From positions 3,145,001 through 3,209,000 of the forward strand of contig NZ_JAUSXC010000001.1 in assembly GCF_030823405.1 (NCBI RefSeq): a stretch of 64,000 bases of DNA, in the 5' to 3' direction. Shown in pieces: positions 1 through 64,000 of this stretch. The notes below the pieces were generated by a model. That model saw only the letters and a list, made by a program, of their open reading frames with translations. It was not told the DNA's origin and ran no database searches. How positions within the stretch are numbered: position 1 is the stretch's first letter; each line of letters starts with the position of its first letter. Made by a program: the position numbers and the translations under genes. Source of the DNA: Chryseobacterium ginsenosidimutans (GTDB taxonomy: Bacteria; Bacteroidota; Bacteroidia; Flavobacteriales; Weeksellaceae).

Positions 1-424
1 CAATAACACGATGACAGGGGATTAAAATTGCTATTTTATTGATTCCGTTTGCAGTTCCAACGGCTCGAATTGCTTTTGGATTTCCTAAAAATTCTGACTG
101 CTGCTTGTAAGTTCTGATCTCGCCCATCGGAATTTCTCTTAAAAGTTGCCAAACTTTTTCTTGAAATTCAGTTCCTTTCACAAATATCGGAACATCAAAT
201 TTTTCTCTTTGGCCGTCAAAATATTCCTTTAATTCTTCCTCTAATTGTTTGAAATGATAATGCTCTTTTTCTACAATTTCAGCATTTAAAGATTTTGATA
301 AAGATGTGAATTGTTTTTGAATATTTTTACGGTCGGTGAATTCGAGCAGACAAATCCCTTCATCCAAAGCACAGGCAATCATTTCTCCGAGAGGGGTTTG
401 TATGGTTTTTTGGTGTATTATCAT
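1..424 (-). CDS. Methylated-DNA--protein-cysteine methyltransferase (partial, C-terminus off window)
   Basis: The product is an Ogt/MGMT-type enzyme. It repairs O6-alkylguanine by moving the alkyl group to its own cysteine. The minus-strand reading frame starts at 424 with MIIHQKTIQTPLGEM. It has the mixed N-terminal domain (PLGEMIACALDEGICLLEF) and then the DNA-binding segment with VWQLLREIPMGEIRTY and the turn AIRAVGTANGINKIA. The catalytic PCHRVI motif lies at the very edge, so only a short C-terminal tail is missing. No Ada-type regulatory domain precedes the start, so this is the single-domain form. The family call is firm; the exact ogt name is not certain. Confidence 0.93.
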   Translation of the reverse strand, partial: MIIHQKTIQTPLGEMIACALDEGICLLEFTDRKNIQKQFTSLSKSLNAEIVEKEHYHFKQLEEELKEYFDGQREKFDVPIFVKGTEFQEKVWQLLREIPMGEIRTYKQQSEFLGNPKAIRAVGTANGINKIAILIPCHRVI

Positions 425-470
425 TTTAATTTAGAAGATTTGTAACATGAATTTTCTGTCGACAGATTAA

Positions 471-1028
471 TTAATGGTATAATTTTTCAAATTCAAATAT
501 TTTTCTAAGAGTTTCTCTATCGGCTATTATATTAAAAGTTACCTTACTTTGGTATTCATTAAATCCGAAAACATATTTCACATTTTCATCTATAATTTCC
601 ATGTCGCCAAATTTTTGAATATTTCCCGGACTTTTTAACTCGTTGAAATTAAATTTCTCTACAAAATCATTCAATTGGTCTTTATTAATTGATACAAGTT
701 TTGCAAAAGGATCTGATTTATAATTTTTGTCAAAATCAACATCAATAGCAATCATTTGTGGAAAATGACCTCCTGTTTCGGTGTAAAAGAATTTAAGTTT
801 TCCGCATTTTTTACATTTCCACAAATCGGAACCATTGAATGGATATGATCCCAAAAATATCGCTGAATTATCGTTAGATCTAAATTCAAGGTAACTTAAA
901 TATCCAAAACTCCCATCATAGACCTCGAAAATTTTCTCATAATCAGTTAAAATCTTATGATCACATGGAATGTTTTTTACTGGATATTCCTGAAAAAAAG
1001 TATTAATGTTTTTTAGAGTGACTTTCAC
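471..1028 (-). CDS. Hypothetical protein with a CxxC pair
   Basis: This is a 185-residue cytoplasmic protein that I do not recognise. It has no signal peptide and no membrane segment. A WKCKKCGKLKFFYTETGGH stretch near residues 70-88 looks like half of a zinc-ribbon or a CxxC knuckle. The rest is acidic with alternating hydrophobic residues (IAIDVDFDK, MEIIDENVKYVFGF), as in small alpha/beta proteins. It lies between the alkyltransferase gene and the carB terminator on the same strand. A read-through unit is possible, but the strong terminator at 1070-1103 argues for its own promoter. The codons are AT-rich. Function unknown. Confidence 0.7.
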   Translation of the reverse strand: MKVTLKNINTFFQEYPVKNIPCDHKILTDYEKIFEVYDGSFGYLSYLEFRSNDNSAIFLGSYPFNGSDLWKCKKCGKLKFFYTETGGHFPQMIAIDVDFDKNYKSDPFAKLVSINKDQLNDFVEKFNFNELKSPGNIQKFGDMEIIDENVKYVFGFNEYQSKVTFNIIADRETLRKIFEFEKLYH

Positions 1029-1069
1029 TTACAAATTATTATTTCTTAATCTATTCAAATTTCATCAAA

Positions 1070-1103
1070 TAAAAAAAACCTCGCAAGAAAACTTACGAGG
1101 TTT
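1070..1103 (-). terminator. Intrinsic terminator after carB
   Basis: Read on the minus strand, a hairpin with CCTCG/CGAGG arms extended by AAG/CTT and a TTTT loop is followed by eight T residues. It begins about 20 nt after the carB stop and ends the pyrB-carA-carB transcript. Confidence 0.88.
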
Positions 1104-1123
1104 AAAATTTTATTTTTCGAAAA

Positions 1124-4100
1124 TTACATCGTTTCCATTTTGAAACTCATGCTTTCGATTACTTTCAAGATCGCTTCAACCGTATCCATTGATGTTAAAC
1201 AAGGTACACCGTTTTCAACACTCATTCTTCTGATCTGGAAACCGTCTCTTTCATACTGTTTTCCTTTCGTCATGGTATTGACAACATATTGAACTTTTCC
1301 TTTTTGAATCAAATCGATCAGGTTGACACTTTCTTCTCCTATTTTGTATCCGATCTTACATGGAATCCCTTGCTCTCCGAAGAATTTTGCAGTTCCTTCC
1401 GTTGCCCAGATTCTAAAACCAACCTCATGGAATCTCGCTGCCAAATCTGCAGCTTCCTGCTTGTGTTTATCAGCTACCGTGAACAAAATTGAGCCGTGCA
1501 TAGGAACTTTTCTTCCTGCTGCAACCAATCCTTTATAAAGAGCTTTCTCTAAAGTCGTGTCTTTCCCCATAACCTCTCCTGTAGACTTCATTTCTGGCCC
1601 TAGAGAGATGTCAACTTTCGTTAATTTTGAGAAAGAGAACACAGGAACTTTAACAAAAACTCCTTCTTTATTTGGAACCAATCCGTTTTTGTAACCTAAA
1701 TCTTTTAATTTCTGACCTAAAATTGCTTTTGTAGCAAGATTTGCCATCGGAACTTCTGTAATTTTGGATAAGAAAGGAACTGTTCTTGATGACCGTGGAT
1801 TCACTTCAATCACATATACGTTTCCTTCGAAAAGAACGTATTGAATATTCATTAAACCAATCACATTCAGTCCTTTAGCTAATCTTTCGGTATAATCTAC
1901 CAATGTATCAATTTCTGCCTGAGAAACATTCTGTGGCGGATACACTGCAATAGAATCACCCGAGTGAACTCCCGCTCTTTCAATATGCTCCATAATTCCA
2001 GGAATGATTACTGTTTCGCCGTCGCAGATCGCGTCGACTTCCACTTCTCTTCCTGTAATATAACGGTCAACTAAAACCGGCTGATCAGGACTTGCATCTA
2101 CCGCAAATTCCATATAATGAGCTAATTCTGCTTCATTGTAGACAATTTCCATTGCTCTACCTCCCAAAACATAGCTTGGACGAACCAAAACCGGATATCC
2201 GATTTCATTGGCAATTATAATTGCTTCTTCTTTTGACGTCGAAGTTTTCCCTAAAGGCTGAGGAATTCCCATTTCCTGAAGAGCTTTTTCAAACTTATCT
2301 CGGTTTTCAGCTCTGTCAAGATCTTCCAGTGAAGTTCCTAAAATCTTAACTCCGTAAGCTGCCAATTTATCTGCTAAATTGATCGCTGTTTGTCCACCAA
2401 ACTGTACTACGACACCTTTTGGTTTTTCCAGGTCGATAATGCTCATCACATCTTCTTCCGTCAAAGGTTCGAAGTATAATTTATCTGAAATCGAGAAGTC
2501 TGTAGAAACGGTTTCAGGGTTATTATTAATGATAATCGCCTCGTAACCCATTTCTTTGATCGCCCAAACCGAGTGAACCGTTGCGTAATCAAACTCAACT
2601 CCCTGCCCGATTCTAATCGGACCAGAACCTAAAACGATGATTTTTTCTTTATCGGTAACTACAGATTCGTTTTCCTCCTCGTAAGTTCCGTAGAAATATG
2701 GTGTTTCAGATTCAAATTCGGCAGCACAGGTGTCTACCATCTTGTAAACCGGAATAATTCCGTTTTCTTTTCTGAAATTGTACACTTCTCTTTGAGTAGA
2801 TTCCCACAGGTGAGCGATATTCTGATCTGAGAAACCTAATTTTTTAGACTGAATTAAAATTTCTTTGTCGAATCTGTTAGCTGCAATTGTCTTTTCGAAA
2901 TCAACTAATTTCTTTAATTTCCAGATGAAGAATTTATCGATTTTACTCCATTCTACGATTTGTTCCCAGTCGTAACCTCTTCTTAAAGCATCACAGATGA
3001 TGAACAATCTTTCGTCATCACAAACTCTGATTCTTCTTTCGATATCTTCGTCCGTTAAAGCTGCAGCCTGTTTTGTTTTTAAACCTAAATGTCTCAAACC
3101 TGTTTCCAGAGAACGCACCGCTTTCTGTAAAGACTCCTCGAAGTTTCTTCCGATCGCCATTACTTCACCAGTCGCTTTCATTTGAGTTGATAATCTTCTG
3201 TCTGCCGTTTCAAATTTATCAAAAGGGAATCTCGGGAATTTAGTGACCACATAATCCAAAGCCGGCTCGAAACATGCGTAAGTTTTTCCTGTAACCGGAT
3301 TCATGATTTCATCTAAAGTAAGTCCTACCGCAATTTTTGCAGCAATCTTAGCAATCGGATAACCTGTTGCTTTTGATGCTAAAGCTGATGATCGGGAAAC
3401 TCTTGGGTTCACTTCGATGATGTAATATTCAAATGAATGTGGGTCTAAAGCCAACTGTACGTTGCATCCTCCTTCAATTCCTAAAGCTCTGATGATTTTC
3501 AGTGAAGCGTTTCTCAACATCTGATATTCTCTGTCAGAAAGCGTCTGAGAAGGCGCTACAACGATTGAGTCACCTGTGTGAACTCCAACCGGATCTATAT
3601 TTTCCATGTTACAAACCACAATTGCGTTGTCGTTTGCATCACGCATTACTTCGTATTCGATTTCTTTGAAACCTGCGATTGATCTTTCGATCAGACATTG
3701 TGTTACAGGACTGTATTTTAATCCTAATTCAGCAATTTCTTTTAATTCAGCTTCGTTGGCAGCGATTCCACCACCTGTTCCACCCATCGTGAAGGCAGGA
3801 CGAACAATTACAGGATAACCGATTTCTTCAGCAAAGCTCAATGCTCCTTCAACCGTAGTTACGATATCAGATTCAGGAACCGGTTCGTTCAATTCTCTCA
3901 TCAATTCACGGAAAAGATCTCTGTCTTCCGCTCTGTTGATCGCAGAAAGCGTTGTTCCAAGAACCTCAACTTTACATTCTTCAAGGATTCCTGATTTTTC
4001 TAATTCTACCGCCATATTCAGACCAGTTTGCCCACCAAGAGTCGGTAAAAGTGCATCCGGACGCTCTTTTCTGATGATGTGACTTACAAATTGAAGTGAA

Positions 4101-4306
4101 ATCGGCTCGATATATACTTTATCAGCGATTTCAACATCTGTCATGATCGTTGCAGGGTTTGAATTGATCAAAATTACCTTGTACCCTTCTTCTCTCAAAG
4201 ACAGGCAAGCCTGCGTTCCTGCGTAATCAAATTCTGCCGCCTGACCGATGATGATTGGTCCTGAACCGATTACTAAAATTGTTTTTATATCTGTACGTTT
4301 TGCCAT
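1124..4306 (-). CDS. carB: Carbamoyl-phosphate synthase large subunit
   Basis: This subunit makes carbamoyl phosphate from bicarbonate, ATP and the ammonia delivered by CarA. It feeds both UMP and arginine synthesis. The 1060 residues show the family's internal duplication. Two Rossmann-like preATP-grasp starts ([19 protein letters not shown] near residue 12, [18 protein letters not shown] near 550) each lead an ATP-grasp domain with [17 protein letters not shown] or [19 protein letters not shown]. The C-terminal 120 residues form the MGS-like allosteric domain ([15 protein letters not shown]). The length is normal. It is the last gene of the pyrB-carA-carB operon, separated from carA by 157 nt that hold a palindromic element. 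Confidence 0.98.
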
Positions 4307-4391
4307 TTTTTTGTTTTAATTAGATGCTAGAAGTTAAATAATTAGCTGTTAGACTTGTAGCATGTGTTGGTTTTTAGTTGATCTTTACACA

Positions 4392-4453
4392 TTGTCATTT
4401 CGAGAAATCTGTTAAATTCTTACATTAGGTTTTCGCTTCATGCAAAATGACAA
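4392..4453. repeat. Inverted repeat element TTGTCATTT...AAATGACAA
   Basis: The termini TTGTCATTT (4392-4400) and AAATGACAA (4445-4453) are exact inverted repeats about 44 nt apart. The element fills much of the carA-carB gap. A second element with nearly the same termini (TTGTCATTC/GAATGACAA) lies at 13088-13162. This suggests a dispersed non-coding family that can fold as a hairpin in the transcript. No ORF lies inside. Confidence 0.65.
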
Positions 4454-4463
4454 ACTAACTTTC

Positions 4464-5549
4464 TTATTGATTCTTCTTATTTTTAAAATCCTCCATTAAA
4501 TGGATGAAATCATCAAATAAATAGTTCGCATCTTCTGGACCTGGGCTTGCTTCCGGGTGATACTGAACTGAAAAACAAGGGTGAATTTTATGTTTCAGAC
4601 CTTCATTTGTTCTGTCGTTCAATGCGATGTGTGTTTCTATTAAATCTGTTCCTTTCAAACTTTCCTGATCAACTGCATAACCGTGATTTTGAGAAGTGAT
4701 GGCCACTTTATTTTTCTCTAAATCCAACACTGGGTGATTTCCCCCTCTGTGTCCGAATTTTAACTTAAACGTTTTTGCGCCACAAGCCAAACCGATTAAT
4801 TGGTGTCCTAAACAGATTCCGAAGATTGGAACTTTTCCTAATAATCCGCGAATCATTTCCAACGCTTGTTGATTGTCTTCCGGATCTCCAGGACCGTTTG
4901 ACAACATGATTCCGTCCGGATCCATTAATAAAATTTCTTCCGCAGTTGTGTCTTGTGAAACTACGATAATGTCGCAACTTCTTTGAGACAACTCTCTGAT
5001 AATCCCTAATTTAGAACCAAAATCTACCAGTACTACTTTAAAACCCCTTCCCGGATTGGCGTAAGGTGTTTTTGTAGAAACCTGCTCCACCTGATTGGTT
5101 GGGAACGTTGTTGATTTTAATTCTGAAACTACGGTATTATCATCACTATCAGCATTGACGATTTTGCCTTTCACTACTCCGGAATTACGAAGAATTCTTG
5201 TCAGTCTTCTTGTGTCGATCCCCGAAATTCCTGAAAGGTTTTTCTTTTTAAATAATTCATCTAAAGTAATCTGAGTACGGAAATTGGATGGCAAATCACA
5301 AATCTCTTTTACGATAAGACCTTTGATAGCCGGCTCAATACTCTCATAATCATCTCTATTAATCCCATAGTTTCCGATAAGCGGATAGGTCATGCAAACA
5401 ATCTGACCGCAATAAGATGGGTCAGAAATCAGTTCCTGATACCCTGTCATTCCGGTATTGAAAACCACCTCTCCCGCTGTTTCCAATTCTGTTCCGAAAC
5501 CTTCTCCATGAAACACTTCACCGGACTCCAGTATTAACTTTTTCTTCAT
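4464..5549 (-). CDS. carA: Carbamoyl-phosphate synthase small (glutaminase) subunit
   Basis: CarA hydrolyses glutamine and channels ammonia to CarB. The 361-residue protein has the N-terminal CPSase domain (FGTELETAGEVVFNTGMTGY, near residues 18-37). The class I glutamine amidotransferase domain follows. Its nucleophile motif is GICLGHQLIGLA, and the catalytic His/Glu are in SVQYHPEASPGP. It starts 45 nt after pyrB and lies upstream of carB, so the complex is made from one mRNA. There is no arginine-specific second copy in the window, so this enzyme probably serves both PyrB and ArgF'. Confidence 0.98.
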   Translation of the reverse strand: MKKKLILESGEVFHGEGFGTELETAGEVVFNTGMTGYQELISDPSYCGQIVCMTYPLIGNYGINRDDYESIEPAIKGLIVKEICDLPSNFRTQITLDELFKKKNLSGISGIDTRRLTRILRNSGVVKGKIVNADSDDNTVVSELKSTTFPTNQVEQVSTKTPYANPGRGFKVVLVDFGSKLGIIRELSQRSCDIIVVSQDTTAEEILLMDPDGIMLSNGPGDPEDNQQALEMIRGLLGKVPIFGICLGHQLIGLACGAKTFKLKFGHRGGNHPVLDLEKNKVAITSQNHGYAVDQESLKGTDLIETHIALNDRTNEGLKHKIHPCFSVQYHPEASPGPEDANYLFDDFIHLMEDFKNKKNQ

Positions 5550-5594
5550 TTTTATTTAGATTTTCTTTTTATTCTTTCTATTTTACTTTTACAA

Positions 5595-6485
5595 TTATTT
5601 GAAGCTATATCCTTCTTTTTCCAAAGCTTCTTTAAGAATTGCCATTCTTGCGAAAACTCCGTTCTGCATTTGTTTAAAAACTCTTGAACGTTCGCATTCC
5701 ACCAAGTCGGTATCAATCTCAACGCCTCTGTTGATCGGTGCTGGGTGCATGATGATGGCTTCTTTTTTCATTGCTTTTTCTCTTTCTTTCGTCAAACCGT
5801 ATTTTCTGTGGTAATCTGAAGCGGAAAAGCTCATTTTCGCATCGTGTCTTTCGTGTTGGATTCTTAATAACATTAAAACATCCACTTCTTTAATCAATTC
5901 ATCTACTGAAAGATAAGTTCCGTTAATTAAAGCTCCTTCATCAAACCATTGTTCAGGTCCTGAAAAATATACTTTTGCTCCTAATCTTCTTAATGCTTCG
6001 GCATTTGAATTGGCAACACGACTGTGTTTTACGTCTCCTACAATTCCTACTTTTAAACCTTCAAACTTTCCGAATTCCTGATAAATCGTCATCAAATCCA
6101 GCATACATTGAGAAGGATGGTTTCCCGTTCCGTCTCCTCCGTTGATTACTGGAATTTTAATATTTTTTAATTCATCAAAATATCTGTCTTTCTTATCTCT
6201 TATCACGACAAGGTTTACACCCAAGCTTTCAATCGTTTTTACGGTATCATATAAACTCTCCCCTTTGTTCACAGAACTGTTTGCTGCATCAAAAGGAACG
6301 ACTTGCAATCCTAATTTTCTTTCGGCAATATCGAAGCTCGTTTTCGTTCTCGTACTGTCTTCAAAGAAGAGATTTGAACAAAAAACTTCTCCTTCAATTT
6401 TGGCAGTTTTCCCGTTAGCAAAAGCCAGTGCTTCTGTTACTATACTGTTGATTCTCTCGGTGCTTAGTTCTGTAATCGTAAACAT
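5595..6485 (-). CDS. pyrB: Aspartate carbamoyltransferase catalytic subunit
   Basis: PyrB condenses carbamoyl phosphate with L-aspartate, the committed step of pyrimidine synthesis. The 296 residues carry the carbamoyl-phosphate signature [11 protein letters not shown] (near 42-52), a [10 protein letters not shown] loop, [13 protein letters not shown] for the aspartate domain, and [11 protein letters not shown] near the end. No pyrI gene is nearby, so the trimer may lack the E. coli-type regulatory subunit. A leader peptide and terminator directly upstream (6507-6604) point to transcription attenuation. The terminator's T-tract ends about 20 nt before the ATG. Confidence 0.97.
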
Positions 6486-6506
6486 AATATCTTAATTTTT
6501 GAACAT

Positions 6507-6534
6507 AAAAAAAGCGAAGAAAATATCTTCGCTT
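6507..6534 (-). terminator. Attenuator terminator in the pyrB leader
   Basis: On the minus strand a 9-bp stem (AAGCGAAGA/TCTTCGCTT) with a 5-nt loop runs into seven T residues at 6507-6513. It ends only about 20 nt before pyrB and overlaps the leader-ORF stop codon by two bases. Because it lies between the promoter and pyrB it must be conditional, not an end-of-operon terminator. A ribosome on the leader stop codon would cover the 5' arm and prevent folding. Confidence 0.85.
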
Positions 6535-6604
6535 AAAATAAATAAATATCGTAAAGGGCGTCTACGCCCGGTAATTCTAATGATATAAATACTGTGTTAT
6601 TCAT
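6533..6604 (-). CDS. Putative pyr-operon leader peptide (PyrL-like, 23 aa)
   Basis: A 23-codon ORF begins MNNTVFISLELPG and ends DALYDIYLF, then TAA. The stop codon overlaps the first bases of the attenuator stem. The final codons lie in a U-rich run (UUUAUUUAUUUUAA). A GGGCG/CGCCC hairpin (6556-6569) lies 20-30 nt before that, where a polymerase-pausing hairpin would be expected. The ATG is only six bases after the -7 box, so the mRNA would be almost leaderless. The peptide does not resemble E. coli PyrL in sequence; the likeness is in layout only. There is no evidence that it is translated other than this arrangement. Confidence 0.65.
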   Translation of the reverse strand: MNNTVFISLELPGVDALYDIYLF

Positions 6605-6610
6605 TAGGTG

Positions 6611-6642
6611 CAAAGATATAACATTTCTGCGAACTGACAAAA
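6611..6642 (-). promoter_or_regulatory. Bacteroidetes-type promoter of the pyr operon
   Basis: On the minus strand, TTTTG (6638-6642) is followed after exactly 19 nt by TATCTTTG (6611-6618). This matches the Bacteroidetes primary-sigma consensus TTTG / TAnnTTTG. It is the best promoter match seen in the window. Transcription should begin just before the leader-peptide ATG at 6604. Confidence 0.8.
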
Positions 6643-6700
6643 CCGATTTTTAGATTAAATTAAAAAATATTAATATCCCTTTATTTTCATTTTTAAATAC

Positions 6701-6708
6701 TATTTTTG
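6701..6708 (+). promoter_or_regulatory. Candidate -7 box for the Lrp-family gene
   Basis: TATTTTTG matches TAnnTTTG and lies 21 nt before the chosen ATG at 6730. A clear -33 box is not visible. It also argues against the upstream TTG at 6706 as a start codon, because that codon overlaps the box. Confidence 0.45.
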
Positions 6709-6729
6709 TTAAAATTCAACCTCCTCTTT

Positions 6730-7191
6730 ATGGATTTAAAAGATAAAATGATTCTCAGTATCATTCAGGAAGACTCTACTTATTCTGTAAAAGAAATTTC
6801 AGAAAAGATCGGTCTTACCTTTACTCCGACCTATGAGCGCATCAAACAACTGGAGAAACAGGGAATTATTGAAAAATATGTAGGTCTTTTGAATCGTGAA
6901 AAACTAGGCTTAAATATTGTCGTTTATTGCAACGTACGTCTGAAAGAACAATCGAAGAAAGTGTTGGAAACTTTTGAGAAAAATATCATGCAACACGATG
7001 AAGTTCAGGAAATTATCAGCCTTTCCGGCGAATACGACTACATGCTGAAAATTATCGCAAAAGATATTAATTCTTATAATGATTTTACAGTCAACGTCAT
7101 TTCAAACATTCCTAATATTGGGCAATATCACAGTTCTATTGTGCTTCATGAGGTGAAAAAGTCTACTAAGTTTAAGATTGATTTGGGGTAA
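6730..7191 (+). CDS. Lrp/AsnC-family transcriptional regulator
   Basis: These are small DNA-binding proteins whose C-terminal RAM domain binds amino acids and assembles octamers. Residues 1-50 hold the winged helix-turn-helix (YSVKEISEKIGL, TPTYERIKQLEKQGII). Residues 60-150 hold the RAM domain (EIISLSGEYDYMLKIIAKD, and PNIGQYHSSIVLHEVK). The start was taken at MDLKDKMILSIIQ because a TTG eight codons upstream falls in the -7 box. It is divergent from pyrB and a few kb from the arg operon. A role in sensing arginine or another amino acid is possible but unproven. Confidence 0.93.
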   Translation: MDLKDKMILSIIQEDSTYSVKEISEKIGLTFTPTYERIKQLEKQGIIEKYVGLLNREKLGLNIVVYCNVRLKEQSKKVLETFEKNIMQHDEVQEIISLSGEYDYMLKIIAKDINSYNDFTVNVISNIPNIGQYHSSIVLHEVKKSTKFKIDLG

Positions 7192-7211
7192 ACTTTTACA
7201 AATTAGATATT

Positions 7212-8519
7212 ATGCTCTTTTTTATACCAACAATATCCGCAGTTCAAGCTGATTCATTCTTAAATAATTCTATTATTCCATTTATAGAAAGTTATGGTTA
7301 TGAAATTTTAAAAAATAAAAAAATTTATAGCATAACTTTCATTCACAATGGAAAAGAAATTACAGATACTGTAAACTGCAAAAGTGTTTCTAACAATGAA
7401 GTTGTATTTGTAATATTAGAAACCAAAGATTTATTTTTAGTATGTACTACTAAAAGAGGTATCACTGGTGGGGAACCTATGATTACAGCTAAAAAGTCGG
7501 TTTTAAAAGTGATTTATTTTGATGATGTAAAATTAAATAGTTTTAAATATGGAGATTGGGTTTATAAATTGGAAAATGGAAATCATGAGGTTGAAGCTCC
7601 TAAAGAAGCTCCAAAATCCGTATTTAAATATTATTCTAACAATTTAAATTCTAGAAATGCTCTTATAAATCAGTATTTATTTTGTAGTCATCCTTATCAT
7701 TTAAATGATTCAATGGACTCTACGGATTTGTTATGGGATTTTTCTAATCTTTCTGAAGCATTATATTTAAAGTTTTATGATCAATATGATTTTGAGAATT
7801 CAATCGAAATTAATTATTTAAAAGAGAAAGAAAACGGTTTTAAACAAATAAAACATTTGTTTTACAATATGATTACTAATTGTACTGGAATAATATCACT
7901 AACAACTCAACCACTTCACACATTAATGTGGGCACATTATTCAACTGAAAAAGGATTTATGATTGAATTAGATTGGGAAGTGGTAAAAAATAATTTACCT
8001 ATCTTAAATGATGAAATAACTAATTATGTCTTTTTTCCTATACAATACGTTGAAAATCTAGAAAGTATTGATTTTTTCTTGAATAATTGCAAATCACCTG
8101 ATGTACCATTTCTTTATTCGATTGGTGTAAAAAGGAACGATTGGAGATATGAGGATGAATGGAGATTTGTTACTTATTCTCAAGGATACGGAATTCCTAA
8201 TTCTCTTCTATCACCATTTGACAACATTCAAGGTATTGTTGAAAGAAAAGTTTATTACCCAAAAGATGCAATAAAATCAATAACTCTTGGAAAACAATTT
8301 TTTAATGGTGAAAATGTAGAAGAGCTAATTGATTCTTTAACATATAAAATTAAAAATAGTACGGATGATTTGGAGTTCATTAACTTTTTAATAGAAAATT
8401 TTAATGATCGAATCTACCTCTGTGGTGAGTATGAAAAGGCAAAAAAATTCACAAGAAGTTCAGAAAGAATTAGCTTTAAAAAAATTGACAATCAAACAAT
8501 TAATATTGAAAGACATTAA
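7212..8519 (+). CDS. DUF2971 domain protein, long form
   Basis: The 435-residue product has a DUF2971 core. Around residues 225-255 lies GIISLTTQPLHTLMWAHY followed by KGFMIELDW, and near 314 lies EDEWRFVTY. These are hallmarks of the family (S-L-x-x-x-x-x-x-L-M-W-x-H-Y ... G-x-x-I-E, and the later E-W-R-F). The first 120 residues form an extra domain I do not recognise, rich in beta-like stretches. Biochemical function is unknown. It starts 20 nt after the Lrp-type gene on the same strand and converges on argH. It is visibly more AT-rich than its neighbours, which suggests acquisition. A shorter paralogue lies at 55176-55946. Confidence 0.8.
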   Translation: MLFFIPTISAVQADSFLNNSIIPFIESYGYEILKNKKIYSITFIHNGKEITDTVNCKSVSNNEVVFVILETKDLFLVCTTKRGITGGEPMITAKKSVLKVIYFDDVKLNSFKYGDWVYKLENGNHEVEAPKEAPKSVFKYYSNNLNSRNALINQYLFCSHPYHLNDSMDSTDLLWDFSNLSEALYLKFYDQYDFENSIEINYLKEKENGFKQIKHLFYNMITNCTGIISLTTQPLHTLMWAHYSTEKGFMIELDWEVVKNNLPILNDEITNYVFFPIQYVENLESIDFFLNNCKSPDVPFLYSIGVKRNDWRYEDEWRFVTYSQGYGIPNSLLSPFDNIQGIVERKVYYPKDAIKSITLGKQFFNGENVEELIDSLTYKIKNSTDDLEFINFLIENFNDRIYLCGEYEKAKKFTRSSERISFKKIDNQTINIERH

Positions 8520-8547
8520 GAAAAATTTGATCATAATTCAAATCATT

Positions 8548-9852
8548 TCACCCCAACAACTTTCCTTTTAATTTATTAAACTGATATTCAATTTTATCTA
8601 AACAAAGATTTCCGATACTTCCTTGATGAGTATGATTCAAATTTTTTATTTCAAAATCAAACTCATTATTTTCAATCTCCTGCCCTACTTTTACGTATGC
8701 ATCACGGAATGAACTTCCGTTTTTCACTTCTTCATTAATTTTTTCTACACTAAAAAGATACTTGTACTTTTCATCGTCCAAAATCCCATCTTTCACCTGA
8801 ATATTCGGTAATGTATAGCTCAAAATTTCAAGACATTCTTTCAAAGAATCAATTGCAGGGAAAAGAATTTCTTTCGTCAACTGCATATCTCGGTGATATC
8901 CTGAAGGAAGATTATTGGTCAACAAAATAAACTCATTCGGCAACGACTGAATTCTGTTACAACGTGCACGAACCAACTCAAAAATATCCGGATTTTTCTT
9001 GTGTGGCATAATGCTGCTTCCTGTTGTAAATTCTTTTGGAAAGCTGATAAAATCGAAGTTCTGACTTAAATATAAGCAAACATCATAGGCAAATTTTCCT
9101 AGTGTTCCTGCTAAAGTCGCCATTGCCATCGACAACATTTTTTCTGATTTTCCACGCGTCATTTGAGCATACACAGAATTGTAATTCATCGACTGAAAAC
9201 CTAAATTATAGGTTGTACTTTCACGATCAATCGGAAAAGATGAGCCGTAACCCGCTGCTGAACCTAGTGGATTTTTATTAATGATATTTTTAACAGAGAA
9301 AAGCATTTCAACATCATCCAACAATGCTTCTGCATAAGCTCCAAACCATAATCCGAAAGAGGAAGGCATCGCAATTTGCAAATGGGTATATCCGGGAAGC
9401 AAAACATTTTTATGTTGATCTGCCAGTTTAATTAAAATTTGAAAAAATTCATCCGTCAAAACTGTAATTTCACGGATTTCATCCAATAAATATAATTTAA
9501 TATCCAATAAAACCTGATCATTTCTTGAACGAGCCGTGTGAATTTTCTTTCCTGTATCTCCTAACCTTTCTATTAAGATAGATTCGATCTGCGAATGAAT
9601 ATCTTCTGCACTTTTATCAATTTTAAAAGATCCGCTTTCGATTTCTTCTAAAATTCCCTCCAAAACAAAAAGCATTTGCACTGATTCTTCATTGGAAATA
9701 ATCCCAACTTCTGACAGCATTTTACAGTGAGCTATCGAACCTTTGACATCGTATTTCGCTAAACGTTCATCAAAATCAAGATCTTTCCCGACGGTGAATT
9801 TATTGACTACTATATTGGTGGCATTATCGTCTTTTTGCCATATTTTTTTCAT
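8548..9852 (-). CDS. argH: Argininosuccinate lyase
   Basis: ArgH splits argininosuccinate into arginine and fumarate, the last step of the pathway. The 434 residues show the fumarase/aspartase fold, with KIHTARSRNDQVLLD near residue 104, YTHLQIAMPSSFG, and the signature GSSIMPHKKNPD near 280. It is the last gene of the arg operon, 226 nt beyond argE. That gap is filled by a folded repeat-like element. No clear terminator was seen after the stop; a DUF2971 gene converges 28 nt away. Confidence 0.97.
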   Translation of the reverse strand: MKKIWQKDDNATNIVVNKFTVGKDLDFDERLAKYDVKGSIAHCKMLSEVGIISNEESVQMLFVLEGILEEIESGSFKIDKSAEDIHSQIESILIERLGDTGKKIHTARSRNDQVLLDIKLYLLDEIREITVLTDEFFQILIKLADQHKNVLLPGYTHLQIAMPSSFGLWFGAYAEALLDDVEMLFSVKNIINKNPLGSAAGYGSSFPIDRESTTYNLGFQSMNYNSVYAQMTRGKSEKMLSMAMATLAGTLGKFAYDVCLYLSQNFDFISFPKEFTTGSSIMPHKKNPDIFELVRARCNRIQSLPNEFILLTNNLPSGYHRDMQLTKEILFPAIDSLKECLEILSYTLPNIQVKDGILDDEKYKYLFSVEKINEEVKNGSSFRDAYVKVGQEIENNEFDFEIKNLNHTHQGSIGNLCLDKIEYQFNKLKGKLLG

Positions 9853-9870
9853 AAAATTCTTTTTTATTTA

Positions 9871-10055
9871 TAATTTTCTTTTGTCTTGAAACAAAAGAAA
9901 CAAAAGTTCAAGACTGGAAACTCCGGCTAAAAATTGAAATTAAATCCTAAAATCCCCAAAACTTGCGCGAATTCAAAACTTGTTCTTCGGTTCAAAATTA
10001 GTGTCGCGCTTCAAACAGTGGGAATTTTTTAACGGATTAAAATTCAATTTTCTTA
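9871..10055. repeat. Nested inverted-repeat element between argE and argH
   Basis: The 226-nt gap holds three sets of complementary arms. GTCTTGAA (9883-9890) pairs with TTCAAGAC (9907-9914). An 18-nt arm at 9929-9946 pairs with 10034-10051 (16 of 18 match). GCGCGA (9965-9970) pairs with TCGCGC (10004-10009) inside the second pair. The AAACAAAAG-like direct repeats at the left end are also typical of dispersed flavobacterial non-coding repeats, as I remember them. There is no coding potential. Confidence 0.65.
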
Positions 10056-10078
10056 ACGCCTCCATTTCCTAGGTCGAT

Positions 10079-11161
10079 TTATAAAACTTTTTCAAGTATC
10101 TGAATATAAATGTCAATTCCCTCTTCTATTTCCTTTATGTAGATGTATTCATCTGCGGTGTGGGATCTTGTGCTGTCACCGGGACCGATTTTCACTGATG
10201 TACACGGAATAATAGCCTGATCGGATGACGTTGGCGAGCCGTACGTTGTCCTCCCAATTTCCAAACCTGACTGTACAAAAGGATGATCCATTTCGATTTT
10301 TGATGAATTTAACCTGAAAGACCTTGCCGTTAAGGTTGATTTCATCTGCGATTGGATGATTTTAAACGCCTCTTCATTAGAATATTCATCAGTAACCCTT
10401 ACATCCAAAGTAAATTGGCACGATTCAGGAACGACATTATGCTGAACTCCAGCATGAATTCCAGACAACGTAACTTTAACTTCACCCAAATAATCCGAAA
10501 CTTTTGGAAATTTGAAGTTTAAGATTTGCTGCAAATCTTCCATACATTTTACAATCGAATTATCATTATTCGGATGAGCGGCGTGAGAAGGTGTACCTTT
10601 CATTTCACCGTCAATAACCAACAATCCTTTTTCCGCAATCGCCAGATTCATCTGCGTGGGTTCCCCTACAATGGCGAGTTCGATATTTGGTAGTTGGGGA
10701 AATAAAGCTTCAATTCCGTCAAAACCTGAAATCTCCTCCTCAGCCGTCAAAGCAATCACTAAGTTATATTGTAAATCTTCCTGATCATAAAAATGTAAAA
10801 AAACCTGCGCCATCGAAACCAAAGAAGCTCCGGCATCATTACTTCCCAATCCAAACAGCTTTCCATCCTTTTCAATCGCTAAAAACGGATCTAAAGTGTA
10901 AGCTTTATTTGGTTTTACGGTATCGTGATGTGTATTCAGCAAAATTGAGGGTTTGAAAACATTAAAATTTTTGTTCACAGCCCAAATGTTATTTTTAAAA
11001 CGTTTTGTAGGGATATTGTTCTTTTTGAAAAAATTTTCAATTTCCACAGATACATTATATTCATCTTTGCTGAATGACGGAATCTCAATCAGTTTTTTTA
11101 ACAAATCCACTGCGTTATTCAGCAATTCTTCTTTACTATAAACAGATTTCAGTTCCTGCAT
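10079..11161 (-). CDS. argE: N-acylornithine/N-acylcitrulline deacylase, M20 family (ArgE-like)
   Basis: This enzyme removes the N-acyl blocking group late in arginine synthesis. The 360 residues follow the M20 metallopeptidase plan. The metal ligand motif THHD lies near 77-80, GSNDAGAS near 107-114, AEEEISG near 140-146, then GEPTQ, and SHTADE near the C-terminus. A dimerisation insert (SHAAHPNNDNSIVKCM) interrupts the catalytic domain. Because ArgF' is of the acylornithine class, the substrate is probably acylcitrulline rather than acetylornithine. Whether the acyl group is acetyl or succinyl cannot be read from the sequence. It overlaps the argB 3' end by 26 nt, so the two are likely translationally coupled. 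Confidence 0.9.
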   Translation of the reverse strand: MQELKSVYSKEELLNNAVDLLKKLIEIPSFSKDEYNVSVEIENFFKKNNIPTKRFKNNIWAVNKNFNVFKPSILLNTHHDTVKPNKAYTLDPFLAIEKDGKLFGLGSNDAGASLVSMAQVFLHFYDQEDLQYNLVIALTAEEEISGFDGIEALFPQLPNIELAIVGEPTQMNLAIAEKGLLVIDGEMKGTPSHAAHPNNDNSIVKCMEDLQQILNFKFPKVSDYLGEVKVTLSGIHAGVQHNVVPESCQFTLDVRVTDEYSNEEAFKIIQSQMKSTLTARSFRLNSSKIEMDHPFVQSGLEIGRTTYGSPTSSDQAIIPCTSVKIGPGDSTRSHTADEYIYIKEIEEGIDIYIQILEKVL

Positions 11162-11930
11162 AATGGTTTTCGATATGGTTTTTGAGTTCAGTTTCTTTAA
11201 TTAAGAATACTTTGTTTACATTATTTTTTACAGCTTCAAGAGCATTTTCAAGTTTAGGTAGAATTCCTTTGTGCAATTTTCCTTCATTTTTTAATGTTGA
11301 AAATTTTCCTTCAGAAATATTTTTCATAACAGATTCAGGATTTTCGAAATCTTCCAAAACGCCTTCTTTATCAAAACAATACAACAACTCCACATCATAT
11401 TTTGAAGACAAAGCCTGCGCAATAACCGAGGCAATCGTGTCTGCATTGGTATTGAAGAGATTTCCTTTTTTGTCGTGTGTAATCGCTGAAAATACTGGAA
11501 CCAATTTAAGTTTAATCAATTTTGAGATTAATTTCTTATTCACGCTTTTCTTCTCAATATCTCCTACAAATCCAAAGTCAATTTCTGCGTGTTCTCTTTT
11601 TTTAGCTTTAATTAAATTGGCATCAGCTCCCGAAAAACCTATTGCTTTACATTTTTTCTGCTGAAGTTTAGCCACGATATTTTTATTGATACCTCCTGCA
11701 TACACCATCGTCACAATATCCAGCGTTTCTTTATCTGTGATTCTTCGTCCGTTGATCATTTTTTGTTCAATGCCTAGTTTATCAGCCAATATGGTTGCTA
11801 ATCTTCCGCCTCCATGAACTAAAATTTTCTTTTCTTTAATTTCAGAAAACTGCTCCAGAAATTCGTTCAGTAATTCTTCGTCATCAATTAATGCCCCGCC
11901 GATTTTTATGATGTATAATTTTTCTTTCAT
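11136..11930 (-). CDS. argB: N-acetyl(or succinyl)glutamate kinase
   Basis: ArgB phosphorylates the gamma-carboxyl of N-acylglutamate. It belongs to the amino-acid kinase family. The start was set at MKEKLYIIKIGGALIDD, which puts the phosphate-binding KIGGA motif at the N-terminus as in relatives; a frame extension of 11 codons upstream looks spurious. HGGGRLATIL near residue 40 and NTNADTIAS near 160 are the substrate and nucleotide loops. The protein has about 264 residues. It lies 36 nt after argF' and overlaps argE. Confidence 0.95.
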   Translation of the reverse strand: MKEKLYIIKIGGALIDDEELLNEFLEQFSEIKEKKILVHGGGRLATILADKLGIEQKMINGRRITDKETLDIVTMVYAGGINKNIVAKLQQKKCKAIGFSGADANLIKAKKREHAEIDFGFVGDIEKKSVNKKLISKLIKLKLVPVFSAITHDKKGNLFNTNADTIASVIAQALSSKYDVELLYCFDKEGVLEDFENPESVMKNISEGKFSTLKNEGKLHKGILPKLENALEAVKNNVNKVFLIKETELKNHIENHYAGTEICL

Positions 11931-11966
11931 TACAAGCATTTTTGTCAGTGTAATCCTTGTCAAGGT

Positions 11967-12953
11967 TTAAAATCTTGACAAGGATAGATTCCCATTATTA
12001 GAATTCAATTCATCCAAGATTTCTGAAAAGACCGCCTGTGCAGAGAAAATTCGGTTTTTTGCTTGTTGATAAATTATCGAATTTTCACCATCCATTACCT
12101 CATCACTCAATTCTACATTACGACGAACCGGAAGGCAGTGCATCACTTTTGCCTGATTGGTATTGGCTAACTTTTCATTCGTCAGCATCCAATTTTCTTT
12201 AACTTCAGGCATTGCTGCGTAATCATTAAAAGACGACCAATTTTTCACATAAATAAAATCCGCATCTTTCAACGCTTCATCCTGATCATGAATAACTTTA
12301 ACTTCTTTTGTGAAGTTTTTATCTAAATCATAACCTTCCGGATTAGCAATTACCAATTCAACATCCATTTCCTGCATCCATTCTGCGAAAGAATTTCCTA
12401 CCGCATGAGCAATTGGTTTGATATGAGGCGCCCAAGTTAAAACCACTTTCGGTTTACGTTCTTCATCCCAATTTTCAATAATTGTGATGCAATCTGCCAA
12501 GCTTTGCAACGGGTGACGGGTAGCCGACTCCAATGAAATTACCGGAACTTTTGCGTGTTGCTCGAACTGGCTTAAAATGCTTTCGTTAACATCATCTTCC
12601 TTAACTTTCATTCCTGCAAAGCAACGAACTGCAATGATGTCACAATATTGATTTAAAACCTCGATCGCATCTTTGATATGCTCTACAGTATCGCCGTTCA
12701 TTACCGCTCCATCTGCGAATTCCAAGTTCCAGGCTTCTTGAGCTGCGTTTAATGTCAAAACATTCAATCCTAAATTCTGAGCTGCAATCTGACTACTCAA
12801 ACGCGTTCTCAAACTTGAGTTTAAAAATACAAGTCCGATAGTTTTTCCTTTTCCTTTTTCTGTTTCCGAAAGAGGATTCTCTTTAATTTGTAAAGCTTTT
12901 TTTATGATTTCCTGTAAGTTTTTAACATCACTTACAGATGTGAGTTTTTTCAT
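11967..12953 (-). CDS. argF': N-acetyl/N-succinylornithine carbamoyltransferase
   Basis: This transcarbamylase uses carbamoyl phosphate and an N-acylated ornithine. The 328 residues contain the phosphate loop NSSLRTRLS near 45-53, where ordinary OTCases have STRT. They also contain the acyl-class motifs ESATRHPLQS, TWAPH and HCLPVRRN. From memory, Bacteroides N-succinylornithine enzymes have Pro at the residue that decides acyl choice (GDKPEH), while the Xanthomonas N-acetyl enzyme has Glu (GD.EEH). Here the loop reads MNGDTVEHI, so the position (90) is Val. Substrate specificity is therefore open. The gene follows argD after a 228-nt gap with an inverted repeat. Confidence 0.93.
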   Translation of the reverse strand: MKKLTSVSDVKNLQEIIKKALQIKENPLSETEKGKGKTIGLVFLNSSLRTRLSSQIAAQNLGLNVLTLNAAQEAWNLEFADGAVMNGDTVEHIKDAIEVLNQYCDIIAVRCFAGMKVKEDDVNESILSQFEQHAKVPVISLESATRHPLQSLADCITIIENWDEERKPKVVLTWAPHIKPIAHAVGNSFAEWMQEMDVELVIANPEGYDLDKNFTKEVKVIHDQDEALKDADFIYVKNWSSFNDYAAMPEVKENWMLTNEKLANTNQAKVMHCLPVRRNVELSDEVMDGENSIIYQQAKNRIFSAQAVFSEILDELNSNNGNLSLSRF

Positions 12954-13087
12954 TTTGAATTGTTTTTAAAGATTTTTTATCTTACATATTTTGGCTGAAT
13001 TTTTAACGCAATGATCGCGAAGTTTTTTATTGAACTTAAAATATTTTCGTTCGCAAGGGCGTTTCACTCAGCAATTGAAAGTTATGT

Positions 13088-13162
13088 TTGTCATTCTGAC
13101 GAAGGAATAATCTATAATATTATAAAAAGAGACTCTTCACTACGTTTCGTTCTGAATGACAA
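13088..13162. repeat. Inverted repeat element TTGTCATTC...GAATGACAA
   Basis: Termini at 13088-13096 and 13154-13162 are exact inverted repeats enclosing about 57 nt. Inside, GACTCTTCACTACGTTTCGTTC resembles the consensus of a dispersed flavobacterial repeat (the GTCATTCTGA...CTTCGTTCAGAATGAC type), which I recognise from memory only. It sits in the argD-argF' gap and is related to the element at 4392-4453. Confidence 0.68.
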
Positions 13163-13181
13163 GCCACATTATTTTCACAGT

Positions 13182-14321
13182 TTAGATTGCCTCAAGAACC
13201 GTTTTAAGAGCATCGATGAATTGATCGGTTTCTTCTTTTTGAATATTAAGCGCTGGAAGAATCCTCAACACAGTCTTATCATTTGAGTTTCCTGTGAAAA
13301 TATGATGATTGTACAACAGGCTGTTCCTCACTTCTGAGCAGTCCCTGTCGAGTTCGATTCCAATCATCAGGCCTTTCCTTCGAATAGATTTAATATGCGA
13401 AAAATCTTTCAATTCATTTTCAATATATTCGCCCATTTTCTGAGCATTTTCGATGAGATTTTCATCTTTCATTACGTCCAAAACCGCAATTGCAGCGACA
13501 CAAGCTAAGTGATTTCCGCCAAAAGTCGTTCCCAGCAAACCGTTGCTTGCCTCAAATTTCGGATGAATTAACACTCCGCCGATTGGGAAACCATTCCCCA
13601 TTCCTTTTGCTGTCGTGATAATATCTGCTTCAATTCCAAATTCCTGATGCGCAAAGAAATATCCGCTTCTTCCGTACCCTGACTGAACTTCATCTAAAAT
13701 AAAAACTGTATCATGTTTTTCGCACAATTCTTTAATTTTAGTTAAAAATTCAACCGTAGGAATCATAATTCCTCCGACTCCCTGAATTCCTTCAATAATT
13801 ACCGATGAAATTTCACTTCCCTGATTTTTAAAAACTACTTCAAGCTGTTCGATATTATTCCATTCAGATTTAATGAATCTCTTATCATAATTTACCGGAG
13901 CTACGATTTTTGGATTATCTGTCACAGAAACCGCCGCCGAAGTTCTTCCATGAAATGAACCTGAAAAATACAGCACTTTACTTTTCCCATTGTGAAAAGA
14001 AGCCAGTTTTAAAGCATTTTCGTTCGCTTCAGCTCCTGAATTACACAGAAATAAATTATAATCTTCCAAACCTGAAAGTTTTCCTAATTTATCAGCCAAT
14101 TCAGTTTGCAATTCATTCTGAACCGAATTTGAATAGAAAGATATTTTATCTAACTGATTTTTTAATTGAGTTTGATAATGCGGATGATTGTGCCCGATAG
14201 AAATCACAGCATGACCTCCATAAAAATCAAGATATTTTTCCCCTCTATCATCCCAAAGAAATGATCCCTGAGCTTTTATTGGATTGATATTAAATAATGG
14301 ATATACGTTGAATAAATTCAT
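13182..14321 (-). CDS. argD: Acetylornithine (acylornithine) aminotransferase
   Basis: ArgD transaminates N-acylglutamate semialdehyde to N-acylornithine with PLP. It is a class III aminotransferase of about 379 residues. NSGAEANENALKLA binds the cofactor phosphate. FILDEVQSGYGRSG carries the Asp that binds the PLP ring nitrogen. TTAKGMGNGFPIGGV contains the Schiff-base lysine. The start was placed at MNLFNVYPLFNINPIKAQG, 27 codons inside the longest frame, because the upstream extension overlaps argC and lacks family character. It is 35 nt after argC. Confidence 0.95.
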   Translation of the reverse strand: MNLFNVYPLFNINPIKAQGSFLWDDRGEKYLDFYGGHAVISIGHNHPHYQTQLKNQLDKISFYSNSVQNELQTELADKLGKLSGLEDYNLFLCNSGAEANENALKLASFHNGKSKVLYFSGSFHGRTSAAVSVTDNPKIVAPVNYDKRFIKSEWNNIEQLEVVFKNQGSEISSVIIEGIQGVGGIMIPTVEFLTKIKELCEKHDTVFILDEVQSGYGRSGYFFAHQEFGIEADIITTAKGMGNGFPIGGVLIHPKFEASNGLLGTTFGGNHLACVAAIAVLDVMKDENLIENAQKMGEYIENELKDFSHIKSIRRKGLMIGIELDRDCSEVRNSLLYNHHIFTGNSNDKTVLRILPALNIQKEETDQFIDALKTVLEAI

Positions 14322-14356
14322 TTTTTTTGTTTTAATTAATCGAATTATTGTCCGTT

Positions 14357-15343
14357 TTAAAATGCAATCGGTTTTAAATTCAATCCTAGATTTTCTTCCC
14401 AACCCATTGCAATATTCATGTTTTGAACAGCCTGTCCGGAAGCTCCTTTCAACAAATTGTCAATTGCTGAGTGAATAACTACAACATTTCCACTCTTTTC
14501 TATATGAATCACACAGCGATTGGTGTTGACCACCTGTTTTAAATCAATTGCTTTCTCGCTTACCTTTACAAAAGGCTCATCTGCATAAAAATTCTTAAAC
14601 AATTGATGAATATCTGAAAGTTCTAAATCTGTTTTCACCGTGGAACTCGTAAAAATTCCTCTCGCAAAATCCCCTCTCCATGGAACAAAATTCAGACTGA
14701 TTTCATTTATATTAAAAGAAACTAACTGCTGTAGAATCTCATCTACATGTTGATGGGTCAAAGTTTTATAGGCTGAAATATTATCATTCCTCCAAGTAAA
14801 ATGAGTCGTTGCCTGTAAAGACTGACCCGCCCCTGTTGAACCTGTAATTCCTGTTGTGTAAACCTCATTCAACAATCCTTTTTGAGCTAATGGAAGCAAA
14901 GCCAATTGAATCGCTGTTGCAAAACATCCCGGATTCGCAATACTTTTCGAACCTAAAAGTTGTTTTTTGTTGATTTCAGGCAATCCGTAGATAAAATTTC
15001 TGTTTTCAAAATTCCCATCCAAGCGAAAATCATTTCCTAAATCAATAATTAATGTTTCATTTTTTACAACATTCTGAGTCAACCAATTTTGGCTTTCTTT
15101 GTGAGGAAGACATAAAAACAAAATATCCACCTCTTCCGCCCGATCCGTTAAAACCATATCACAAACTGCCTCTAAATCAGGATACAAATTTGAAATTTTT
15201 GTCCCCGAATTCGATCGACTATATAAAAAACACAAAGACACATTGGGATGAAAAGCCAGCAGACGAACCAGTTCGCTTCCTGTGTAGCCGTTGGCGCCGA
15301 TGATTCCTGCTGTTTTTATTTCTTTTTGATTAATCTCAATCAT
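14357..15343 (-). CDS. argC: N-acetyl(acyl)-gamma-glutamyl-phosphate reductase
   Basis: ArgC reduces N-acylglutamyl phosphate to the semialdehyde with NADPH. The 328 residues start with a nucleotide fold (AGIIGANGYTGSELVRLL, near 12-29). The catalytic cysteine is in SIANPGCFATAIQLAL, near residue 140. GITGSTGAGQS and the late HxxID-type region (VVIHSAIDNLLKGASGQAVQ) match the family. It lies between argG and argD. The 193-nt gap to argG is full of palindromic sequence. Confidence 0.96.
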   Translation of the reverse strand: MIEINQKEIKTAGIIGANGYTGSELVRLLAFHPNVSLCFLYSRSNSGTKISNLYPDLEAVCDMVLTDRAEEVDILFLCLPHKESQNWLTQNVVKNETLIIDLGNDFRLDGNFENRNFIYGLPEINKKQLLGSKSIANPGCFATAIQLALLPLAQKGLLNEVYTTGITGSTGAGQSLQATTHFTWRNDNISAYKTLTHQHVDEILQQLVSFNINEISLNFVPWRGDFARGIFTSSTVKTDLELSDIHQLFKNFYADEPFVKVSEKAIDLKQVVNTNRCVIHIEKSGNVVVIHSAIDNLLKGASGQAVQNMNIAMGWEENLGLNLKPIAF

Positions 15344-15344
15344 T

Positions 15345-15536
15345 TTATATTTCTTTTGATAGGATTTTCATCCTATCCTGATTTAAATCGTCCTTTCAGG
15401 ACTCCTATTATTGCGGCGAATTGCACGCAGCCCGACTTGAGCGGAAATCCTTTTATGAGGAGGAACGACGAACAAAAGATTGGGAGCCCTTCGACAAGCT
15501 CAGGATAAACTACAGGCGGATAAAGCTGCCCAAATC
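15345..15536. repeat. Palindrome-rich repeat-like block between argG and argC
   Basis: The block contains a perfect GATAGGAT/ATCCTATC hairpin (15358-15377), a small TCCT/AGGA hairpin (15391-15401), and outer arms AAGATTGGG/CCCAAATCTT toward its argG-proximal end. The words GCCCGACTTGAGCGGAAATC and CTTCGACAAGCTCAGGA are, from memory, very common dispersed sequences in Chryseobacterium and other Bacteroidetes. No ORF inside is credible. Confidence 0.6.
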
Positions 15537-16724
15537 TTATTTATTTATCTGATGATATATATTCAAGGAATTGCTTACAATTTTGGTGTAACCTTTCACA
15601 TCTTCACCTGTCCAAGCTCTGTTTGCTTCGCCATAACTTCCGAATTTATCGGACATTAAGTCATGTTTAGATTCAATTCCGTTTAAAATAAATCTGTATG
15701 GATGAAGGGTTACAAAAACTTTTCCGCTAACTGTTTCTTGAGAATCGTTCAAGAAAGACTCAATATTTCTCATGACAGGATCTAGGAAAAGTGCTTCGTG
15801 AAGCCAGTTTCCATACCAATCTGACAATTGAGATTTCATCATCTGCTGATATTTTGAAAGCGTATGTTTTTCCAATAAATGATGCGATTTGATAATCACC
15901 GACGCCGCAGCAGCTTCAAACCCTACTCTTCCTTTGATTCCAACAATCGTATCTCCAACGTGAATATCACGACCGATTCCGTACGCAGAAGCTAATTTTT
16001 CAATTTTTTGAATAGCGTAAACTGAATATTCAAAATTTTCTCCGTTTACCGCAACAACCTCACCTTTTTTAAACTCAATTTCCAATTCTGAAGGCTGAGT
16101 TTCTTTAATTTGCGAAGGGAAAGCTTCTTCAGGAAGATAATTTCTTGATGTTAAGGTTTCTTTTCCGCCAACCGAAGTTCCCCAAAGTCCTTTATTAACA
16201 GAATATTGCGCTTTCTGGAATTCCATTTCATAGCCGTGGTTTTTCAAAAACTCAATTTCTTCTTCACGAGATAAAGACAGATCACGAATTGGCGTAATAA
16301 TTTCTACATCCGGGCACATCACCTGAAAAATCAAATCGAAACGAACTTGATCATTTCCAGCGCCTGTACTTCCGTGAGCAATGGCATCTGCGCCTATTTC
16401 AATCGCATATTTTGCAATTTCTTGTGCCTGGATCGTACGTTCAGCACTTACAGACAAGGGATACGTATTATTTTTCAAGACGTTACCAAAGATCAAATAC
16501 TTTACGCAAGAATTGTAATAATCTTCCTGAGCATCAACGCACCTGTATTCTTTTACCCCAAGATTAAAGGCTTTTTTCTCCAGTTCTTTTTCCTCTTCTT
16601 TAGAAAAACCTCCTGTATTTACAGTTACTGCATACACCTCATATCCAAGTGTTTCACTCAGATATTTTGCACAGTAAGAGGTATCTAAACCTCCGCTAAA
16701 CGCTAAGATTACTTTCTTGCTCAT
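15537..16724 (-). CDS. argG: Argininosuccinate synthase
   Basis: ArgG joins citrulline and aspartate with ATP. The start at MSKKVILAFSGGLDTSYCAK puts the PP-loop (AFSGGLDTS) at residues 8-16, where the family has it. HGSTGAGNDQVRFD near 115-128 and a GxYGIGRDIHVGDTIVGIKGR-like segment (AYGIGRDIHVGDTIV) are also typical. The length is about 395 residues. Its first 29 nt overlap the end of the GNAT gene. In this pathway it acts on citrulline released by ArgE. Confidence 0.97.
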   Translation of the reverse strand: MSKKVILAFSGGLDTSYCAKYLSETLGYEVYAVTVNTGGFSKEEEKELEKKAFNLGVKEYRCVDAQEDYYNSCVKYLIFGNVLKNNTYPLSVSAERTIQAQEIAKYAIEIGADAIAHGSTGAGNDQVRFDLIFQVMCPDVEIITPIRDLSLSREEEIEFLKNHGYEMEFQKAQYSVNKGLWGTSVGGKETLTSRNYLPEEAFPSQIKETQPSELEIEFKKGEVVAVNGENFEYSVYAIQKIEKLASAYGIGRDIHVGDTIVGIKGRVGFEAAAASVIIKSHHLLEKHTLSKYQQMMKSQLSDWYGNWLHEALFLDPVMRNIESFLNDSQETVSGKVFVTLHPYRFILNGIESKHDLMSDKFGSYGEANRAWTGEDVKGYTKIVSNSLNIYHQINK

Positions 16725-17295
16725 TTTTATATTTATTTTCGGGTTGTTCAGTTCCAACCTCGTTTACTTTATTATTATTCGGAACGAAAAGCATTGCTGT
16801 ACACAGGCAGTTTTTGCGTTCTTTTTTCATTAAAATTTCATAATTCACACAACTTTTGCAGCCATTCCAAAAGTCATCATCTTGTGTCAACTCAGAATAA
16901 ATTACCGGTTTATAGCCTAAATCACTATTGATTTTCATAACAGCAAGACCTGTTGTCAATCCAAATATTTTTGCTGTTGGATATTTATCTCTTGATAATT
17001 GGAAAACTTTATTCTTGATTAAAGTTGCAGTTCCTTTTTGTCTAAATTTCGGAGAAACGATCAATCCTGAATTGGCTACAAACTGACCATGTGACCAGGT
17101 TTCTATATAACAGAAACCCACCCATTCTCCGTTTTCAGCAGCAACCACAGCGTTACCTTCTGAAATCTTTTTACTTAAGTATTCTATGGAACGTTTTGCG
17201 ATTCCTGTTCCTCGCCGCTGTGCTGAATCATACATTTCCTGCTGTATTTCACCTACATACATTAAATGTTTGCTTGAGGAAATTTCTATTTCCAT
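16696..17295 (-). CDS. GNAT acyltransferase heading the arg operon; candidate N-acylglutamate synthase
   Basis: This 199-residue GNAT has the acetyl-CoA loop SPKFRQKGTATLIK near 84-97 and a central sheet (GEWVGFCYIETWSHGQFVAN). After the GNAT core comes a cysteine cluster, GCKSCVNYEI then NCLCTAML, i.e. C-x2-C...C-x-C. It is the first gene of the arg operon. No argA, argJ or argO homologue is seen, yet all later steps are encoded. Acylation of glutamate is therefore the obvious missing job. This role is inferred from position only. A 25-residue polar tail overlaps argG. Confidence 0.85.
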   Translation of the reverse strand: MEIEISSSKHLMYVGEIQQEMYDSAQRRGTGIAKRSIEYLSKKISEGNAVVAAENGEWVGFCYIETWSHGQFVANSGLIVSPKFRQKGTATLIKNKVFQLSRDKYPTAKIFGLTTGLAVMKINSDLGYKPVIYSELTQDDDFWNGCKSCVNYEILMKKERKNCLCTAMLFVPNNNKVNEVGTEQPENKYKNEQESNLSV

Positions 17296-17315
17296 TTATT
17301 ATCTAATTTTTTTGG

Positions 17316-17348
17316 CAAATTTAAAGTATAATAACTTTAAAAACCAAA
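17316..17348 (-). promoter_or_regulatory. Arg-operon promoter with embedded palindrome
   Basis: On the minus strand TAAATTTG (17316-17323) fits the -7 consensus, with TTTG (17345-17348) about 21 nt upstream. Between them lies a perfect palindrome TTAAAGT-N6-ACTTTAA (17321-17340), overlapping the -7 box by three bases. A dimeric repressor bound there would block RNA polymerase. No regulator can be named from the sequence. Confidence 0.55.
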
Positions 17349-17540
17349 TTAAAAAGATAATTTTATTGTTAAAAATAAATAAACAGGTATTTTTATCTTT
17401 AAGTGATTAGTTATTTTCTTTCATTAACTTCCATTAATTAAAAATAAATTCAGGGAAAAAATTGAGCAGTATAGGGGCTAATCAAGAAATTAAGTATAAA
17501 TTTAAGTATCAAAAAATAAATTTCAAAAAACGGAAGGGAT

Positions 17541-19448
17541 ATGAGAAATTACCTTATAGAAGATTTACCACATTATTTTGAAGAATATAAGAAGTCTATT
17601 AAAAATCCTAAAAAATTCTGGGATAAAATAGCTGATCAAAATTTTGTATGGTACCAGAGATGGAGCAAAGTTGTAAAATATGATATGAATGAAGCCAAAA
17701 TCACTTGGTTTAAAAATGCAAAATTAAATATAACTAAAAACTGTCTGGACAGGCACCTTTCCGTAAGAGGTGAAAAAACAGCAATCATCTGGGAACCAAA
17801 TGATCCAAAAGAAAAAGCACAACATATTTCTTATAATGAACTTTATACCAGAGTCAACAAGACCGCAAATGTTTTGCGCGAAATGGGTATCGAAAAAGGT
17901 GATCGAGTATGTATTTATCTTCCGATGATTCCCGAATTAGCAATTACAATGTTGGCTTGTGCAAAATTAGGGGCGGTTCATTCCGTTATTTTTGCAGGGT
18001 TTTCGGCTTCTGCCGTTTCTTCAAGAGTGAACGACTGTGGTGCAAAAATGATGATTACATCAGACGGAAGTTATCGCGGAAACAAAGTCCTGGATCTAAA
18101 AAGTATCATTGATGAAGCACTTGAAAAAACACCAACCATTGAAAGTGTCTTAGTTGTAAAAAGAACGCATAACGAAATCAAAATGAAGGAAGGAAGAGAC
18201 TTCTGGATGGCTGATTTATATGAAAAAGCTTCTTCTGATTTTGTTACGGTCATTATGGATGCGGAAGATCCACTTTTTATTTTGTACACTTCCGGTTCTA
18301 CGGGAAAACCAAAAGGAATGCTTCATACTTCCGCAGGATATATGGTTTATACGGCTTATACTTTTAAAAATGTATTCAATTATAAGGAAAATGATATTTA
18401 TTGGTGTACTGCAGATATTGGCTGGATTACGGGGCATTCTTACATTCTTTATGGACCTTTATTAAATGGTGCAACAACCGTTATATTCGAAGGAGTTCCT
18501 ACCTATCCTGAACCAGACCGCTTCTGGCAGGTTATTGAAAAACATAAAATTACACAATTCTACACCGCTCCTACAGCGATTCGCTCTTTAGCAAAAGAAA
18601 GTTCGGAATGGGTTGATAAACATGATTTAAGTTCATTAAAAGTGATTGGATCCGTGGGCGAACCTATTAACGAAGAAGCCTGGCATTGGTTTAACGACCA
18701 CGTTGGAAAGAAAAAATGCCCCATTGTAGACACTTGGTGGCAAACTGAAACGGGAGGAATCATGATCTCTCCACTTCCTTTTGTTACACCTACCAAGCCA
18801 ACATATGCTACGCTACCTTTACCCGGAATTCAGCCTGTATTGATGGATGACAAACGTAATGAAATTACTGGAAATCAGGTTACCGGAAACCTTTGCATCC
18901 GTTTTCCCTGGCCAGGAATTGCGAGAACAATTTGGGGCGATCATCAACGATATAAGGAAACTTATTTCTCTGCTTTTCCCGGAAAATATTTTACAGGCGA
19001 TGGCGCACTGAGAGATGAAGTCGGATATTACAGAATTACGGGCCGTGTGGATGATGTGATCATTGTTTCAGGGCATAATTTAGGAACTGCTCCGATTGAA
19101 GACAGCATCAACGAACATCCTGCTGTAGCAGAGTCTGCGATTGTAGGCTATCCTCATGATATTAAAGGAAATGCATTGTACGGTTTTGTTATTTTAAAAG
19201 AAACAGGAGAAAGCCGCCAAAAAGAGAACCTTAAAAAAGAAATCAATCAGCTGATTTCAGATCAGATTGGTCCGATTGCAAAACTGGATAAAATTCAATT
19301 TGTTTCAGGACTTCCGAAAACCCGTTCGGGAAAAATAATGCGTAGAATTCTGAGAAAAATTGCCGAGGGAGATTTCAGCAATTTCGGAGATATATCTACT
19401 CTGCTGAATCCTGAAATTGTTGAAGAAATTAAAAATGAAAGCATCTGA
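17541..19448 (+). CDS. acs: Acetyl-CoA synthetase (AMP-forming)
   Basis: Acs activates acetate to acetyl-CoA through acetyl-AMP. The 635 residues show the ANL family motifs: LYTSGSTGKPKGMLH near 252-266, the YWCTADIGWITGHSY region, WWQTETGG near 400, and the C-terminal PKTRSGKIMRR with the catalytic, acetylation-prone lysine at about 598. The ATG has a purine-rich GGAAGGG eight bases upstream, unusual beside most genes here. Transcribed alone; it is divergent from the arg operon and ends in a clear terminator. Confidence 0.97.
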   Translation: MRNYLIEDLPHYFEEYKKSIKNPKKFWDKIADQNFVWYQRWSKVVKYDMNEAKITWFKNAKLNITKNCLDRHLSVRGEKTAIIWEPNDPKEKAQHISYNELYTRVNKTANVLREMGIEKGDRVCIYLPMIPELAITMLACAKLGAVHSVIFAGFSASAVSSRVNDCGAKMMITSDGSYRGNKVLDLKSIIDEALEKTPTIESVLVVKRTHNEIKMKEGRDFWMADLYEKASSDFVTVIMDAEDPLFILYTSGSTGKPKGMLHTSAGYMVYTAYTFKNVFNYKENDIYWCTADIGWITGHSYILYGPLLNGATTVIFEGVPTYPEPDRFWQVIEKHKITQFYTAPTAIRSLAKESSEWVDKHDLSSLKVIGSVGEPINEEAWHWFNDHVGKKKCPIVDTWWQTETGGIMISPLPFVTPTKPTYATLPLPGIQPVLMDDKRNEITGNQVTGNLCIRFPWPGIARTIWGDHQRYKETYFSAFPGKYFTGDGALRDEVGYYRITGRVDDVIIVSGHNLGTAPIEDSINEHPAVAESAIVGYPHDIKGNALYGFVILKETGESRQKENLKKEINQLISDQIGPIAKLDKIQFVSGLPKTRSGKIMRRILRKIAEGDFSNFGDISTLLNPEIVEEIKNESI

Positions 19449-19457
19449 TGTATTATA

Positions 19458-19483
19458 AAGGCGTAGAATTTCTACGCTTTTTA
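19458..19483 (+). terminator. Intrinsic terminator after acs
   Basis: GCGTAGA/TCTACGC arms with a 3-nt loop are followed by five T residues, 11 nt after the acs stop. Confidence 0.88.
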
Positions 19484-19681
19484 TTTCGTTATTATTAATC
19501 AGCAAAAAAAATGACGCATTTGTAACAACATAATATTTAGCAATAAGTCAAACAGCTGTTCAATAGACATCCTCAAAATAATTAACTAAATTTTATAGAT
19601 AAAATATTAAATCAATAAATTTATTGAAGTTTTATTAAAATATTCCAAATATATTTATTATCTTTAAGTCAAATTAAAACC

Positions 19682-20056
19682 ATGCTTATGTCAAATATAT
19701 TAGCTGGATTATTTGAACTAAACAGCGATTATAAAAAATTAGAAGCCGATCTTGAAAGTTCAGGTTTCGAAAATTCAGATTACATTGTATATCTCAATAA
19801 CGGAAATCACAAAAATGCCCAATATCTGGCGAGTGTATCCGTAAAAGATAATAATCAGGCGGATAATGCAAAAAACGTTTTTAACCAAAATGCTGTTTTA
19901 AAAACATTTTCGTTTGAAAATATGAGTATTGAACAAGCACAGTATGATAACTTAAAGAAATATATTGATGCAAGGTGCAAAGCAGAAATCCACAACAGTC
20001 CCGATGTGAGGATCAAAGGTTCTACAGCAGGAATGGATTCTGAAGTAAGATTTTAA
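19682..20056 (+). CDS. Small hypothetical protein
   Basis: The 124-residue soluble protein starts MLMSNILAGLFELNSDYKKL; an ATG two codons later is an equal choice. It has no signal peptide. The mix of a helical start with SDYIVYLNN and VSVKDNNQADNAKNVF looks like the small alpha/beta domain of general-stress proteins (YflT-like), but the match is weak. It stands alone between two terminators, so it is a monocistronic gene. A TATCTTTA (near-consensus -7 box) lies about 20 nt upstream. Confidence 0.7.
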   Translation: MLMSNILAGLFELNSDYKKLEADLESSGFENSDYIVYLNNGNHKNAQYLASVSVKDNNQADNAKNVFNQNAVLKTFSFENMSIEQAQYDNLKKYIDARCKAEIHNSPDVRIKGSTAGMDSEVRF

Positions 20057-20090
20057 ACAAATTCGAGTATAAAAATTAATAACCGGAAAT

Positions 20091-20116
20091 CCGTAGAACA
20101 TTCTACGGGTTTTTTA
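20091..20116 (+). terminator. Intrinsic terminator before rel
   Basis: CCGTAGAA/TTCTACGG arms with a 2-nt spacer are followed by GTTTTTT. It ends the small gene at 19682-20056. Confidence 0.88.
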
Positions 20117-20173
20117 CTGTTTGAAAAGTGCGAAAAATTTCGTATTTTCGTTTAAATATAGGCTTTTACACAA

Positions 20174-22384
20174 ATGAGTTACGACTTAGAACAAGAAAAC
20201 AAAGAGATCCTTGCGAGATATAAAGATCTGATCTCTAATACATATAGAACTTTGGATGAGGAAAATAACAAACTTATCCGAAAGGCTTTTGATATTGCAT
20301 TGGATGCACACAAAGATCAAAGGAGAAAATCTGGTGAACCTTACATTTACCATCCTATTGCTGTTGCAAAAATTGTAGCAACGGAAATCGGTTTGGGAGC
20401 AACATCCATTGCCTGTGCACTTTTGCATGATGTAATTGAAGATTCTGATTATACCTACGAAGATTTAAAGAAAATTTTTGGCGAAAAAATAGCCAATATT
20501 GTGAATGGACTGACAAAAATCTCCATCATGAATCACCAAAATATTTCGGTACAGTCTGAAAATTACAGAAAGCTATTACTCACTCTTTCTGAGGACTTTA
20601 GAGTAATATTGATTAAAATTGCAGACCGTCTTCACAATATGCGTACTCTGGAAAGTATGGCTCCTGACAAGCAGAAAAAAATTGCTTCCGAAACGGTTTA
20701 TATTTATTCTCCTATGGCTCACCGTTTGGGTTTGTACAATATCAAATCTGAGCTTGAAGATCTATCTTTAAAGTACAATAACCCGGACATATATAATGAA
20801 ATCACGGAAAAATTGGAGCTTGCCAAAGAAAACCGTGAAAGATATATTGAAGAGTTTAAAAAAGAAGTTTCAGAGAAATTAAATGAAGAAGGATTAAACT
20901 TTAAAATAAAAGGCCGTGCGAAAGCTATTTCTTCAATTTACAGAAAAATGCTGAAGCAGGGAGTTTCTTTTGAAGAAGTTTTTGATAATTACGCAATCAG
21001 AATCATCTACAAATCAGATGCGAAGAATGAAAAATTCTTAGCATGGAAAATTTATTCTATCGTAACGGATGTTTATCACAGTAATCCGTCCAGAATGCGT
21101 GACTGGATCACTCAGCCACGTTCTACAGGGTATGAGAGTTTGCATTTAACAGTTCTTGGTCCCGATAAAAAGTGGATCGAAGTACAGATCCGTTCAGAAA
21201 GAATGGATGAAATTGCAGAAAAAGGTGTTGCAGCGCATTACAAGTATAAAGAAGGATATAAACAGAGCTCTGATGACCGGAATTTTGAAAACTGGGTAAC
21301 AGAGATCCGTGATGTGCTGGAACAGCAGCAAAATCTTTCTACATCGGAACTTTTGGATAATATTAAACTTAATTTATATTCAAAAGAAGTTTTTGTATTT
21401 ACTCCAAAAGGTGAAATTAAGATTTTACCAACAAATGCAACTGCTCTTGATTTTGCGTTTTCCGTTCACTCCGATCTGGGAATGAAGTGCTTAGGAGCGA
21501 AAATCAATGGTAAACTGGTTCCTATTTCTTATGTTCTTCAAAATGGAGATCAAATTGATATTCTTTCTTCTCAAAACCAGAAACCAAAGTCTGACTGGCT
21601 GGAATTTGTTGTCACCTCAAAAGCTAAGTCTAAGATTAAGAGTTATTTAAACTCTCAAAAAAATCAATTGGTAGAAGACGGAAAAGAAATCCTTCAGAGA
21701 AAGCTTCGTCATGCAAAAATCAATTTTAATGATGAAGAAATCAACAAACTTCAAAAATTCTTCAATCTTAAAAGTTCTCAGGAATTATTCTTAAAGTTTC
21801 AAAGCAACGAGCTCGATGTGAGCAGTTTAAGAAAATATCTCGAAAGTAAAAACGTATTTAATAATTTACTTTCAAGATTCAGAAAATCGCCTGCAAAAAA
21901 TACGGCTTACATAGAACCGAAAGAGCAGAATCTTGACATGATTGTCTTCGGAAAAGATGAAGAAAAACTGAATTATACGTATGCGAAATGCTGTACTGTA
22001 ATTCCGGGAGATAAAATTTTTGGTTTCATCACGATTTCTGAAGGAATTAAAGTTCACAGTGACAGTTGCCCGAATGCCATTAATCTTCGTGCCCAGTACG
22101 ATTACAGAGTAATTCCTGCAAAATGGGTGAATGCGGAAAGCTTCAAAAACAGAGTGAAAATTGAGATCGAAGGACTCGACAGAATGGGCATGATCAATGA
22201 TATTACAACCGTGATCAGCGGCGCAATGGGAATGGATATGAAAAGTATGTCAATTGAATCAAATGACGGAATTTTTACAGGAAATATAATTCTTGAGGTT
22301 AAAAACAAAAGTCAATTGGAACAAACATTTAAAAAAATTAACGATATTAACGGCGTTTCAAGAGTGAGAAGGCTACAATCTTAA
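20174..22384 (+). CDS. rel: Bifunctional (p)ppGpp synthetase/hydrolase (Rel/SpoT)
   Basis: This enzyme makes and degrades the stringent-response alarmone. The 736 residues contain, in order, an HD hydrolase domain with intact metal motifs (HPIAVAKIV, LLHDVIEDSDY near 79-89, DRLHNMRTL near 152-160), a synthetase domain (GRAKAISSIYRKM near 247-259, YAIRIIYKSD), a TGS domain (FVFTPKGEIKILPTNATALD) and a C-terminal ACT domain (RMGMINDITTVISG). Intact HD residues argue for hydrolase activity, so the protein is bifunctional. nhaA follows after 3 nt and is probably co-transcribed. Confidence 0.96.
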   Translation: MSYDLEQENKEILARYKDLISNTYRTLDEENNKLIRKAFDIALDAHKDQRRKSGEPYIYHPIAVAKIVATEIGLGATSIACALLHDVIEDSDYTYEDLKKIFGEKIANIVNGLTKISIMNHQNISVQSENYRKLLLTLSEDFRVILIKIADRLHNMRTLESMAPDKQKKIASETVYIYSPMAHRLGLYNIKSELEDLSLKYNNPDIYNEITEKLELAKENRERYIEEFKKEVSEKLNEEGLNFKIKGRAKAISSIYRKMLKQGVSFEEVFDNYAIRIIYKSDAKNEKFLAWKIYSIVTDVYHSNPSRMRDWITQPRSTGYESLHLTVLGPDKKWIEVQIRSERMDEIAEKGVAAHYKYKEGYKQSSDDRNFENWVTEIRDVLEQQQNLSTSELLDNIKLNLYSKEVFVFTPKGEIKILPTNATALDFAFSVHSDLGMKCLGAKINGKLVPISYVLQNGDQIDILSSQNQKPKSDWLEFVVTSKAKSKIKSYLNSQKNQLVEDGKEILQRKLRHAKINFNDEEINKLQKFFNLKSSQELFLKFQSNELDVSSLRKYLESKNVFNNLLSRFRKSPAKNTAYIEPKEQNLDMIVFGKDEEKLNYTYAKCCTVIPGDKIFGFITISEGIKVHSDSCPNAINLRAQYDYRVIPAKWVNAESFKNRVKIEIEGLDRMGMINDITTVISGAMGMDMKSMSIESNDGIFTGNIILEVKNKSQLEQTFKKINDINGVSRVRRLQS

Positions 22385-22387
22385 AGC

Positions 22388-23566
22388 ATGAATTTAACAG
22401 TATATTTTAAAAAATTTTTCAAAAGCAACCAGTCTTCAGGAATTATCCTGATTGTCTGTGTTTTAGTATCTTTATTAATTGCCAATTCTTCTGTAGCCGA
22501 AAATTTTCAGCAATTTTTGGATAAGGAGATAGGTGCAGAAATATTTCATTTAAAATATCCTGTAAGTATTTGGATCAATGATGGTTTAATGGCCGTTTTC
22601 TTTCTTTTGGTAGGATTAGAAATCAAGAGGGAAATGGTGGAAGGAGAACTTTCATCTTTTAAAAATGCTTCACTTCCGATTTTTGCAGCAATTGGCGGAA
22701 TGCTTGTTCCCGCTATTATTTATGCCATTTTTAATTTCGGAACAGAATACGGAAACGGTTGGGGAATTCCTATGGCGACGGATATTGCATTTTCTTTGGC
22801 TATCATTTCGATGTTGGGGAAGAAAATACCGAATTCTATCAAAATTTTCCTTGCAGCACTCGCAATTGTTGATGATTTGGGAGCAATTTTAGTAATTGCC
22901 GTTTTTTATACAGAACAAATACATTGGATGTATTTATTACTGTCTTTTGCTGTTACAGCGTTATTATTTTTATTAAATTTCTTAAAGGTTACGAAAATTA
23001 TTTTCTATATCATTCCTGGATTATTTTTATGGTATTTTCTTCACCATTCAGGAATTCATGCTACGATTGCAGGAGTTTTACTGGCATTTTCAATTCCCAC
23101 CAATGTTTCTAATGTAGAAATTTCACCCTTGGAAAAACTTGAGCATACATTACATTTTCCGGTAAGTTTTTTAATCATGCCGATCTTTGCGTTGACCAAT
23201 ACCAATATTACTTTTAATAATGAAATGATTTCAGGATTAACAAGTACTTTAGGATTGGGAATTATAGGAGGTTTGGTTTTAGGAAAATTAATCGGAATTA
23301 ATCTGTTTTCTTTAATTGCTATTAAATTAAAAATAAGTTCATTGCCCCAAAATAGTTCATGGACACAAATGCTTGGTGTAGGACTTTTGGCGGGTATTGG
23401 CTTTACAATGTCGATTTTCATTGCATTGCTTTCTTTTAAAGGAAAAATTGAGATTCAGGACGAAGCAAAATTTGCAATCCTTATAGCTTCATTTTTGGCT
23501 GCAGTTTTAGGTTTCCTTATTTTAAATATAAGCTCTAAAAATCAAATAATTGAAGATGAAAATTAA
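22388..23566 (+). CDS. nhaA: Na+/H+ antiporter NhaA
   Basis: NhaA exports sodium in exchange for protons across the inner membrane. The 392 residues have about 11-12 hydrophobic segments. The hallmark ALAIVDDLGAILVIA near residues 157-171 carries the paired transport aspartates. MATDIAFSLAIISMLG and GIGFTMSIFIALLSF are also family motifs. It follows rel by 3 nt, and its stop codon shares bases with the convergent brkB-like gene. Confidence 0.96.
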   Translation: MNLTVYFKKFFKSNQSSGIILIVCVLVSLLIANSSVAENFQQFLDKEIGAEIFHLKYPVSIWINDGLMAVFFLLVGLEIKREMVEGELSSFKNASLPIFAAIGGMLVPAIIYAIFNFGTEYGNGWGIPMATDIAFSLAIISMLGKKIPNSIKIFLAALAIVDDLGAILVIAVFYTEQIHWMYLLLSFAVTALLFLLNFLKVTKIIFYIIPGLFLWYFLHHSGIHATIAGVLLAFSIPTNVSNVEISPLEKLEHTLHFPVSFLIMPIFALTNTNITFNNEMISGLTSTLGLGIIGGLVLGKLIGINLFSLIAIKLKISSLPQNSSWTQMLGVGLLAGIGFTMSIFIALLSFKGKIEIQDEAKFAILIASFLAAVLGFLILNISSKNQIIEDEN

Positions 23567-24579
23567 TCTTTTTTATCTTCCTTATTAAACTCCCATTTGT
23601 GTTTGTCATCAAATTCTAAATTAGGTTCAACGCTTTTTGAATGATAACTTTTTGCCTCCTTTTTAAGCTCGTCGGATAAGAGTTTTTCAATTCTCAATTT
23701 TCGGAGCGCCATATTGAGCTCGTTTCCGAAAAGCAGAAGATAAACATTCACATTTACCCAAACCATCAGAAGAATCATACTTCCGATTGATCCGTAAAGA
23801 ACGTTGTATCGGGCAATATTTTTGACATAAATCGCAAAACCATAAGTTGTAACTACAAACAAAACAGTCGTTAAAATTGCACCAGGAATTGCCTGACGGA
23901 ATCTTGCAATCCTCACTGTTCCCAGCCAATAAAACAAGGTTAACAATATAAAATAAAACACAGGAAAAGAGACAAAACCAATGATTTTAGAGAGGTTATT
24001 AACGAGCCAGGAAACATCATAGCCCGGATTAAACAACTTCAGAACAACTTCTGAATAATATACACCAAAAAGCGCTAAAAATACAATCGTTATAAACCCA
24101 ATAGTAATAAAGAACGAAAGAATAAACTCCTTAACATCAGACATTTTTTCATCTGTATTCTCATTAAACCCGTTAATCAGAGAAAATGTTCCGTTCGTTG
24201 CAAAAACCAATGCCAAAACAATGGTTAAATTACTGATTCCCTTCATATTGGGAATAATATTAGTTTCAATATAATCTCTTACATCGCTTTCCATTTTTGC
24301 GGGAAAAACATTATGGATCAAAACCTCAAAAATATAAAACTGAAGCTTGTCGTAATGCGGCATATAAGGTAAAACCGACAAAAGAAAAAGAAGAAACGGA
24401 AACAAACTAATGGTAAAACTCCATGAAATTGCAGCAGCCTTACGGCCAATTTTGCCTTTGAAAATCCCCCTGATATAAATCTGGAACATCTGCCAAAGCG
24501 ATATCCCCAGAACAGGAATATGTATGTCATCAAAAAAATCTTGAACTTTCAAGATAAATTTAGGAAGTTTTATACCCAT
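23563..24579 (-). CDS. YihY/BrkB-family inner-membrane protein
   Basis: The 338-residue protein has six hydrophobic segments and the family motif AAAISWSFTISLFPFLLFLLS near residues 45-65, with GSIGSMILLMVWVNVNVYLLLFGNELN near 260-285. It was once thought to be RNase BN; its true role is unclear, with transport often suggested. The C-terminal 50 residues are charged and cytoplasmic. It starts 3 nt after the DUF4421 gene, so the two form a small operon. Its TAA overlaps the nhaA TAA in a shared TTAA. Confidence 0.93.
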   Translation of the reverse strand: MGIKLPKFILKVQDFFDDIHIPVLGISLWQMFQIYIRGIFKGKIGRKAAAISWSFTISLFPFLLFLLSVLPYMPHYDKLQFYIFEVLIHNVFPAKMESDVRDYIETNIIPNMKGISNLTIVLALVFATNGTFSLINGFNENTDEKMSDVKEFILSFFITIGFITIVFLALFGVYYSEVVLKLFNPGYDVSWLVNNLSKIIGFVSFPVFYFILLTLFYWLGTVRIARFRQAIPGAILTTVLFVVTTYGFAIYVKNIARYNVLYGSIGSMILLMVWVNVNVYLLLFGNELNMALRKLRIEKLLSDELKKEAKSYHSKSVEPNLEFDDKHKWEFNKEDKKD

Positions 24580-24582
24580 TTC

Positions 24583-25605
24583 TTACTTTAAAACATTATC
24601 TATTTTATCAAATTTTCTGTTTACAAATGTAGGAGAATTAAACCGGAAACCAATTCCTACCCTAAACAACCATTGTGTTGTTGAATAAAAATTTTCATTA
24701 GAACTGTTGATCCAGTTCAGTTGAGTACCTCCTCCAAAGAACCATTTCCCATTATCATAACCTATTCTTGCATTGGAATATAACCCAATATTGAATTCAT
24801 GAAAATCATCATCAATTAATTTTGAATAGTACAATTCGGGATAAACTTCCACTATTGCATACCAATTATTTTTAATTTTCTTCTGTACTCCACCACCCGA
24901 TCTTAAAGCAATTCTTATATCTTTTGAGGGAGAATCGTTTTCACTTTCAGTAAAAGTATCACCCTGATAAATAGTTTTATTGAGATCACTTAGGACATTA
25001 TACTGATAAAATAACCCTGTACTTACTACAAAAACATCCTTTAACGGTTTATAGGTCATATTGTTAAAACTTCTGTAATCCGTTTTATTTCCAATCCATA
25101 AATAACTTGTTTCTCCTTTAAAAGAACGGTATTTTGCATCAGGGAACTGTAAATATCCTTCTTCATTGTAATTTTCTCCGTAAATCAAACGCATAAATTC
25201 TTTTGTATCTTGAAAATACAATCCTTTCACCTGACTAAAATAAATATACTGCCTGAGTTTTGGGCTTAGAAAGAAAGTAAATCCGAAGTTGAAATATTTT
25301 GATTTTCCTTTCTCGGGATCGTCATTATTAATTCTTGTAAGCTTGGGGGCAAAAGAAAAACTTACGTCAAGCCAGCGGTATCGCAAGAAAAATTCTGTGT
25401 AGAAAGCATCATTTGGTCTTAATCGAAAAATTTTATCCTGATATAATAATCCAAAAGTATTGTGGAGGTAACTCAATCCCGTTACCACCGAAATTTTATT
25501 GTTATCTTCATCAATATATTTTTTAAGCTGCTCGTCATTAATCTCCTGACCGTAGGAAATTAATGATAAATATAAAAAAATGCAAGAAAGGAGTTTTGCT
25601 TTCAT
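24583..25605 (-). CDS. DUF4421 family outer-membrane beta-barrel protein
   Basis: Start taken at MKAKLLSCIFLYLSLISYGQE, a Sec signal peptide of about 18 residues; the frame extends 21 codons upstream without support. The mature protein of about 320 residues is a run of alternating hydrophobic and aromatic strands (YTEFFLRYRWLDVSFSFAP, YFNFGFTFFLSPKLRQYIYF, WLFRVGIGFRF). This fits a DUF4421-type barrel, which is found in Bacteroidetes. Ligand unknown. It is co-transcribed with the BrkB-like gene. Confidence 0.82.
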   Translation of the reverse strand: MKAKLLSCIFLYLSLISYGQEINDEQLKKYIDEDNNKISVVTGLSYLHNTFGLLYQDKIFRLRPNDAFYTEFFLRYRWLDVSFSFAPKLTRINNDDPEKGKSKYFNFGFTFFLSPKLRQYIYFSQVKGLYFQDTKEFMRLIYGENYNEEGYLQFPDAKYRSFKGETSYLWIGNKTDYRSFNNMTYKPLKDVFVVSTGLFYQYNVLSDLNKTIYQGDTFTESENDSPSKDIRIALRSGGGVQKKIKNNWYAIVEVYPELYYSKLIDDDFHEFNIGLYSNARIGYDNGKWFFGGGTQLNWINSSNENFYSTTQWLFRVGIGFRFNSPTFVNRKFDKIDNVLK

Positions 25606-25695
25606 CGAATTTGGTGTTCCTACAAAAGTAATGAATTTTTTAAAATTAAATATTCTAAAAAACTCCACCGATTATGACTTTCCTTAATTTATGAA

Positions 25696-25703
25696 TATCT
25701 TTG
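25696..25703 (+). promoter_or_regulatory. Candidate -7 box for rlmH
   Basis: TATCTTTG matches TAnnTTTG exactly and lies 26 nt before the rlmH ATG. The -33 region (GACTTTCC) is a weak match. Confidence 0.45.
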
Positions 25704-25729
25704 ACGCTGAAAATATTTAAAGACTAAAA

Positions 25730-26203
25730 ATGCAGATTAATTTGCTTTGTATCGGTAAGACAGACGATAAAGAAATTACTTCCTTAATTAATTATTATCT
25801 GAAACGCCTTCCTAAACACTGGAATTTTGACATTATAGAAATTCCTGATATAAAAAATGCAAAAAATCTTTCTCCGGATCTTTTAAGAAAAGAAGAAGCA
25901 AAACTGTTTATGAATCATATTGACAAAACAGATCTTGTACTCATTCTTGATGAAAAAGGAAAACAGTTTACAAGCAGAGAATTTGCACAAAAAATAGACA
26001 GCTGGATGAATTCTTCCGTAAAAAAGATCCATCTTTTAATCGGTGGAGCTTATGGATTTTCAGAAGAAATCTATACAAGAGCCAACGAAAAAATGTCATT
26101 ATCTAAAATGACATTTACCCACCAGATGATCCGGTTATTTATCGTTGAGCAATTATATCGCGCTGACCAGATTTTACAGGGAAAACCTTATCATAACGAT
26201 TAA
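25730..26203 (+). CDS. rlmH: 23S rRNA (pseudouridine1915-N3)-methyltransferase
   Basis: RlmH methylates pseudouridine 1915 in helix 69 of 23S rRNA. The 157-residue SPOUT protein has the family's normal length. The SAM-binding knot spans LILDEKGKQFTSREFA and LLIGGAYGFSEEI. The C-terminus has the diagnostic KMTFTHQMIRLFIVEQLYRA and the invariant YHND end. It is monocistronic and convergent with trmL. Confidence 0.97.
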   Translation: MQINLLCIGKTDDKEITSLINYYLKRLPKHWNFDIIEIPDIKNAKNLSPDLLRKEEAKLFMNHIDKTDLVLILDEKGKQFTSREFAQKIDSWMNSSVKKIHLLIGGAYGFSEEIYTRANEKMSLSKMTFTHQMIRLFIVEQLYRADQILQGKPYHND

Positions 26204-26240
26204 AATCGTATTGACTATATAAAATTTTATATCAACAAAA

Positions 26241-26702
26241 TTATTTTGTAGTCCCTGAATTAATCTGTCTTTTTGCTTCTCCAACCACAAAAGCAACGGA
26301 ATTGGCAATATTAAAGCTTCGGATTAACTTGGACATCGGAATTGTTAAATGGTTTTCAAAACGGTCTAAAACCTCTTTGCTCAAACCCACACTTTCTTTT
26401 CCGAAAACCAGCCAGTCTCCATCCTGAAAATCCGTTTCCAAATAGGATTTCTGAGCATGTGAACTCATTAGGAAAACACGGGACATATCGGGGATAATTT
26501 TTATCCATTCTTCAACATTTGGGTATTCGGTAACATCAAGATGTACCCAATAATCCAATCCTGAACGTTTAAGATTCTTATCATTAATTACAAATCCAAA
26601 GGGATGAATTAAATGTAGCTTGCTTTCGGTTCCTACACATAATCTTCCGATATTTCCTGTGTTATTTGGTATTTCGGGTTCTACGAGAACAACGTTTAAC
26701 AT
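26241..26702 (-). CDS. trmL: tRNA (cytidine/uridine-2'-O)-methyltransferase TrmL
   Basis: TrmL methylates the wobble ribose 34 of leucine tRNAs. The 153-residue protein is a minimal SPOUT enzyme. It begins MLNVVLVEPEIPNNTGNIGR, the family's start. Its SAM knot is VFGKESVGLSKEVLD and IPMSKLIRSFNIANSVAFV. Length and motifs match the E. coli enzyme as I know it. The ATG is 56 nt from a perfect palindrome on the upstream side. Confidence 0.95.
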   Translation of the reverse strand: MLNVVLVEPEIPNNTGNIGRLCVGTESKLHLIHPFGFVINDKNLKRSGLDYWVHLDVTEYPNVEEWIKIIPDMSRVFLMSSHAQKSYLETDFQDGDWLVFGKESVGLSKEVLDRFENHLTIPMSKLIRSFNIANSVAFVVGEAKRQINSGTTK

Positions 26703-26758
26703 GAATATTTATATTGTTTTTAAAAGGATTTCAGAGAAAAACTTATTTTAATGGTTAA

Positions 26759-26811
26759 TTTTTGGATTTGGATTCGGGGCGGCAAGGCCGCCCCGAATCC
26801 AAATCCAAAAA
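26759..26811. repeat. Perfect 25-bp GC-rich palindrome with a 3-nt centre
   Basis: Arms 26759-26783 and 26787-26811 are exact reverse complements around AAG. The inner part GATTCGGGGCGGC is far more GC-rich than the surroundings. It lies 10 nt after the TPR gene stop and 56 nt before the trmL start, both read on the minus strand. As RNA it would be a very stable hairpin. On either strand the arm starts with T5 and ends with A5, so there is no U-tract after it and it is not a standard intrinsic terminator. Confidence 0.85.
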
Positions 26812-26820
26812 ATGTAAAAA

Positions 26821-27636
26821 TTATTTTTTAACTTCGCATTTAGCGTACATCTCCAAAAGCAAAGGTTTTTCATATCCCAAACTCACTGCTTTATCCAAAC
26901 TTGCACATGCTTCTTTCGGTTTTGCAGTTTCAAATAAGATTAATGCTTTATTCACGTGAGCCTGCGCGAACTTCGGATCGATAGCAATTGCCTTGTTTAC
27001 ATCTGTAAGAGCTTCTTTATTTTTCTTTAATTTAAAATAAACATCTCCTCTTCCGCTGTATAATAAAGATTCCGGTTTTTCAGAAATCAATTGATTATAA
27101 TCTTTTAAGGCGCCTTCCAGATCTCCGCTATTTTTTTTAAGATTTGCTAAACCCGTTCTTGCATAAATGTTATCAGGAGCAAAACTCAGAATTTGATTTA
27201 AATCTTTTGCTGCCAAATCTTTCTTACCTAAGTTTTCATAAATTTTAGCACGGGTAAGATACATATCTGCATTTTCCGGTTCCAACTGGAGACCTTGATT
27301 AAGATAGTTTATGGCAGCCTGCTTATTCCCTTTTTGACCGTGAATAGAACCTAAATTCGCATAAACTGCAGCCGACATGGGATTTGCCTTTAATGCCGAT
27401 TCATAAGATTTGAAGGCGGAAGTTGTTTTTCCAAGCCTTCTTTGGGCTGTTCCCAAATTATTATAATATTCAGACTGTAATTTTTGAATTTTTTCAGTCT
27501 GAGCCAATTTTAAATACTGCTCTTCTGCACACTTATAGTCTGCTTTTTGAAAACAGTCTTCAGCAATTTTTTTGTCCTGAGCATAGAAGTTTAATGACGA
27601 AAAAGCTAGTGCCAGAAATAATAAAGAGTTTTTCAT
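26821..27636 (-). CDS. Exported tetratricopeptide-repeat protein
   Basis: The 271-residue protein begins with a signal peptide (MKNSLLFLALAFSSLNFYAQD). It then has about six TPR units with the usual small/aromatic pattern: YYNNLGTAQRRLGKTTSAFK, AVYANLGSIHGQKGNKQAA, MYLTRAKIYENLGKKDLAA, YARTGLANLKKNSGDLEGAL, YSGRGDVYFKLKKNKEAL and AHVNKALILFETAKPKEA. TPRs bind other proteins; no partner can be named. It overlaps the PAP2 gene by 4 nt (ATGA), so it is the last gene of the tatA-PAP2-TPR operon. Confidence 0.93.
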   Translation of the reverse strand: MKNSLLFLALAFSSLNFYAQDKKIAEDCFQKADYKCAEEQYLKLAQTEKIQKLQSEYYNNLGTAQRRLGKTTSAFKSYESALKANPMSAAVYANLGSIHGQKGNKQAAINYLNQGLQLEPENADMYLTRAKIYENLGKKDLAAKDLNQILSFAPDNIYARTGLANLKKNSGDLEGALKDYNQLISEKPESLLYSGRGDVYFKLKKNKEALTDVNKAIAIDPKFAQAHVNKALILFETAKPKEACASLDKAVSLGYEKPLLLEMYAKCEVKK

Positions 27637-28199
27637 GAGGTTATTTTTTGTTTATTGATTACTTTCTTTGCGAGTGCACCAAAAATCACCCCCAATAAAG
27701 TTCCAACAAACGCCCCCACCAAAATATCTATCGGGAAATGCACACCTAAATATATACGGCTGTATGCTACCACTGCAGCCCATACAAATATAGCATAAGG
27801 AAACCATTTAAGTTTATTTTTTAATAAAATACTTAAATAAGTTGCTAAAAAAAACGTGTTAGATGCGTGTGCAGAATAAAATCCGAACTGCCCACCACAC
27901 TTTACAATTCTCATATGATGCTCCAGTAAAGGATCATGACAAGGCCTTAATCTTTCAACACCGTATTTGAAAATACCTGCTACCTGATCTGAAATCGTAA
28001 CTCCAATTGCAACAAATAGTAAGATAAAAACTAAAGATCTTAGTTTATAATTTTTGAATAGAAAATAACATAAAATAATATAAAGCGGAACCCAGATCCA
28101 CGTACTGGAAATTAGCATCCAAAACTGGTCAAAAGGTGTGTCTCCCAAGTTATTGAGAAAAAGAAAGAGCTTCCTGTCTTCCTGAATAATCTCCTCCAT
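27633..28199 (-). CDS. PAP2-family lipid phosphatase
   Basis: The 188-residue membrane protein has about five hydrophobic segments and the three-part acid-phosphatase signature: KYGVERLRP (with K-x6-RP spacing), FYSAHASNTFF, and SRIYLGVHFPIDILVG. The middle motif is SAHA where many relatives have PSGH; the histidine is kept. It may dephosphorylate undecaprenyl pyrophosphate or phosphatidic/phosphatidylglycerol phosphate; the sequence does not decide. It starts one base after the tatA stop and overlaps the TPR gene. Confidence 0.92.
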   Translation of the reverse strand: MEEIIQEDRKLFLFLNNLGDTPFDQFWMLISSTWIWVPLYIILCYFLFKNYKLRSLVFILLFVAIGVTISDQVAGIFKYGVERLRPCHDPLLEHHMRIVKCGGQFGFYSAHASNTFFLATYLSILLKNKLKWFPYAIFVWAAVVAYSRIYLGVHFPIDILVGAFVGTLLGVIFGALAKKVINKQKITS

Positions 28200-28200
28200 T

Positions 28201-28536
28201 TTATCTGCTTACAGGCCCTTGATATGTTTCGTCTTCAGAAGGTTTCGGTGCTGAAAGTTCATCTGATGCCTTAGGTTCTATCAAAATATCTTTTTGGATA
28301 TCTTTCATAGGGTTAAAATCTTTTGCAGCATCTTTTACTTTTTCAATCTCACGCTTGATTTCAGAAACAGGGTTATCTGTTTCTTTCATGATCTCTGTTT
28401 TGATATCTTCCACCGCACCACGCATTTTTCTTACACCTGCGCCTAAGTCACGTGCAATCTGAGGAAGTTTATCCGGTCCGAATAATACAACAATCGCCAC
28501 AGCGATCAGTGCCATTTCTCCAATGCTTAATTCCAT
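28201..28536 (-). CDS. tatA: Sec-independent translocase protein TatA/E
   Basis: TatA multimers form the pore for folded twin-arginine substrates. The 111-residue protein has one N-terminal membrane helix (MALIAVAIVVLFGP). The family hinge FGPDKLPQIARDLG and an amphipathic helix (GVRKMRGAVEDIKTEI) follow. A long acidic/proline tail completes it. It is the first gene of a three-gene operon. A TATCTTTC near -7 consensus lies upstream. No tatC is in the window. Confidence 0.93.
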   Translation of the reverse strand: MELSIGEMALIAVAIVVLFGPDKLPQIARDLGAGVRKMRGAVEDIKTEIMKETDNPVSEIKREIEKVKDAAKDFNPMKDIQKDILIEPKASDELSAPKPSEDETYQGPVSR

Positions 28537-28842
28537 TTGGTAAAATTACGAAAGATATATGAAACTGAATGTGAAATATTAAGTTTTAATAAAATATTAA
28601 GTTTAATTCTTCTTTTTTTAAGCATTCCAATATTTTTGGTAAATTGCTGTATATCTGTCTGTAAAGTTCTATTATAAATCCCTTTTATTCTTTTAGCTTG
28701 ATCTATTAAAAATAATGTGTTCTGTTTGTTTTTGTGTAAACATATCTTCCAACATAACACAAAATATATTTTTTTAACAATTAATTGCAAAAACAGCTAT
28801 TTAACAAAAAGAAGAACAAACCAAATATGATTCATTCTTATT
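28537..28842. other. 306-nt AT-rich gap between tatA and the MFS gene
   Basis: The gap contains the tatA promoter region and otherwise AT-rich sequence. One minus-strand frame can be read but has no start context or family character. No hairpin, RNA gene or repeat was recognised. Confidence 0.6.
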
Positions 28843-30081
28843 TTAAACTAAATTTTTTCTTTTTTTAATTCCTTTTTTATGAAAATTTAAATATGTAATC
28901 ACTACACTTGCAGACATTAAAATAAAGGCTAAAAAGAACGGTGCACCCGGAAATCTGAAACTGGTATTTTTCTCACTGAAATGATAAAATAGATTCGCCA
29001 TCAATGGAGGTCCTATTGTTGCGGTAATGCTCATCAAACCCGTTAATGCACCCTGCAATTCGCCCTGTTCATTTGATGCTACTCCTTTCGTAATAACGGA
29101 CTGAAGGGAAGGACCGCAAATCCCACCCAAACAATATGGAACAAGAATAGCAAACATCATCCATCCTTCTGTAGCAAATGAGAACAGCAACATCCCGATT
29201 GCATACATCGCAAGACCAATATAAATACTTTTGTGTTCGCCCAGCTTCGGCGCCGTCCATCTGATAAGAACTCCCTGAACCAGTGCAACCAGCAATCCTA
29301 CAACTCCTAATGATATTCCAACGGTAATTTCTGTCCATTTAAATTCTGCCATGGTAAAATAGCTCCAGTTTGACTGAACGGCGTGTCCTGCAATATATAC
29401 CAAAAATAACGTTACCACCAATCCTGAAAGCTCGGGATGTTTAAACAAAAATTTAAGCGAACCGATGGGATTGGCTCTTTTCCAGTCAAACTCTCTTCTT
29501 TTATCTTTATCAAGGCTTTCCGGAAGGATAAAATATCCGTACATAAAATTTAAAAGACATAAAACTGCAGCCGCATAAAAAGGTACTCTAGGTCCGAAAT
29601 GTCCCAAAATACCTCCCAACAATGGACCGATGATAAATCCTAATCCAAAAGCAGCTCCGATCATCCCAAAATTCTTTGAGCGATCGCTGTCTGTAGAAAT
29701 ATCAGCAATATAAGCACTTGCCGTGGTAAAACTAGCTCCTGTAATTCCTGCAATGACTCTTCCTACAAATAAAAGCCAAATAGTTGGTGCTAAAGCAAGG
29801 AAAATATAATCTACTGCAAAACCGAAAAGAGAAATCAGAATAATTGGTCTTCTTCCATATTTATCACTTAAATTTCCTATTACAGGGGAAAACACAAACT
29901 GTGTAAAAGCATAGGCAAAACCCAGCCAGCCTCCATATTTGGCAGCTTCATTAACGCTGCCGTGGATAAGTTCTTCAATCAGTTTCGGGATTACAGGAAT
30001 AATAATGCCTAATCCTATCACATCAATTAATAATGTGATAAATATGAAACCAATAGCAGCTTTTTTCTTTGAGTTTTCCAT
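28843..30081 (-). CDS. MFS transporter, Tet/TCR-like drug-proton antiporter family
   Basis: The 412-residue protein has 12 hydrophobic segments. Motif A ([17 protein letters not shown]) sits between helices 2 and 3 near residue 70. [16 protein letters not shown] at the start and [21 protein letters not shown] near 105-125 are typical of class B-like tetracycline exporters and related proteins. The true substrate cannot be told; many chromosomal members do not confer resistance. It is monocistronic, with a -7 box TATTTTTG only 7 nt before the ATG. Confidence 0.9.
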
Positions 30082-30088
30082 AATTCTG

Positions 30089-30096
30089 CAAAAATA
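30089..30096 (-). promoter_or_regulatory. Candidate -7 box of the MFS gene
   Basis: TATTTTTG on the minus strand matches TAnnTTTG and lies 7 nt before the ATG at 30081, predicting a very short 5' leader. No good -33 box is seen. Confidence 0.4.
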
Positions 30097-30192
30097 ATCA
30101 AATCGGGAAAAATAATCATTCTAAATTATAAGTAATAAGAACTGGTAATGATTAATTTATATAAATGATATTTTAAGCTATAGATATTAGCA

Positions 30193-30228
30193 ACAAAAAG
30201 AGCCTTTCAAATTGAAAGGCTCTTTTTC
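30193..30228 (-). terminator. Intrinsic terminator after secDF
   Basis: GAGCCTTTCAA/TTGAAAGGCTC arms are flanked by A5 and T5, so the structure works on the minus strand about 20 nt after secDF. It is nearly symmetric. Confidence 0.9.
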
Positions 30229-30247
30229 TTATTTATTGTAGTATAAA

Positions 30248-33157
30248 TTATTTTGAAGTAAGTACTTCTTTGTCGGAAGTCGTTTTACCGTGTACTTCAT
30301 CTTCTTTTCCTGTTTTCAGGAAGTCATAGGCAATAGCCGATGCAATAAAGATTGATGAATATGTACCAAATCCGATACCGATTAACATCGCAAACATAAA
30401 TCCTCTTAAGTTGTCTCCTCCAAAAATGAAGATCGCTAAAATTACTAGAATTGTAGTAAATGACGTGTTGAACGTTCTACCCAATGTACTAGAAATAGAG
30501 TCATCGAATAAACCTGCTAATGTTAACGATTTCTTCTCTCTTAAATATTCTCTAATTCTGTCGAAGATAATTACCGTATCATTGATCGAATACCCTAATA
30601 CCGTCAAGATCGCAGCAACGAAATCCTGGTTGATTTCCATGTTGAACGGCATGAATTTGTGAAGCAATGAATACGCCCCCAAAATAATAACCGCATCGTG
30701 GAACAACGCTGCAACAGCACCAAGAGAGAACTGCCATTTTCTAAATCTGATTAAGATATAGATAAAGATACCTCCCAAAGCAGCAACTACTGCCAGAATA
30801 CCATGAGTTTTAATATCATCCGCTACCGTAGGACCTACTTTTTCAGAAGAAATAATTCCAACGTGACCTTTTTCCGGAGCTTTGAAATCTTTCATTGTTG
30901 TATTTGCAGGAAGGCTTGTTTTTAAACCATCGTATAATTTCTGCTCAACAGTCTGGTCAGCTTTCAAAGATTCGTCATCGATAAGGTAATCTGTAGAGAT
31001 TTTCAACTGGTTGTCGCTTCCGAAAGTTTTAGCTTCAACAGAAGAGTTTTTACCGTCTTCAGTTTTAAACATTGTAACTAATTTACCTTCTATTTCTTCA
31101 GCATTCACATTTTTATCAAATCTTACAACATAATTTCTACCTCCTGTAAAGTCGATACCGTATTTGAATCCGTGGATTGCAATAGATGCGATAGAAACTA
31201 CAGTAAGAACAGCAGAAATGATATAAGCATATTTTCTTTTTCCGATGAAATCGATCCAAGTATTTCTGAATAGATTTTTTGTAGCACCCGTCCACACAGA
31301 AAGTTGTTTTCCTTTATTCAGCCTAGAGAAGATCATTGCTCTTGAAATCAATACCGAAGTAAAGAAAGTCATCAAGATACCGATTCCTAAAGTTAAAGCA
31401 AAACCTTTAATAGGTCCTGTTCCAAAAAGGAAAAGTACTCCAGCCGTTAATAACGTTGTTAAGTGACCATCAACAATTGCACTCAAAGCATGTTTGAAAC
31501 CATCTTTATAAGCTTCCAAAATACTTTTTCCTGCAAATAATTCTTCCTTCGTTCTTTCATAAATAATTACGTTCGTATCTACCGCCATCGCCATTGTAAG
31601 AACGATACCCGCGATACCAGGAAGTGTAAGAGTTGCGTCAACAGAATCCATAATTCCGAAGATATAGAATAAGTTGATGATCATTGCAATTACAGCGTAC
31701 ACACCTGCACCACCGTAATAGAAAATGATATAAACTATAATCAGTAAGAATGCGATACCGAAAGACATCACCCCTGCATCAATAGACTCTTGTCCTAATG
31801 ACGGTCCTACAACAGTAGCCTGAACTACTTTTGCACCTGCAGGCAATTTACCAGCTCCTAAAACGTCAACCAATTCTTTAGCTTCTTCCTGAGAGAAGTT
31901 ACCTGAGATTTGAGTTCTACCGTTAGGAATTGCATTTACAACATTCGGAGCAGTATAAACTCTTCCGTCCAATGTAACAGCAACCGGCTTACCAACGTTT
32001 TTCTCAGTTAAAGTTTTCCATTCTTTAGCACCTTTAGAATCCATCTGCATGTCTACTACTACTCTGCTCAACTCATCATAGCTAATATTAGCAGTTTCAA
32101 CAGCACCATCTACAGGAGCTTTTTGATTAATGTTACCTCTGATTGCATACAATACTAAACTTTCAGCATCAGTTGCTTCAGGTTTGTAACCCCACATGAA
32201 TTGTGTATATTTAATGTTAGCCGGACGTAAAGACTGACCCACTTTGCTGTTCAAGATCTTGTTTACAGCAGCAGTATCAGACAATTTTACATTGGCAACA
32301 CCATTTGTTCTCAGTTTGTCAAGGTGTAAAAGATTCATGAAGTTTACATTCTTTGCAACTCCCATAGAATCACCTTTAATAGCAATCATAGACGTTAAAG
32401 TCTGGAAATACGGTGCCATTTCAGGAACTTGCTGTACTTCCCAGAACTGAAGTTTTGCAGAAGTCTGAAGCATCTTTTTCACTTTATCGATGTCCTTCAT
32501 ACCCGGCATTTCCACAGAAATTCTTGCAGTACCCGGTACTCTCTGAACGTTTGGCTGCACAGCACCCATTTTATCGATTCTCGTTCTGATTACCTCAAAA
32601 GCTGTACCTACAGATGCATCGATTTTTCTTTTAACAATGCTTTTCACCTGATCATCAGGAGTGTTGTACTTCACCTCTGTAAGTGTAGTATTCCCGAAAA
32701 GTTCCGGGTCTGCCAACTTAAGGTTTGTACCTTTAGCTTTGTTAATCGTTTCGAACTGGTCGAAGAAATTGTCGATGTAAGATTTTGTAGAATTCTTCTG
32801 AACTTCATCAGTTTTGTTTAAAGCCTCAATAAGAATCGGGTTTGTAGAATAATTTGTTAAATCATTCACCAAGTCTCTTTGGTTGATCTCCAAAAGGACG
32901 TTGATCCCTCCTTTCAAGTCAAGACCAAGTTTCATTTCCTTGTCTTTGGCTTTAGAATAATAAAGTTTTGTGAATCCTAGATTCAGCGTATCCTTAGAAA
33001 GTTTTGCAATTTCTTTCTGATACTTCTCCGGATTGTCTCCTGCAATAGCAGTTGCCTGCTTTTCAATTTTGCTGGCGTACCATGTTGGTAATAGCTCGTT
33101 TAAGCAAATCAACCCTAGTACAATAGCAACAATTGTAATAAGTCCTTTTCCTTGCAT
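30248..33157 (-). CDS. secDF: SecDF fusion, protein translocase accessory subunit
   Basis: SecDF uses the proton gradient to pull secreted proteins out of the SecYEG channel. The 969 residues join SecD and SecF in one chain. The SecD part has a first helix (GLITIVAIVLGLICL), the GLDLKGGINVLLEI motif near 77-90, a large periplasmic region, and VLTMAMAVDTNVIIYERTKE. The SecF part has GIDFTGGRNYVVRF near 670 and GYSINDTVIIFDRIRE near 860. A SecDF fusion is the usual form in Bacteroidetes. The periplasmic P1 region is longer than in E. coli. Confidence 0.98.
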   Translation of the reverse strand: MQGKGLITIVAIVLGLICLNELLPTWYASKIEKQATAIAGDNPEKYQKEIAKLSKDTLNLGFTKLYYSKAKDKEMKLGLDLKGGINVLLEINQRDLVNDLTNYSTNPILIEALNKTDEVQKNSTKSYIDNFFDQFETINKAKGTNLKLADPELFGNTTLTEVKYNTPDDQVKSIVKRKIDASVGTAFEVIRTRIDKMGAVQPNVQRVPGTARISVEMPGMKDIDKVKKMLQTSAKLQFWEVQQVPEMAPYFQTLTSMIAIKGDSMGVAKNVNFMNLLHLDKLRTNGVANVKLSDTAAVNKILNSKVGQSLRPANIKYTQFMWGYKPEATDAESLVLYAIRGNINQKAPVDGAVETANISYDELSRVVVDMQMDSKGAKEWKTLTEKNVGKPVAVTLDGRVYTAPNVVNAIPNGRTQISGNFSQEEAKELVDVLGAGKLPAGAKVVQATVVGPSLGQESIDAGVMSFGIAFLLIIVYIIFYYGGAGVYAVIAMIINLFYIFGIMDSVDATLTLPGIAGIVLTMAMAVDTNVIIYERTKEELFAGKSILEAYKDGFKHALSAIVDGHLTTLLTAGVLFLFGTGPIKGFALTLGIGILMTFFTSVLISRAMIFSRLNKGKQLSVWTGATKNLFRNTWIDFIGKRKYAYIISAVLTVVSIASIAIHGFKYGIDFTGGRNYVVRFDKNVNAEEIEGKLVTMFKTEDGKNSSVEAKTFGSDNQLKISTDYLIDDESLKADQTVEQKLYDGLKTSLPANTTMKDFKAPEKGHVGIISSEKVGPTVADDIKTHGILAVVAALGGIFIYILIRFRKWQFSLGAVAALFHDAVIILGAYSLLHKFMPFNMEINQDFVAAILTVLGYSINDTVIIFDRIREYLREKKSLTLAGLFDDSISSTLGRTFNTSFTTILVILAIFIFGGDNLRGFMFAMLIGIGFGTYSSIFIASAIAYDFLKTGKEDEVHGKTTSDKEVLTSK

Positions 33158-33186
33158 TTTGTTATAACTACGTTAAATTAAGTCGG

Positions 33187-33194
33187 CAAATATA
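33187..33194 (-). promoter_or_regulatory. Candidate -7 box for secDF
   Basis: TATATTTG on the minus strand matches TAnnTTTG, 29 nt before the secDF ATG. Confidence 0.45.
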
Positions 33195-33372
33195 ATCATT
33201 TTATTGAATTTTATGAATTATTAACAACAGAAATCGTTTATTTTCAGATATATCGGCGTTCTTATTTTTATTTAAGATTTAATAATTTTTTAGTGATATT
33301 TTAATGAATATTTCAAATCTTGATTGGTATGAAATTTTCATTCATATTTAATACACTAAATATCAAAATATT

Positions 33373-34737
33373 ATGAAAAAACTACTTTTTTGTGCAAGCA
33401 TTTTTTCTTGGCTCATTACTAATGCCCAAAGTATTAGCCTGGAAGAATTTGCAACAGGATTTACTGCACCTGTCGAAATCGTAAATGCCAATGACAGCAG
33501 GATGTTTGTCGTTCAGCAAAACGGGATTATCAGAATCGTACAACCCAACGGAACAATTAATGCTACTAATTTTTTAAACATCGGTTCGAAAATCACTTAT
33601 GGCGGCGAAAGAGGCCTTTTAGGATTAGCTTTTCACCCTCAATACTCGACAAACGGGTATTTTTTTGTGTATTATAACGATACAAATGGGAATATCACCG
33701 TCGCAAGGTACACAAGAAGCTCAAATCCTGATGTAGCAGACCCAACTACCGAAAAAATTATTTTAAACCAAGCCAAACCATTCGATAATCACAATGGCGG
33801 AAGTATTCATTTTGCTCCGGATGGTTATTTATGGATTGTTACAGGTGACGGCGGAAGTGGCGGCGATCCGAACAACAATGCCCAAAATAAAAACTCTCTT
33901 TTAGGAAAACTTTTAAGACTTGATATTAACTCTACGGGACCTTACAATATTCCCCCGGGAAATCCTTTTGTAGGAGTTGACGGTGCTGATGAAATTTGGG
34001 CTTACGGATTACGAAATGCATGGAAATTTAATTTTGACACAACTTCCGGAAATGTAATGATTACAGATGTAGGACAAGGGCAAATTGAAGAAATAAACAG
34101 AATGCCTCTTACTCAGGCCGGGCTCAATTACGGATGGAGATGTTACGAAGGAAATAGTGCTTATAATACAGCAGGCTGTGCAACCCAGTCTACAATGACG
34201 TTTCCGGTAGCGGCTTATAATCACTCAGGAGGAAAATGCTCTATTACAGGAGGTTACATTTACAGAGGAACACAATTTCCCGCTTTGCAGGGAAGATATA
34301 TTTTTGCAGATTACTGCTCAACACAAATAGGGATTTTAAATCCGGACGATTCAATAACTTGGACTTCAGCATTTTCCGGAAATAATTTTTCAACATTCGG
34401 AGTTAATAATCTAAACGAATTATTTGTTGCATCCGTAAATAATGGAAAAATTTTCAAAGTTACAACGACAACAACTTTGGGAACTCAGGAAAATGATCTT
34501 TCAACCCAGATAAAAGTTTATCCGAATCCTGCCTCAAAAAAAGTTTTCATTGAAGGCTTAAAAGATAAGAATACCTCTATTGAAATTATCAGTTTCGAGG
34601 GAAGAAAAGTTTTAGAACAAGCAAAACTTGACAATGATAACAGTATAAATATTTCAGGAATCCCTGCAGGTGTTTATTTTATTAATCTAAATTCAGGAAA
34701 TATGAAAAATTATAGCAAAAAAATAATTATTAAATAA
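33373..34737 (+). CDS. Secreted PQQ-type sugar dehydrogenase with T9SS sorting domain
   Basis: The 454-residue protein has a signal peptide (MKKLLFCASIFSWLITNAQ). A six-bladed glucose/sorbosone dehydrogenase propeller follows: FVVQQNGIIRIV, GERGLLGLAFHPQY, FDNHNGGSIHFAPDGYLWI, GDGGSGGDPNNNAQN and EIWAYGLRNAWKF. Residues after about 380 form a type A T9SS C-terminal domain (IKVYPNPASKKVFIEG ... GVYFINL ... KIIIK). It should therefore be exported across the outer membrane by the type IX system. The sugar substrate is unknown, and PQQ dependence is by family only. Confidence 0.93.
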   Translation: MKKLLFCASIFSWLITNAQSISLEEFATGFTAPVEIVNANDSRMFVVQQNGIIRIVQPNGTINATNFLNIGSKITYGGERGLLGLAFHPQYSTNGYFFVYYNDTNGNITVARYTRSSNPDVADPTTEKIILNQAKPFDNHNGGSIHFAPDGYLWIVTGDGGSGGDPNNNAQNKNSLLGKLLRLDINSTGPYNIPPGNPFVGVDGADEIWAYGLRNAWKFNFDTTSGNVMITDVGQGQIEEINRMPLTQAGLNYGWRCYEGNSAYNTAGCATQSTMTFPVAAYNHSGGKCSITGGYIYRGTQFPALQGRYIFADYCSTQIGILNPDDSITWTSAFSGNNFSTFGVNNLNELFVASVNNGKIFKVTTTTTLGTQENDLSTQIKVYPNPASKKVFIEGLKDKNTSIEIISFEGRKVLEQAKLDNDNSINISGIPAGVYFINLNSGNMKNYSKKIIIK

Positions 34738-34759
34738 AATATTTTCAAACAGTTAAAAA

Positions 34760-34791
34760 AAACCTCAATCAAAAAATGATTGAGGTTTTCT
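34760..34791 (+). terminator. Terminator hairpin, probably bidirectional
   Basis: CCTCAATCA/TGATTGAGG arms with a 5-nt loop are flanked by A-rich and T-rich ends. It lies 23 nt after the sugar dehydrogenase and about 55 nt beyond hemN on the other strand. Confidence 0.82.
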
Positions 34792-34843
34792 ATATTACAA
34801 GATTAAAATTAATTAATCAAAAAGGCTTATTTTATAACTAAAA

Positions 34844-36202
34844 CTAGATCGTCATTGAGAAAATTCTCGTCTCAGGCTTATTTCTCATCATTCTAAGATC
34901 AAAAACCATCGCCACATTTCTTGTAAATGCTCTTCCTTTTTCTGTTATTTTTATCTGATGTTCATGAATTTCAACTAATTCGTCTTTTTCCATTTCTTTC
35001 AACATTTCAAATGCATTTTCCAGTTCAGGAAAAGAATTATTAATGTCAAAAGTTGTTTCTAACTGACACATCAGATTAAGAATATGTCTTCTTACAATAA
35101 GATCCTCTTGATTCAGAATATGCCCTTTTACCACAGGAATTTCACCTTCTTCAACCATTTTCTGATACTCTTCCACTGTTTTTATATTTTGTCCGAAAGC
35201 ATACCATGAATCTGAAATCGCAGACATGCCAAGACCTACCATTAGTTGGGTTTTACTTGAAGTATAGCCCATGAAGTTTCTGTGCAGTTTCTTTTGAATT
35301 AAAGACTGGTACAAATCATCATGTTCCAATGCAAAATGGTCCATACCAACTTCTATATATCCTAAATCTTCGAGTAATTTTTTACCATCTTCATACAAAC
35401 GGCGTTTTTCTTCACCACTTGGAAGGTCATTTTCGTCAAAACCTCTTTGTCCGACACCTTTTATCCAAGGAACGTGAGCGTAAGAATAAAATGCCAATCG
35501 ATCCGGTTTCAATTCCATTGTTTTACGGATGGTATTTTCCATCGCTTCCCAACTTTGATGTGGAAGTCCGAAAACCAGATCATGACTAATCCCTCTGTAT
35601 CCGATTTCTTTTGCCCATTCCGTAACTTCTTTCACTTTTTCAAAAGGCTGAATTCTATTGATTGCTTTCTGAACCTTCGGATCATAATCCTGAACCCCAA
35701 AACTTACTCTTCTAAAACCTAAACCATATAATGTTTCAAGATGTTCTCTTGTAGTATTATTTGGATGCCCTTCGAAAGAGAATTCTTGATGTTCTGCAAT
35801 TTCAACCGTTTCAAAAATCCCTTCCAATAATGTTTTTAAATTTTTTGGAGAGAAAAAAGTCGGAGTTCCTCCACCTAAGTGAAGTTCTTTCAGTTTTGGC
35901 TTTTCATCAAAAAGCTGAAGATATAGCTGCCACTCTTTCAAAACGCTTTCCAGATAAGGGATTTCTACACTATGCTGCTTTGTAATACGTTTGTGACAAG
36001 CGCAAAACGTACATAAAGCTTCACAAAAAGGAAGGTGAATATAAATAGAAATTCCTTCCTCTGCATTTGTTTCCTTAAAAGTCCTGATGACACTTTGCTT
36101 CCACAATTCCGGAGAGAAAGAACTTTCATCCCAATAAGGAACTGTAGGATAAGAGGTGTACCGTGGTCCCGGAATATTATATTTATCTATTAAAGAATTC
36201 AT
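34844..36202 (-). CDS. hemN: Oxygen-independent coproporphyrinogen III oxidase
   Basis: HemN decarboxylates coproporphyrinogen III without oxygen in haem synthesis. It is a radical SAM enzyme of 452 residues. The 4Fe-4S motif is C60-x3-C64-x2-C67 in PFCEALCTFCACH, followed by an extra cysteine as in true HemN. YTSYPTVPYW near the start and LHLGGGTPTFFSP near 108-120 are strong HemN markers, separating it from HemW. It has the HemN C-terminal domain. Monocistronic. Confidence 0.96.
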   Translation of the reverse strand: MNSLIDKYNIPGPRYTSYPTVPYWDESSFSPELWKQSVIRTFKETNAEEGISIYIHLPFCEALCTFCACHKRITKQHSVEIPYLESVLKEWQLYLQLFDEKPKLKELHLGGGTPTFFSPKNLKTLLEGIFETVEIAEHQEFSFEGHPNNTTREHLETLYGLGFRRVSFGVQDYDPKVQKAINRIQPFEKVKEVTEWAKEIGYRGISHDLVFGLPHQSWEAMENTIRKTMELKPDRLAFYSYAHVPWIKGVGQRGFDENDLPSGEEKRRLYEDGKKLLEDLGYIEVGMDHFALEHDDLYQSLIQKKLHRNFMGYTSSKTQLMVGLGMSAISDSWYAFGQNIKTVEEYQKMVEEGEIPVVKGHILNQEDLIVRRHILNLMCQLETTFDINNSFPELENAFEMLKEMEKDELVEIHEHQIKITEKGRAFTRNVAMVFDLRMMRNKPETRIFSMTI

Positions 36203-36291
36203 TTTAGATTTAAAATTTTAATATGAACTTACAAATGAAATTCATAATACAAAATTAAATATATCTGATGAATTTTGAACTATGAAATATA

Positions 36292-37203
36292 TTAGGGTCT
36301 TTTTTCGAAATTTATAATGAGTCTAAATACTTCTTCAGCAAATTTTTGTCCCATATCGATATAACCAACACTGTTATAATGCCATGGATCGTTTCCATAA
36401 CCATAATTTTTAGTTGATCTTACAATTGCGGCGTTTTTATCATTCAGCACAAATTTCTCCTGAGCATATTGTACCAACTCTCCCATTTTCCAAACTCTGC
36501 CTGATTTATCTTTTCCCGAATCTGAGATTTTCCCGATCACAACAGGAAGATCATCAGATAACATTGCTGCTCTCATTTGATTCATTAAAATTTTCAAATG
36601 GTCGTAATAGCGATTCGCAATAGTTTCATCATAACTTGCATCACCTTCACCCTGCATCCAGAGGATTCCGGAAGGAACGATTATATCTTTCTTTCCATCT
36701 TTATCAATATCATTTTCGGATAAGGCATTTTTTACGGTTTTTAAAAAATTGTCGTATTGATTTAATCCGTTTGCACCGTTAAAGTCAGAATCCCAACATC
36801 CGAAATTTCCTTTTGCAAGACTGTCAATAGAAGTTCCTTCTCGTGCATATTTTATCAGAGCAATTTTGTCATCAGGAAAAAGTTCTTTCATTTTTTTAGC
36901 AAAAGACAATTCCAAACCGAACCTGTCTGAAAGTATGTTTGTTTTTCCATCAATTTTAAAACCTATCCCGTTTCCGGGTTTCAAAACGTCCCATTTTCCT
37001 GTTCCGCCATTTAGATCTCCATCCAGAACAGAATTTCCCTGAAAAATATATACATCTTTAAATGATTTTAAATCATTTGGAAGATCTTTATTATATCCGA
37101 AACCATTCATGTTGGATTGTCCTGCAAGAATGAAAACACGTATTTTTTGACTATAAAATAAAGCCGGAATTAATAAAAGAAAGAATATTTTAAAGTTTTT
37201 CAT
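36292..37203 (-). CDS. Secreted SGNH/sialate O-acetylesterase-like carbohydrate esterase
   Basis: The start was set at MKNFKIFFLLLIPALFYSQK, a signal peptide; the upstream 13 codons lack support. The protein of about 303 residues carries the family nucleophile motif FILAGQSNMNGFG, ILWMQGEGDASYDETI (the conserved WxQGExD element), and a late His region DPWHYNSVGYIDMG. This places it in the DUF303/SASA group that removes acetyl esters from sugars. The specific substrate (sialic acid, xylan, other) is unknown. It follows the YCF48-like gene by 51 nt and may be co-transcribed. Confidence 0.9.
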   Translation of the reverse strand: MKNFKIFFLLLIPALFYSQKIRVFILAGQSNMNGFGYNKDLPNDLKSFKDVYIFQGNSVLDGDLNGGTGKWDVLKPGNGIGFKIDGKTNILSDRFGLELSFAKKMKELFPDDKIALIKYAREGTSIDSLAKGNFGCWDSDFNGANGLNQYDNFLKTVKNALSENDIDKDGKKDIIVPSGILWMQGEGDASYDETIANRYYDHLKILMNQMRAAMLSDDLPVVIGKISDSGKDKSGRVWKMGELVQYAQEKFVLNDKNAAIVRSTKNYGYGNDPWHYNSVGYIDMGQKFAEEVFRLIINFEKRP

Positions 37204-37254
37204 ATGAAAAATTTGATCAAAATTAAATGTAGGAAAATTCAAATGAATAGTAAA

Positions 37255-38265
37255 TTAAAACTTCAATTTCATTACAGAAATTTTATCTTTTCCGGCAAAA
37301 ACAACTGTATTTTCATCCATCCATTTACATACAAAAAATCCTTTTTCATCTGAAATTTTCTTCCATGTTTTTCCAAAGTCTGAAGAATAACTGATGTGTT
37401 GGTCACCCACAGAAATAATTTCTTTTCCTTTAGAGTTCGGTTTAATTTTCACACACGTTGTATATCCTGCATTTTGCCCAGAAGCCTGCACTTGCCATGT
37501 TTCACCGCCATCATTTGTTGTTGCAATATTGTTGATATTTGCGGCCTGTTTGGTATAATCTCCGCCGACTGCAATACCGAATTTATCATCATAAAAATCT
37601 ATTGAATACATTCCCTGCGAAGATTCTCCCTGAATAAAAGGCGTGTTGAATATTTTGATTTCTTCACTTTTAAAATTCAATCTTAAAATTCGTGAAGATT
37701 TTCCGCCTGTGGCCACCCACAAATATTTTCTTGTTGAAGCGATATTGGTATTGCTTGCCGCAAATGCCGCTTCACCAGGATTTAATTTTATTTTATTTTC
37801 AAAAAAACTCCATTGGCCATCTTTGTACATAGTCAGCTTCAATCTATTATCATCTGTATCACTAAAAGCGAAAGCCAGTTTTTTATTGACAAAATGAAAA
37901 GCATCATAAAATGCAGCTTTACTCATATCAGTAAAAACACGTTGGTATTTTAAATTTTTTTTATCAATCTTAAAAAAATAAGCCGGACTTTCAATATTTA
38001 CAGCGTATAGAGAATCTTTATCTTGGGCCAACGTTCTGAATTGAAGCTTGTCTTCAGATAATTTAATTTGTTTCTGATCTTTGACATTCTTTACATTCAC
38101 AAATCCTAACTTTGAATCTGTTCCACTGTACCAGACTTTATCAGCATCAACTTCCAAAGCTCTGATGCTTATTTTATCATTAAGAATTGTCTCAAAACTT
38201 TCTATCTGCTGGGAAAATATAAAAACCCCTGAGAATGAAAATAAAAATGGTAAAAGCTTTTTCAT
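37255..38265 (-). CDS. Secreted YCF48/BNR-type beta-propeller protein
   Basis: This protein of about 336 residues starts at MKKLLPFLFSFSGVFIFSQQ (signal peptide); a GTG two codons earlier is less likely. Repeating propeller blades end in the Asp-box-like signatures TTNDGGETWQVQ and YSSDFGKTWKKIS. Other segments (VDADKVWYSGTDSKLGF, NTNIASTRKYLWVATGG) have the same blade pattern. Such proteins are often labelled oxidoreductase or photosystem assembly-like, but no enzymatic residues are evident. It probably forms a small unit with the acetylesterase gene. Confidence 0.85.
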   Translation of the reverse strand: MKKLLPFLFSFSGVFIFSQQIESFETILNDKISIRALEVDADKVWYSGTDSKLGFVNVKNVKDQKQIKLSEDKLQFRTLAQDKDSLYAVNIESPAYFFKIDKKNLKYQRVFTDMSKAAFYDAFHFVNKKLAFAFSDTDDNRLKLTMYKDGQWSFFENKIKLNPGEAAFAASNTNIASTRKYLWVATGGKSSRILRLNFKSEEIKIFNTPFIQGESSQGMYSIDFYDDKFGIAVGGDYTKQAANINNIATTNDGGETWQVQASGQNAGYTTCVKIKPNSKGKEIISVGDQHISYSSDFGKTWKKISDEKGFFVCKWMDENTVVFAGKDKISVMKLKF

Positions 38266-38277
38266 ATTCACAAAAAT

Positions 38278-38307
38278 AAAAAATCCACAGAATTCTGTGG
38301 ATTTTAT
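38278..38307 (-). terminator. Intrinsic terminator after the APC permease gene
   Basis: On the minus strand AATCCACAG-AATT-CTGTGGATT is followed by TTTTATTTTTG. It begins 24 nt after the permease stop and ends just before the next start at 38265. Confidence 0.82.
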
Positions 38308-38326
38308 TTGATTTATTTATTATTTT

Positions 38327-39853
38327 TTAATCTAAATCTGGTTTTTCCAAAGGCTCTTGTTCTGCCTTGAAAGTTTCTCCGTAACCTCCGTTCTGAAGTT
38401 TAGAGTTTCTTTTACTATAAAGGAAGTAAATTATAAATCCTATCAATAGCCAACCTAAAGAATACATCTGAGCCTCTTTACTTAGATTAATGATCAGATA
38501 AATATTAATTGCGATACCACAACAAGCAATTACCGGTAAAGCAGGAACTTTGAAATTTCTCTGTAAATTCGGTTCTTTTACTCTCAATACCCAAACTGCT
38601 ACACAAACCATTGTAAACGCAAATAATGTTCCGAAACTTGTCATGTGAGCAAGCTCATTAATTGGTGTTAAAGATGCAATAACTGAAATAACAATACCTA
38701 AAATAAGAAGGTTTTTTGTAGGAACTCCTGTTTCAGGATTTACTTTTGAGAATGTAGCAGGAATCAACCCGTCTTTAGACATTCCTAAGAAAATTCTTGA
38801 CTGTCCCATGATCATTACCATTAATACAGAAATTAAACCTACTGTTGCAGCAACTGTGATTATGTAACCAGCCCAAGCCTGACCGGCAATATCAAATGCA
38901 TAAGCTACAGGAGCTTTAATTGCATCAGGATATTTACCAAGCGGATTGAAGTCTGTATAATGCATCATCCCTGTTAAAACTAGAGATACCAATATATATA
39001 AAAGTGTACAGATTATCAATGAAGCGATAATCGCAAAAGGCACATCTTTTTTAGGGTTAATTGCTTCTCCTGCTTGTGTGGAAACGGCATCAAAACCAAC
39101 ATAGGCAAAGAAAATAGCCGAAGCCCCCGCAACAACACCACCAAAGCCATAAGCGTTATGTGAAACACCATTCTCAGTAATTACTGTCGCTTCAGGAATG
39201 AAAGGAGTCCAGTTTTCAGGGTTAATGAAAAATGCTCCTGCGATGATTACAAAAATAATTGCAGAAACTTTTAATACTACAATGAAATTATTTGCTTTTG
39301 CAGCTCCTTTAGTTCCTCTCAATAAAATTGAAATTACAAATAAAACAATACAAAATGCCGGCAAATTCATTGAAAAACCAGAGTTTCCGGCTGCAATATA
39401 GGTTTGTGGATCCATGGTGAGATAATCTGGAAGATGCAAACCAAACATTTTGAGGAGTTTACTGAAATATCCCGACCAGGAAACGGCGACCGTCATAGAT
39501 CCCATCGCATATTCCAAAATCAATCCCCATCCGATGATCCATGCGAAAATTTCACCTACAGTTCCATATGCATAAGCATAAGCAGAACCTTCAACGGGAA
39601 GAATAGAAGCAAACTCTGCATAACACAAAGCTGCAAACACACAGGCGATCCCTGCAATTACAAAAGAAAGCGCCAATGCAGGTCCTGCATTATAGTAAGC
39701 TCCCGTTCCTGTAAGTACAAAGATTCCGCCACCAATAATAGCTCCGATCCCAATGGCAGTAAGGCTCCATTTTCCTAAAACGCGTTTCAGCTGACTCTTT
39801 TTGATATCAGCTTCATAGGCGCTCATTGGTTTTTTAACCCAAATTTTAGACAT
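38327..39853 (-). CDS. APC-family amino acid permease (cationic amino acid transporter type)
   Basis: The 508-residue protein has 12 or more hydrophobic segments. It starts with a charged N-terminus (SQLKRVLGKWSLTAIGIGAIIGGGIFVLTG) containing the APC substrate-site GxGI motif. FAALCYAEFASILPVEGSAYAYAY and FFAYVGFDAVSTQAGEAINPKKDVP are the hallmarks of the CAT/YfnA branch. The likely substrates are neutral or cationic amino acids; this is a family-level statement. Monocistronic. Confidence 0.94.
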   Translation of the reverse strand: MSKIWVKKPMSAYEADIKKSQLKRVLGKWSLTAIGIGAIIGGGIFVLTGTGAYYNAGPALALSFVIAGIACVFAALCYAEFASILPVEGSAYAYAYGTVGEIFAWIIGWGLILEYAMGSMTVAVSWSGYFSKLLKMFGLHLPDYLTMDPQTYIAAGNSGFSMNLPAFCIVLFVISILLRGTKGAAKANNFIVVLKVSAIIFVIIAGAFFINPENWTPFIPEATVITENGVSHNAYGFGGVVAGASAIFFAYVGFDAVSTQAGEAINPKKDVPFAIIASLIICTLLYILVSLVLTGMMHYTDFNPLGKYPDAIKAPVAYAFDIAGQAWAGYIITVAATVGLISVLMVMIMGQSRIFLGMSKDGLIPATFSKVNPETGVPTKNLLILGIVISVIASLTPINELAHMTSFGTLFAFTMVCVAVWVLRVKEPNLQRNFKVPALPVIACCGIAINIYLIINLSKEAQMYSLGWLLIGFIIYFLYSKRNSKLQNGGYGETFKAEQEPLEKPDLD

Positions 39854-40005
39854 ATTTTATTATTTATTAAAGATTTACGAAAATATAAAAAATTTAGAAA
39901 CCTTAACGTTTATTAATAAACTTTCAACATTTATTTTAAACATTAAAACTTAAAATTCTGATTTCCATGTAAGTTAAGTTATTTTCAGGTATCTGATTTT
40001 TTGTT

Positions 40006-40013
40006 TATTTTTG
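40006..40013 (+). promoter_or_regulatory. Candidate -7 box for pnuC
   Basis: TATTTTTG matches TAnnTTTG and lies 5 nt before the ATG at 40019. This leaves no room for a 5' riboswitch and predicts a nearly leaderless mRNA. The -33 region is weak. Confidence 0.4.
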
Positions 40014-40018
40014 ATCGC

Positions 40019-40687
40019 ATGAATTTATACGATCTTTTCGTAAAACCTTACGAAAGCTATACAACGCTACAAATTTTCTTAGAATCGTTCGCTGCGGTCT
40101 TCGGAATTCTAAGTGTTTATTTTTCCATTAAAAAAAATATCTGGCTTTATCCTACAGGAATTGTTTCTACTTTAATATATGTTTACATTCTTTTCAATTT
40201 CGGATTGCTGGGGGATTGCATGATTAATGTTTATTATACCGTGATGAGTGTTTACGGATGGATTTTGTGGGCAAAAAGTTCTGAAGACCATATTCATGTT
40301 GATGTAATGTGGGCTACAAAAAAAGAATGGGTGTATGGAATTTTACTTTTTTTATTAAGTTTGATTCTAGTCACTGTAATTTATTATTATAAACCTTATA
40401 TTGATAATCAGTTTTCCATGGAAGGTACAAATCTCGGATTGTATCATCTCGATTGTGGAAATTGGCTGGATGTGGTGACCACTTCAATATTTTTAGTAGG
40501 TATGTGGTTTATGGCGAAAAGACGCATTGAGAACTGGATTTTCTGGATCATTGGAGATTTTATTTGTATGCCTATGATGATTTATAAAGGTCTAGGAATC
40601 ACTTCGGTTCAATATTTGGTATTTACTATAATGGCGATCCAGGGATACGTCAGTTGGAAAAAAAGTTTTAAGAAAAAAAGTTCATAA
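40019..40687 (+). CDS. pnuC: PnuC-family nicotinamide riboside (or related vitamin) transporter
   Basis: The 222-residue protein has seven to eight membrane segments. PnuC landmarks are LESFAAVFGILSVYFSIKKNIWLYPTG near 21-46 and LGDCMINVYYTVMSVYGWILW near 62-82. A second half follows with WLDVVTTSIFLVGMWFMAKRRIENWIFWIIGD. The family facilitates uptake of nicotinamide riboside, thiamine (PnuT) or riboflavin. No salvage kinase or TPP riboswitch is adjacent, so the substrate is not settled. The start at MNLYDLF was chosen over an in-frame ATG six codons upstream that overlaps the -7 box. Confidence 0.88.
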   Translation: MNLYDLFVKPYESYTTLQIFLESFAAVFGILSVYFSIKKNIWLYPTGIVSTLIYVYILFNFGLLGDCMINVYYTVMSVYGWILWAKSSEDHIHVDVMWATKKEWVYGILLFLLSLILVTVIYYYKPYIDNQFSMEGTNLGLYHLDCGNWLDVVTTSIFLVGMWFMAKRRIENWIFWIIGDFICMPMMIYKGLGITSVQYLVFTIMAIQGYVSWKKSFKKKSS

Positions 40688-40692
40688 AAGTC

Positions 40693-41337
40693 ATGAAAAA
40701 TTTATTAAAAATAGCATTTGGTATTATAGCTATCACAAGTCTGACAGCTTGTACCGTTTATTCAGATCCTTATGCAGACTCATACGGAGATCCTTACTAT
40801 GATAACGGAAGTTACTATGCACCTCAAGGATATTACGGAGGAGGCGGATATTGGGGAAATGACGGATATTATTACAGAAATAATATGAATTATTATTATG
40901 ATAACGGTATGCCGTATTATTATCAGAATTACAATAATTCCAGAAGGAAGGTGTATGTAGAAAGAAGATCCAGCGGAGAAACTACTTCACAGAGACCAAA
41001 CAACGGCTTCAGGGGTAATGGTTTCAATAACGGAAATTCAAACGGAGGTTTCAAACCTAATAATAATCAAAACAATCAAGGAAGCCAGAGACCGAACAAC
41101 GGTTTTAGAAATCAGCAGCAAACTACCCCAAAACCTCAAAATAATAGCGGAGGTTTCAGGAATAATTCATCAAACAATAGTAATTCTAATAGTGGATTCA
41201 GAAACAATTCCTCAAGCAACAGCAACAATTCGAACAGCGGCGGCTTTAGAAATAGTTCTCCTCAACCTCAACAGAGTTCGCCACAGCCACAGCAGACTTC
41301 TCCCCAACCAACGAGAAACGGAGGCGGATTTAGATAA
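40693..41337 (+). CDS. Tyr/Gly/Asn-rich lipoprotein with GFR repeats
   Basis: The 214-residue protein has a lipoprotein signal peptide ending in LTAC (Cys20). Residues 21-80 are extremely rich in Tyr, Gly, Asp and Asn (for example YYAPQGYYGGGGYWGNDGYY). Residues 100-214 are Asn/Ser/Gln/Pro low complexity with six GFR units (at about 105, 137, 154, 168, 184 and the C-terminal 212-214), mostly NGFR or GGFR. No fold is predicted. Such composition suits a surface adhesive or matrix-binding lipoprotein, but that is a guess. It follows pnuC by 5 nt and ends in a terminator. Confidence 0.85.
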   Translation: MKNLLKIAFGIIAITSLTACTVYSDPYADSYGDPYYDNGSYYAPQGYYGGGGYWGNDGYYYRNNMNYYYDNGMPYYYQNYNNSRRKVYVERRSSGETTSQRPNNGFRGNGFNNGNSNGGFKPNNNQNNQGSQRPNNGFRNQQQTTPKPQNNSGGFRNNSSNNSNSNSGFRNNSSSNSNNSNSGGFRNSSPQPQQSSPQPQQTSPQPTRNGGGFR

Positions 41338-41354
41338 AACGATTATAAATAAGG

Positions 41355-41385
41355 AAACGAACAGCTAACACTGTTCGTTTTTTGT
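41355..41385 (+). terminator. Intrinsic terminator after the GFR-repeat lipoprotein
   Basis: AACGAACAG/CTGTTCGTT arms with a 6-nt loop are followed by a T-tract, 18 nt after the stop codon. Confidence 0.88.
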
Positions 41386-41396
41386 TTTAATTATAG

Positions 41397-41404
41397 TAAT
41401 TTTG
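41397..41404 (+). promoter_or_regulatory. Candidate -7 box for dapF-mltG
   Basis: TAATTTTG matches TAnnTTTG, 40 nt before the dapF ATG and after the upstream terminator. The -33 element is not clear. Confidence 0.4.
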
Positions 41405-41444
41405 CCAGTTCAATTTTAGACAAGATATTAGATCAAAAATACAT

Positions 41445-42212
41445 ATGGAATTTTATAAATATCAAGGCACAGGAAATGATTTTGTAATGATTGATAATCG
41501 TGATCTTCAGTTTCCTAAAGAAAAAGACATTATCGAAAAATTGTGCGACAGACGCTTCGGAATCGGTGCGGATGGGCTTATTCTCCTGGAAAATGATGAC
41601 AATTATGATTTTAAAATGGTCTACTACAATTCTGACGGAGGAGAAAGTACGATGTGCGGAAACGGAGGAAGATGTCTGGTTGCCTTTGCTTTTTTTCTTG
41701 ATATTTTTGAATATAAATGCAGATTCATTGCCATTGATGGTGAACATGACGCAGAAATCCACAACGGAATCGTAAAATTAAAAATGATCGATGTAGAAAC
41801 CATTTCCAATGATGGAGAAGGCACAGTTATGAATACCGGTTCCCCACATTATGTAAAATACGTTGAAGATTTAGTGAATTACAATGTTTTCGCAGAAGGA
41901 AATGGCATCAGAAATTCGGAAAATTATAAAGAAAAAGGAATCAATGTGAATTTTGTAGAAAAAATTACAGATGATGAGATTTTCGTAAGAACCTATGAAC
42001 GAGGAGTTGAGAATGAAACTTTCAGTTGCGGAACGGGAGTTACGGCTTCGGCTTTAACTTTCCTGCAAAATAATAATCTAATCTCTGTAAAAGTTAAAAC
42101 TTTAGGGGGTAATCTTAGAGTTTATGCTGAAAAAAGCGGAGATTCTTTCCAAAATATTTGGCTTGAAGGTCCTGCAAGACAGGTTTTTAGAGGTAAAGTA
42201 GATCTTATTTAA
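41445..42212 (+). CDS. dapF: Diaminopimelate epimerase
   Basis: DapF converts LL- to meso-diaminopimelate for peptidoglycan and lysine. The 255 residues contain both catalytic cysteines in their motifs: C71 in GGESTMCGNGGRC and C195 in ENETFSCGTGVTASAL. MEFYKYQGTGNDFVMIDN at the start and RFGIGADGLIL near 37-47 are family signatures. mltG follows after 28 nt, giving a two-gene cell-wall unit. Confidence 0.97.
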   Translation: MEFYKYQGTGNDFVMIDNRDLQFPKEKDIIEKLCDRRFGIGADGLILLENDDNYDFKMVYYNSDGGESTMCGNGGRCLVAFAFFLDIFEYKCRFIAIDGEHDAEIHNGIVKLKMIDVETISNDGEGTVMNTGSPHYVKYVEDLVNYNVFAEGNGIRNSENYKEKGINVNFVEKITDDEIFVRTYERGVENETFSCGTGVTASALTFLQNNNLISVKVKTLGGNLRVYAEKSGDSFQNIWLEGPARQVFRGKVDLI

Positions 42213-42240
42213 AAACAAAAAACTTTTAATCGACATTTAA

Positions 42241-43266
42241 ATGAAAAAAGCTATTCTCATTATCATCCTACTTGTTGTTGCAGCGGGCGGATTTTTTGGT
42301 TTTAGATTTTATAAAAAATATTACGGAAACAACATTGAAAAAGACGGATATGTTTTGATTCCTCACAGTGCGAATTTTAAACAAATTCTGGATTCTGCGG
42401 CAAAATATGTCGATAATAAAGAATCTTTCGAAGCCGTTGCCAAAGAAAAAGATCTTGAAAAATATTTCAAAGCAGGACGTTATCATTTTCAGAAAGGATT
42501 AGGTAATGCTAACCTTATCAATATGATTAAGGCAGGAAATCAAAGTGAGAACAGCTTTAGAATTGGTGATTTTGGAGATATGTATCAGATGATCGGTAAG
42601 GTTTCTAAAAAAACAGAACTAGATTCTTTAAAATTCGTGAATGATCTCAACACTATTGCAACTGAAAAAGGTTATAATAATGCAGAAGATCTGAAAAAAT
42701 ATTTTTTCATTGATACTTATAATTTTTTCTGGACGGTAACTCCGAAAGAGTTTTTCAAAAAATTCGATGATCAGTACAATGAATTCTGGAACAATGAAAG
42801 AAAAGCAAAAGAGCAACAATCTGGATTAACGAGAGATCAGATTTATGCCCTGGCTTCTATCGTGTATAAAGAATCGGGTGGAAAGAAAGATGAAATGAAA
42901 ACGATTGCAGGATTGTACCTGAACCGTTACAGAAAAGGAATGAAGTTACAATCTGACCCGACGGTAATTTATGCAATTAATAAGCAGACTAATTTCAAGG
43001 AACAAATTAAAAGAGTTTTTTACAAACATCTGTCTACTCCATCGCCATACAACACGTATGCGAATAAAGGTATTCCTCCGGGGCCAATTTGTATCGTAGA
43101 TAAAAACTCTGTAGATGCCGTTTTAAATGCTGAAAAGAACGATTATATCTTTATGTGTGCAGATCCTGCAAGATTCGGATATCACAAATTTACGGCTAGT
43201 GCGGAACAGCATGCCATTAATGCAAAGGCGTATCAGGACTGGCTAAATTCCAAAAATATAAAATAG
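42241..43266 (+). CDS. mltG: Endolytic murein transglycosylase
   Basis: MltG cleaves nascent glycan strands at the inner membrane and limits their length. The 341-residue protein has one N-terminal membrane anchor (AILIIILLVVAAGGFFGF). It then has the YceG domain with YALASIVYKESG (the catalytic Glu is about residue 211), YLNRYRKGMKLQSDPTVIYA, and STPSPYNTYANKGIPPGPI. It lies in a unit with dapF. Confidence 0.95.
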   Translation: MKKAILIIILLVVAAGGFFGFRFYKKYYGNNIEKDGYVLIPHSANFKQILDSAAKYVDNKESFEAVAKEKDLEKYFKAGRYHFQKGLGNANLINMIKAGNQSENSFRIGDFGDMYQMIGKVSKKTELDSLKFVNDLNTIATEKGYNNAEDLKKYFFIDTYNFFWTVTPKEFFKKFDDQYNEFWNNERKAKEQQSGLTRDQIYALASIVYKESGGKKDEMKTIAGLYLNRYRKGMKLQSDPTVIYAINKQTNFKEQIKRVFYKHLSTPSPYNTYANKGIPPGPICIVDKNSVDAVLNAEKNDYIFMCADPARFGYHKFTASAEQHAINAKAYQDWLNSKNIK

Positions 43267-43434
43267 GAAATAAATTTAACTTTATTTTAACAATTTAATA
43301 ATTAACATTTAGCTTTTTAAAGCGACACATACATTACAAATAATAAATTAACCTTAATATTAAGAAATTAAACCAATTAACAATTTCGCAATATTAAGAA
43401 GAATCTTTCACGATTTTACATAAAAAGATACCTT

Positions 43435-46062
43435 ATGAATCAGACGGAAATCATTAACATTTTTACAAAAAAAACCTTAGGGCTTACTTTTGTACTCTCG
43501 GCGGCGGCATTTGCTTTTGCGCAGGAAAAGGTAGGTATTTCCGGGTCGGTTGTCAATAAAAGCAATCAGCCTGTTCCTTATGCTTCGGTTACTTTCAGTA
43601 ACAAGGCTAATAAATTATTAAGCGACGCAACTCTTACCGACGAAAAAGGACAATATAAACTTGACCTTACCCCAGGAGCTTATGATATAACCGTAGAAGC
43701 AATTGACTACCAAAAAAGTGTTATCAACAAACAAATTACAGCTGCCGGAAATATCGGAGCTTTATCTATTGAGCCTGAAAAAAGTGCTACCAACATAAAA
43801 ACAGGAGATATTCAGGGAGTTGTGATTACAGCACCATCTACAAAACCTTATAAAGTAGAACTGGATAAAAGAACTTATGACCCGTCTCAGGATATCATCA
43901 GTAAAGGTGGAAATTTACAGGATGTACTTCAAAATGTACCTTCTGTAGAAGTTGATACAGATGGGACGGTTTCTATGAGAGGTAGTTCGAATGTTAAGTT
44001 TTTAATTAATGGTAAACCTTCTGCCCTCCTTGGTATTTCGGAAGGAAGTAATGCTCTTCAAAGTATTCCGGCTGATCAGATTGAAAGAATTGAGGTAATT
44101 ACAAATCCTTCATCGAAATTTGAAGCAAGTGGAACTTCAGGGATTTTAAATATTATTTTAAAGAAAAGTAAAAAAGTAGGTTTTAATGGTAGCGTTGTAG
44201 GAACTTTGGGTTATCAACCAAGAACAATGTTAAACGCCAATTTAAGCTGGAGAAAAAATAAATGGACTTGGTTTGTGAATGGCGGTGGTGGATACAATGA
44301 ATCTACAACTACCAACAGAAACAGTAATATTAATTATGATAAAAATCAGAAATTTCAATTATTAAGATCGGACCAAGAAACTAAGAATAAAAATTATTCT
44401 AAAAACTATAATGCTACAGCAGGTTTTGTTTACGATATTGATGACAAAAACTCTGTAAATTTATCTGGTACAGTAAGGACTTTTGATAATGAAACTGATG
44501 GTAGAATCAATTATAATTATCTTTATAATTTCGATGGATTTACAAATCCAAATACATTAAGGACAAGTAATGGCACCAATACAAATTTAGCTTTCCAAGG
44601 AGATTTAGGCTGGGATCACAAATTTAATGATAAAGGACATAATTTATCTACATCATTGAGTCTTCAAAGTAATAAGAGCAATAATTATACTGATATTTTC
44701 CAACAATCTGATTATTTAATAAAAAGAGATGAGAGTGATCTTGATCTGGATGGAGATTATAATGAAATTATAGATATTGAACATAAGATGGATTATCAAA
44801 TTAGTAATAATTCTCAATATTCAAGGACTAAATCTATAATTGGGAAAATTGATTATGAACTTCCCATTGGGGAAAATTCAAAATTAGAAGCAGGATATAG
44901 AATTGACAGCAATAATAATTTTTATGACAATACTGCAAATGAAGCACTGGCATTAAATACTCCACTTTCAGTATTAGGTAAATTTACCAATGTTACAAAT
45001 TATGATGAACTATTTAATGCATTTTACTTACAATTCCGTAGTAAAATAGGCAAATTTGGTTACCAATTAGGCCTTAGAGATGAACTTTCTAATGTAAAAG
45101 TAAATTATCAAAATCTTGATACAGACCCCAAAACGATACATTCAATAAACAACAATAAGAATTACAATAACTTATTTCCAAGTGTATATTTGAGTTATGA
45201 TTTAGGAAAAGACAATCAGTTCTTATTAAACTATTCCAGAAGAATTGACAGACCACGTTCTTGGTTCTTGATTCCTTATTTTTCAATTACAGATAATCAA
45301 AACTTATTTTTAGGGAATGTAGATTTGAACCCATCTTACGTAGATTCATTTGAATTTGGATACAGTATTTCTAAAAAGAAATTTACGTTGAACCCTACGC
45401 TTTTCTATAGAAAAACCACTGATGACAGTAAAATTGTTTCTTATCAGGAAGATGAAAACACAAACGTTTATTTTACAACTCCTTTAAATCTAGGAACAAA
45501 CGAGCAATATGGTTTGGATTTCAATGGAACCGCAGATGTATTTCCTTGGTTAAAATTAATGGGAAGTTTTAGCTTATTCGGTTACAAAACGACAGGAGAA
45601 TATTCTTATAACACAATTGATATTAAGGGGAATGATGTAACACGAATTCAATCTTACGCAGGTGATGGCTTATCTACAAGGGCAAGATTGAACGCTACAT
45701 TTAAAGTAGACAAAACCTTTAGTTTCCAATTGCAAGGATTTTACAGAGGACCGCAAAATACTGCAAGCCAAGACAGAAAGGCAATGTATGCTTTAAATCT
45801 TGGAGCTTCTAAGACAATATGGAACGGAGATGGAACACTCGCTTTCAACATGCAGGATATATTCAATACACGTTCTATGAGAAGTGTTAATTATCTTGCA
45901 ACAGGTATCAGAGAGTCTTATATGCAGTGGCAGCCAAGACAGTTCTCAATCTCTTTAACTTACAGGTTCAAACAAGGTAACGAAAAAGTGGAGCAACCTA
46001 AAAAGAAAAAAGACATCAACTCCAATGCAACAGGAGACGATCAACAAGGAGGACCAATGTAA
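43435..46062 (+). CDS. TonB-dependent-receptor-like outer-membrane beta-barrel protein
   Basis: The 875-residue protein starts with a signal peptide ending near AAAFAFAQ (about residue 30). A carboxypeptidase-regulatory-like domain follows (residues 35-110, PYASVTFSNKANKLLSDATL, GAYDITVEAIDY). A plug domain comes next (GGNLQDVLQNVPSVEVD, VSMRGSSNVKFLINGKP, ERIEVITNPSSKFEA). The remainder is a long barrel (outer membrane protein beta-barrel family type) with a final aromatic strand QFSISLTYRF, then a polar tail. No SusD partner lies next to it. The ligand is unknown. It is followed by a strong terminator. Confidence 0.93.
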   Translation: MNQTEIINIFTKKTLGLTFVLSAAAFAFAQEKVGISGSVVNKSNQPVPYASVTFSNKANKLLSDATLTDEKGQYKLDLTPGAYDITVEAIDYQKSVINKQITAAGNIGALSIEPEKSATNIKTGDIQGVVITAPSTKPYKVELDKRTYDPSQDIISKGGNLQDVLQNVPSVEVDTDGTVSMRGSSNVKFLINGKPSALLGISEGSNALQSIPADQIERIEVITNPSSKFEASGTSGILNIILKKSKKVGFNGSVVGTLGYQPRTMLNANLSWRKNKWTWFVNGGGGYNESTTTNRNSNINYDKNQKFQLLRSDQETKNKNYSKNYNATAGFVYDIDDKNSVNLSGTVRTFDNETDGRINYNYLYNFDGFTNPNTLRTSNGTNTNLAFQGDLGWDHKFNDKGHNLSTSLSLQSNKSNNYTDIFQQSDYLIKRDESDLDLDGDYNEIIDIEHKMDYQISNNSQYSRTKSIIGKIDYELPIGENSKLEAGYRIDSNNNFYDNTANEALALNTPLSVLGKFTNVTNYDELFNAFYLQFRSKIGKFGYQLGLRDELSNVKVNYQNLDTDPKTIHSINNNKNYNNLFPSVYLSYDLGKDNQFLLNYSRRIDRPRSWFLIPYFSITDNQNLFLGNVDLNPSYVDSFEFGYSISKKKFTLNPTLFYRKTTDDSKIVSYQEDENTNVYFTTPLNLGTNEQYGLDFNGTADVFPWLKLMGSFSLFGYKTTGEYSYNTIDIKGNDVTRIQSYAGDGLSTRARLNATFKVDKTFSFQLQGFYRGPQNTASQDRKAMYALNLGASKTIWNGDGTLAFNMQDIFNTRSMRSVNYLATGIRESYMQWQPRQFSISLTYRFKQGNEKVEQPKKKKDINSNATGDDQQGGPM

Positions 46063-46080
46063 TCCTTCTTATATAAATAA

Positions 46081-46112
46081 AAAAATCCCGAAAATATTTT
46101 CGGGATTTTTTT
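46081..46112 (+). terminator. Bidirectional terminator
   Basis: ATCCCGAAAAT/ATTTTCGGGAT is flanked by A5 and T7. It serves the TonB-like receptor gene on the plus strand and, read the other way, lies immediately beyond the cytidylyltransferase stop. Confidence 0.88.
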
Positions 46113-46563
46113 ATTTTACTGTTTCGGCTTTTGCGCTTTTTGCCAATTCGGCTTCATAGATTCTTTTTCTTAGGTCACTGGAAGAAAACCTATGGTCTCT
46201 TTTATTATAAAAGATCTCAATTCCTTTTTCTTCACAGTATTTTTTACCTGTAAAATCTCTGTCCATATAATCGTCACCGATAATTCTTACGTCAATCACG
46301 AAGGACTTTAAAATGTCTTCCAAATCTTCTTCCGTGTAGTAAGGAATAATTTCGTCAACGGCATTTACAGCTCTCAGCTGGATATATCTTTCTACAATTG
46401 TCTGGGTTGGCTTATTTTTATTAGGACGATCATGAGAAGGATCAATCTGGAGACCAACAATAAGATAATCACAAACCGTTTTTGCTTCCTCCAGCATTTT
46501 AATGTGACCGGCATGTAATAAATCGAATGACGAAAATGTAATGCCTATTCTCTGTGTTTTCAT
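46111..46563 (-). CDS. Cytidylyltransferase-like nucleotidyltransferase (TagD/RfaE-C type)
   Basis: The 150-residue protein has the nucleotidyltransferase HxGH motif in SFDLLHAGHIKMLEEAK near residues 10-26. RFSSSDLRKRI near the C-terminus fits the ISSTxIR-like second motif. These enzymes join CTP or ATP to a sugar or polyol phosphate. The closest known types are glycerol-3-phosphate cytidylyltransferase and the ADP-heptose synthase domain. It is the last gene of an operon with galE and a DegT aminotransferase, so a role in surface polysaccharide precursor synthesis is likely. Confidence 0.85.
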   Translation of the reverse strand: MKTQRIGITFSSFDLLHAGHIKMLEEAKTVCDYLIVGLQIDPSHDRPNKNKPTQTIVERYIQLRAVNAVDEIIPYYTEEDLEDILKSFVIDVRIIGDDYMDRDFTGKKYCEEKGIEIFYNKRDHRFSSSDLRKRIYEAELAKSAKAETVK

Positions 46564-46589
46564 ATCAAATTCTTTTTTTATGACTTAAT

Positions 46590-47612
46590 TTAAATGTTTC
46601 TTGTTTCTAAATATTTTTGCCATTGCCAAACTGTTCTCAGAGCTTCTTCCAAAGAAGTATCAGACTTCCAGTTAAGCTCTTTTTCCGCTTTGTCAACATT
46701 AGCATAGGCAATCGTAATATCACCTTCTCTCCTTTCACATATCCGATAAGGAACTTCTACATTATTGGCAATTTCAAAAGCTTTTACAACTTCCAAAACA
46801 GAAGAGCCTTTTCCTGTTCCAAGATTATAAATATCAATCGTAACTTCGCTGGAGTCACTTTCCATTAATTTTTTTAAGGCTGCAACATGGGCTTTCGCAA
46901 GATCCATAATGTAGATATAATCACGAACTGCCGTTCCATCTTCTGTAGGATAATCATTTCCCCAAATATTAAGCTTTTCACGGATTCCTGCTGCGGTTTG
47001 CATAACGTAAGGTACTAAATTATTCGGAACTCCGATTGGTAATTCACCAATTTTAGCCGATGGATGCGCCCCAATCGGGTTAAAATATCTTAGTAACGAA
47101 ATCTTACGATGATAAGCTTTTGCAAAATCAATTAAGATCTCTTCCCCCATCTGTTTCGTTTTTCCGTAAACGCTTTCAGGTAATTTCAACGGAGTATTTT
47201 CATTGATCGGCATTTCATCTGCCTGTCCATAAACTGTGCACGATGAGCTGAAAATAAAATTTGAAATTCCTCTTTCTTTAAATTCCTGCAAAATATTAAT
47301 TAATGAAAATAAATTATTCTCATAATAATCAACCGGCTTTATCTGGCTTTCACCCACTGCCTTGAATGCTGCGAAATTGATACACCCATCAATCGGATGA
47401 GCATCAAAAACCTGTGTGAGAAGTTCTTTTCTTTTTAAATCGAAAGGATAAAAAACAGGCTTTTTACCTGTAATTTCCTCAATATTATTTAAAATAAACC
47501 TCTCTGAGTGAGACAAGTCATCTACAATAACAACTTCAAAATTGTTATTCAAAAGTTCTACAACCGTGTGTGAACCAACATATCCGAGACCTCCTGTTAC
47601 AAGTATTGCCAT
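46590..47612 (-). CDS. galE: UDP-glucose 4-epimerase
   Basis: GalE interconverts UDP-glucose and UDP-galactose. It is an extended SDR of 340 residues. The NAD-binding start is MAILVTGGLGYVGSHTVVEL. The catalytic residues lie in FSSSCTVYG (Ser) and PESVYGKTK (Tyr-x3-Lys). YFNPIGAHPSAKIGE and RDYIYIMDLAKAHVAAL are typical of bacterial GalE. The gene lies 26 nt before the cytidylyltransferase and 19 nt after a small membrane protein gene in the same direction. Confidence 0.95.
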   Translation of the reverse strand: MAILVTGGLGYVGSHTVVELLNNNFEVVIVDDLSHSERFILNNIEEITGKKPVFYPFDLKRKELLTQVFDAHPIDGCINFAAFKAVGESQIKPVDYYENNLFSLINILQEFKERGISNFIFSSSCTVYGQADEMPINENTPLKLPESVYGKTKQMGEEILIDFAKAYHRKISLLRYFNPIGAHPSAKIGELPIGVPNNLVPYVMQTAAGIREKLNIWGNDYPTEDGTAVRDYIYIMDLAKAHVAALKKLMESDSSEVTIDIYNLGTGKGSSVLEVVKAFEIANNVEVPYRICERREGDITIAYANVDKAEKELNWKSDTSLEEALRTVWQWQKYLETRNI

Positions 47613-47631
47613 TTTTTAGTAATTGTTTTTT

Positions 47632-48078
47632 TTAATCATTATGTGTTCCTATTTTATCCAATTCAGATAAATCTAAATGAAATTTTTTCTTGTTATTAAG
47701 ATAAATTAATAAAGAAAATATCAGAATTAATACTGTACTTATAACAACTATCGTATATCTACTTTCTCTATTTTTATATTTTAAATAATAATGAATACCA
47801 AAATCATAAAAATTTAATATAATAAGAAGAAAATACATTATACTAAGAAATAAAACAGCCTTTTGAGGTTTCGATAAAAGCAAAATTAATATAATTGCGT
47901 AAACAATGAAATAACAAAAGTACAATATCAAATCTCTGCTTTGATTTTCATTAGCAAAGCTATATTTTTCAAAAAAAATGAATGAATATAAAGTTAAAGC
48001 TGTTAGTAAAAATAAAATAAGACTAATTACAATGTTAGTTATATATAGTTTTTTACTATTAAAAATATTTCTTCTCAT
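47632..48078 (-). CDS. Small four-helix membrane protein, unknown
   Basis: The 148-residue protein is mostly hydrophobic, with four likely membrane segments (VISLILFLLTALTLYSFIFF, LYFCYFIVYAIILILLL, AVLFLSIMYFLLIILNFY, YTIVVISTVLILIFSLLIY). It has a basic N-terminus and an acidic C-terminus. No family is recognised. Its ATG overlaps the DegT-gene stop by one base (TAATG), so it is part of the polysaccharide operon. A GtrA-like or accessory role is conceivable, but there is no motif to support it. The DNA is AT-richer than its neighbours. Confidence 0.75.
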   Translation of the reverse strand: MRRNIFNSKKLYITNIVISLILFLLTALTLYSFIFFEKYSFANENQSRDLILYFCYFIVYAIILILLLSKPQKAVLFLSIMYFLLIILNFYDFGIHYYLKYKNRESRYTIVVISTVLILIFSLLIYLNNKKKFHLDLSELDKIGTHND

Positions 48079-49202
48079 TATTTCATAAACTCCAACACAG
48101 CATCCGTAATATACTTCAACTGCTCATCATCCAATTCCGTGTGCATCGGAAGAGAAATCACCTGATCCAACAATTTATCTGTATTTACGAAATCCGCATC
48201 ATTACTTTCCTGATAATAAGCTTTTTGTTTTCTCAAAGCTACAGGGTAATAAATCATTGCAGGAATTTCTTTTTCAGTTAAAAATTTCTGTAATTCGTTA
48301 CGTTTTCCGTTCAAGATTCTCAACGTATATTGGTGAAAAACGTGACTAGAATAATCCGCTCTTTTTGGTGTTAAAATATTTTCGTTTCCTGCAAAAGCTT
48401 CATCATAATAATCTGCCGCTTTTTTTCTTGCTTCATTATAATGATCCAGATTAGGAAGTTTCTTTCTTAAAACTGCAGCCTGAATACTGTCTAATCTTGA
48501 GTTTACCCCTACCTCATCATGATAATATCTTTCGTACATACCGTGGTTTACGATTCCTCTTAAACGGTGTGCCAATTCATCATTATTAGTAATAATTGCA
48601 CCTCCGTCTCCATAACAACCTAAATTTTTCGATGGAAAGAAAGAAGTTGTTCCTACAGTAGACATTGTTCCCGCTTTTTTTACACTTCCGTCTGAGAATG
48701 TATATTCAGAACCAATTGCCTGTGCATTATCTTCGATTACATATAAATTATGCGCTTCTGCAATTTTTAAAATTTCTTCCATATTTGCACACTGTCCGAA
48801 AATATGTACAGGAATAATTGCTTTTGTCTTAGGCGTGATTGCTTTTTTTATTGCGTCCGTTGAAATCGTAAACGTATCATAATCAACATCTACCAAAACA
48901 GATGTAAGCTTTAATAAATGAATAACTTCCACTGTTGCTGCAAAGGTAAAATCTGCTGTGATAATTTCGTCTCCTTCTTTCAAATCAAGAGCCATCAAAG
49001 CAATCTGAAGTGCATCGGTACCATTTGCACAAGGAATAACGTGTTTTACGTCTAAATAAGACTCTAATTCATTCTGGAAAGACTTTACTTCCGGCCCGTT
49101 AATAAAAGCCGCGGAATCCATTACATTTAAAACTGCATTATCTACTTCATTTTTTATTTTGTAATACTGACTTTGTAAGTCAACCATTTGAATCTTTTTC
49201 AT
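48078..49202 (-). CDS. DegT/DnrJ/EryC1/StrS-family sugar aminotransferase
   Basis: These PLP enzymes add an amino group to a keto-sugar nucleotide, or dehydrate it. The 374 residues contain CANGTDALQIAL near 57-68, VIEDNAQAIGS with the cofactor Asp near 155-165, and the Schiff-base lysine in TSFFPSKNLGCYGDGGAI. FHQYTLRI and the C-terminal SLPMHTELDDEQ match sugar aminotransferases of the WecE/WbpE kind. It is the first gene of the operon that also has galE and a cytidylyltransferase. Confidence 0.92.
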   Translation of the reverse strand: MKKIQMVDLQSQYYKIKNEVDNAVLNVMDSAAFINGPEVKSFQNELESYLDVKHVIPCANGTDALQIALMALDLKEGDEIITADFTFAATVEVIHLLKLTSVLVDVDYDTFTISTDAIKKAITPKTKAIIPVHIFGQCANMEEILKIAEAHNLYVIEDNAQAIGSEYTFSDGSVKKAGTMSTVGTTSFFPSKNLGCYGDGGAIITNNDELAHRLRGIVNHGMYERYYHDEVGVNSRLDSIQAAVLRKKLPNLDHYNEARKKAADYYDEAFAGNENILTPKRADYSSHVFHQYTLRILNGKRNELQKFLTEKEIPAMIYYPVALRKQKAYYQESNDADFVNTDKLLDQVISLPMHTELDDEQLKYITDAVLEFMK

Positions 49203-49288
49203 AAATAAATATTTTTGTAAAAATAAGGAATTTAAAATCCTATCAAAAATTTTATTGATTTTGTTTTATCTTTATACAAAATAAATAC

Positions 49289-50896
49289 ATGAAAAGAACT
49301 TTACTCTTTTGTCTTTTAGCGGGTTACTCTGTAACTTTTGCGCAGACATCGCTTGTTTTTGTATTTTTTAAAGACAAGCCAAACAAGGCTGCATTTTATG
49401 CAAATCCTTTATCTGAGCTGTCTCAAAAGTCTCTCAACCGAAGGACTTCATTAGGAATTACACTTAATGATCAGGATGCTCCTATAGAACAATCTTATAT
49501 TACGAACCTTCAAAGTTTAGGATTTACCGTTACAGATTATTCGAAATGGCTGAATGGCGCTGCTGTTAATGCAACTCCGGCTCAGATTGTGACGCTTCAG
49601 GCGCAGACTTATGTACAGTCCGTTGAAAGTTTTGCTAAAAATTCTTCGGGAGGAACGAAAGTTAAAAATGTCAATAAATGGGATGATCCAGCCAATTCTA
49701 CCAATAAAGTTTTAACAATATTTGATTATGGTTCAGGTTCTGCCCAGATTGATCAGATTAATCTTCGTCCGCTTCATTTGGCAGGTTATACGGGAACCGG
49801 AGTTACTATTGCTGTAATTGATGCCGGATTTCCAAGTGTTAATATCGGTTCTGCCTATTCAAGATTGTGGACAAACGGTCACATTAAAGGAGGATATGAT
49901 TTTGTAGCGAAAGGCACAGATATTTACAATACCAGTTTAAGTAATCATGGCTCTGTGATTCTGGGAGCCATTGGAGGTTATATTCAGGACACTTTTGTAG
50001 GAGCTGCACCAGATGCAGACTTTTATCTTTACCGAAGTGAAAATGCTGCCGTAGAAATTCCTGAAGAAGAATTATACTGGATTGAAGCAGCGGAAGAAGC
50101 CGACAGAAAAGGTGTTGATATGATTACGACATCTTTAGGTTATGCAACTTTTGATGATCCGAAATATAATTATACTTACGCTAATCTGAATGGCACAACA
50201 TCTTTTATTGCAAGAGGAGCAGAAATTGCTGTTAACAAAGGTATTTTCACATTATTTGCTGCCGGAAATTCCGGGGTACAACCGTGGCATTATCTCCTGA
50301 CTCCGGCTGATAACGCAAAAGTTTTCACGATCGGATCTGTAGATTCTGCGGGAGCATCATCAAACTTTTCGTCATACGGTCCCAATTCCGCAGGAGTGAT
50401 AAAACCGGACGGAAGCACAAGAGGAACTGCAAGTCTTTCAGTTTACAATAATACCACTACCACCGTGAACGGAACATCGATTGCAACGCCGATTGCAGCC
50501 GGAGGAGTGGCCTGTTTAATTCAGGCTTTTTCTATGATGAACCGAGATTTGATGAGAAATAAATTGAGAGAAAATGCCTCACTTTATCCAAGCCATACCG
50601 ATCAAATGGGTTTCGGTATTCTTAATTTCGGAAACTTTTATAATAATGTTCTGAGTACTTCCGAATTAGTTAAAAAAAACAATATTGCCATTTTCCCGAA
50701 TCCTGTTAAAAATATTCTGAATATTGCTTCTGAAAGTGATGTTTTGTCGTTGGAAGTTTACGACAATTTAGGAAGATTGATTACCAAAAATAACAATCAG
50801 AAATCTGTAAAGGTCGAAGATTTTTCGAAAGGTGTTTATTATCTGAAAATTCAGACTAAGGATAAAGTTTATTATGAGAAATTCATAAAGGAATGA
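49289..50896 (+). CDS. Secreted subtilisin-like serine protease with T9SS sorting domain
   Basis: The 535-residue protein has a signal peptide (MKRTLLFCLLAGYSVTFAQ). An inhibitor-like prodomain extends to about 155. An S8 catalytic domain follows with Asp178 (TIAVIDAGFP), His220 (SLSNHGSVILGAIGG) and Ser397 (NGTSIATPIAAGG). FAAGNSG is the oxyanion Asn region. After about 455 comes a T9SS type A domain (IAIFPNPVKNILNIA ... GVYYLKIQTKDKVYYEKFI). It should be a cell-surface or released protease. Transcribed alone; a terminator follows. Confidence 0.94.
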   Translation: MKRTLLFCLLAGYSVTFAQTSLVFVFFKDKPNKAAFYANPLSELSQKSLNRRTSLGITLNDQDAPIEQSYITNLQSLGFTVTDYSKWLNGAAVNATPAQIVTLQAQTYVQSVESFAKNSSGGTKVKNVNKWDDPANSTNKVLTIFDYGSGSAQIDQINLRPLHLAGYTGTGVTIAVIDAGFPSVNIGSAYSRLWTNGHIKGGYDFVAKGTDIYNTSLSNHGSVILGAIGGYIQDTFVGAAPDADFYLYRSENAAVEIPEEELYWIEAAEEADRKGVDMITTSLGYATFDDPKYNYTYANLNGTTSFIARGAEIAVNKGIFTLFAAGNSGVQPWHYLLTPADNAKVFTIGSVDSAGASSNFSSYGPNSAGVIKPDGSTRGTASLSVYNNTTTTVNGTSIATPIAAGGVACLIQAFSMMNRDLMRNKLRENASLYPSHTDQMGFGILNFGNFYNNVLSTSELVKKNNIAIFPNPVKNILNIASESDVLSLEVYDNLGRLITKNNNQKSVKVEDFSKGVYYLKIQTKDKVYYEKFIKE

Positions 50897-50900
50897 TACA

Positions 50901-50937
50901 AAAAAAGAGCTGTTAAAATATATTAACAGCTCTTTTT
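50901..50937 (+). terminator. Bidirectional terminator after the protease gene
   Basis: GAGCTGTTAA/TTAACAGCTC arms with a 6-nt loop are flanked by A6 and T5. It lies between the convergent protease and hydrolase genes. Confidence 0.88.
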
Positions 50938-50941
50938 CTTT

Positions 50942-51853
50942 TTAGTTAAGGTGTTTTAAAATCCAGTTTAAACATTCTTCCGAATCCATGATACTCCAAG
51001 AATGTGGATGTCTAAAACCTTCCGGTCTCACTCCTCTGTCATTGACTATCATTAAATCTGCATTTTTATGCCCCTTTAATTTTAATAAGTTCATCATTGC
51101 CGTAATACTGATGCAATTAGTATCATACAAATCTCTGCCTCTATTTTTCATCTGCCATGTAATCCCGGGTTCCGTATATATGAGAACAGGAATATTCATC
51201 AGATATTTTGCGTTTCCACCATCTTTTTCACTATACAAAAACATAGATTCTTTAATATAATTTTCTTTGTTTTTATCAGGATAGCCAATAGCATCAACCA
51301 TTTCTTTATTAAAATTTTTAGCTTCATTTACGGCAACTTCAGAAAAATCTCTTTCTATATCGCGATTTAACTGATAATACATTTTTTCATAATCGAGTGG
51401 CGGATCAAGCGCAAAAATTGAATTTGGAATAAAGTATGTATTTTTATCTCTAACTGCAATTTCCGCATATTTAACAGCCAGCATTCCTCCGTATGATAAT
51501 CCTCCGATAGTTATTTTATCTTTAGAAATGTTATACTTTTCAACAATGTCTTTTGCTATTCTGTCTAAAAATTTTCGTTCAAGATTCATTTTGAAATCAC
51601 CATCTTCAAAACCTGGAAAAACAACAATTAAGTTTTTCTCAACAGCCAATTCATCCAAATAGATTTGATTCATCACTTTTTCCGGAGTTTCTCCGCCACC
51701 AGGCAAAATAATAATCATTCCGATTGGCTTTCCTTTCGGAATTATTTTATAATAAAAATTCGGAGTATCTTTAAAAGTAATTTTTTCAGGTTCCTGAGCA
51801 AAAATTTCAATTGAAAAAGCAAAAAGAATTAAAATGAAAAATTTAAAGTTCAT
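50942..51853 (-). CDS. Exported alpha/beta-hydrolase-fold protein
   Basis: The 303-residue protein has a signal peptide (MNFKFFILILFAFSIEIFAQE). An alpha/beta-hydrolase fold follows: an oxyanion segment IGMIIILPGGGETPEKV near 44-60, the nucleophile elbow KITIGGLSYGGMLAVKYA with Ser in GLSYGG near 120, and a probable His in GFRHPHSWS near 278. An esterase or peptidase role is possible. No closer family could be named. It is convergent with the T9SS protease and monocistronic. Confidence 0.82.
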   Translation of the reverse strand: MNFKFFILILFAFSIEIFAQEPEKITFKDTPNFYYKIIPKGKPIGMIIILPGGGETPEKVMNQIYLDELAVEKNLIVVFPGFEDGDFKMNLERKFLDRIAKDIVEKYNISKDKITIGGLSYGGMLAVKYAEIAVRDKNTYFIPNSIFALDPPLDYEKMYYQLNRDIERDFSEVAVNEAKNFNKEMVDAIGYPDKNKENYIKESMFLYSEKDGGNAKYLMNIPVLIYTEPGITWQMKNRGRDLYDTNCISITAMMNLLKLKGHKNADLMIVNDRGVRPEGFRHPHSWSIMDSEECLNWILKHLN

Positions 51854-51939
51854 TTGTTATTAGTTTAAAATTAATTTATAAAAAACTACCCGAAAGTACG
51901 AGTAGTTTCTATATAAAACGTTGAATATAATTAAATTAT

Positions 51940-54474
51940 TTACGCCGAGTTCCTACTCGCATTAATATTGCCAAACAAAGAACGCGTCACCAATTTTTCA
52001 TAGGCTTCTTTATTGCCTTCTCCTTTTTGAATTTTCATTAATGCATATTGTTGAATACTCAACAACGGCAGCACAATTTTTTCACGGATTTTAACTGACT
52101 TTCTGGATAAGGGATCTTCTTCCTGAAGCATTTTAAAACCGGTCAGTTCAAGCATGATGTTTTTTGAAAGTTGATATTCATCAAACAAAACATTCCAGAA
52201 TTCACCAAATTTAGGATTCTTTTTAATGTAATACGTTAATGGGAAATATGACTTATTCATACTCATCATCGAATTTAGAACTAAAGTTTTAAAGAAATCC
52301 GAACCTTTGTATAGTTCTCTTACTTCATCAAACCTTCCCTGCTCTTTCATCTCCTGCATGGCAAAACCGAATCCGAAAAATCCAGGTACATTTTGTTTCA
52401 ATTGTGACCATGAACCTACAAACGGAATTGCTCTTAAATCCTCAAATTTAAGTTCACTTCCACCACCACGTTTTGATGGGCGGCTTCCGATATTCGTTTT
52501 CCCATAATATTCCAACGTGCTCATTTCCTGCAGATAAGGAACAAACATCGGATGCGCTTTTAAATCTGAATATTTTTTATAACTGATATCTGCCAATTCG
52601 ATAATTAATTCTCTTTCTTTTTCGGTTAAATCCTTTTTAGAATTTTTGAAAACATCATTTTCAACTCCTGCTGTTAAAAGCTGTTCAAAATTGTATTTTG
52701 CCTGTTCTTTGTTTCCAAAAATACTTGTAATCGTCTGTCCCTGAATGGTTAATTCAATTTTATTATTGGCAATTGTTTTTCCCTGCGAAGCATAAAAATC
52801 ATGAGTTTTTCCTCCACCTCTTGCAGGAGGCCCGCCTCTACCGTCGAAAAATACGACTTTGATTCCGTTTTGCTCGGAAAGTTTTGTTAAAACTTCTTTA
52901 GTTTTATAGATTTCCCAATTCGCCTTCAAATAACCTCCGTCTTTCGTTCCGTCTGAGAAACCAAGCATTATCGTTTGTTGATTTCCTCTTTTTAAAAGGT
53001 GTTTTTTGTAAATCGGATTCTTATATAATTCCTGCATTACATTTTCGGCGTTGGCAAGACCTTCCATTGTCTCAAAAAGCGGAACAATATCCATATTTAT
53101 TTCTTCATCCTGATAACCGCAGACCTTAAAAAATGCATACACATTCATCACATCTTTTACGGCATCAGAATTAGAAATAATATAACGGTTCATCCCTCTC
53201 AATCCGTTCAATTGCTGAATTTCTGAAACCTGAGAAACCGTCAGTAAAGTATCTTTTACGATATCTTCAAAATCATCAGGATTCACTTTTTCTGAAATCT
53301 GAATTAATTTGTTGAACTTATCTTCAAAAGTCGCTTCAGTATTTCCATTAATTTTAGAAAAAACCTTATCAATTACCTGCTGATGAATTCTGCTGTCCTG
53401 CCGAACATCCAATGTAGCAAAGTGAGTTCCGAAAATCTTCACACGATCTTTAAAATTAACCAACAGATCAAGGAATAACGAATTATGCTGCTCAACTAAG
53501 ATTTTCTCTGCTTCTTCAAGTCTATTAATAATATTTTCTGCTGTAATTTTTTCATTTCTGAAAATGGCAGAATACAACTCATTGCTCAGCTTTGTCAGAA
53601 CATCGGAAACTCCTCTGAAACTTAATCTTCTTCTTACAGATTTCAGATTATTATAATATGCCTTTAAAATCGCAGAATGAAGCTCTTCTGCTACTCTTTT
53701 CGTTACATCTGCAGTCACAAAAGGATTTCCGTCACGATCACCTCCCGGCCAGAAACCAAGCTGAATCAAATCTTCATGCACATGATAATGATCGTTTCCG
53801 AAAGTCGTTTTTATTTTGGTGAAAAGTTCGCCGATCGTGTCATAATACACATATCTCAGATAATAAATGATGCTCAATGCCTCATCAATAGGAGTTGGTT
53901 TTTCTTTATTTACAAACGGAGTTTTTCCCAGCTGTTGCAATAACATATCAATATTGGTGATAGAATCTGTCGTAATTGCATTTCTAAGATCATGAAGGAT
54001 TCTCTGCACCGAATTCGGATAAAACTGTGTCGGGTGCGCCGTAAAAACAATTTTCACTGCAAAATCCTTCAGTTTCTCACGGATTTTTTCCAGTTTGTGA
54101 TCCTGCAATGAACGTTCGTACATATTGGTTACGGTACCGTTATCACTTTCGGAGTGAATAGTAGGAAAGGCTGCGTCTTCGATACTATCAAATAAAACAA
54201 CCTGTCTTTCGATATATTGTATGATTTTAAAAAGGAGTTCGGTTTTTTGCTCCTCAGTCTGTAAATCGGTGTGATTTTTAAAGAATTCTTCAACAATTTC
54301 TTCGGGTGTTTTTCCGGCCTCATAACCGACTTTACTTTCTTCACAAAGAAACGGGAGAAGCATCCCGATATTCGTCATTTTATCATAAGGCAGGCTCATA
54401 AATAATGAATTGTAGATCTGGAATTTATTTTCCACGATCTGCCTGAATTTTTCTGCGCGTTGGTCGTGTATCAT
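51940..54474 (-). CDS. ppc: Phosphoenolpyruvate carboxylase
   Basis: Ppc adds bicarbonate to PEP to refill oxaloacetate. The 844 residues align in order with the family but with altered catalytic motifs. FTAHPTQ (His147, Gln150) stands where TAHPTE is usual. FDGRGGPPARGGG replaces FHGRGG-type sequence. LGFSDGTKDGGYLKAN replaces GYSDSNKDGG. GSRPSKRGG replaces GSRPAKR, and the chain ends INASRNSA rather than in the usual NTG. The pattern may be a Bacteroidetes lineage form. The main catalytic His and the DGG/RGGG loops remain. A -7 box TACATTTG lies 4 nt before the ATG. Confidence 0.93.
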   Translation of the reverse strand: MIHDQRAEKFRQIVENKFQIYNSLFMSLPYDKMTNIGMLLPFLCEESKVGYEAGKTPEEIVEEFFKNHTDLQTEEQKTELLFKIIQYIERQVVLFDSIEDAAFPTIHSESDNGTVTNMYERSLQDHKLEKIREKLKDFAVKIVFTAHPTQFYPNSVQRILHDLRNAITTDSITNIDMLLQQLGKTPFVNKEKPTPIDEALSIIYYLRYVYYDTIGELFTKIKTTFGNDHYHVHEDLIQLGFWPGGDRDGNPFVTADVTKRVAEELHSAILKAYYNNLKSVRRRLSFRGVSDVLTKLSNELYSAIFRNEKITAENIINRLEEAEKILVEQHNSLFLDLLVNFKDRVKIFGTHFATLDVRQDSRIHQQVIDKVFSKINGNTEATFEDKFNKLIQISEKVNPDDFEDIVKDTLLTVSQVSEIQQLNGLRGMNRYIISNSDAVKDVMNVYAFFKVCGYQDEEINMDIVPLFETMEGLANAENVMQELYKNPIYKKHLLKRGNQQTIMLGFSDGTKDGGYLKANWEIYKTKEVLTKLSEQNGIKVVFFDGRGGPPARGGGKTHDFYASQGKTIANNKIELTIQGQTITSIFGNKEQAKYNFEQLLTAGVENDVFKNSKKDLTEKERELIIELADISYKKYSDLKAHPMFVPYLQEMSTLEYYGKTNIGSRPSKRGGGSELKFEDLRAIPFVGSWSQLKQNVPGFFGFGFAMQEMKEQGRFDEVRELYKGSDFFKTLVLNSMMSMNKSYFPLTYYIKKNPKFGEFWNVLFDEYQLSKNIMLELTGFKMLQEEDPLSRKSVKIREKIVLPLLSIQQYALMKIQKGEGNKEAYEKLVTRSLFGNINASRNSA

Positions 54475-54478
54475 ATAA

Positions 54479-54486
54479 CAAATGTA
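54479..54486 (-). promoter_or_regulatory. Candidate -7 box for ppc
   Basis: TACATTTG on the minus strand fits TAnnTTTG and lies 4 nt before the ATG at 54474. If used, the ppc mRNA would start at or next to the start codon. The -33 box is weak. Confidence 0.35.
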
Positions 54487-54514
54487 GGGGATTTTGGATA
54501 AATTTCTTTAAAAT

Positions 54515-55189
54515 ATGTATTACATTTTAATCATTATAATTATTAAATTTGTTTTCATTAAACTACATACAGGAACTATTAACTTAGAAAATAAAATATT
54601 GAAAAATAAAATTTCAGCAGCTTTGTTAGCTCTTTTTTTCGGTTATACTGGGGCGCACAGATTCTATCTTAATCAAGATAAGAAAGGTTATAAGTATTTA
54701 TTTTCATTTACTTTAATAATTCTACTCTCTACAGTAATATATTTATTTGATCTAAAAAATCATTTTATTTTATTTTCAAATTACTTATTAGTTGTCTTAA
54801 TCATATTACTTGTTGTTTCCGATTTTTTTTCATTTCTAATAATTACAGATGAAAAATTTGATGACAAGTATAATGGATATAATAGTAATACATATTTTAA
54901 AGAAATTCAAGATGAAATTGATTCTTACTATAAATACATAAAAACCATTGATTTGATAAAGATTAAAAAGGGAGATCATAAAAAAGGAGCTTATAATGAT
55001 TTAATTAAAGAGCTCATTAACATTTATGAGAAAATGATCACTGTTCCCGTTTCGGAAATGAAACTTTATTGGAATGAATTTAATAATTTACAAAACGAAA
55101 TAAATAAAATAAATATTTCGGTTGGAGATCCTAAAATTAACTATTTTACTTTTTTCACAACTTATTTACCAGAAAATGATTCTTTTTAA
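54515..55189 (+). CDS. TM2-domain protein
   Basis: The 224-residue protein has an N-terminal hydrophobic stretch. It then has a TM2 domain near residues 28-75: KNKISAALLALFFGYTGAHR followed by FYLNQDKKGYKYL, the classic G-x-x-G-x-H-x-F-Y pattern. Two more hydrophobic segments follow, then an acidic and basic cytoplasmic tail with DEIDSYYKYIKTIDLIKIKKG. The tail suggests a coiled or binding region. Its last 14 nt overlap the start of a DUF2971 gene. Very AT-rich relative to ppc next door. Function unknown. Confidence 0.82.
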   Translation: MYYILIIIIIKFVFIKLHTGTINLENKILKNKISAALLALFFGYTGAHRFYLNQDKKGYKYLFSFTLIILLSTVIYLFDLKNHFILFSNYLLVVLIILLVVSDFFSFLIITDEKFDDKYNGYNSNTYFKEIQDEIDSYYKYIKTIDLIKIKKGDHKKGAYNDLIKELINIYEKMITVPVSEMKLYWNEFNNLQNEINKINISVGDPKINYFTFFTTYLPENDSF

Positions 55190-55946
55190 ATATAAATCTA
55201 TTGCATTACCGTCAGAGGATAAGAAAGTTTATTCTGAATCATTTATAAGAGATTGTAAATGCCTGATAAATAACCAACTCTGGTTTTCATCATTGGAAAA
55301 TTTAAATGATCCTTTTGAAGGTGTATTCCAAATCGATACTTCAATTGGAAAGGCATTAAAATTATTAAAAAAAGATGTTGATGTTGAAAAATTAGAAAAT
55401 CTCAAAATTGAAATAATCAAAAACAAAAAAAAGAATTGTGGTATTTTATCATTAACAACAGATAATCAAAACTTATTAATGTGGTCTCATTACACTAATA
55501 ATCAAAAAGGATATTGTGTTGAATTTAATTTAGAATTAAATAATTTCATACGGTTTAATAACAAAAAATTAAACTCAAAAGTAGACTTAAAAAAGGTTAG
55601 TTATTCTGACGAATATCCAAAAGCTTCCATTTTGCATAATGATAATAATATGATTTTCGGATACAAAAGTAAATGTTGGGATTATGAAAAAGAATATAGA
55701 TTTATTAGCGCTAATTCAGGCTTACATACTTATGATGAAAATTGTCTAAAGACAATATTTCTTGGTGCAGATTGTGGATTAATCGAAGAAATTTTACTTT
55801 GTTCAATTGCATATATTAAAGGGGCTAAAGTTTACAAATCAAAATTGTTTTCTGATAAATTTAAACTATATTTTCTACCTTATGATTTAGTATCTTTAAA
55901 TCAAAAAATAAATTGCCAAAGATTTATTAATGAAGCGCTTGTTTAG
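55176..55946 (+). CDS. DUF2971 domain protein, short form
   Basis: The 256-residue protein starts at MILFKYKSIALPSEDKKVY; an upstream in-frame ATG at 55122 lies deep in the TM2 gene and is unlikely. The family core is full: LWFSSLENLNDPFEG near 35-49, GILSLTTDNQNLLMWSHY near 86-103, then KGYCVEFN, CWDYEKEYRFIS near 164-175, and IFLGADCG. DUF2971 has no firm biochemical role. It overlaps the TM2 gene by 14 nt and so is translated from the same mRNA. The longer paralogue at 7212-8519 shares only this core. Confidence 0.88.
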   Translation: MILFKYKSIALPSEDKKVYSESFIRDCKCLINNQLWFSSLENLNDPFEGVFQIDTSIGKALKLLKKDVDVEKLENLKIEIIKNKKKNCGILSLTTDNQNLLMWSHYTNNQKGYCVEFNLELNNFIRFNNKKLNSKVDLKKVSYSDEYPKASILHNDNNMIFGYKSKCWDYEKEYRFISANSGLHTYDENCLKTIFLGADCGLIEEILLCSIAYIKGAKVYKSKLFSDKFKLYFLPYDLVSLNQKINCQRFINEALV

Positions 55947-56001
55947 TTAACATCTTTAAACCTATTTAATTTTACAATTCACAGAAATCAATCATTATCT
56001 C

Positions 56002-56406
56002 ATGAAAAAAATATTCATATTCCTAATAATGGCTCTTGTTTTGACAGCCTGCGGTGACGATTGCTATAATGCTCCTCAAACGATAGCTTTTAAATTCGTA
56101 AATTCCAATGATGAAAATCTTATTGAGAACGGAACACTTACCACCTATTCAATCCAGGACGAAAATCACGTTGGTGTACAATTGAGCAAAACATCCGACA
56201 ATATGATTATTTTAGAAAATGTGGGTGCTTACAACGGAACAAAAAATTACAAATTCTATTCTAATGTTAAAGTTTTTGATTTCTCAATCCAATCATCCGA
56301 ATTTAAAGGAGGTTGTGATGGTTATCAGATCAATAAATTAACGTTTACAGGCGTAAATATTGATGTAAAAGACGAAAAAGGATATTATAAAATTGTATTG
56401 GAATAA
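56002..56406 (+). CDS. Small lipoprotein, unknown
   Basis: The 134-residue protein has a lipoprotein signal peptide, MKKIFIFLIMALVLTACG, with lipid-attached Cys at 17. The mature part has a further Cys pair (CYNAPQ, GGCDGYQ) that could form a disulfide. It is a likely beta-sandwich (TIAFKFVNSNDENLIENGTL, VFDFSIQSSEFKGGC). It is separated by 33 nt from the next gene in the same direction. No family is recognised. Confidence 0.8.
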   Translation: MKKIFIFLIMALVLTACGDDCYNAPQTIAFKFVNSNDENLIENGTLTTYSIQDENHVGVQLSKTSDNMIILENVGAYNGTKNYKFYSNVKVFDFSIQSSEFKGGCDGYQINKLTFTGVNIDVKDEKGYYKIVLE

Positions 56407-56439
56407 ATTTTGACCTTGCTACATTTGCAAAACAACAGA

Positions 56440-57018
56440 ATGAAATTATTATTTCCTACTTTATTGTTATTATCAGGCTTGGTTTTCAGTCAGAAAACTA
56501 TTTCCTCCGATTTCAAAAAAATCCCGGAAATCCTAGACAATACAGAACTGCTCTATCCTTTTATCATTCCCGACAAAAAATATAATTATTGGTCTGTTCT
56601 TCGCAACAATCCCGATCCTGACAAAGCTATTATTTACGAAAGTCAGATGCCGAATTTTATGACGATCAATGATCCGGCTCCGGAGAGAGGTTTCTTTCAA
56701 AAATGTTTGGGAGAAAATTGTTTTTCTTACTTAATTGCCTGCGAAAACAGCCAGTCAAAATATTTTTCGAATGAACAGCAATTAAGAGATTTTATCGGAT
56801 TCGTTGATAATCTTCCTGAAGCGATTTTAATAGCAAATACAATGGGTTACACCGTTGATATAACTAATAAACTTGGCAGTTCCTATAAAATTGAAGATAA
56901 GTTTATTTCATTATACCTCTTAAAATTCAAAATAAATTCTGAAACGAAAGAATCTTTTTTTATTAAAATTAACAGGAAAAGCGGAAAGCTTGAATCAAAA
57001 AGCAACGGAACATATTGA
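56440..57018 (+). CDS. Secreted hypothetical protein
   Basis: The start was placed at MKLLFPTLLLLSGLVFSQK, a signal peptide; ten codons upstream in the same frame lack support. The protein of about 192 residues has no membrane segment after that. Two cysteines (KCLGENCFSYLIAC region) may be paired. It is probably co-transcribed with the small lipoprotein. The C-terminal FFIKINRKSGKLESKSNGTY is typical of periplasmic proteins. Family unknown. Confidence 0.75.
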   Translation: MKLLFPTLLLLSGLVFSQKTISSDFKKIPEILDNTELLYPFIIPDKKYNYWSVLRNNPDPDKAIIYESQMPNFMTINDPAPERGFFQKCLGENCFSYLIACENSQSKYFSNEQQLRDFIGFVDNLPEAILIANTMGYTVDITNKLGSSYKIEDKFISLYLLKFKINSETKESFFIKINRKSGKLESKSNGTY

Positions 57019-57127
57019 ATTCACTTTTTCAATAGTATTTATAAAACTCAATCATCATAATTTTAAAACTTCCTTAACTCAATTTTCGCTTGGCAATGCG
57101 TAAATTTGGATTAAATAATTTAAGAAC

Positions 57128-58291
57128 ATGCTTAATTTCGAGTTTAAAAATCCAACAAAAATACTTTTCGGAAAAGGTGAAATTGCAAAAATTTCAAAAG
57201 AAATTCCTAAAGATGCTAAAGTTTTAATCATTTATGGCGGCGGAAGCATCAAAAACAACGGTGTTTATGATCAGGTAAAAGAAGCTTTAAAAGATCATGA
57301 ATTGTATGAATTTGGCGGCGTTCCTGCAAATCCTGAATACGAAGTTTTAATTAATGCTTTGAGTTTTATTAAAGAAAAAAATATCACTTTCCTTCTTGCT
57401 GTTGGCGGCGGCTCTGTGATTGACGGAACAAAATTTCTTTCAGCAGGTGCAAATTATGCAGGTGATCCTTGGGAAATCCTTACAAAACCGGTAAGAACAT
57501 TTGAAGGCGAAGGAATGCCTTTCGGAAGCGTTTTGACGCTGCCTGCAACGGGTTCTGAGATGAATTCGGGATATGTAATTTCCAGAAGAGAAACCAACGA
57601 AAAATTATCAACGGGCGGTCCCGGACTTTTTCCTCAATTTTCGGTTTTAGATCCTGAAGTGGTAAGATCAATTCCGCCAAGACAGATCATAAACGGATTG
57701 ACAGATGCTTATACTCATGTTTTGGAACAGTATATGACAGCACCTTCTTCCGCAGATTTGCAGGAAAGAATTGCTGAAAGTATCTTAATAAGTCTGCAGG
57801 AAACCGCTCCGAAAGTTTTAGCAGATGACTTTAATTATGATGCAGCAGGAAATTTCATGTGGTGTTGTACAATGGCTCTGAACGGATTAATTCAGAAAGG
57901 AGTAATCACGGATTGGGCAGTTCATGCGATGGGACACGAATTAACGGCTTATTTCGGCATTGATCATGCAAGAACACTGGCAATTATTGCACCTTCTCAT
58001 TACCGCTATAACTTTGAAGCTAAAAAAGGTAAATTGGCTCAATATGCAGAAAGAGTTTGGGGAATAAAAGAAGGTTCAGTTGAAGAAAAAGCAGAGCTGG
58101 GAATCAAAAAATTAGAAGAATTCTTCCATAGCTTACATATTCAGACAAAACTTTCGGAATATACAGAAGACTTTAGCGGAACAGCAGAAAGAGTGGAAAA
58201 AGCCTTTACAGAAAGAAACTGGCTTGGTCTTGGAGAATACAAAAAGCTAACTCCGCAAGATGCTTATAAGATTGTGGAAATGAGTTATTAA
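57128..58291 (+). CDS. Iron-containing alcohol dehydrogenase, YqhD-like (NADPH type)
   Basis: The 387 residues match the butanol dehydrogenase/YqhD branch of group III alcohol dehydrogenases. FEFKNPTKILFGKGEIAKI opens the fold. LAVGGGSVIDGTKFLSAG near 95-112 binds NAD(P). The metal ligands are an Asp in NGLTDAYTHVLEQYM and three His in that segment and WAVHAMGHELTAYFGIDHAR near 258-277. Such enzymes detoxify short-chain aldehydes with NADPH. It is transcribed alone. Confidence 0.93.
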   Translation: MLNFEFKNPTKILFGKGEIAKISKEIPKDAKVLIIYGGGSIKNNGVYDQVKEALKDHELYEFGGVPANPEYEVLINALSFIKEKNITFLLAVGGGSVIDGTKFLSAGANYAGDPWEILTKPVRTFEGEGMPFGSVLTLPATGSEMNSGYVISRRETNEKLSTGGPGLFPQFSVLDPEVVRSIPPRQIINGLTDAYTHVLEQYMTAPSSADLQERIAESILISLQETAPKVLADDFNYDAAGNFMWCCTMALNGLIQKGVITDWAVHAMGHELTAYFGIDHARTLAIIAPSHYRYNFEAKKGKLAQYAERVWGIKEGSVEEKAELGIKKLEEFFHSLHIQTKLSEYTEDFSGTAERVEKAFTERNWLGLGEYKKLTPQDAYKIVEMSY

Positions 58292-58482
58292 GAAAGATAA
58301 AAGATGGATGCCAAAGGCTATAAATTTTGCATATTGCTGTAATTAGTACTTGAAATTTCAAGGCTTCCGTCTTTTTTCCTTTTCGCTTGCAACTTCAAAA
58401 TTAGATTTTCTACAAACATTCGTTTAAAAAAGTTTAATTTCATTATAAATATTTCAAATTTATTTATATTTTAGCATATTCT

Positions 58483-58490
58483 TAAATTTG
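58483..58490 (+). promoter_or_regulatory. Candidate -7 box of the lipocalin-like gene
   Basis: TAAATTTG matches TAnnTTTG, 5 nt before the ATG at 58496. It includes the G of the alternative GTG start, making the ATG the better start. No good -33 element. Confidence 0.35.
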
Positions 58491-58495
58491 TGAAA

Positions 58496-58957
58496 ATGAA
58501 AAAACAATTACTTTTATTTGCCTTTTCAGCGTTAGCGCTTACTTCTTGTTCAGATGATGATATCCAGGGTTATGAAATGGATATGATGAAAGGTGATTGG
58601 AAGATCAGTAAAAGAGAAGTTATCTCCGGAAAAGATGATAAAACAGTAATTTCTACAGATACTCCTACAGGATGTTCTGTTAAAGACAATCTAGAATTCA
58701 GAACCGACTATTATACTTCGTATACAACTTATGGAGGAGTTGGAGCTGACTGTCAGATAAATTCTAAAATCGAAGGTACATACGACTACGATACAGAAAC
58801 AAAGGATCTGACAATTAAATATGTAAATGACAGCCCAAGAAAATATAGAATAGTTATTCTTACAAGCTCGGAAATGAGGATAAAGCAGATGTATGACAAT
58901 ATCGATCAAAATGGTGATCAAATTGTAGACGCAGAATACATTTCTTATAAAAGATAA
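58496..58957 (+). CDS. Lipocalin-like lipoprotein
   Basis: This lipoprotein of about 153 residues starts MKKQLLLFAFSALALTSC, with lipid-attached Cys18 followed by SDDD, a common Bacteroidetes export signal of acidic residues after Cys. The body has the lipocalin-like pattern (MKGDWKISKREVI near 33, then strands, TYDYDTETKDLTIKYV). It also has a Cys pair (GCSVKDN, ADCQIN). Ligand and role are unknown. A strong terminator follows. Confidence 0.82.
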   Translation: MKKQLLLFAFSALALTSCSDDDIQGYEMDMMKGDWKISKREVISGKDDKTVISTDTPTGCSVKDNLEFRTDYYTSYTTYGGVGADCQINSKIEGTYDYDTETKDLTIKYVNDSPRKYRIVILTSSEMRIKQMYDNIDQNGDQIVDAEYISYKR

Positions 58958-58961
58958 AAAA

Positions 58962-58989
58962 AACTCCCGAAAATTCGGGAGTTTTTTAT
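58962..58989 (+). terminator. Intrinsic terminator after the lipocalin-like gene
   Basis: ACTCCCGAA/TTCGGGAGT with a 2-nt spacer is followed by T6. Confidence 0.9.
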
Positions 58990-59033
58990 GAGAAAGAAAA
59001 ATTTTAATATTAATTAAAAAAATTATTAAAACA

Positions 59034-59690
59034 ATGAAGAAGATGTTATCAGCATTTCTATTGCTGACTTTTGCCCTTTTCTTTTCACAGGAAAAAAAGC
59101 CAATGTTTTGGCAGGATATTCAGAATTTCAAAAAACTGGATCAGGAAACTGCGCCGCCAAAAGATGCCATTCTTTTAATCGGAAGTTCGTCTTTCACAAA
59201 ATGGACGGATGTTGCCAACTATTTTCCTGATAAAACGATTATCAACAGAGGATTTGGAGGTTCAAGATTAACGGATCTAAATTATTATGCTAACGACCTT
59301 CTAAATCCTTATCAGCCAAAGCAAATTATTGTTTACTGTGGTGAAAATGATTTTGCGGATAATGCCCAATTAAAAGCTGAAGTCGTTGTTGACAGGTTTA
59401 AAACCTTTTACAAAAAAATCCGTCAAAAGTTTCCGAAAATTGAAGTTGATTATATCTCCATAAAATATTCTCCAAGTCGCGAAAAGCTTTGGCCACAAAT
59501 GAAAGAAGCAAACAGACAAATTGCGGCTTTCATGAAAAAAGAACCGAATGCAGAGTTTATTGATATAACAAAAGTAATGGAAGACAATACTGGAAATGTA
59601 AGGAAAGATCTTTTCGTAGAAGATATGCTTCATATGACTCTGGAAGGTTATAAGCTGTGGACTTCTGTGATGAATCCTTATATGAAATGA
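59034..59690 (+). CDS. Secreted SGNH/GDSL hydrolase
   Basis: The 218-residue protein has a signal peptide (MKKMLSAFLLLTFALFFSQE). SGNH blocks follow in order: block I GSSSFTKWTD near 50 (nucleophile Ser), block II with GFGGSR near 75 (Gly), block III with YCGENDF near 102 (Asn), and block V DMLHMTLEGY near 200 (Asp and His). It resembles platelet-activating-factor acetylhydrolase or carbohydrate esterases. The substrate is unknown. It is flanked by terminators on both sides, so monocistronic. Confidence 0.92.
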   Translation: MKKMLSAFLLLTFALFFSQEKKPMFWQDIQNFKKLDQETAPPKDAILLIGSSSFTKWTDVANYFPDKTIINRGFGGSRLTDLNYYANDLLNPYQPKQIIVYCGENDFADNAQLKAEVVVDRFKTFYKKIRQKFPKIEVDYISIKYSPSREKLWPQMKEANRQIAAFMKKEPNAEFIDITKVMEDNTGNVRKDLFVEDMLHMTLEGYKLWTSVMNPYMK

Positions 59691-59711
59691 TTTACAGAAA
59701 TCATATATAAC

Positions 59712-59740
59712 AAAAAACTCCCAAATCGGGAGTTTTTTTA
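59712..59740 (+). terminator. Bidirectional terminator between the SGNH and helicase genes
   Basis: ACTCCC/GGGAGT arms with a 5-nt loop are flanked by A5 and T7, just after the SGNH stop and overlapping the end of the helicase gene. Confidence 0.85.
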
Positions 59741-61090
59741 TTTCTTTCTTTTAGATTTTGAAATTGCTTTTTGCTGAGCTCTGTTTGCTCCAAATTTCTT
59801 CGGAGTCTTTCTTTTTGAAGGTCCGCCCCAGTTTTCTTTCTTATTTTTATCTTTTTTCTCATGGAAAGCTCCACCGCCGTCGTACAGTTTTGCTTGTGCA
59901 GGATTTTTCATGATAATTTGATCTTCTTCAGAAGCAATCTTTTTAGGATTAATCTTCACTTCTTCAGGGAAATCGATGTATTTTAATTCTTTATCCATCA
60001 GCAACTCAATGTCAAGGATCAAAGCTTCTTCTTTTTTAGTTACAAAAGTAACAGCCTTACCGTCTTTGTCTGCTCTACCCGTCCTACCGATTCTGTGAAT
60101 ATATTGCTCAGGAACTTCAGGTGTTTCAAAGTTGATAACATGGGTAATGTTTGAGATATCAAGACCTCTCGCCATAACGTCTGTCGTTATCAATCCTCTT
60201 ATTTCTTCATTCTCAAAACGTTTCATCGCTTTAAGTCTGTAGTTTTGAGATTTATTAGAGTGAATTACATCAAATTGTTCAGGGAAAAGCTCATCAATTT
60301 TTGTAAATAAAAGATCTGAATTTTTTTTATTATTTGTAAAAATCAATACTTTGGACATATCCGTATTGTTTTTCAGTAAATGCTCAAGTAAATTAATTTT
60401 AGTATTAAAATTTTCTACTTTATAAGCAGTCTGTTCAATTTTTTCAAGAGGAGTTCCCGATTTCGCCAATGAGATCTCAATAGGACCTGCAAAATACTGA
60501 TCCAGCATTTCGTCCACTGCGTCTGTCATGGTTGCAGAAAAAAGAATATTCTGTCTTTTATCTTTCATCATTTCGAAAATATGCGTTAACTGTGGTCTGA
60601 AACCAAGGTTAAGCATTTCGTCAAACTCATCAATAATCAGCTTCTGAACTTCCTTTAGAGAAATGGCATTATCAATCGCTAAATCCATTACTCTTCCTGG
60701 AGTTCCCACCAAAATATCACAACCATTATTAAACAATAATTTTTGTGTATTTATATTCTTGCCTCCATATATTCCAATCACTCTAGCTGTAATATTTTCT
60801 GTCAGTGTCTCAAGAATTTCTGAAACCTGTACCACCAATTCTCTTGTAGGAACCAATACTAACACTGTTGGATTTCCATTTTTATTATATTTCCAAGTCT
60901 TAAGAACAGGCAGAAGATATGCTAATGTTTTCCCGGTTCCCGTTTGTGCAATTCCCATTACATCTCTTCCAGAAAGAATCGGCCCGATACTCTTTTCCTG
61001 AATAGGTGTAGGTTCAAATAAATTCAGATCCGCTAAAACATCAAGAACTTTAACCGGAAGGTCAAAATCTGCAAAAGTGAGTTTTTCCAT
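59738..61090 (-). CDS. DEAD-box-type RNA helicase
   Basis: The 450-residue protein has the helicase core in order: Q motif FEPTPIQ near 26-32, motif I AQTGTGKT near 49-56, PTREL, GTPGRVMD, motif II written DEFD (IIDEFDEML), SAT, and the C-terminal domain with RGLDISNI and HRIGRTGR. The Ala of DEAD is Phe here. After residue 385 a long basic tail (KKRK and RAQQKAISKSKRKK) suits RNA binding. Such enzymes act in ribosome assembly or cold-stress RNA remodelling. Monocistronic. Confidence 0.95.
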   Translation of the reverse strand: MEKLTFADFDLPVKVLDVLADLNLFEPTPIQEKSIGPILSGRDVMGIAQTGTGKTLAYLLPVLKTWKYNKNGNPTVLVLVPTRELVVQVSEILETLTENITARVIGIYGGKNINTQKLLFNNGCDILVGTPGRVMDLAIDNAISLKEVQKLIIDEFDEMLNLGFRPQLTHIFEMMKDKRQNILFSATMTDAVDEMLDQYFAGPIEISLAKSGTPLEKIEQTAYKVENFNTKINLLEHLLKNNTDMSKVLIFTNNKKNSDLLFTKIDELFPEQFDVIHSNKSQNYRLKAMKRFENEEIRGLITTDVMARGLDISNITHVINFETPEVPEQYIHRIGRTGRADKDGKAVTFVTKKEEALILDIELLMDKELKYIDFPEEVKINPKKIASEEDQIIMKNPAQAKLYDGGGAFHEKKDKNKKENWGGPSKRKTPKKFGANRAQQKAISKSKRKK

Positions 61091-61218
61091 TTTGCAAAGA
61101 TAGGCAATTAATTTATTTGTTAAACTTTGGTTGTAAGTTCAATGATAGAGACTGAAAAATTATTTAAGTCTGTCATTCTGAAGAACGGTAATAAAGAATT
61201 TCTAAGTCAAAAATGATA

Positions 61219-62868
61219 TCACTTTCTGGTAATTCTCAACAAAAGTATAATAACCAATAAAACAGAAAATATAAATCCTAAAACGGCAATTAAAGACATT
61301 TCGCCAATTCTCGGCCCGGATTCTGAAACAAAAACGATTGCCGTTGCAATGATATTTGCCCCTAAAATCATCGCTAAAATTAAATTAACAATACTTGATT
61401 TTATTAATTGATTGGTCTTTTCAATATTTTTAATTTCACTGGAAACGGTGAACTTATTTTCGTCTAACTTTTGCAATATAGAACGGAATTCCTGTGGAAT
61501 TTCATCAACATTATCTGTGAAACTCATCATTCTGTCCATTCCTGTTTTTAAAATATTCTTTGGATTGAGCTTTCGGGCGAAGATTTTTTTCGTGTAAGGA
61601 TGAAGACTTTTTACAATATCAAGATCCGGATTTATGGTTCTTCCCACTCCTTCTATCAAACCAATTCCTTTAAACAAAAGATAAAAATAATCCGGCATAT
61701 ACAATCGGTTATCCTTTAAAACATCTTTCATTTTATTGATAATTAAATGCGGATCAATTTCTTTCAACGAAGAGCTGTGAACAAAATTCAAAATATCTTC
61801 CACATCATTTTCAAATCTCCTTTCATCAGGAATTTGGTAGCTCACCGCCATTTTTTTCAGATATCTTACTATTTTATGAGCATTTTTTGACACAAAACTT
61901 ATAATTAAGTTTTCCAGCACTTCCTTATCATTAGGCGGAATTTTCCCTACGGCTCCGAAATCAATAAAAACAATTCTGCCGTCTTTTTTTACCAGAATAT
62001 TTCCCGCATGCGGATCTGCATGGAAAAACCCGTAATCTAAAATTTGTGACACAAAAAGCCTCAAACCCACTTCAGAAACATTCACCGGATCAATTTTATT
62101 GGCTAACAGTGTTTCCTTATCGGTCACTTTTATGCCGTCGATGAACTCCATACAGAGAACATTATTATTGGAGAATTCTGCGTATACCTTCGGAACGTAT
62201 GTTTCTTTATTATTTTTGAAATTTCTTCTAAACTGAAGAATATTTTCTCTTTCGTTGATGAATGACACTTCCTCCAGCAAAGATTTCTCGAAAGTCGAGA
62301 TCGCCTGTTTCAGATTAAGTTTTTCTCCTATTTCCGAGTAGGATGAAATGAGCTTTTCAAGATCTTTAATCAATAACAAATCATCTTCAATAAGTGTCTG
62401 AACATCAGCTTTTTTAATCTTTAAAATCACTTCATTTCCATCGAGCAAAGTTGCTTTATAAACCTGTGCAATGGAAGCCGTCGCTAACGGAACTTTCTGA
62501 ATATCAATAAAATGATCTTTTATGGAAATATCAAATTCATTTTCCAGAACCTCTTCTACATTCATGTCTACGACATCCACTTTATCCTGTAATTTCTGCA
62601 ATTCCTGGATCAGTTCTGCAGGAAGAAGGTCTTCCCTGTTGCTGAATGTCTGGCCAAGCTTCACAAATGTAGGCCCCAATTCTTCCAATACCAGTCGGAT
62701 TCTTTCGTAAACCGTTCCTTTAGAAACAATTTCGTCAGAAGTATTTGGAATTTCCACCTGCTTATTTCCGCTGTTCATTCTCGCCAGCATATCTTTAAAA
62801 CCGTATTTACTTAACACGGAAATCAATTTGGCGGATCTTTTCAGTTTTCTTTGTTGCTTGTCAAACAT
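61219..62868 (-). CDS. ABC1/UbiB-family atypical kinase
   Basis: The 549 residues contain the AarF/ABC1 signature set: KLGQTFSNREDLLPAELIQEL near 71-91 (KxGQ motif), PLATASIAQVYKATL near 126-140 (the Ala-rich nucleotide loop), HADPHAGNILV near 283-293, and IDFGAVGKIPP near 299-309. Two hydrophobic helices end the chain, anchoring it to the membrane. In other bacteria UbiB supports ubiquinone synthesis. Bacteroidetes use menaquinone, so here the role is likely a general isoprenoid/quinone or lipid function. Starts at MFDKQQRKLKRSAKLIS. Confidence 0.93.
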   Translation of the reverse strand: MFDKQQRKLKRSAKLISVLSKYGFKDMLARMNSGNKQVEIPNTSDEIVSKGTVYERIRLVLEELGPTFVKLGQTFSNREDLLPAELIQELQKLQDKVDVVDMNVEEVLENEFDISIKDHFIDIQKVPLATASIAQVYKATLLDGNEVILKIKKADVQTLIEDDLLLIKDLEKLISSYSEIGEKLNLKQAISTFEKSLLEEVSFINERENILQFRRNFKNNKETYVPKVYAEFSNNNVLCMEFIDGIKVTDKETLLANKIDPVNVSEVGLRLFVSQILDYGFFHADPHAGNILVKKDGRIVFIDFGAVGKIPPNDKEVLENLIISFVSKNAHKIVRYLKKMAVSYQIPDERRFENDVEDILNFVHSSSLKEIDPHLIINKMKDVLKDNRLYMPDYFYLLFKGIGLIEGVGRTINPDLDIVKSLHPYTKKIFARKLNPKNILKTGMDRMMSFTDNVDEIPQEFRSILQKLDENKFTVSSEIKNIEKTNQLIKSSIVNLILAMILGANIIATAIVFVSESGPRIGEMSLIAVLGFIFSVLLVIILLLRITRK

Positions 62869-63030
62869 ATGTTGAAATGTAAGTGCAATTTAATTCAAAA
62901 ATTATTCCTATAATCATATTTCAGTTTTAAAGTTATTTGATGAATTGTAATGATAAATCTGAACAGAAAATGATTCTTTATCATTCAAATATTTTTTAAC
63001 TTTACAATACAAATCCTTAAAAATAGTATA

Positions 63031-63180
63031 ATGAAAAATGTAAAGAAAATCTCAAGAGAACAAATGAAAAGCATCTCAGGAAGCGGAATTATCAGAAACT
63101 GCTCCAACAAATGCTGTCCGGACGACGGAAGACCAAGATGTCCGGGACTGATTTGTCCGGCTGTTATCTGTCCGCAATAA
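63031..63180 (+). CDS. Cys-rich peptide with bacteriocin/RiPP-type leader (49 aa)
   Basis: A 49-residue ORF starts MKNVKKISREQMKSISGSG and ends ICPAVICPQ. The leader KKISREQMKSISGSG resembles double-glycine leaders of Bacteroidetes natural-product precursors, which typically end ISGG; here the second pair is Gly-Ser-Gly. The core has six cysteines (24, 28, 29, 37, 42, 47), the last three in a five-residue repeat CP-x3-CP-x3-CP. It has its own terminator and lies alone between two minus-strand genes. No maturation or export gene is adjacent. Codons and gene shape support a real gene. A function (bacteriocin or metal-binding) is not shown. Confidence 0.8.
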   Translation: MKNVKKISREQMKSISGSGIIRNCSNKCCPDDGRPRCPGLICPAVICPQ

Positions 63181-63193
63181 AATCAAATTAAAA

Positions 63194-63226
63194 CAAAAAA
63201 GGAATGCAATGTTGCATTCCTTTTTA
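63194..63226 (+). terminator. Intrinsic terminator after the Cys-rich peptide gene
   Basis: GGAATGCAA/TTGCATTCC arms are flanked by A6 and T5. It lies 20 nt after the peptide stop and supports a dedicated short transcript. It can also serve the converging hydrolase gene. Confidence 0.9.
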
Positions 63227-63230
63227 TTAT

Positions 63231-64000
63231 TTATTTCAGATAAGTTTCGTACAAATCGTTTCTTCTGTCTTTCATCACCTGAACAGAACCATGGTAGTGA
63301 AGATCTTTCAGTAAATTAAGATCGACATCAACAATTAAAGTCATTTCTGTGTTTGGAGTTGCCTCTCCTTTTACAGCATTCGATGGAAAAGCAAAATCTG
63401 AAGGCGTAAATACCGCAGCCTGACCGAACTGGATATCCATATTATTAACTCCCGGTAAATTCCCTACACAACCTGCAATGGCAACATAACATTCGTTTTC
63501 AATAGCTCTTGCAGCAGCACAGTGTCGCACTCTGATATACGCATTTTGAGTGTCGGTAAGATAAGGAACGAATAAAATTTTCATTCCCTGATCTGCCAGA
63601 ATTCTTGGAAGTTCCGGGAATTCTACATCATAACAGATGACGAGGCCTACTTTTCCGCAGTCGGTATCAAAAACTTTGATCTCATTTCCGCCTTTCATTC
63701 CGTAGTATTTTCTTTCATTTGGCGTAATATGAATTTTACGGTATTCATCTACACGGCCGTCGCGATGAAGAAGGTAACTGATATTATACAGATCATTATT
63801 CTCAAAAACAGGCATGCTTCCGGAAATAATATTGACGTTATAACTGATTGCCAGCTCCGATATTCTATTTTTGATTTCTTCCGTCAGTTTTGCCAGTTCA
63901 ATCATGCTGTCTCTTTCCGAAAGCTTGTTGAAAGGAGCCAACAACGGTGTATTAAACAATTCAGGGAAAAGCACAAAATCAGCCTTGTAATCTCCCATCA
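63231..64000 (-). CDS. Carbon-nitrogen hydrolase (nitrilase family), partial, N-terminus off window
   Basis: About 256 residues of the C-terminal portion are visible. The nitrilase triad is present: Glu in VLFPELFN near the visible start, Lys in EYRKIHITPNE, and Cys in VGLVICYDVEFPE. RHCAAARAIENECYVAIAGC and a late ATPNTEMTLIVDVDL complete the fold. The visible ATG at 63998 is inside the domain, so the true start is beyond the edge. From memory, flavobacteria often have this domain fused behind a GNAT acetyltransferase; that half cannot be seen here. The substrate amide is unknown. Confidence 0.9.
   Translation of the reverse strand, partial: MGDYKADFVLFPELFNTPLLAPFNKLSERDSMIELAKLTEEIKNRISELAISYNVNIISGSMPVFENNDLYNISYLLHRDGRVDEYRKIHITPNERKYYGMKGGNEIKVFDTDCGKVGLVICYDVEFPELPRILADQGMKILFVPYLTDTQNAYIRVRHCAAARAIENECYVAIAGCVGNLPGVNNMDIQFGQAAVFTPSDFAFPSNAVKGEATPNTEMTLIVDVDLNLLKDLHYHGSVQVMKDRRNDLYETYLK

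Follow-up and report, generated by a model that had tools for sequence, protein, structure and literature searches.

A candidate UTP-sensing, ribosome-dependent attenuator of pyrBI-type anatomy in front of pyrB in Weeksellaceae

The pyrB-carA-carB operon of Chryseobacterium ginsenosidimutans, a member of the Weeksellaceae, is probably controlled by a ribosome-dependent, UTP-sensing transcription attenuator of the pyrBI type, as judged from the sequence layout of its leader. This operon lies in what we call the window, the whole 64-kb stretch of DNA that was analyzed. The leader combines an ORF that reaches the terminator, a hairpin followed by a U-rich run (present in 27 of 33 dissimilar leaders of the family), a terminator in front of pyrB and a peptide whose sequence appears to be irrelevant, which are the marks of a pyrBI-type system. 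With evidence standing against the main rival explanations, a family-wide attenuator with pyrBI anatomy appears to be real, its response to UTP being a prediction.

Anatomy of the pyrB leader

On the minus strand, positions 6642 to 6486 hold a promoter, a 23-codon ORF, a hairpin, a U-rich stretch and a terminator, after which pyrB, carA and carB follow. An initial annotation had described a promoter, a 23-codon ORF, a GC hairpin, a U-rich run and a terminator at the stop codon before pyrB, and each of these elements was found exactly where it had been placed. Read along the minus strand, the order is TTTG-N19-TATCTTTG, 6 nt, ATG plus 22 codons, TAA, terminator and pyrB. The -33 and -7 elements were read against the Bacteroidetes promoter consensus of PMC7366714. 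The features are as follows.

6638..6641, minus strand: TTTG, -33 element of a Bacteroidetes sigma-A promoter, read from the sequence, with a 19-nt spacer to the -7 box
6611..6618, minus strand: TATCTTTG, -7 box (TAnnTTTG), read from the sequence
6605..6606, minus strand: predicted 5' UTR of about 2 nt (predicted start site 6606), from the position of the box
6577..6607, minus strand: possible weak start-codon stem CTAATGA/TCATTAG, from the fold of the window leader
6533..6604, minus strand: leader ORF, 23 codons plus TAA, peptide MNNTVFISLELPGVDALYDIYLF, with ATG at 6604 and TAA at 6535-6533
6556..6569, minus strand: pause hairpin GGGCG-UAGA-CGCCC inside the leader ORF, read from the sequence
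6535..6555, minus strand: U-rich stretch UUUACGAUAUUUAUUUAUUUU, predicted UTP-sensitive pause region, from the U frequency after the hairpin
6512..6534, minus strand: intrinsic terminator stem-loop of 9 bp with a 5-nt loop, then a U run to 6507
5595..6485, minus strand: pyrB, aspartate carbamoyltransferase catalytic subunit (NF002032, 355.8 bits, cut-off 263)
4464..5549, minus strand: carA, carbamoyl phosphate synthase small subunit (NF009475, 484.1 bits, cut-off 221)
1124..4306, minus strand: carB, carbamoyl phosphate synthase large subunit (NF003671, 1631.7 bits, cut-off 599)

The terminator stem starts in the last two bases of the leader stop codon, and the pyrB ATG (6485) lies 26 nt past the end of the stem, with the U tract counted. 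The leader from 6608 to 6485 had a more stable fold than every one of 200 dinucleotide shuffles (z -5.0). Seven TAnnTTTG-N5-7-ATG sites are present on the two strands of the 64-kb window, and the pyrB leader alone among them has a terminator at the stop codon. Taken together with the conservation of the layout across genera that is described below, these two results place the leader beyond chance.

An Rfam scan of positions 6300-6900 (E up to 10) returned nine matches, none of which reached the gathering score. One of these, a CRISPR-DR3 match at 6691-6720 on the plus strand between the divergent genes (29.8 bits against a gathering score of 41, E 0.11), is probably due to chance. Also near pyrB-carAB, at 8548-12953 on the minus strand, are arginine-biosynthesis-like genes (argininosuccinate lyase, acetylglutamate kinase and a carbamoyltransferase), whose names are based on ORF reading and a weak second PyrB match.

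Conservation of the layout across Weeksellaceae

The sample comprised 122 upstream pyrB regions from 26 Weeksellaceae genera, corresponding to 121 distinct loci in 120 genomes, as genome G035 was taken twice and genome G070 has two pyrB loci. A pyrB match was found in 264 of the 296 genomes of the family, and the 122 regions are part of those available. A script that required a terminator, a TAnnTTTG-like box and a nearby ATG annotated the layout in 117 of the 122 regions (116 of the 121 distinct loci), covering 24 genera. One further locus, L100 of genus g37, showed the layout by eye, with a box-ATG spacing of 7 and an ORF that runs through the terminator. The layout is thus kept in 25 of the 26 genera while the peptide changes. 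The initial annotation had held that a missing ORF and hairpin in close relatives would speak against an attenuator, and it was this check that the leader passed. The exception, which counts against a family-wide attenuator, is genus g36, where the layout was absent from all four loci. The statistics on frame, hairpin, pN/pS and U frequency cover the script-annotated regions, with L100 and the four g36 loci (L112-L115) set aside. The dissimilar set consists of 33 leaders that are under 75% identical.

Three of the g36 loci (L112, L114 and L115) have a TTG-started frame of about 69-83 codons that is open through a different terminator, and this is perhaps a longer leader ORF variant that is more like E. 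coli pyrL in form; in the fourth, L113, the terminator of the other three was not found. The two pyrB loci of G070 (L071 and L106), a genome with 2% contamination by table, each have the leader layout and were given separate genus labels in the frame and hairpin counts.

The start of the leader ORF is tightly positioned. In all 117 script-annotated regions (of 122 tried) the -7 box, TAnnTTTG, ends 5-6 nt before the leader ATG; within the 0-11 nt that the script allowed, 112 regions had a spacing of 6 nt and the remaining 5 a spacing of 5 nt. In Flavobacterium psychrophilum, the sigma-A box is located at -12 to -5, and leaderless mRNAs make up 5.5% of the mRNAs counted (PMC9723704). A box at this position and a 6-nt gap to the ATG together predict a 5' UTR of 2 nt, so that the leader ORF would be nearly leaderless, with transcription predicted to start about 2 nt before the AUG.

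Within the leader ORF, a hairpin with a score of at least 7 that starts 30-48 nt after the ATG was found in 27 of the 33 dissimilar leaders, compared to 2.1 expected (combined P-value 2e-19). This P-value is generous, since the 30-48 nt range was chosen after the sequences had been seen and the shuffles do not keep the frame open. Stronger evidence that the hairpin is conserved appears to come from the turnover of its stem: by hand count, the 27 leaders have 22 different stems, and with hairpins of any score included, the script counted 25 in 30 leaders. Counting against the hairpin are the six leaders that scored below 7 (L055 and L081 with 6, L076 with 4, and L063, L071 and L098 with 0).

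The U content of the 27 hairpin leaders rises from 0.31 before the hairpin to 0.50 after it (P-value 1.5e-8). The rise is not immediate: the U frequency is 0.11-0.33 at positions 1-9 after the hairpin, 0.52 at positions 10-11 and 0.70-0.89 at positions 12-16. In the his and trp pauses, the pause hairpin lies about 11 nt behind the active site of the polymerase. The demand for U would therefore begin where the active site of a hairpin-paused polymerase is expected to sit.

The reading frame that starts at the ATG (frame 0) was open to within 17 nt of the terminator stem in 33 of the 33 dissimilar leaders. As a control, frame 1 was open in 2 and frame 2 in 9 of these leaders, and dinucleotide shuffles gave an expectation of 10.5 ± 2.6. 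In 24 of the 33 leaders, compared to 6.2 expected, the stop codon was positioned between -7 and +3 relative to the stem. Both the 17-nt limit and the -7 to +3 range were chosen after the sequences had been seen, and the controls were run with the same settings. Among all 117 ORFs, 105 stop at the stem and 10 run into or through the terminator, while the remaining two end 11 and 17 nt short of the stem, which counts against the attenuator.

The encoded peptides, by contrast with this constant frame, are dissimilar between genera (e.g. MNNTVFISLELPGVDALYDIYLF, MKRTFPLDHVYIGSDAGNNNIYFI, METLHPTIQVQDVKFDGLPAIKIFIF and MCRLENIFNLKTEGQGPSQRYCYY). In Chryseobacterium, 27 distinct leader ORFs gave a pN of 0.122 and a pS of 0.079, and hence a pN/pS of 1.54, compared to 0.06 for pyrB (25 sequences). 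The ratio was 0.97 in g45, which together with Chryseobacterium is one of the two best sampled genera, and 3.1 in both g24 and g28. Ratios under 0.2 in g21, g30 and g26 count against a neutral peptide, with 1-3 pairs in each; g51 and g42, with one pair each, gave no ratio. These calculations left out ORFs that were longer than 28 codons or had no stop, as well as pairs that differed by more than 3 nt in length or were less than 60% identical. A frame that is open in every dissimilar leader and a leader pN/pS of 1.54 against 0.06 for pyrB together indicate that the openness of the leader frame is under selection and that the sequence of the peptide is not.

A separate observation concerns the synonymous sites of the leader ORF in Chryseobacterium, which are about 8-fold less variable than those of pyrB (pS 0.079 versus 0.63). 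This difference suggests that within Chryseobacterium the RNA itself is constrained, and the conservation seems to exceed what an open frame, a hairpin and a U run require; that it is stronger than an attenuator of this type calls for counts against the mechanism proposed below.

Proposed mechanism and alternative explanations

We infer the start site, translation, pausing and UTP response from sequence, and propose the following course of events. Transcription would start about 2 nt before the leader AUG, and the GC hairpin would form behind RNA polymerase as the U run begins, 10-12 nt past the hairpin. When UTP is ample, the polymerase would move on ahead of the ribosome, the terminator would form and the operon would be off. 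When UTP is scarce, the polymerase would dwell in the U run; the ribosome could then reach the stop codon, which lies where the terminator stem begins, and hold the stem open, which would allow transcription of pyrB-carAB. In the few relatives with longer ORFs, the ribosome would go into or through the terminator. A terminator in E. coli fell in efficiency from about 90% to under 10% when a stop codon was moved to a position 5 bp in front of it (PMC4824070); translation that stops where the stem begins can therefore be enough to block termination. The scheme presupposes that ribosome and polymerase are coupled in Bacteroidota, which we assume.

A bolder version adds a second reading of UTP. 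In the fold of the window leader, CTAATGA/TCATTAG encloses the ATG, and a helix of at least 5 bp over the AUG was found in 17 of the 33 dissimilar leaders, compared to 6.1 ± 2.2 expected; elsewhere such helices use other sequences, e.g. CAATG-GAAA-CATTG. After the beginning of the ORF has been transcribed, a downstream segment of the CAUUAG type could fold away the AUG, which is predicted to lie about 2 nt from the 5' end, and slow transcription at low UTP would give the ribosome a longer time to load on the near-leaderless start. The motif YATT followed by A or G is present in 17 of the 33 leaders by hand count, where the base two before the ATG and its partner are T-A in 7, C-G in 8, C-A in 2 and T-G in none; this count is only suggestive, as it includes kinship and was chosen after looking. 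The stem in the window is weak (-3.2 kcal/mol, with 111 of 200 shuffles folding as well), and 9 of the 33 leaders have no helix over the AUG at all. The start-codon stem is possible, as a bold and unproven extra. We consider it doubtful that a separately evolved sensor has replaced PyrR and reads UTP twice, through the pause in the U run and through the folding away of the leader AUG.

The pair of ORF and terminator might also sense translation in general, such as the initiation rate or the supply of ribosomes, and not UTP. The ORF open in all 33 dissimilar leaders and the stop at the stem in 24 of them are what such a sensor would need, and a neutral peptide fits any signal that depends on the ribosome only. 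This explanation gives no reason why many different stems should preserve a hairpin 32-46 nt from the ATG, or why U should become frequent from 10 nt after the hairpin. It also leaves unexplained why no such leader was seen by eye in the 180 nt upstream of pyrE in 6 genomes, or of pyrD in the 5 of 6 genomes where pyrD was over the cut-off. We therefore regard general sensing of translation as distinctly unlikely.

Sensing through the peptide itself is very improbable. Here the nascent peptide, or starved codons such as those for arginine, would stall the ribosome, as in amino-acid attenuation or with an arrest peptide. carAB also feeds arginine, so its position downstream would suit such control, and the first half of the peptide shows, by eye, a weak pattern (PLDD, SLDL) in several genera, to which the three genera with a pN/pS under 0.2 (1-3 pairs each) may be added. 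With ratios of 1.54 and 0.97, the two most densely sampled genera argue against selection on the peptide, and arginine is present in 19 of the 33 peptides, making up 3.2% of their residues. Pairing of an anti-terminator to the 5' arm of the terminator showed no excess either, the longest helix being 5.30 versus 5.51 by chance. An amino-acid leader-peptide attenuator was rejected on the arginine count and the lack of excess anti-terminator complementarity.

That the leader is a protein- or ligand-binding RNA (a PyrR site or a riboswitch) in which the ORF is incidental is hardly credible. The high nucleotide conservation in Chryseobacterium, synonymous sites included, would be explained by a binding RNA. 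In the 6300-6900 region, however, no Rfam family reached the gathering score, the best match (E 0.11) being located outside the leader; distant genera share, by eye, little sequence beyond the U run and the terminator, and the frame would have no reason to be open in 33 of 33 leaders. Furthermore, PyrR (NF003549) was over the cut-off in none of the 296 Weeksellaceae genomes. Weaker NF003549 matches in 273 of these genomes (best 37 bits, cut-off 138) are putatively other phosphoribosyltransferases.

The distribution of PyrR outside the family bears on the history of the leader. PyrR was over the cut-off (160-188 bits) in 17 of 23 genomes from other families of the order, and in all 17 pyrR stands directly before pyrB on the same strand. 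A PyrB match of 1e-50 or better is present in exactly these 17 genomes and absent from the other 6. The best 80 of 154 relatives of the window's PyrB are 92-99% identical and come from 79 Chryseobacterium and one Weeksellaceae bacterium. In the phylum as a whole, 10 of 395 genomes gave a PyrB match better than 1e-70, and nine of these genomes are Weeksellaceae. In 80 of 82 long loci, a carA match was present in the 1.5-kb flanks of pyrB, in any order or on any strand. Weeksellaceae thus have their own kind of pyrB and no PyrR that was found, with the leader standing where other families have pyrR. We infer that, in order of time, the leader replaced PyrR.

A constitutive partial terminator, with the promoter controlled by an Lrp/AsnC-type regulator, has next to no probability. 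Such a gene (PF01037) is divergent from pyrB at 6706-7191 on the plus strand, and 45 of the 52 long Chryseobacterium loci have an Lrp-like match near pyrB, as do 2 of 2 loci of g51 and short loci of g26 and g28. No such match was present in the long loci available for 11 other genera, although the script annotated the leader layout in all 11; genera represented by short loci alone say nothing on this point.

Comparison with known systems

Enteric bacteria provide the textbook case of attenuation in which a trailing ribosome makes transcription responsive to UTP. That the full layout, built from unlike sequence, is present in a family of another phylum where no PyrR was found suggests that this mechanism evolves repeatedly and that attenuation of the pyrBI type can take the place of a dedicated RNA-binding regulator. 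Since it would work only if ribosomes closely follow RNA polymerase, the leader may serve as a natural reporter for this coupling in Bacteroidota, and likewise for the use of nearly leaderless starts.

PyrR-dependent attenuation of pyr genes is known from Bacillus. The Weeksellaceae leader resembles it in placing pyrimidine-responsive control, here predicted, at pyrB, and differs from it in having a predicted translated ORF. A PyrR-regulated pyr operon was rejected, as such an operon requires an encoded PyrR and none of the 296 genomes has one over the cut-off.

Closer in phylogeny are the amino-acid operons of Flavobacterium psychrophilum, a member of the same order, for which leader-peptide attenuation has been proposed (PMC9723704). 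There too a short translated leader is proposed to control a terminator; the operons concerned are those for amino acids, and the passages of that source considered here name no pyrimidine leader. Searches of open-licence PMC papers turned up no description of leader-peptide attenuation of pyrimidine genes in Bacteroidota, which does not show that none is in print.

The closest likeness is to pyrL of E. coli, where ample UTP leads to fast transcription of the leader and to termination, while limiting UTP makes RNA polymerase pause so that the coupled ribosome prevents the terminator; pausing at the hairpin has been observed there (PMC10135430). Promoter, short ORF, hairpin, U-rich run, intrinsic terminator and pyrB follow each other in the same order in both systems. 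The distance from the ATG to the hairpin is 32 nt in pyrL of strain MG1655, 35 nt in the window and 32-46 nt in the 27 hairpin leaders, and that from the hairpin to the U run is 10, 7 and 5-12 nt, respectively. This similar geometry and the recurrence of the layout in 25 of 26 genera support the likeness to E. coli pyrBI that the initial annotation had claimed. The distance from the hairpin to the terminator differs, with 38 nt in MG1655, 21 nt in the window and 18-26 nt in the 27 leaders, as does the ORF, which in pyrL has 44 codons and runs through the terminator while the 23 codons of the window end at the terminator's foot. Other differences from pyrL are the ATG about 2 nt from the predicted start site and the genes downstream of pyrB, which are carAB in the window and pyrI in E. 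coli.

Descent from E. coli pyrL was considered and rejected, as neither a related peptide (compared by eye) nor a related leader sequence was found. The earlier suggestion that the peptide is unrelated to PyrL and perhaps an independent invention agrees with this comparison. With a peptide unlike PyrL, a PyrB that is 33% identical to that of E. coli, and pyrR in front of pyrB in 17 of the 23 genomes from other families, the Weeksellaceae leader most probably has an origin independent of E. coli pyrL.
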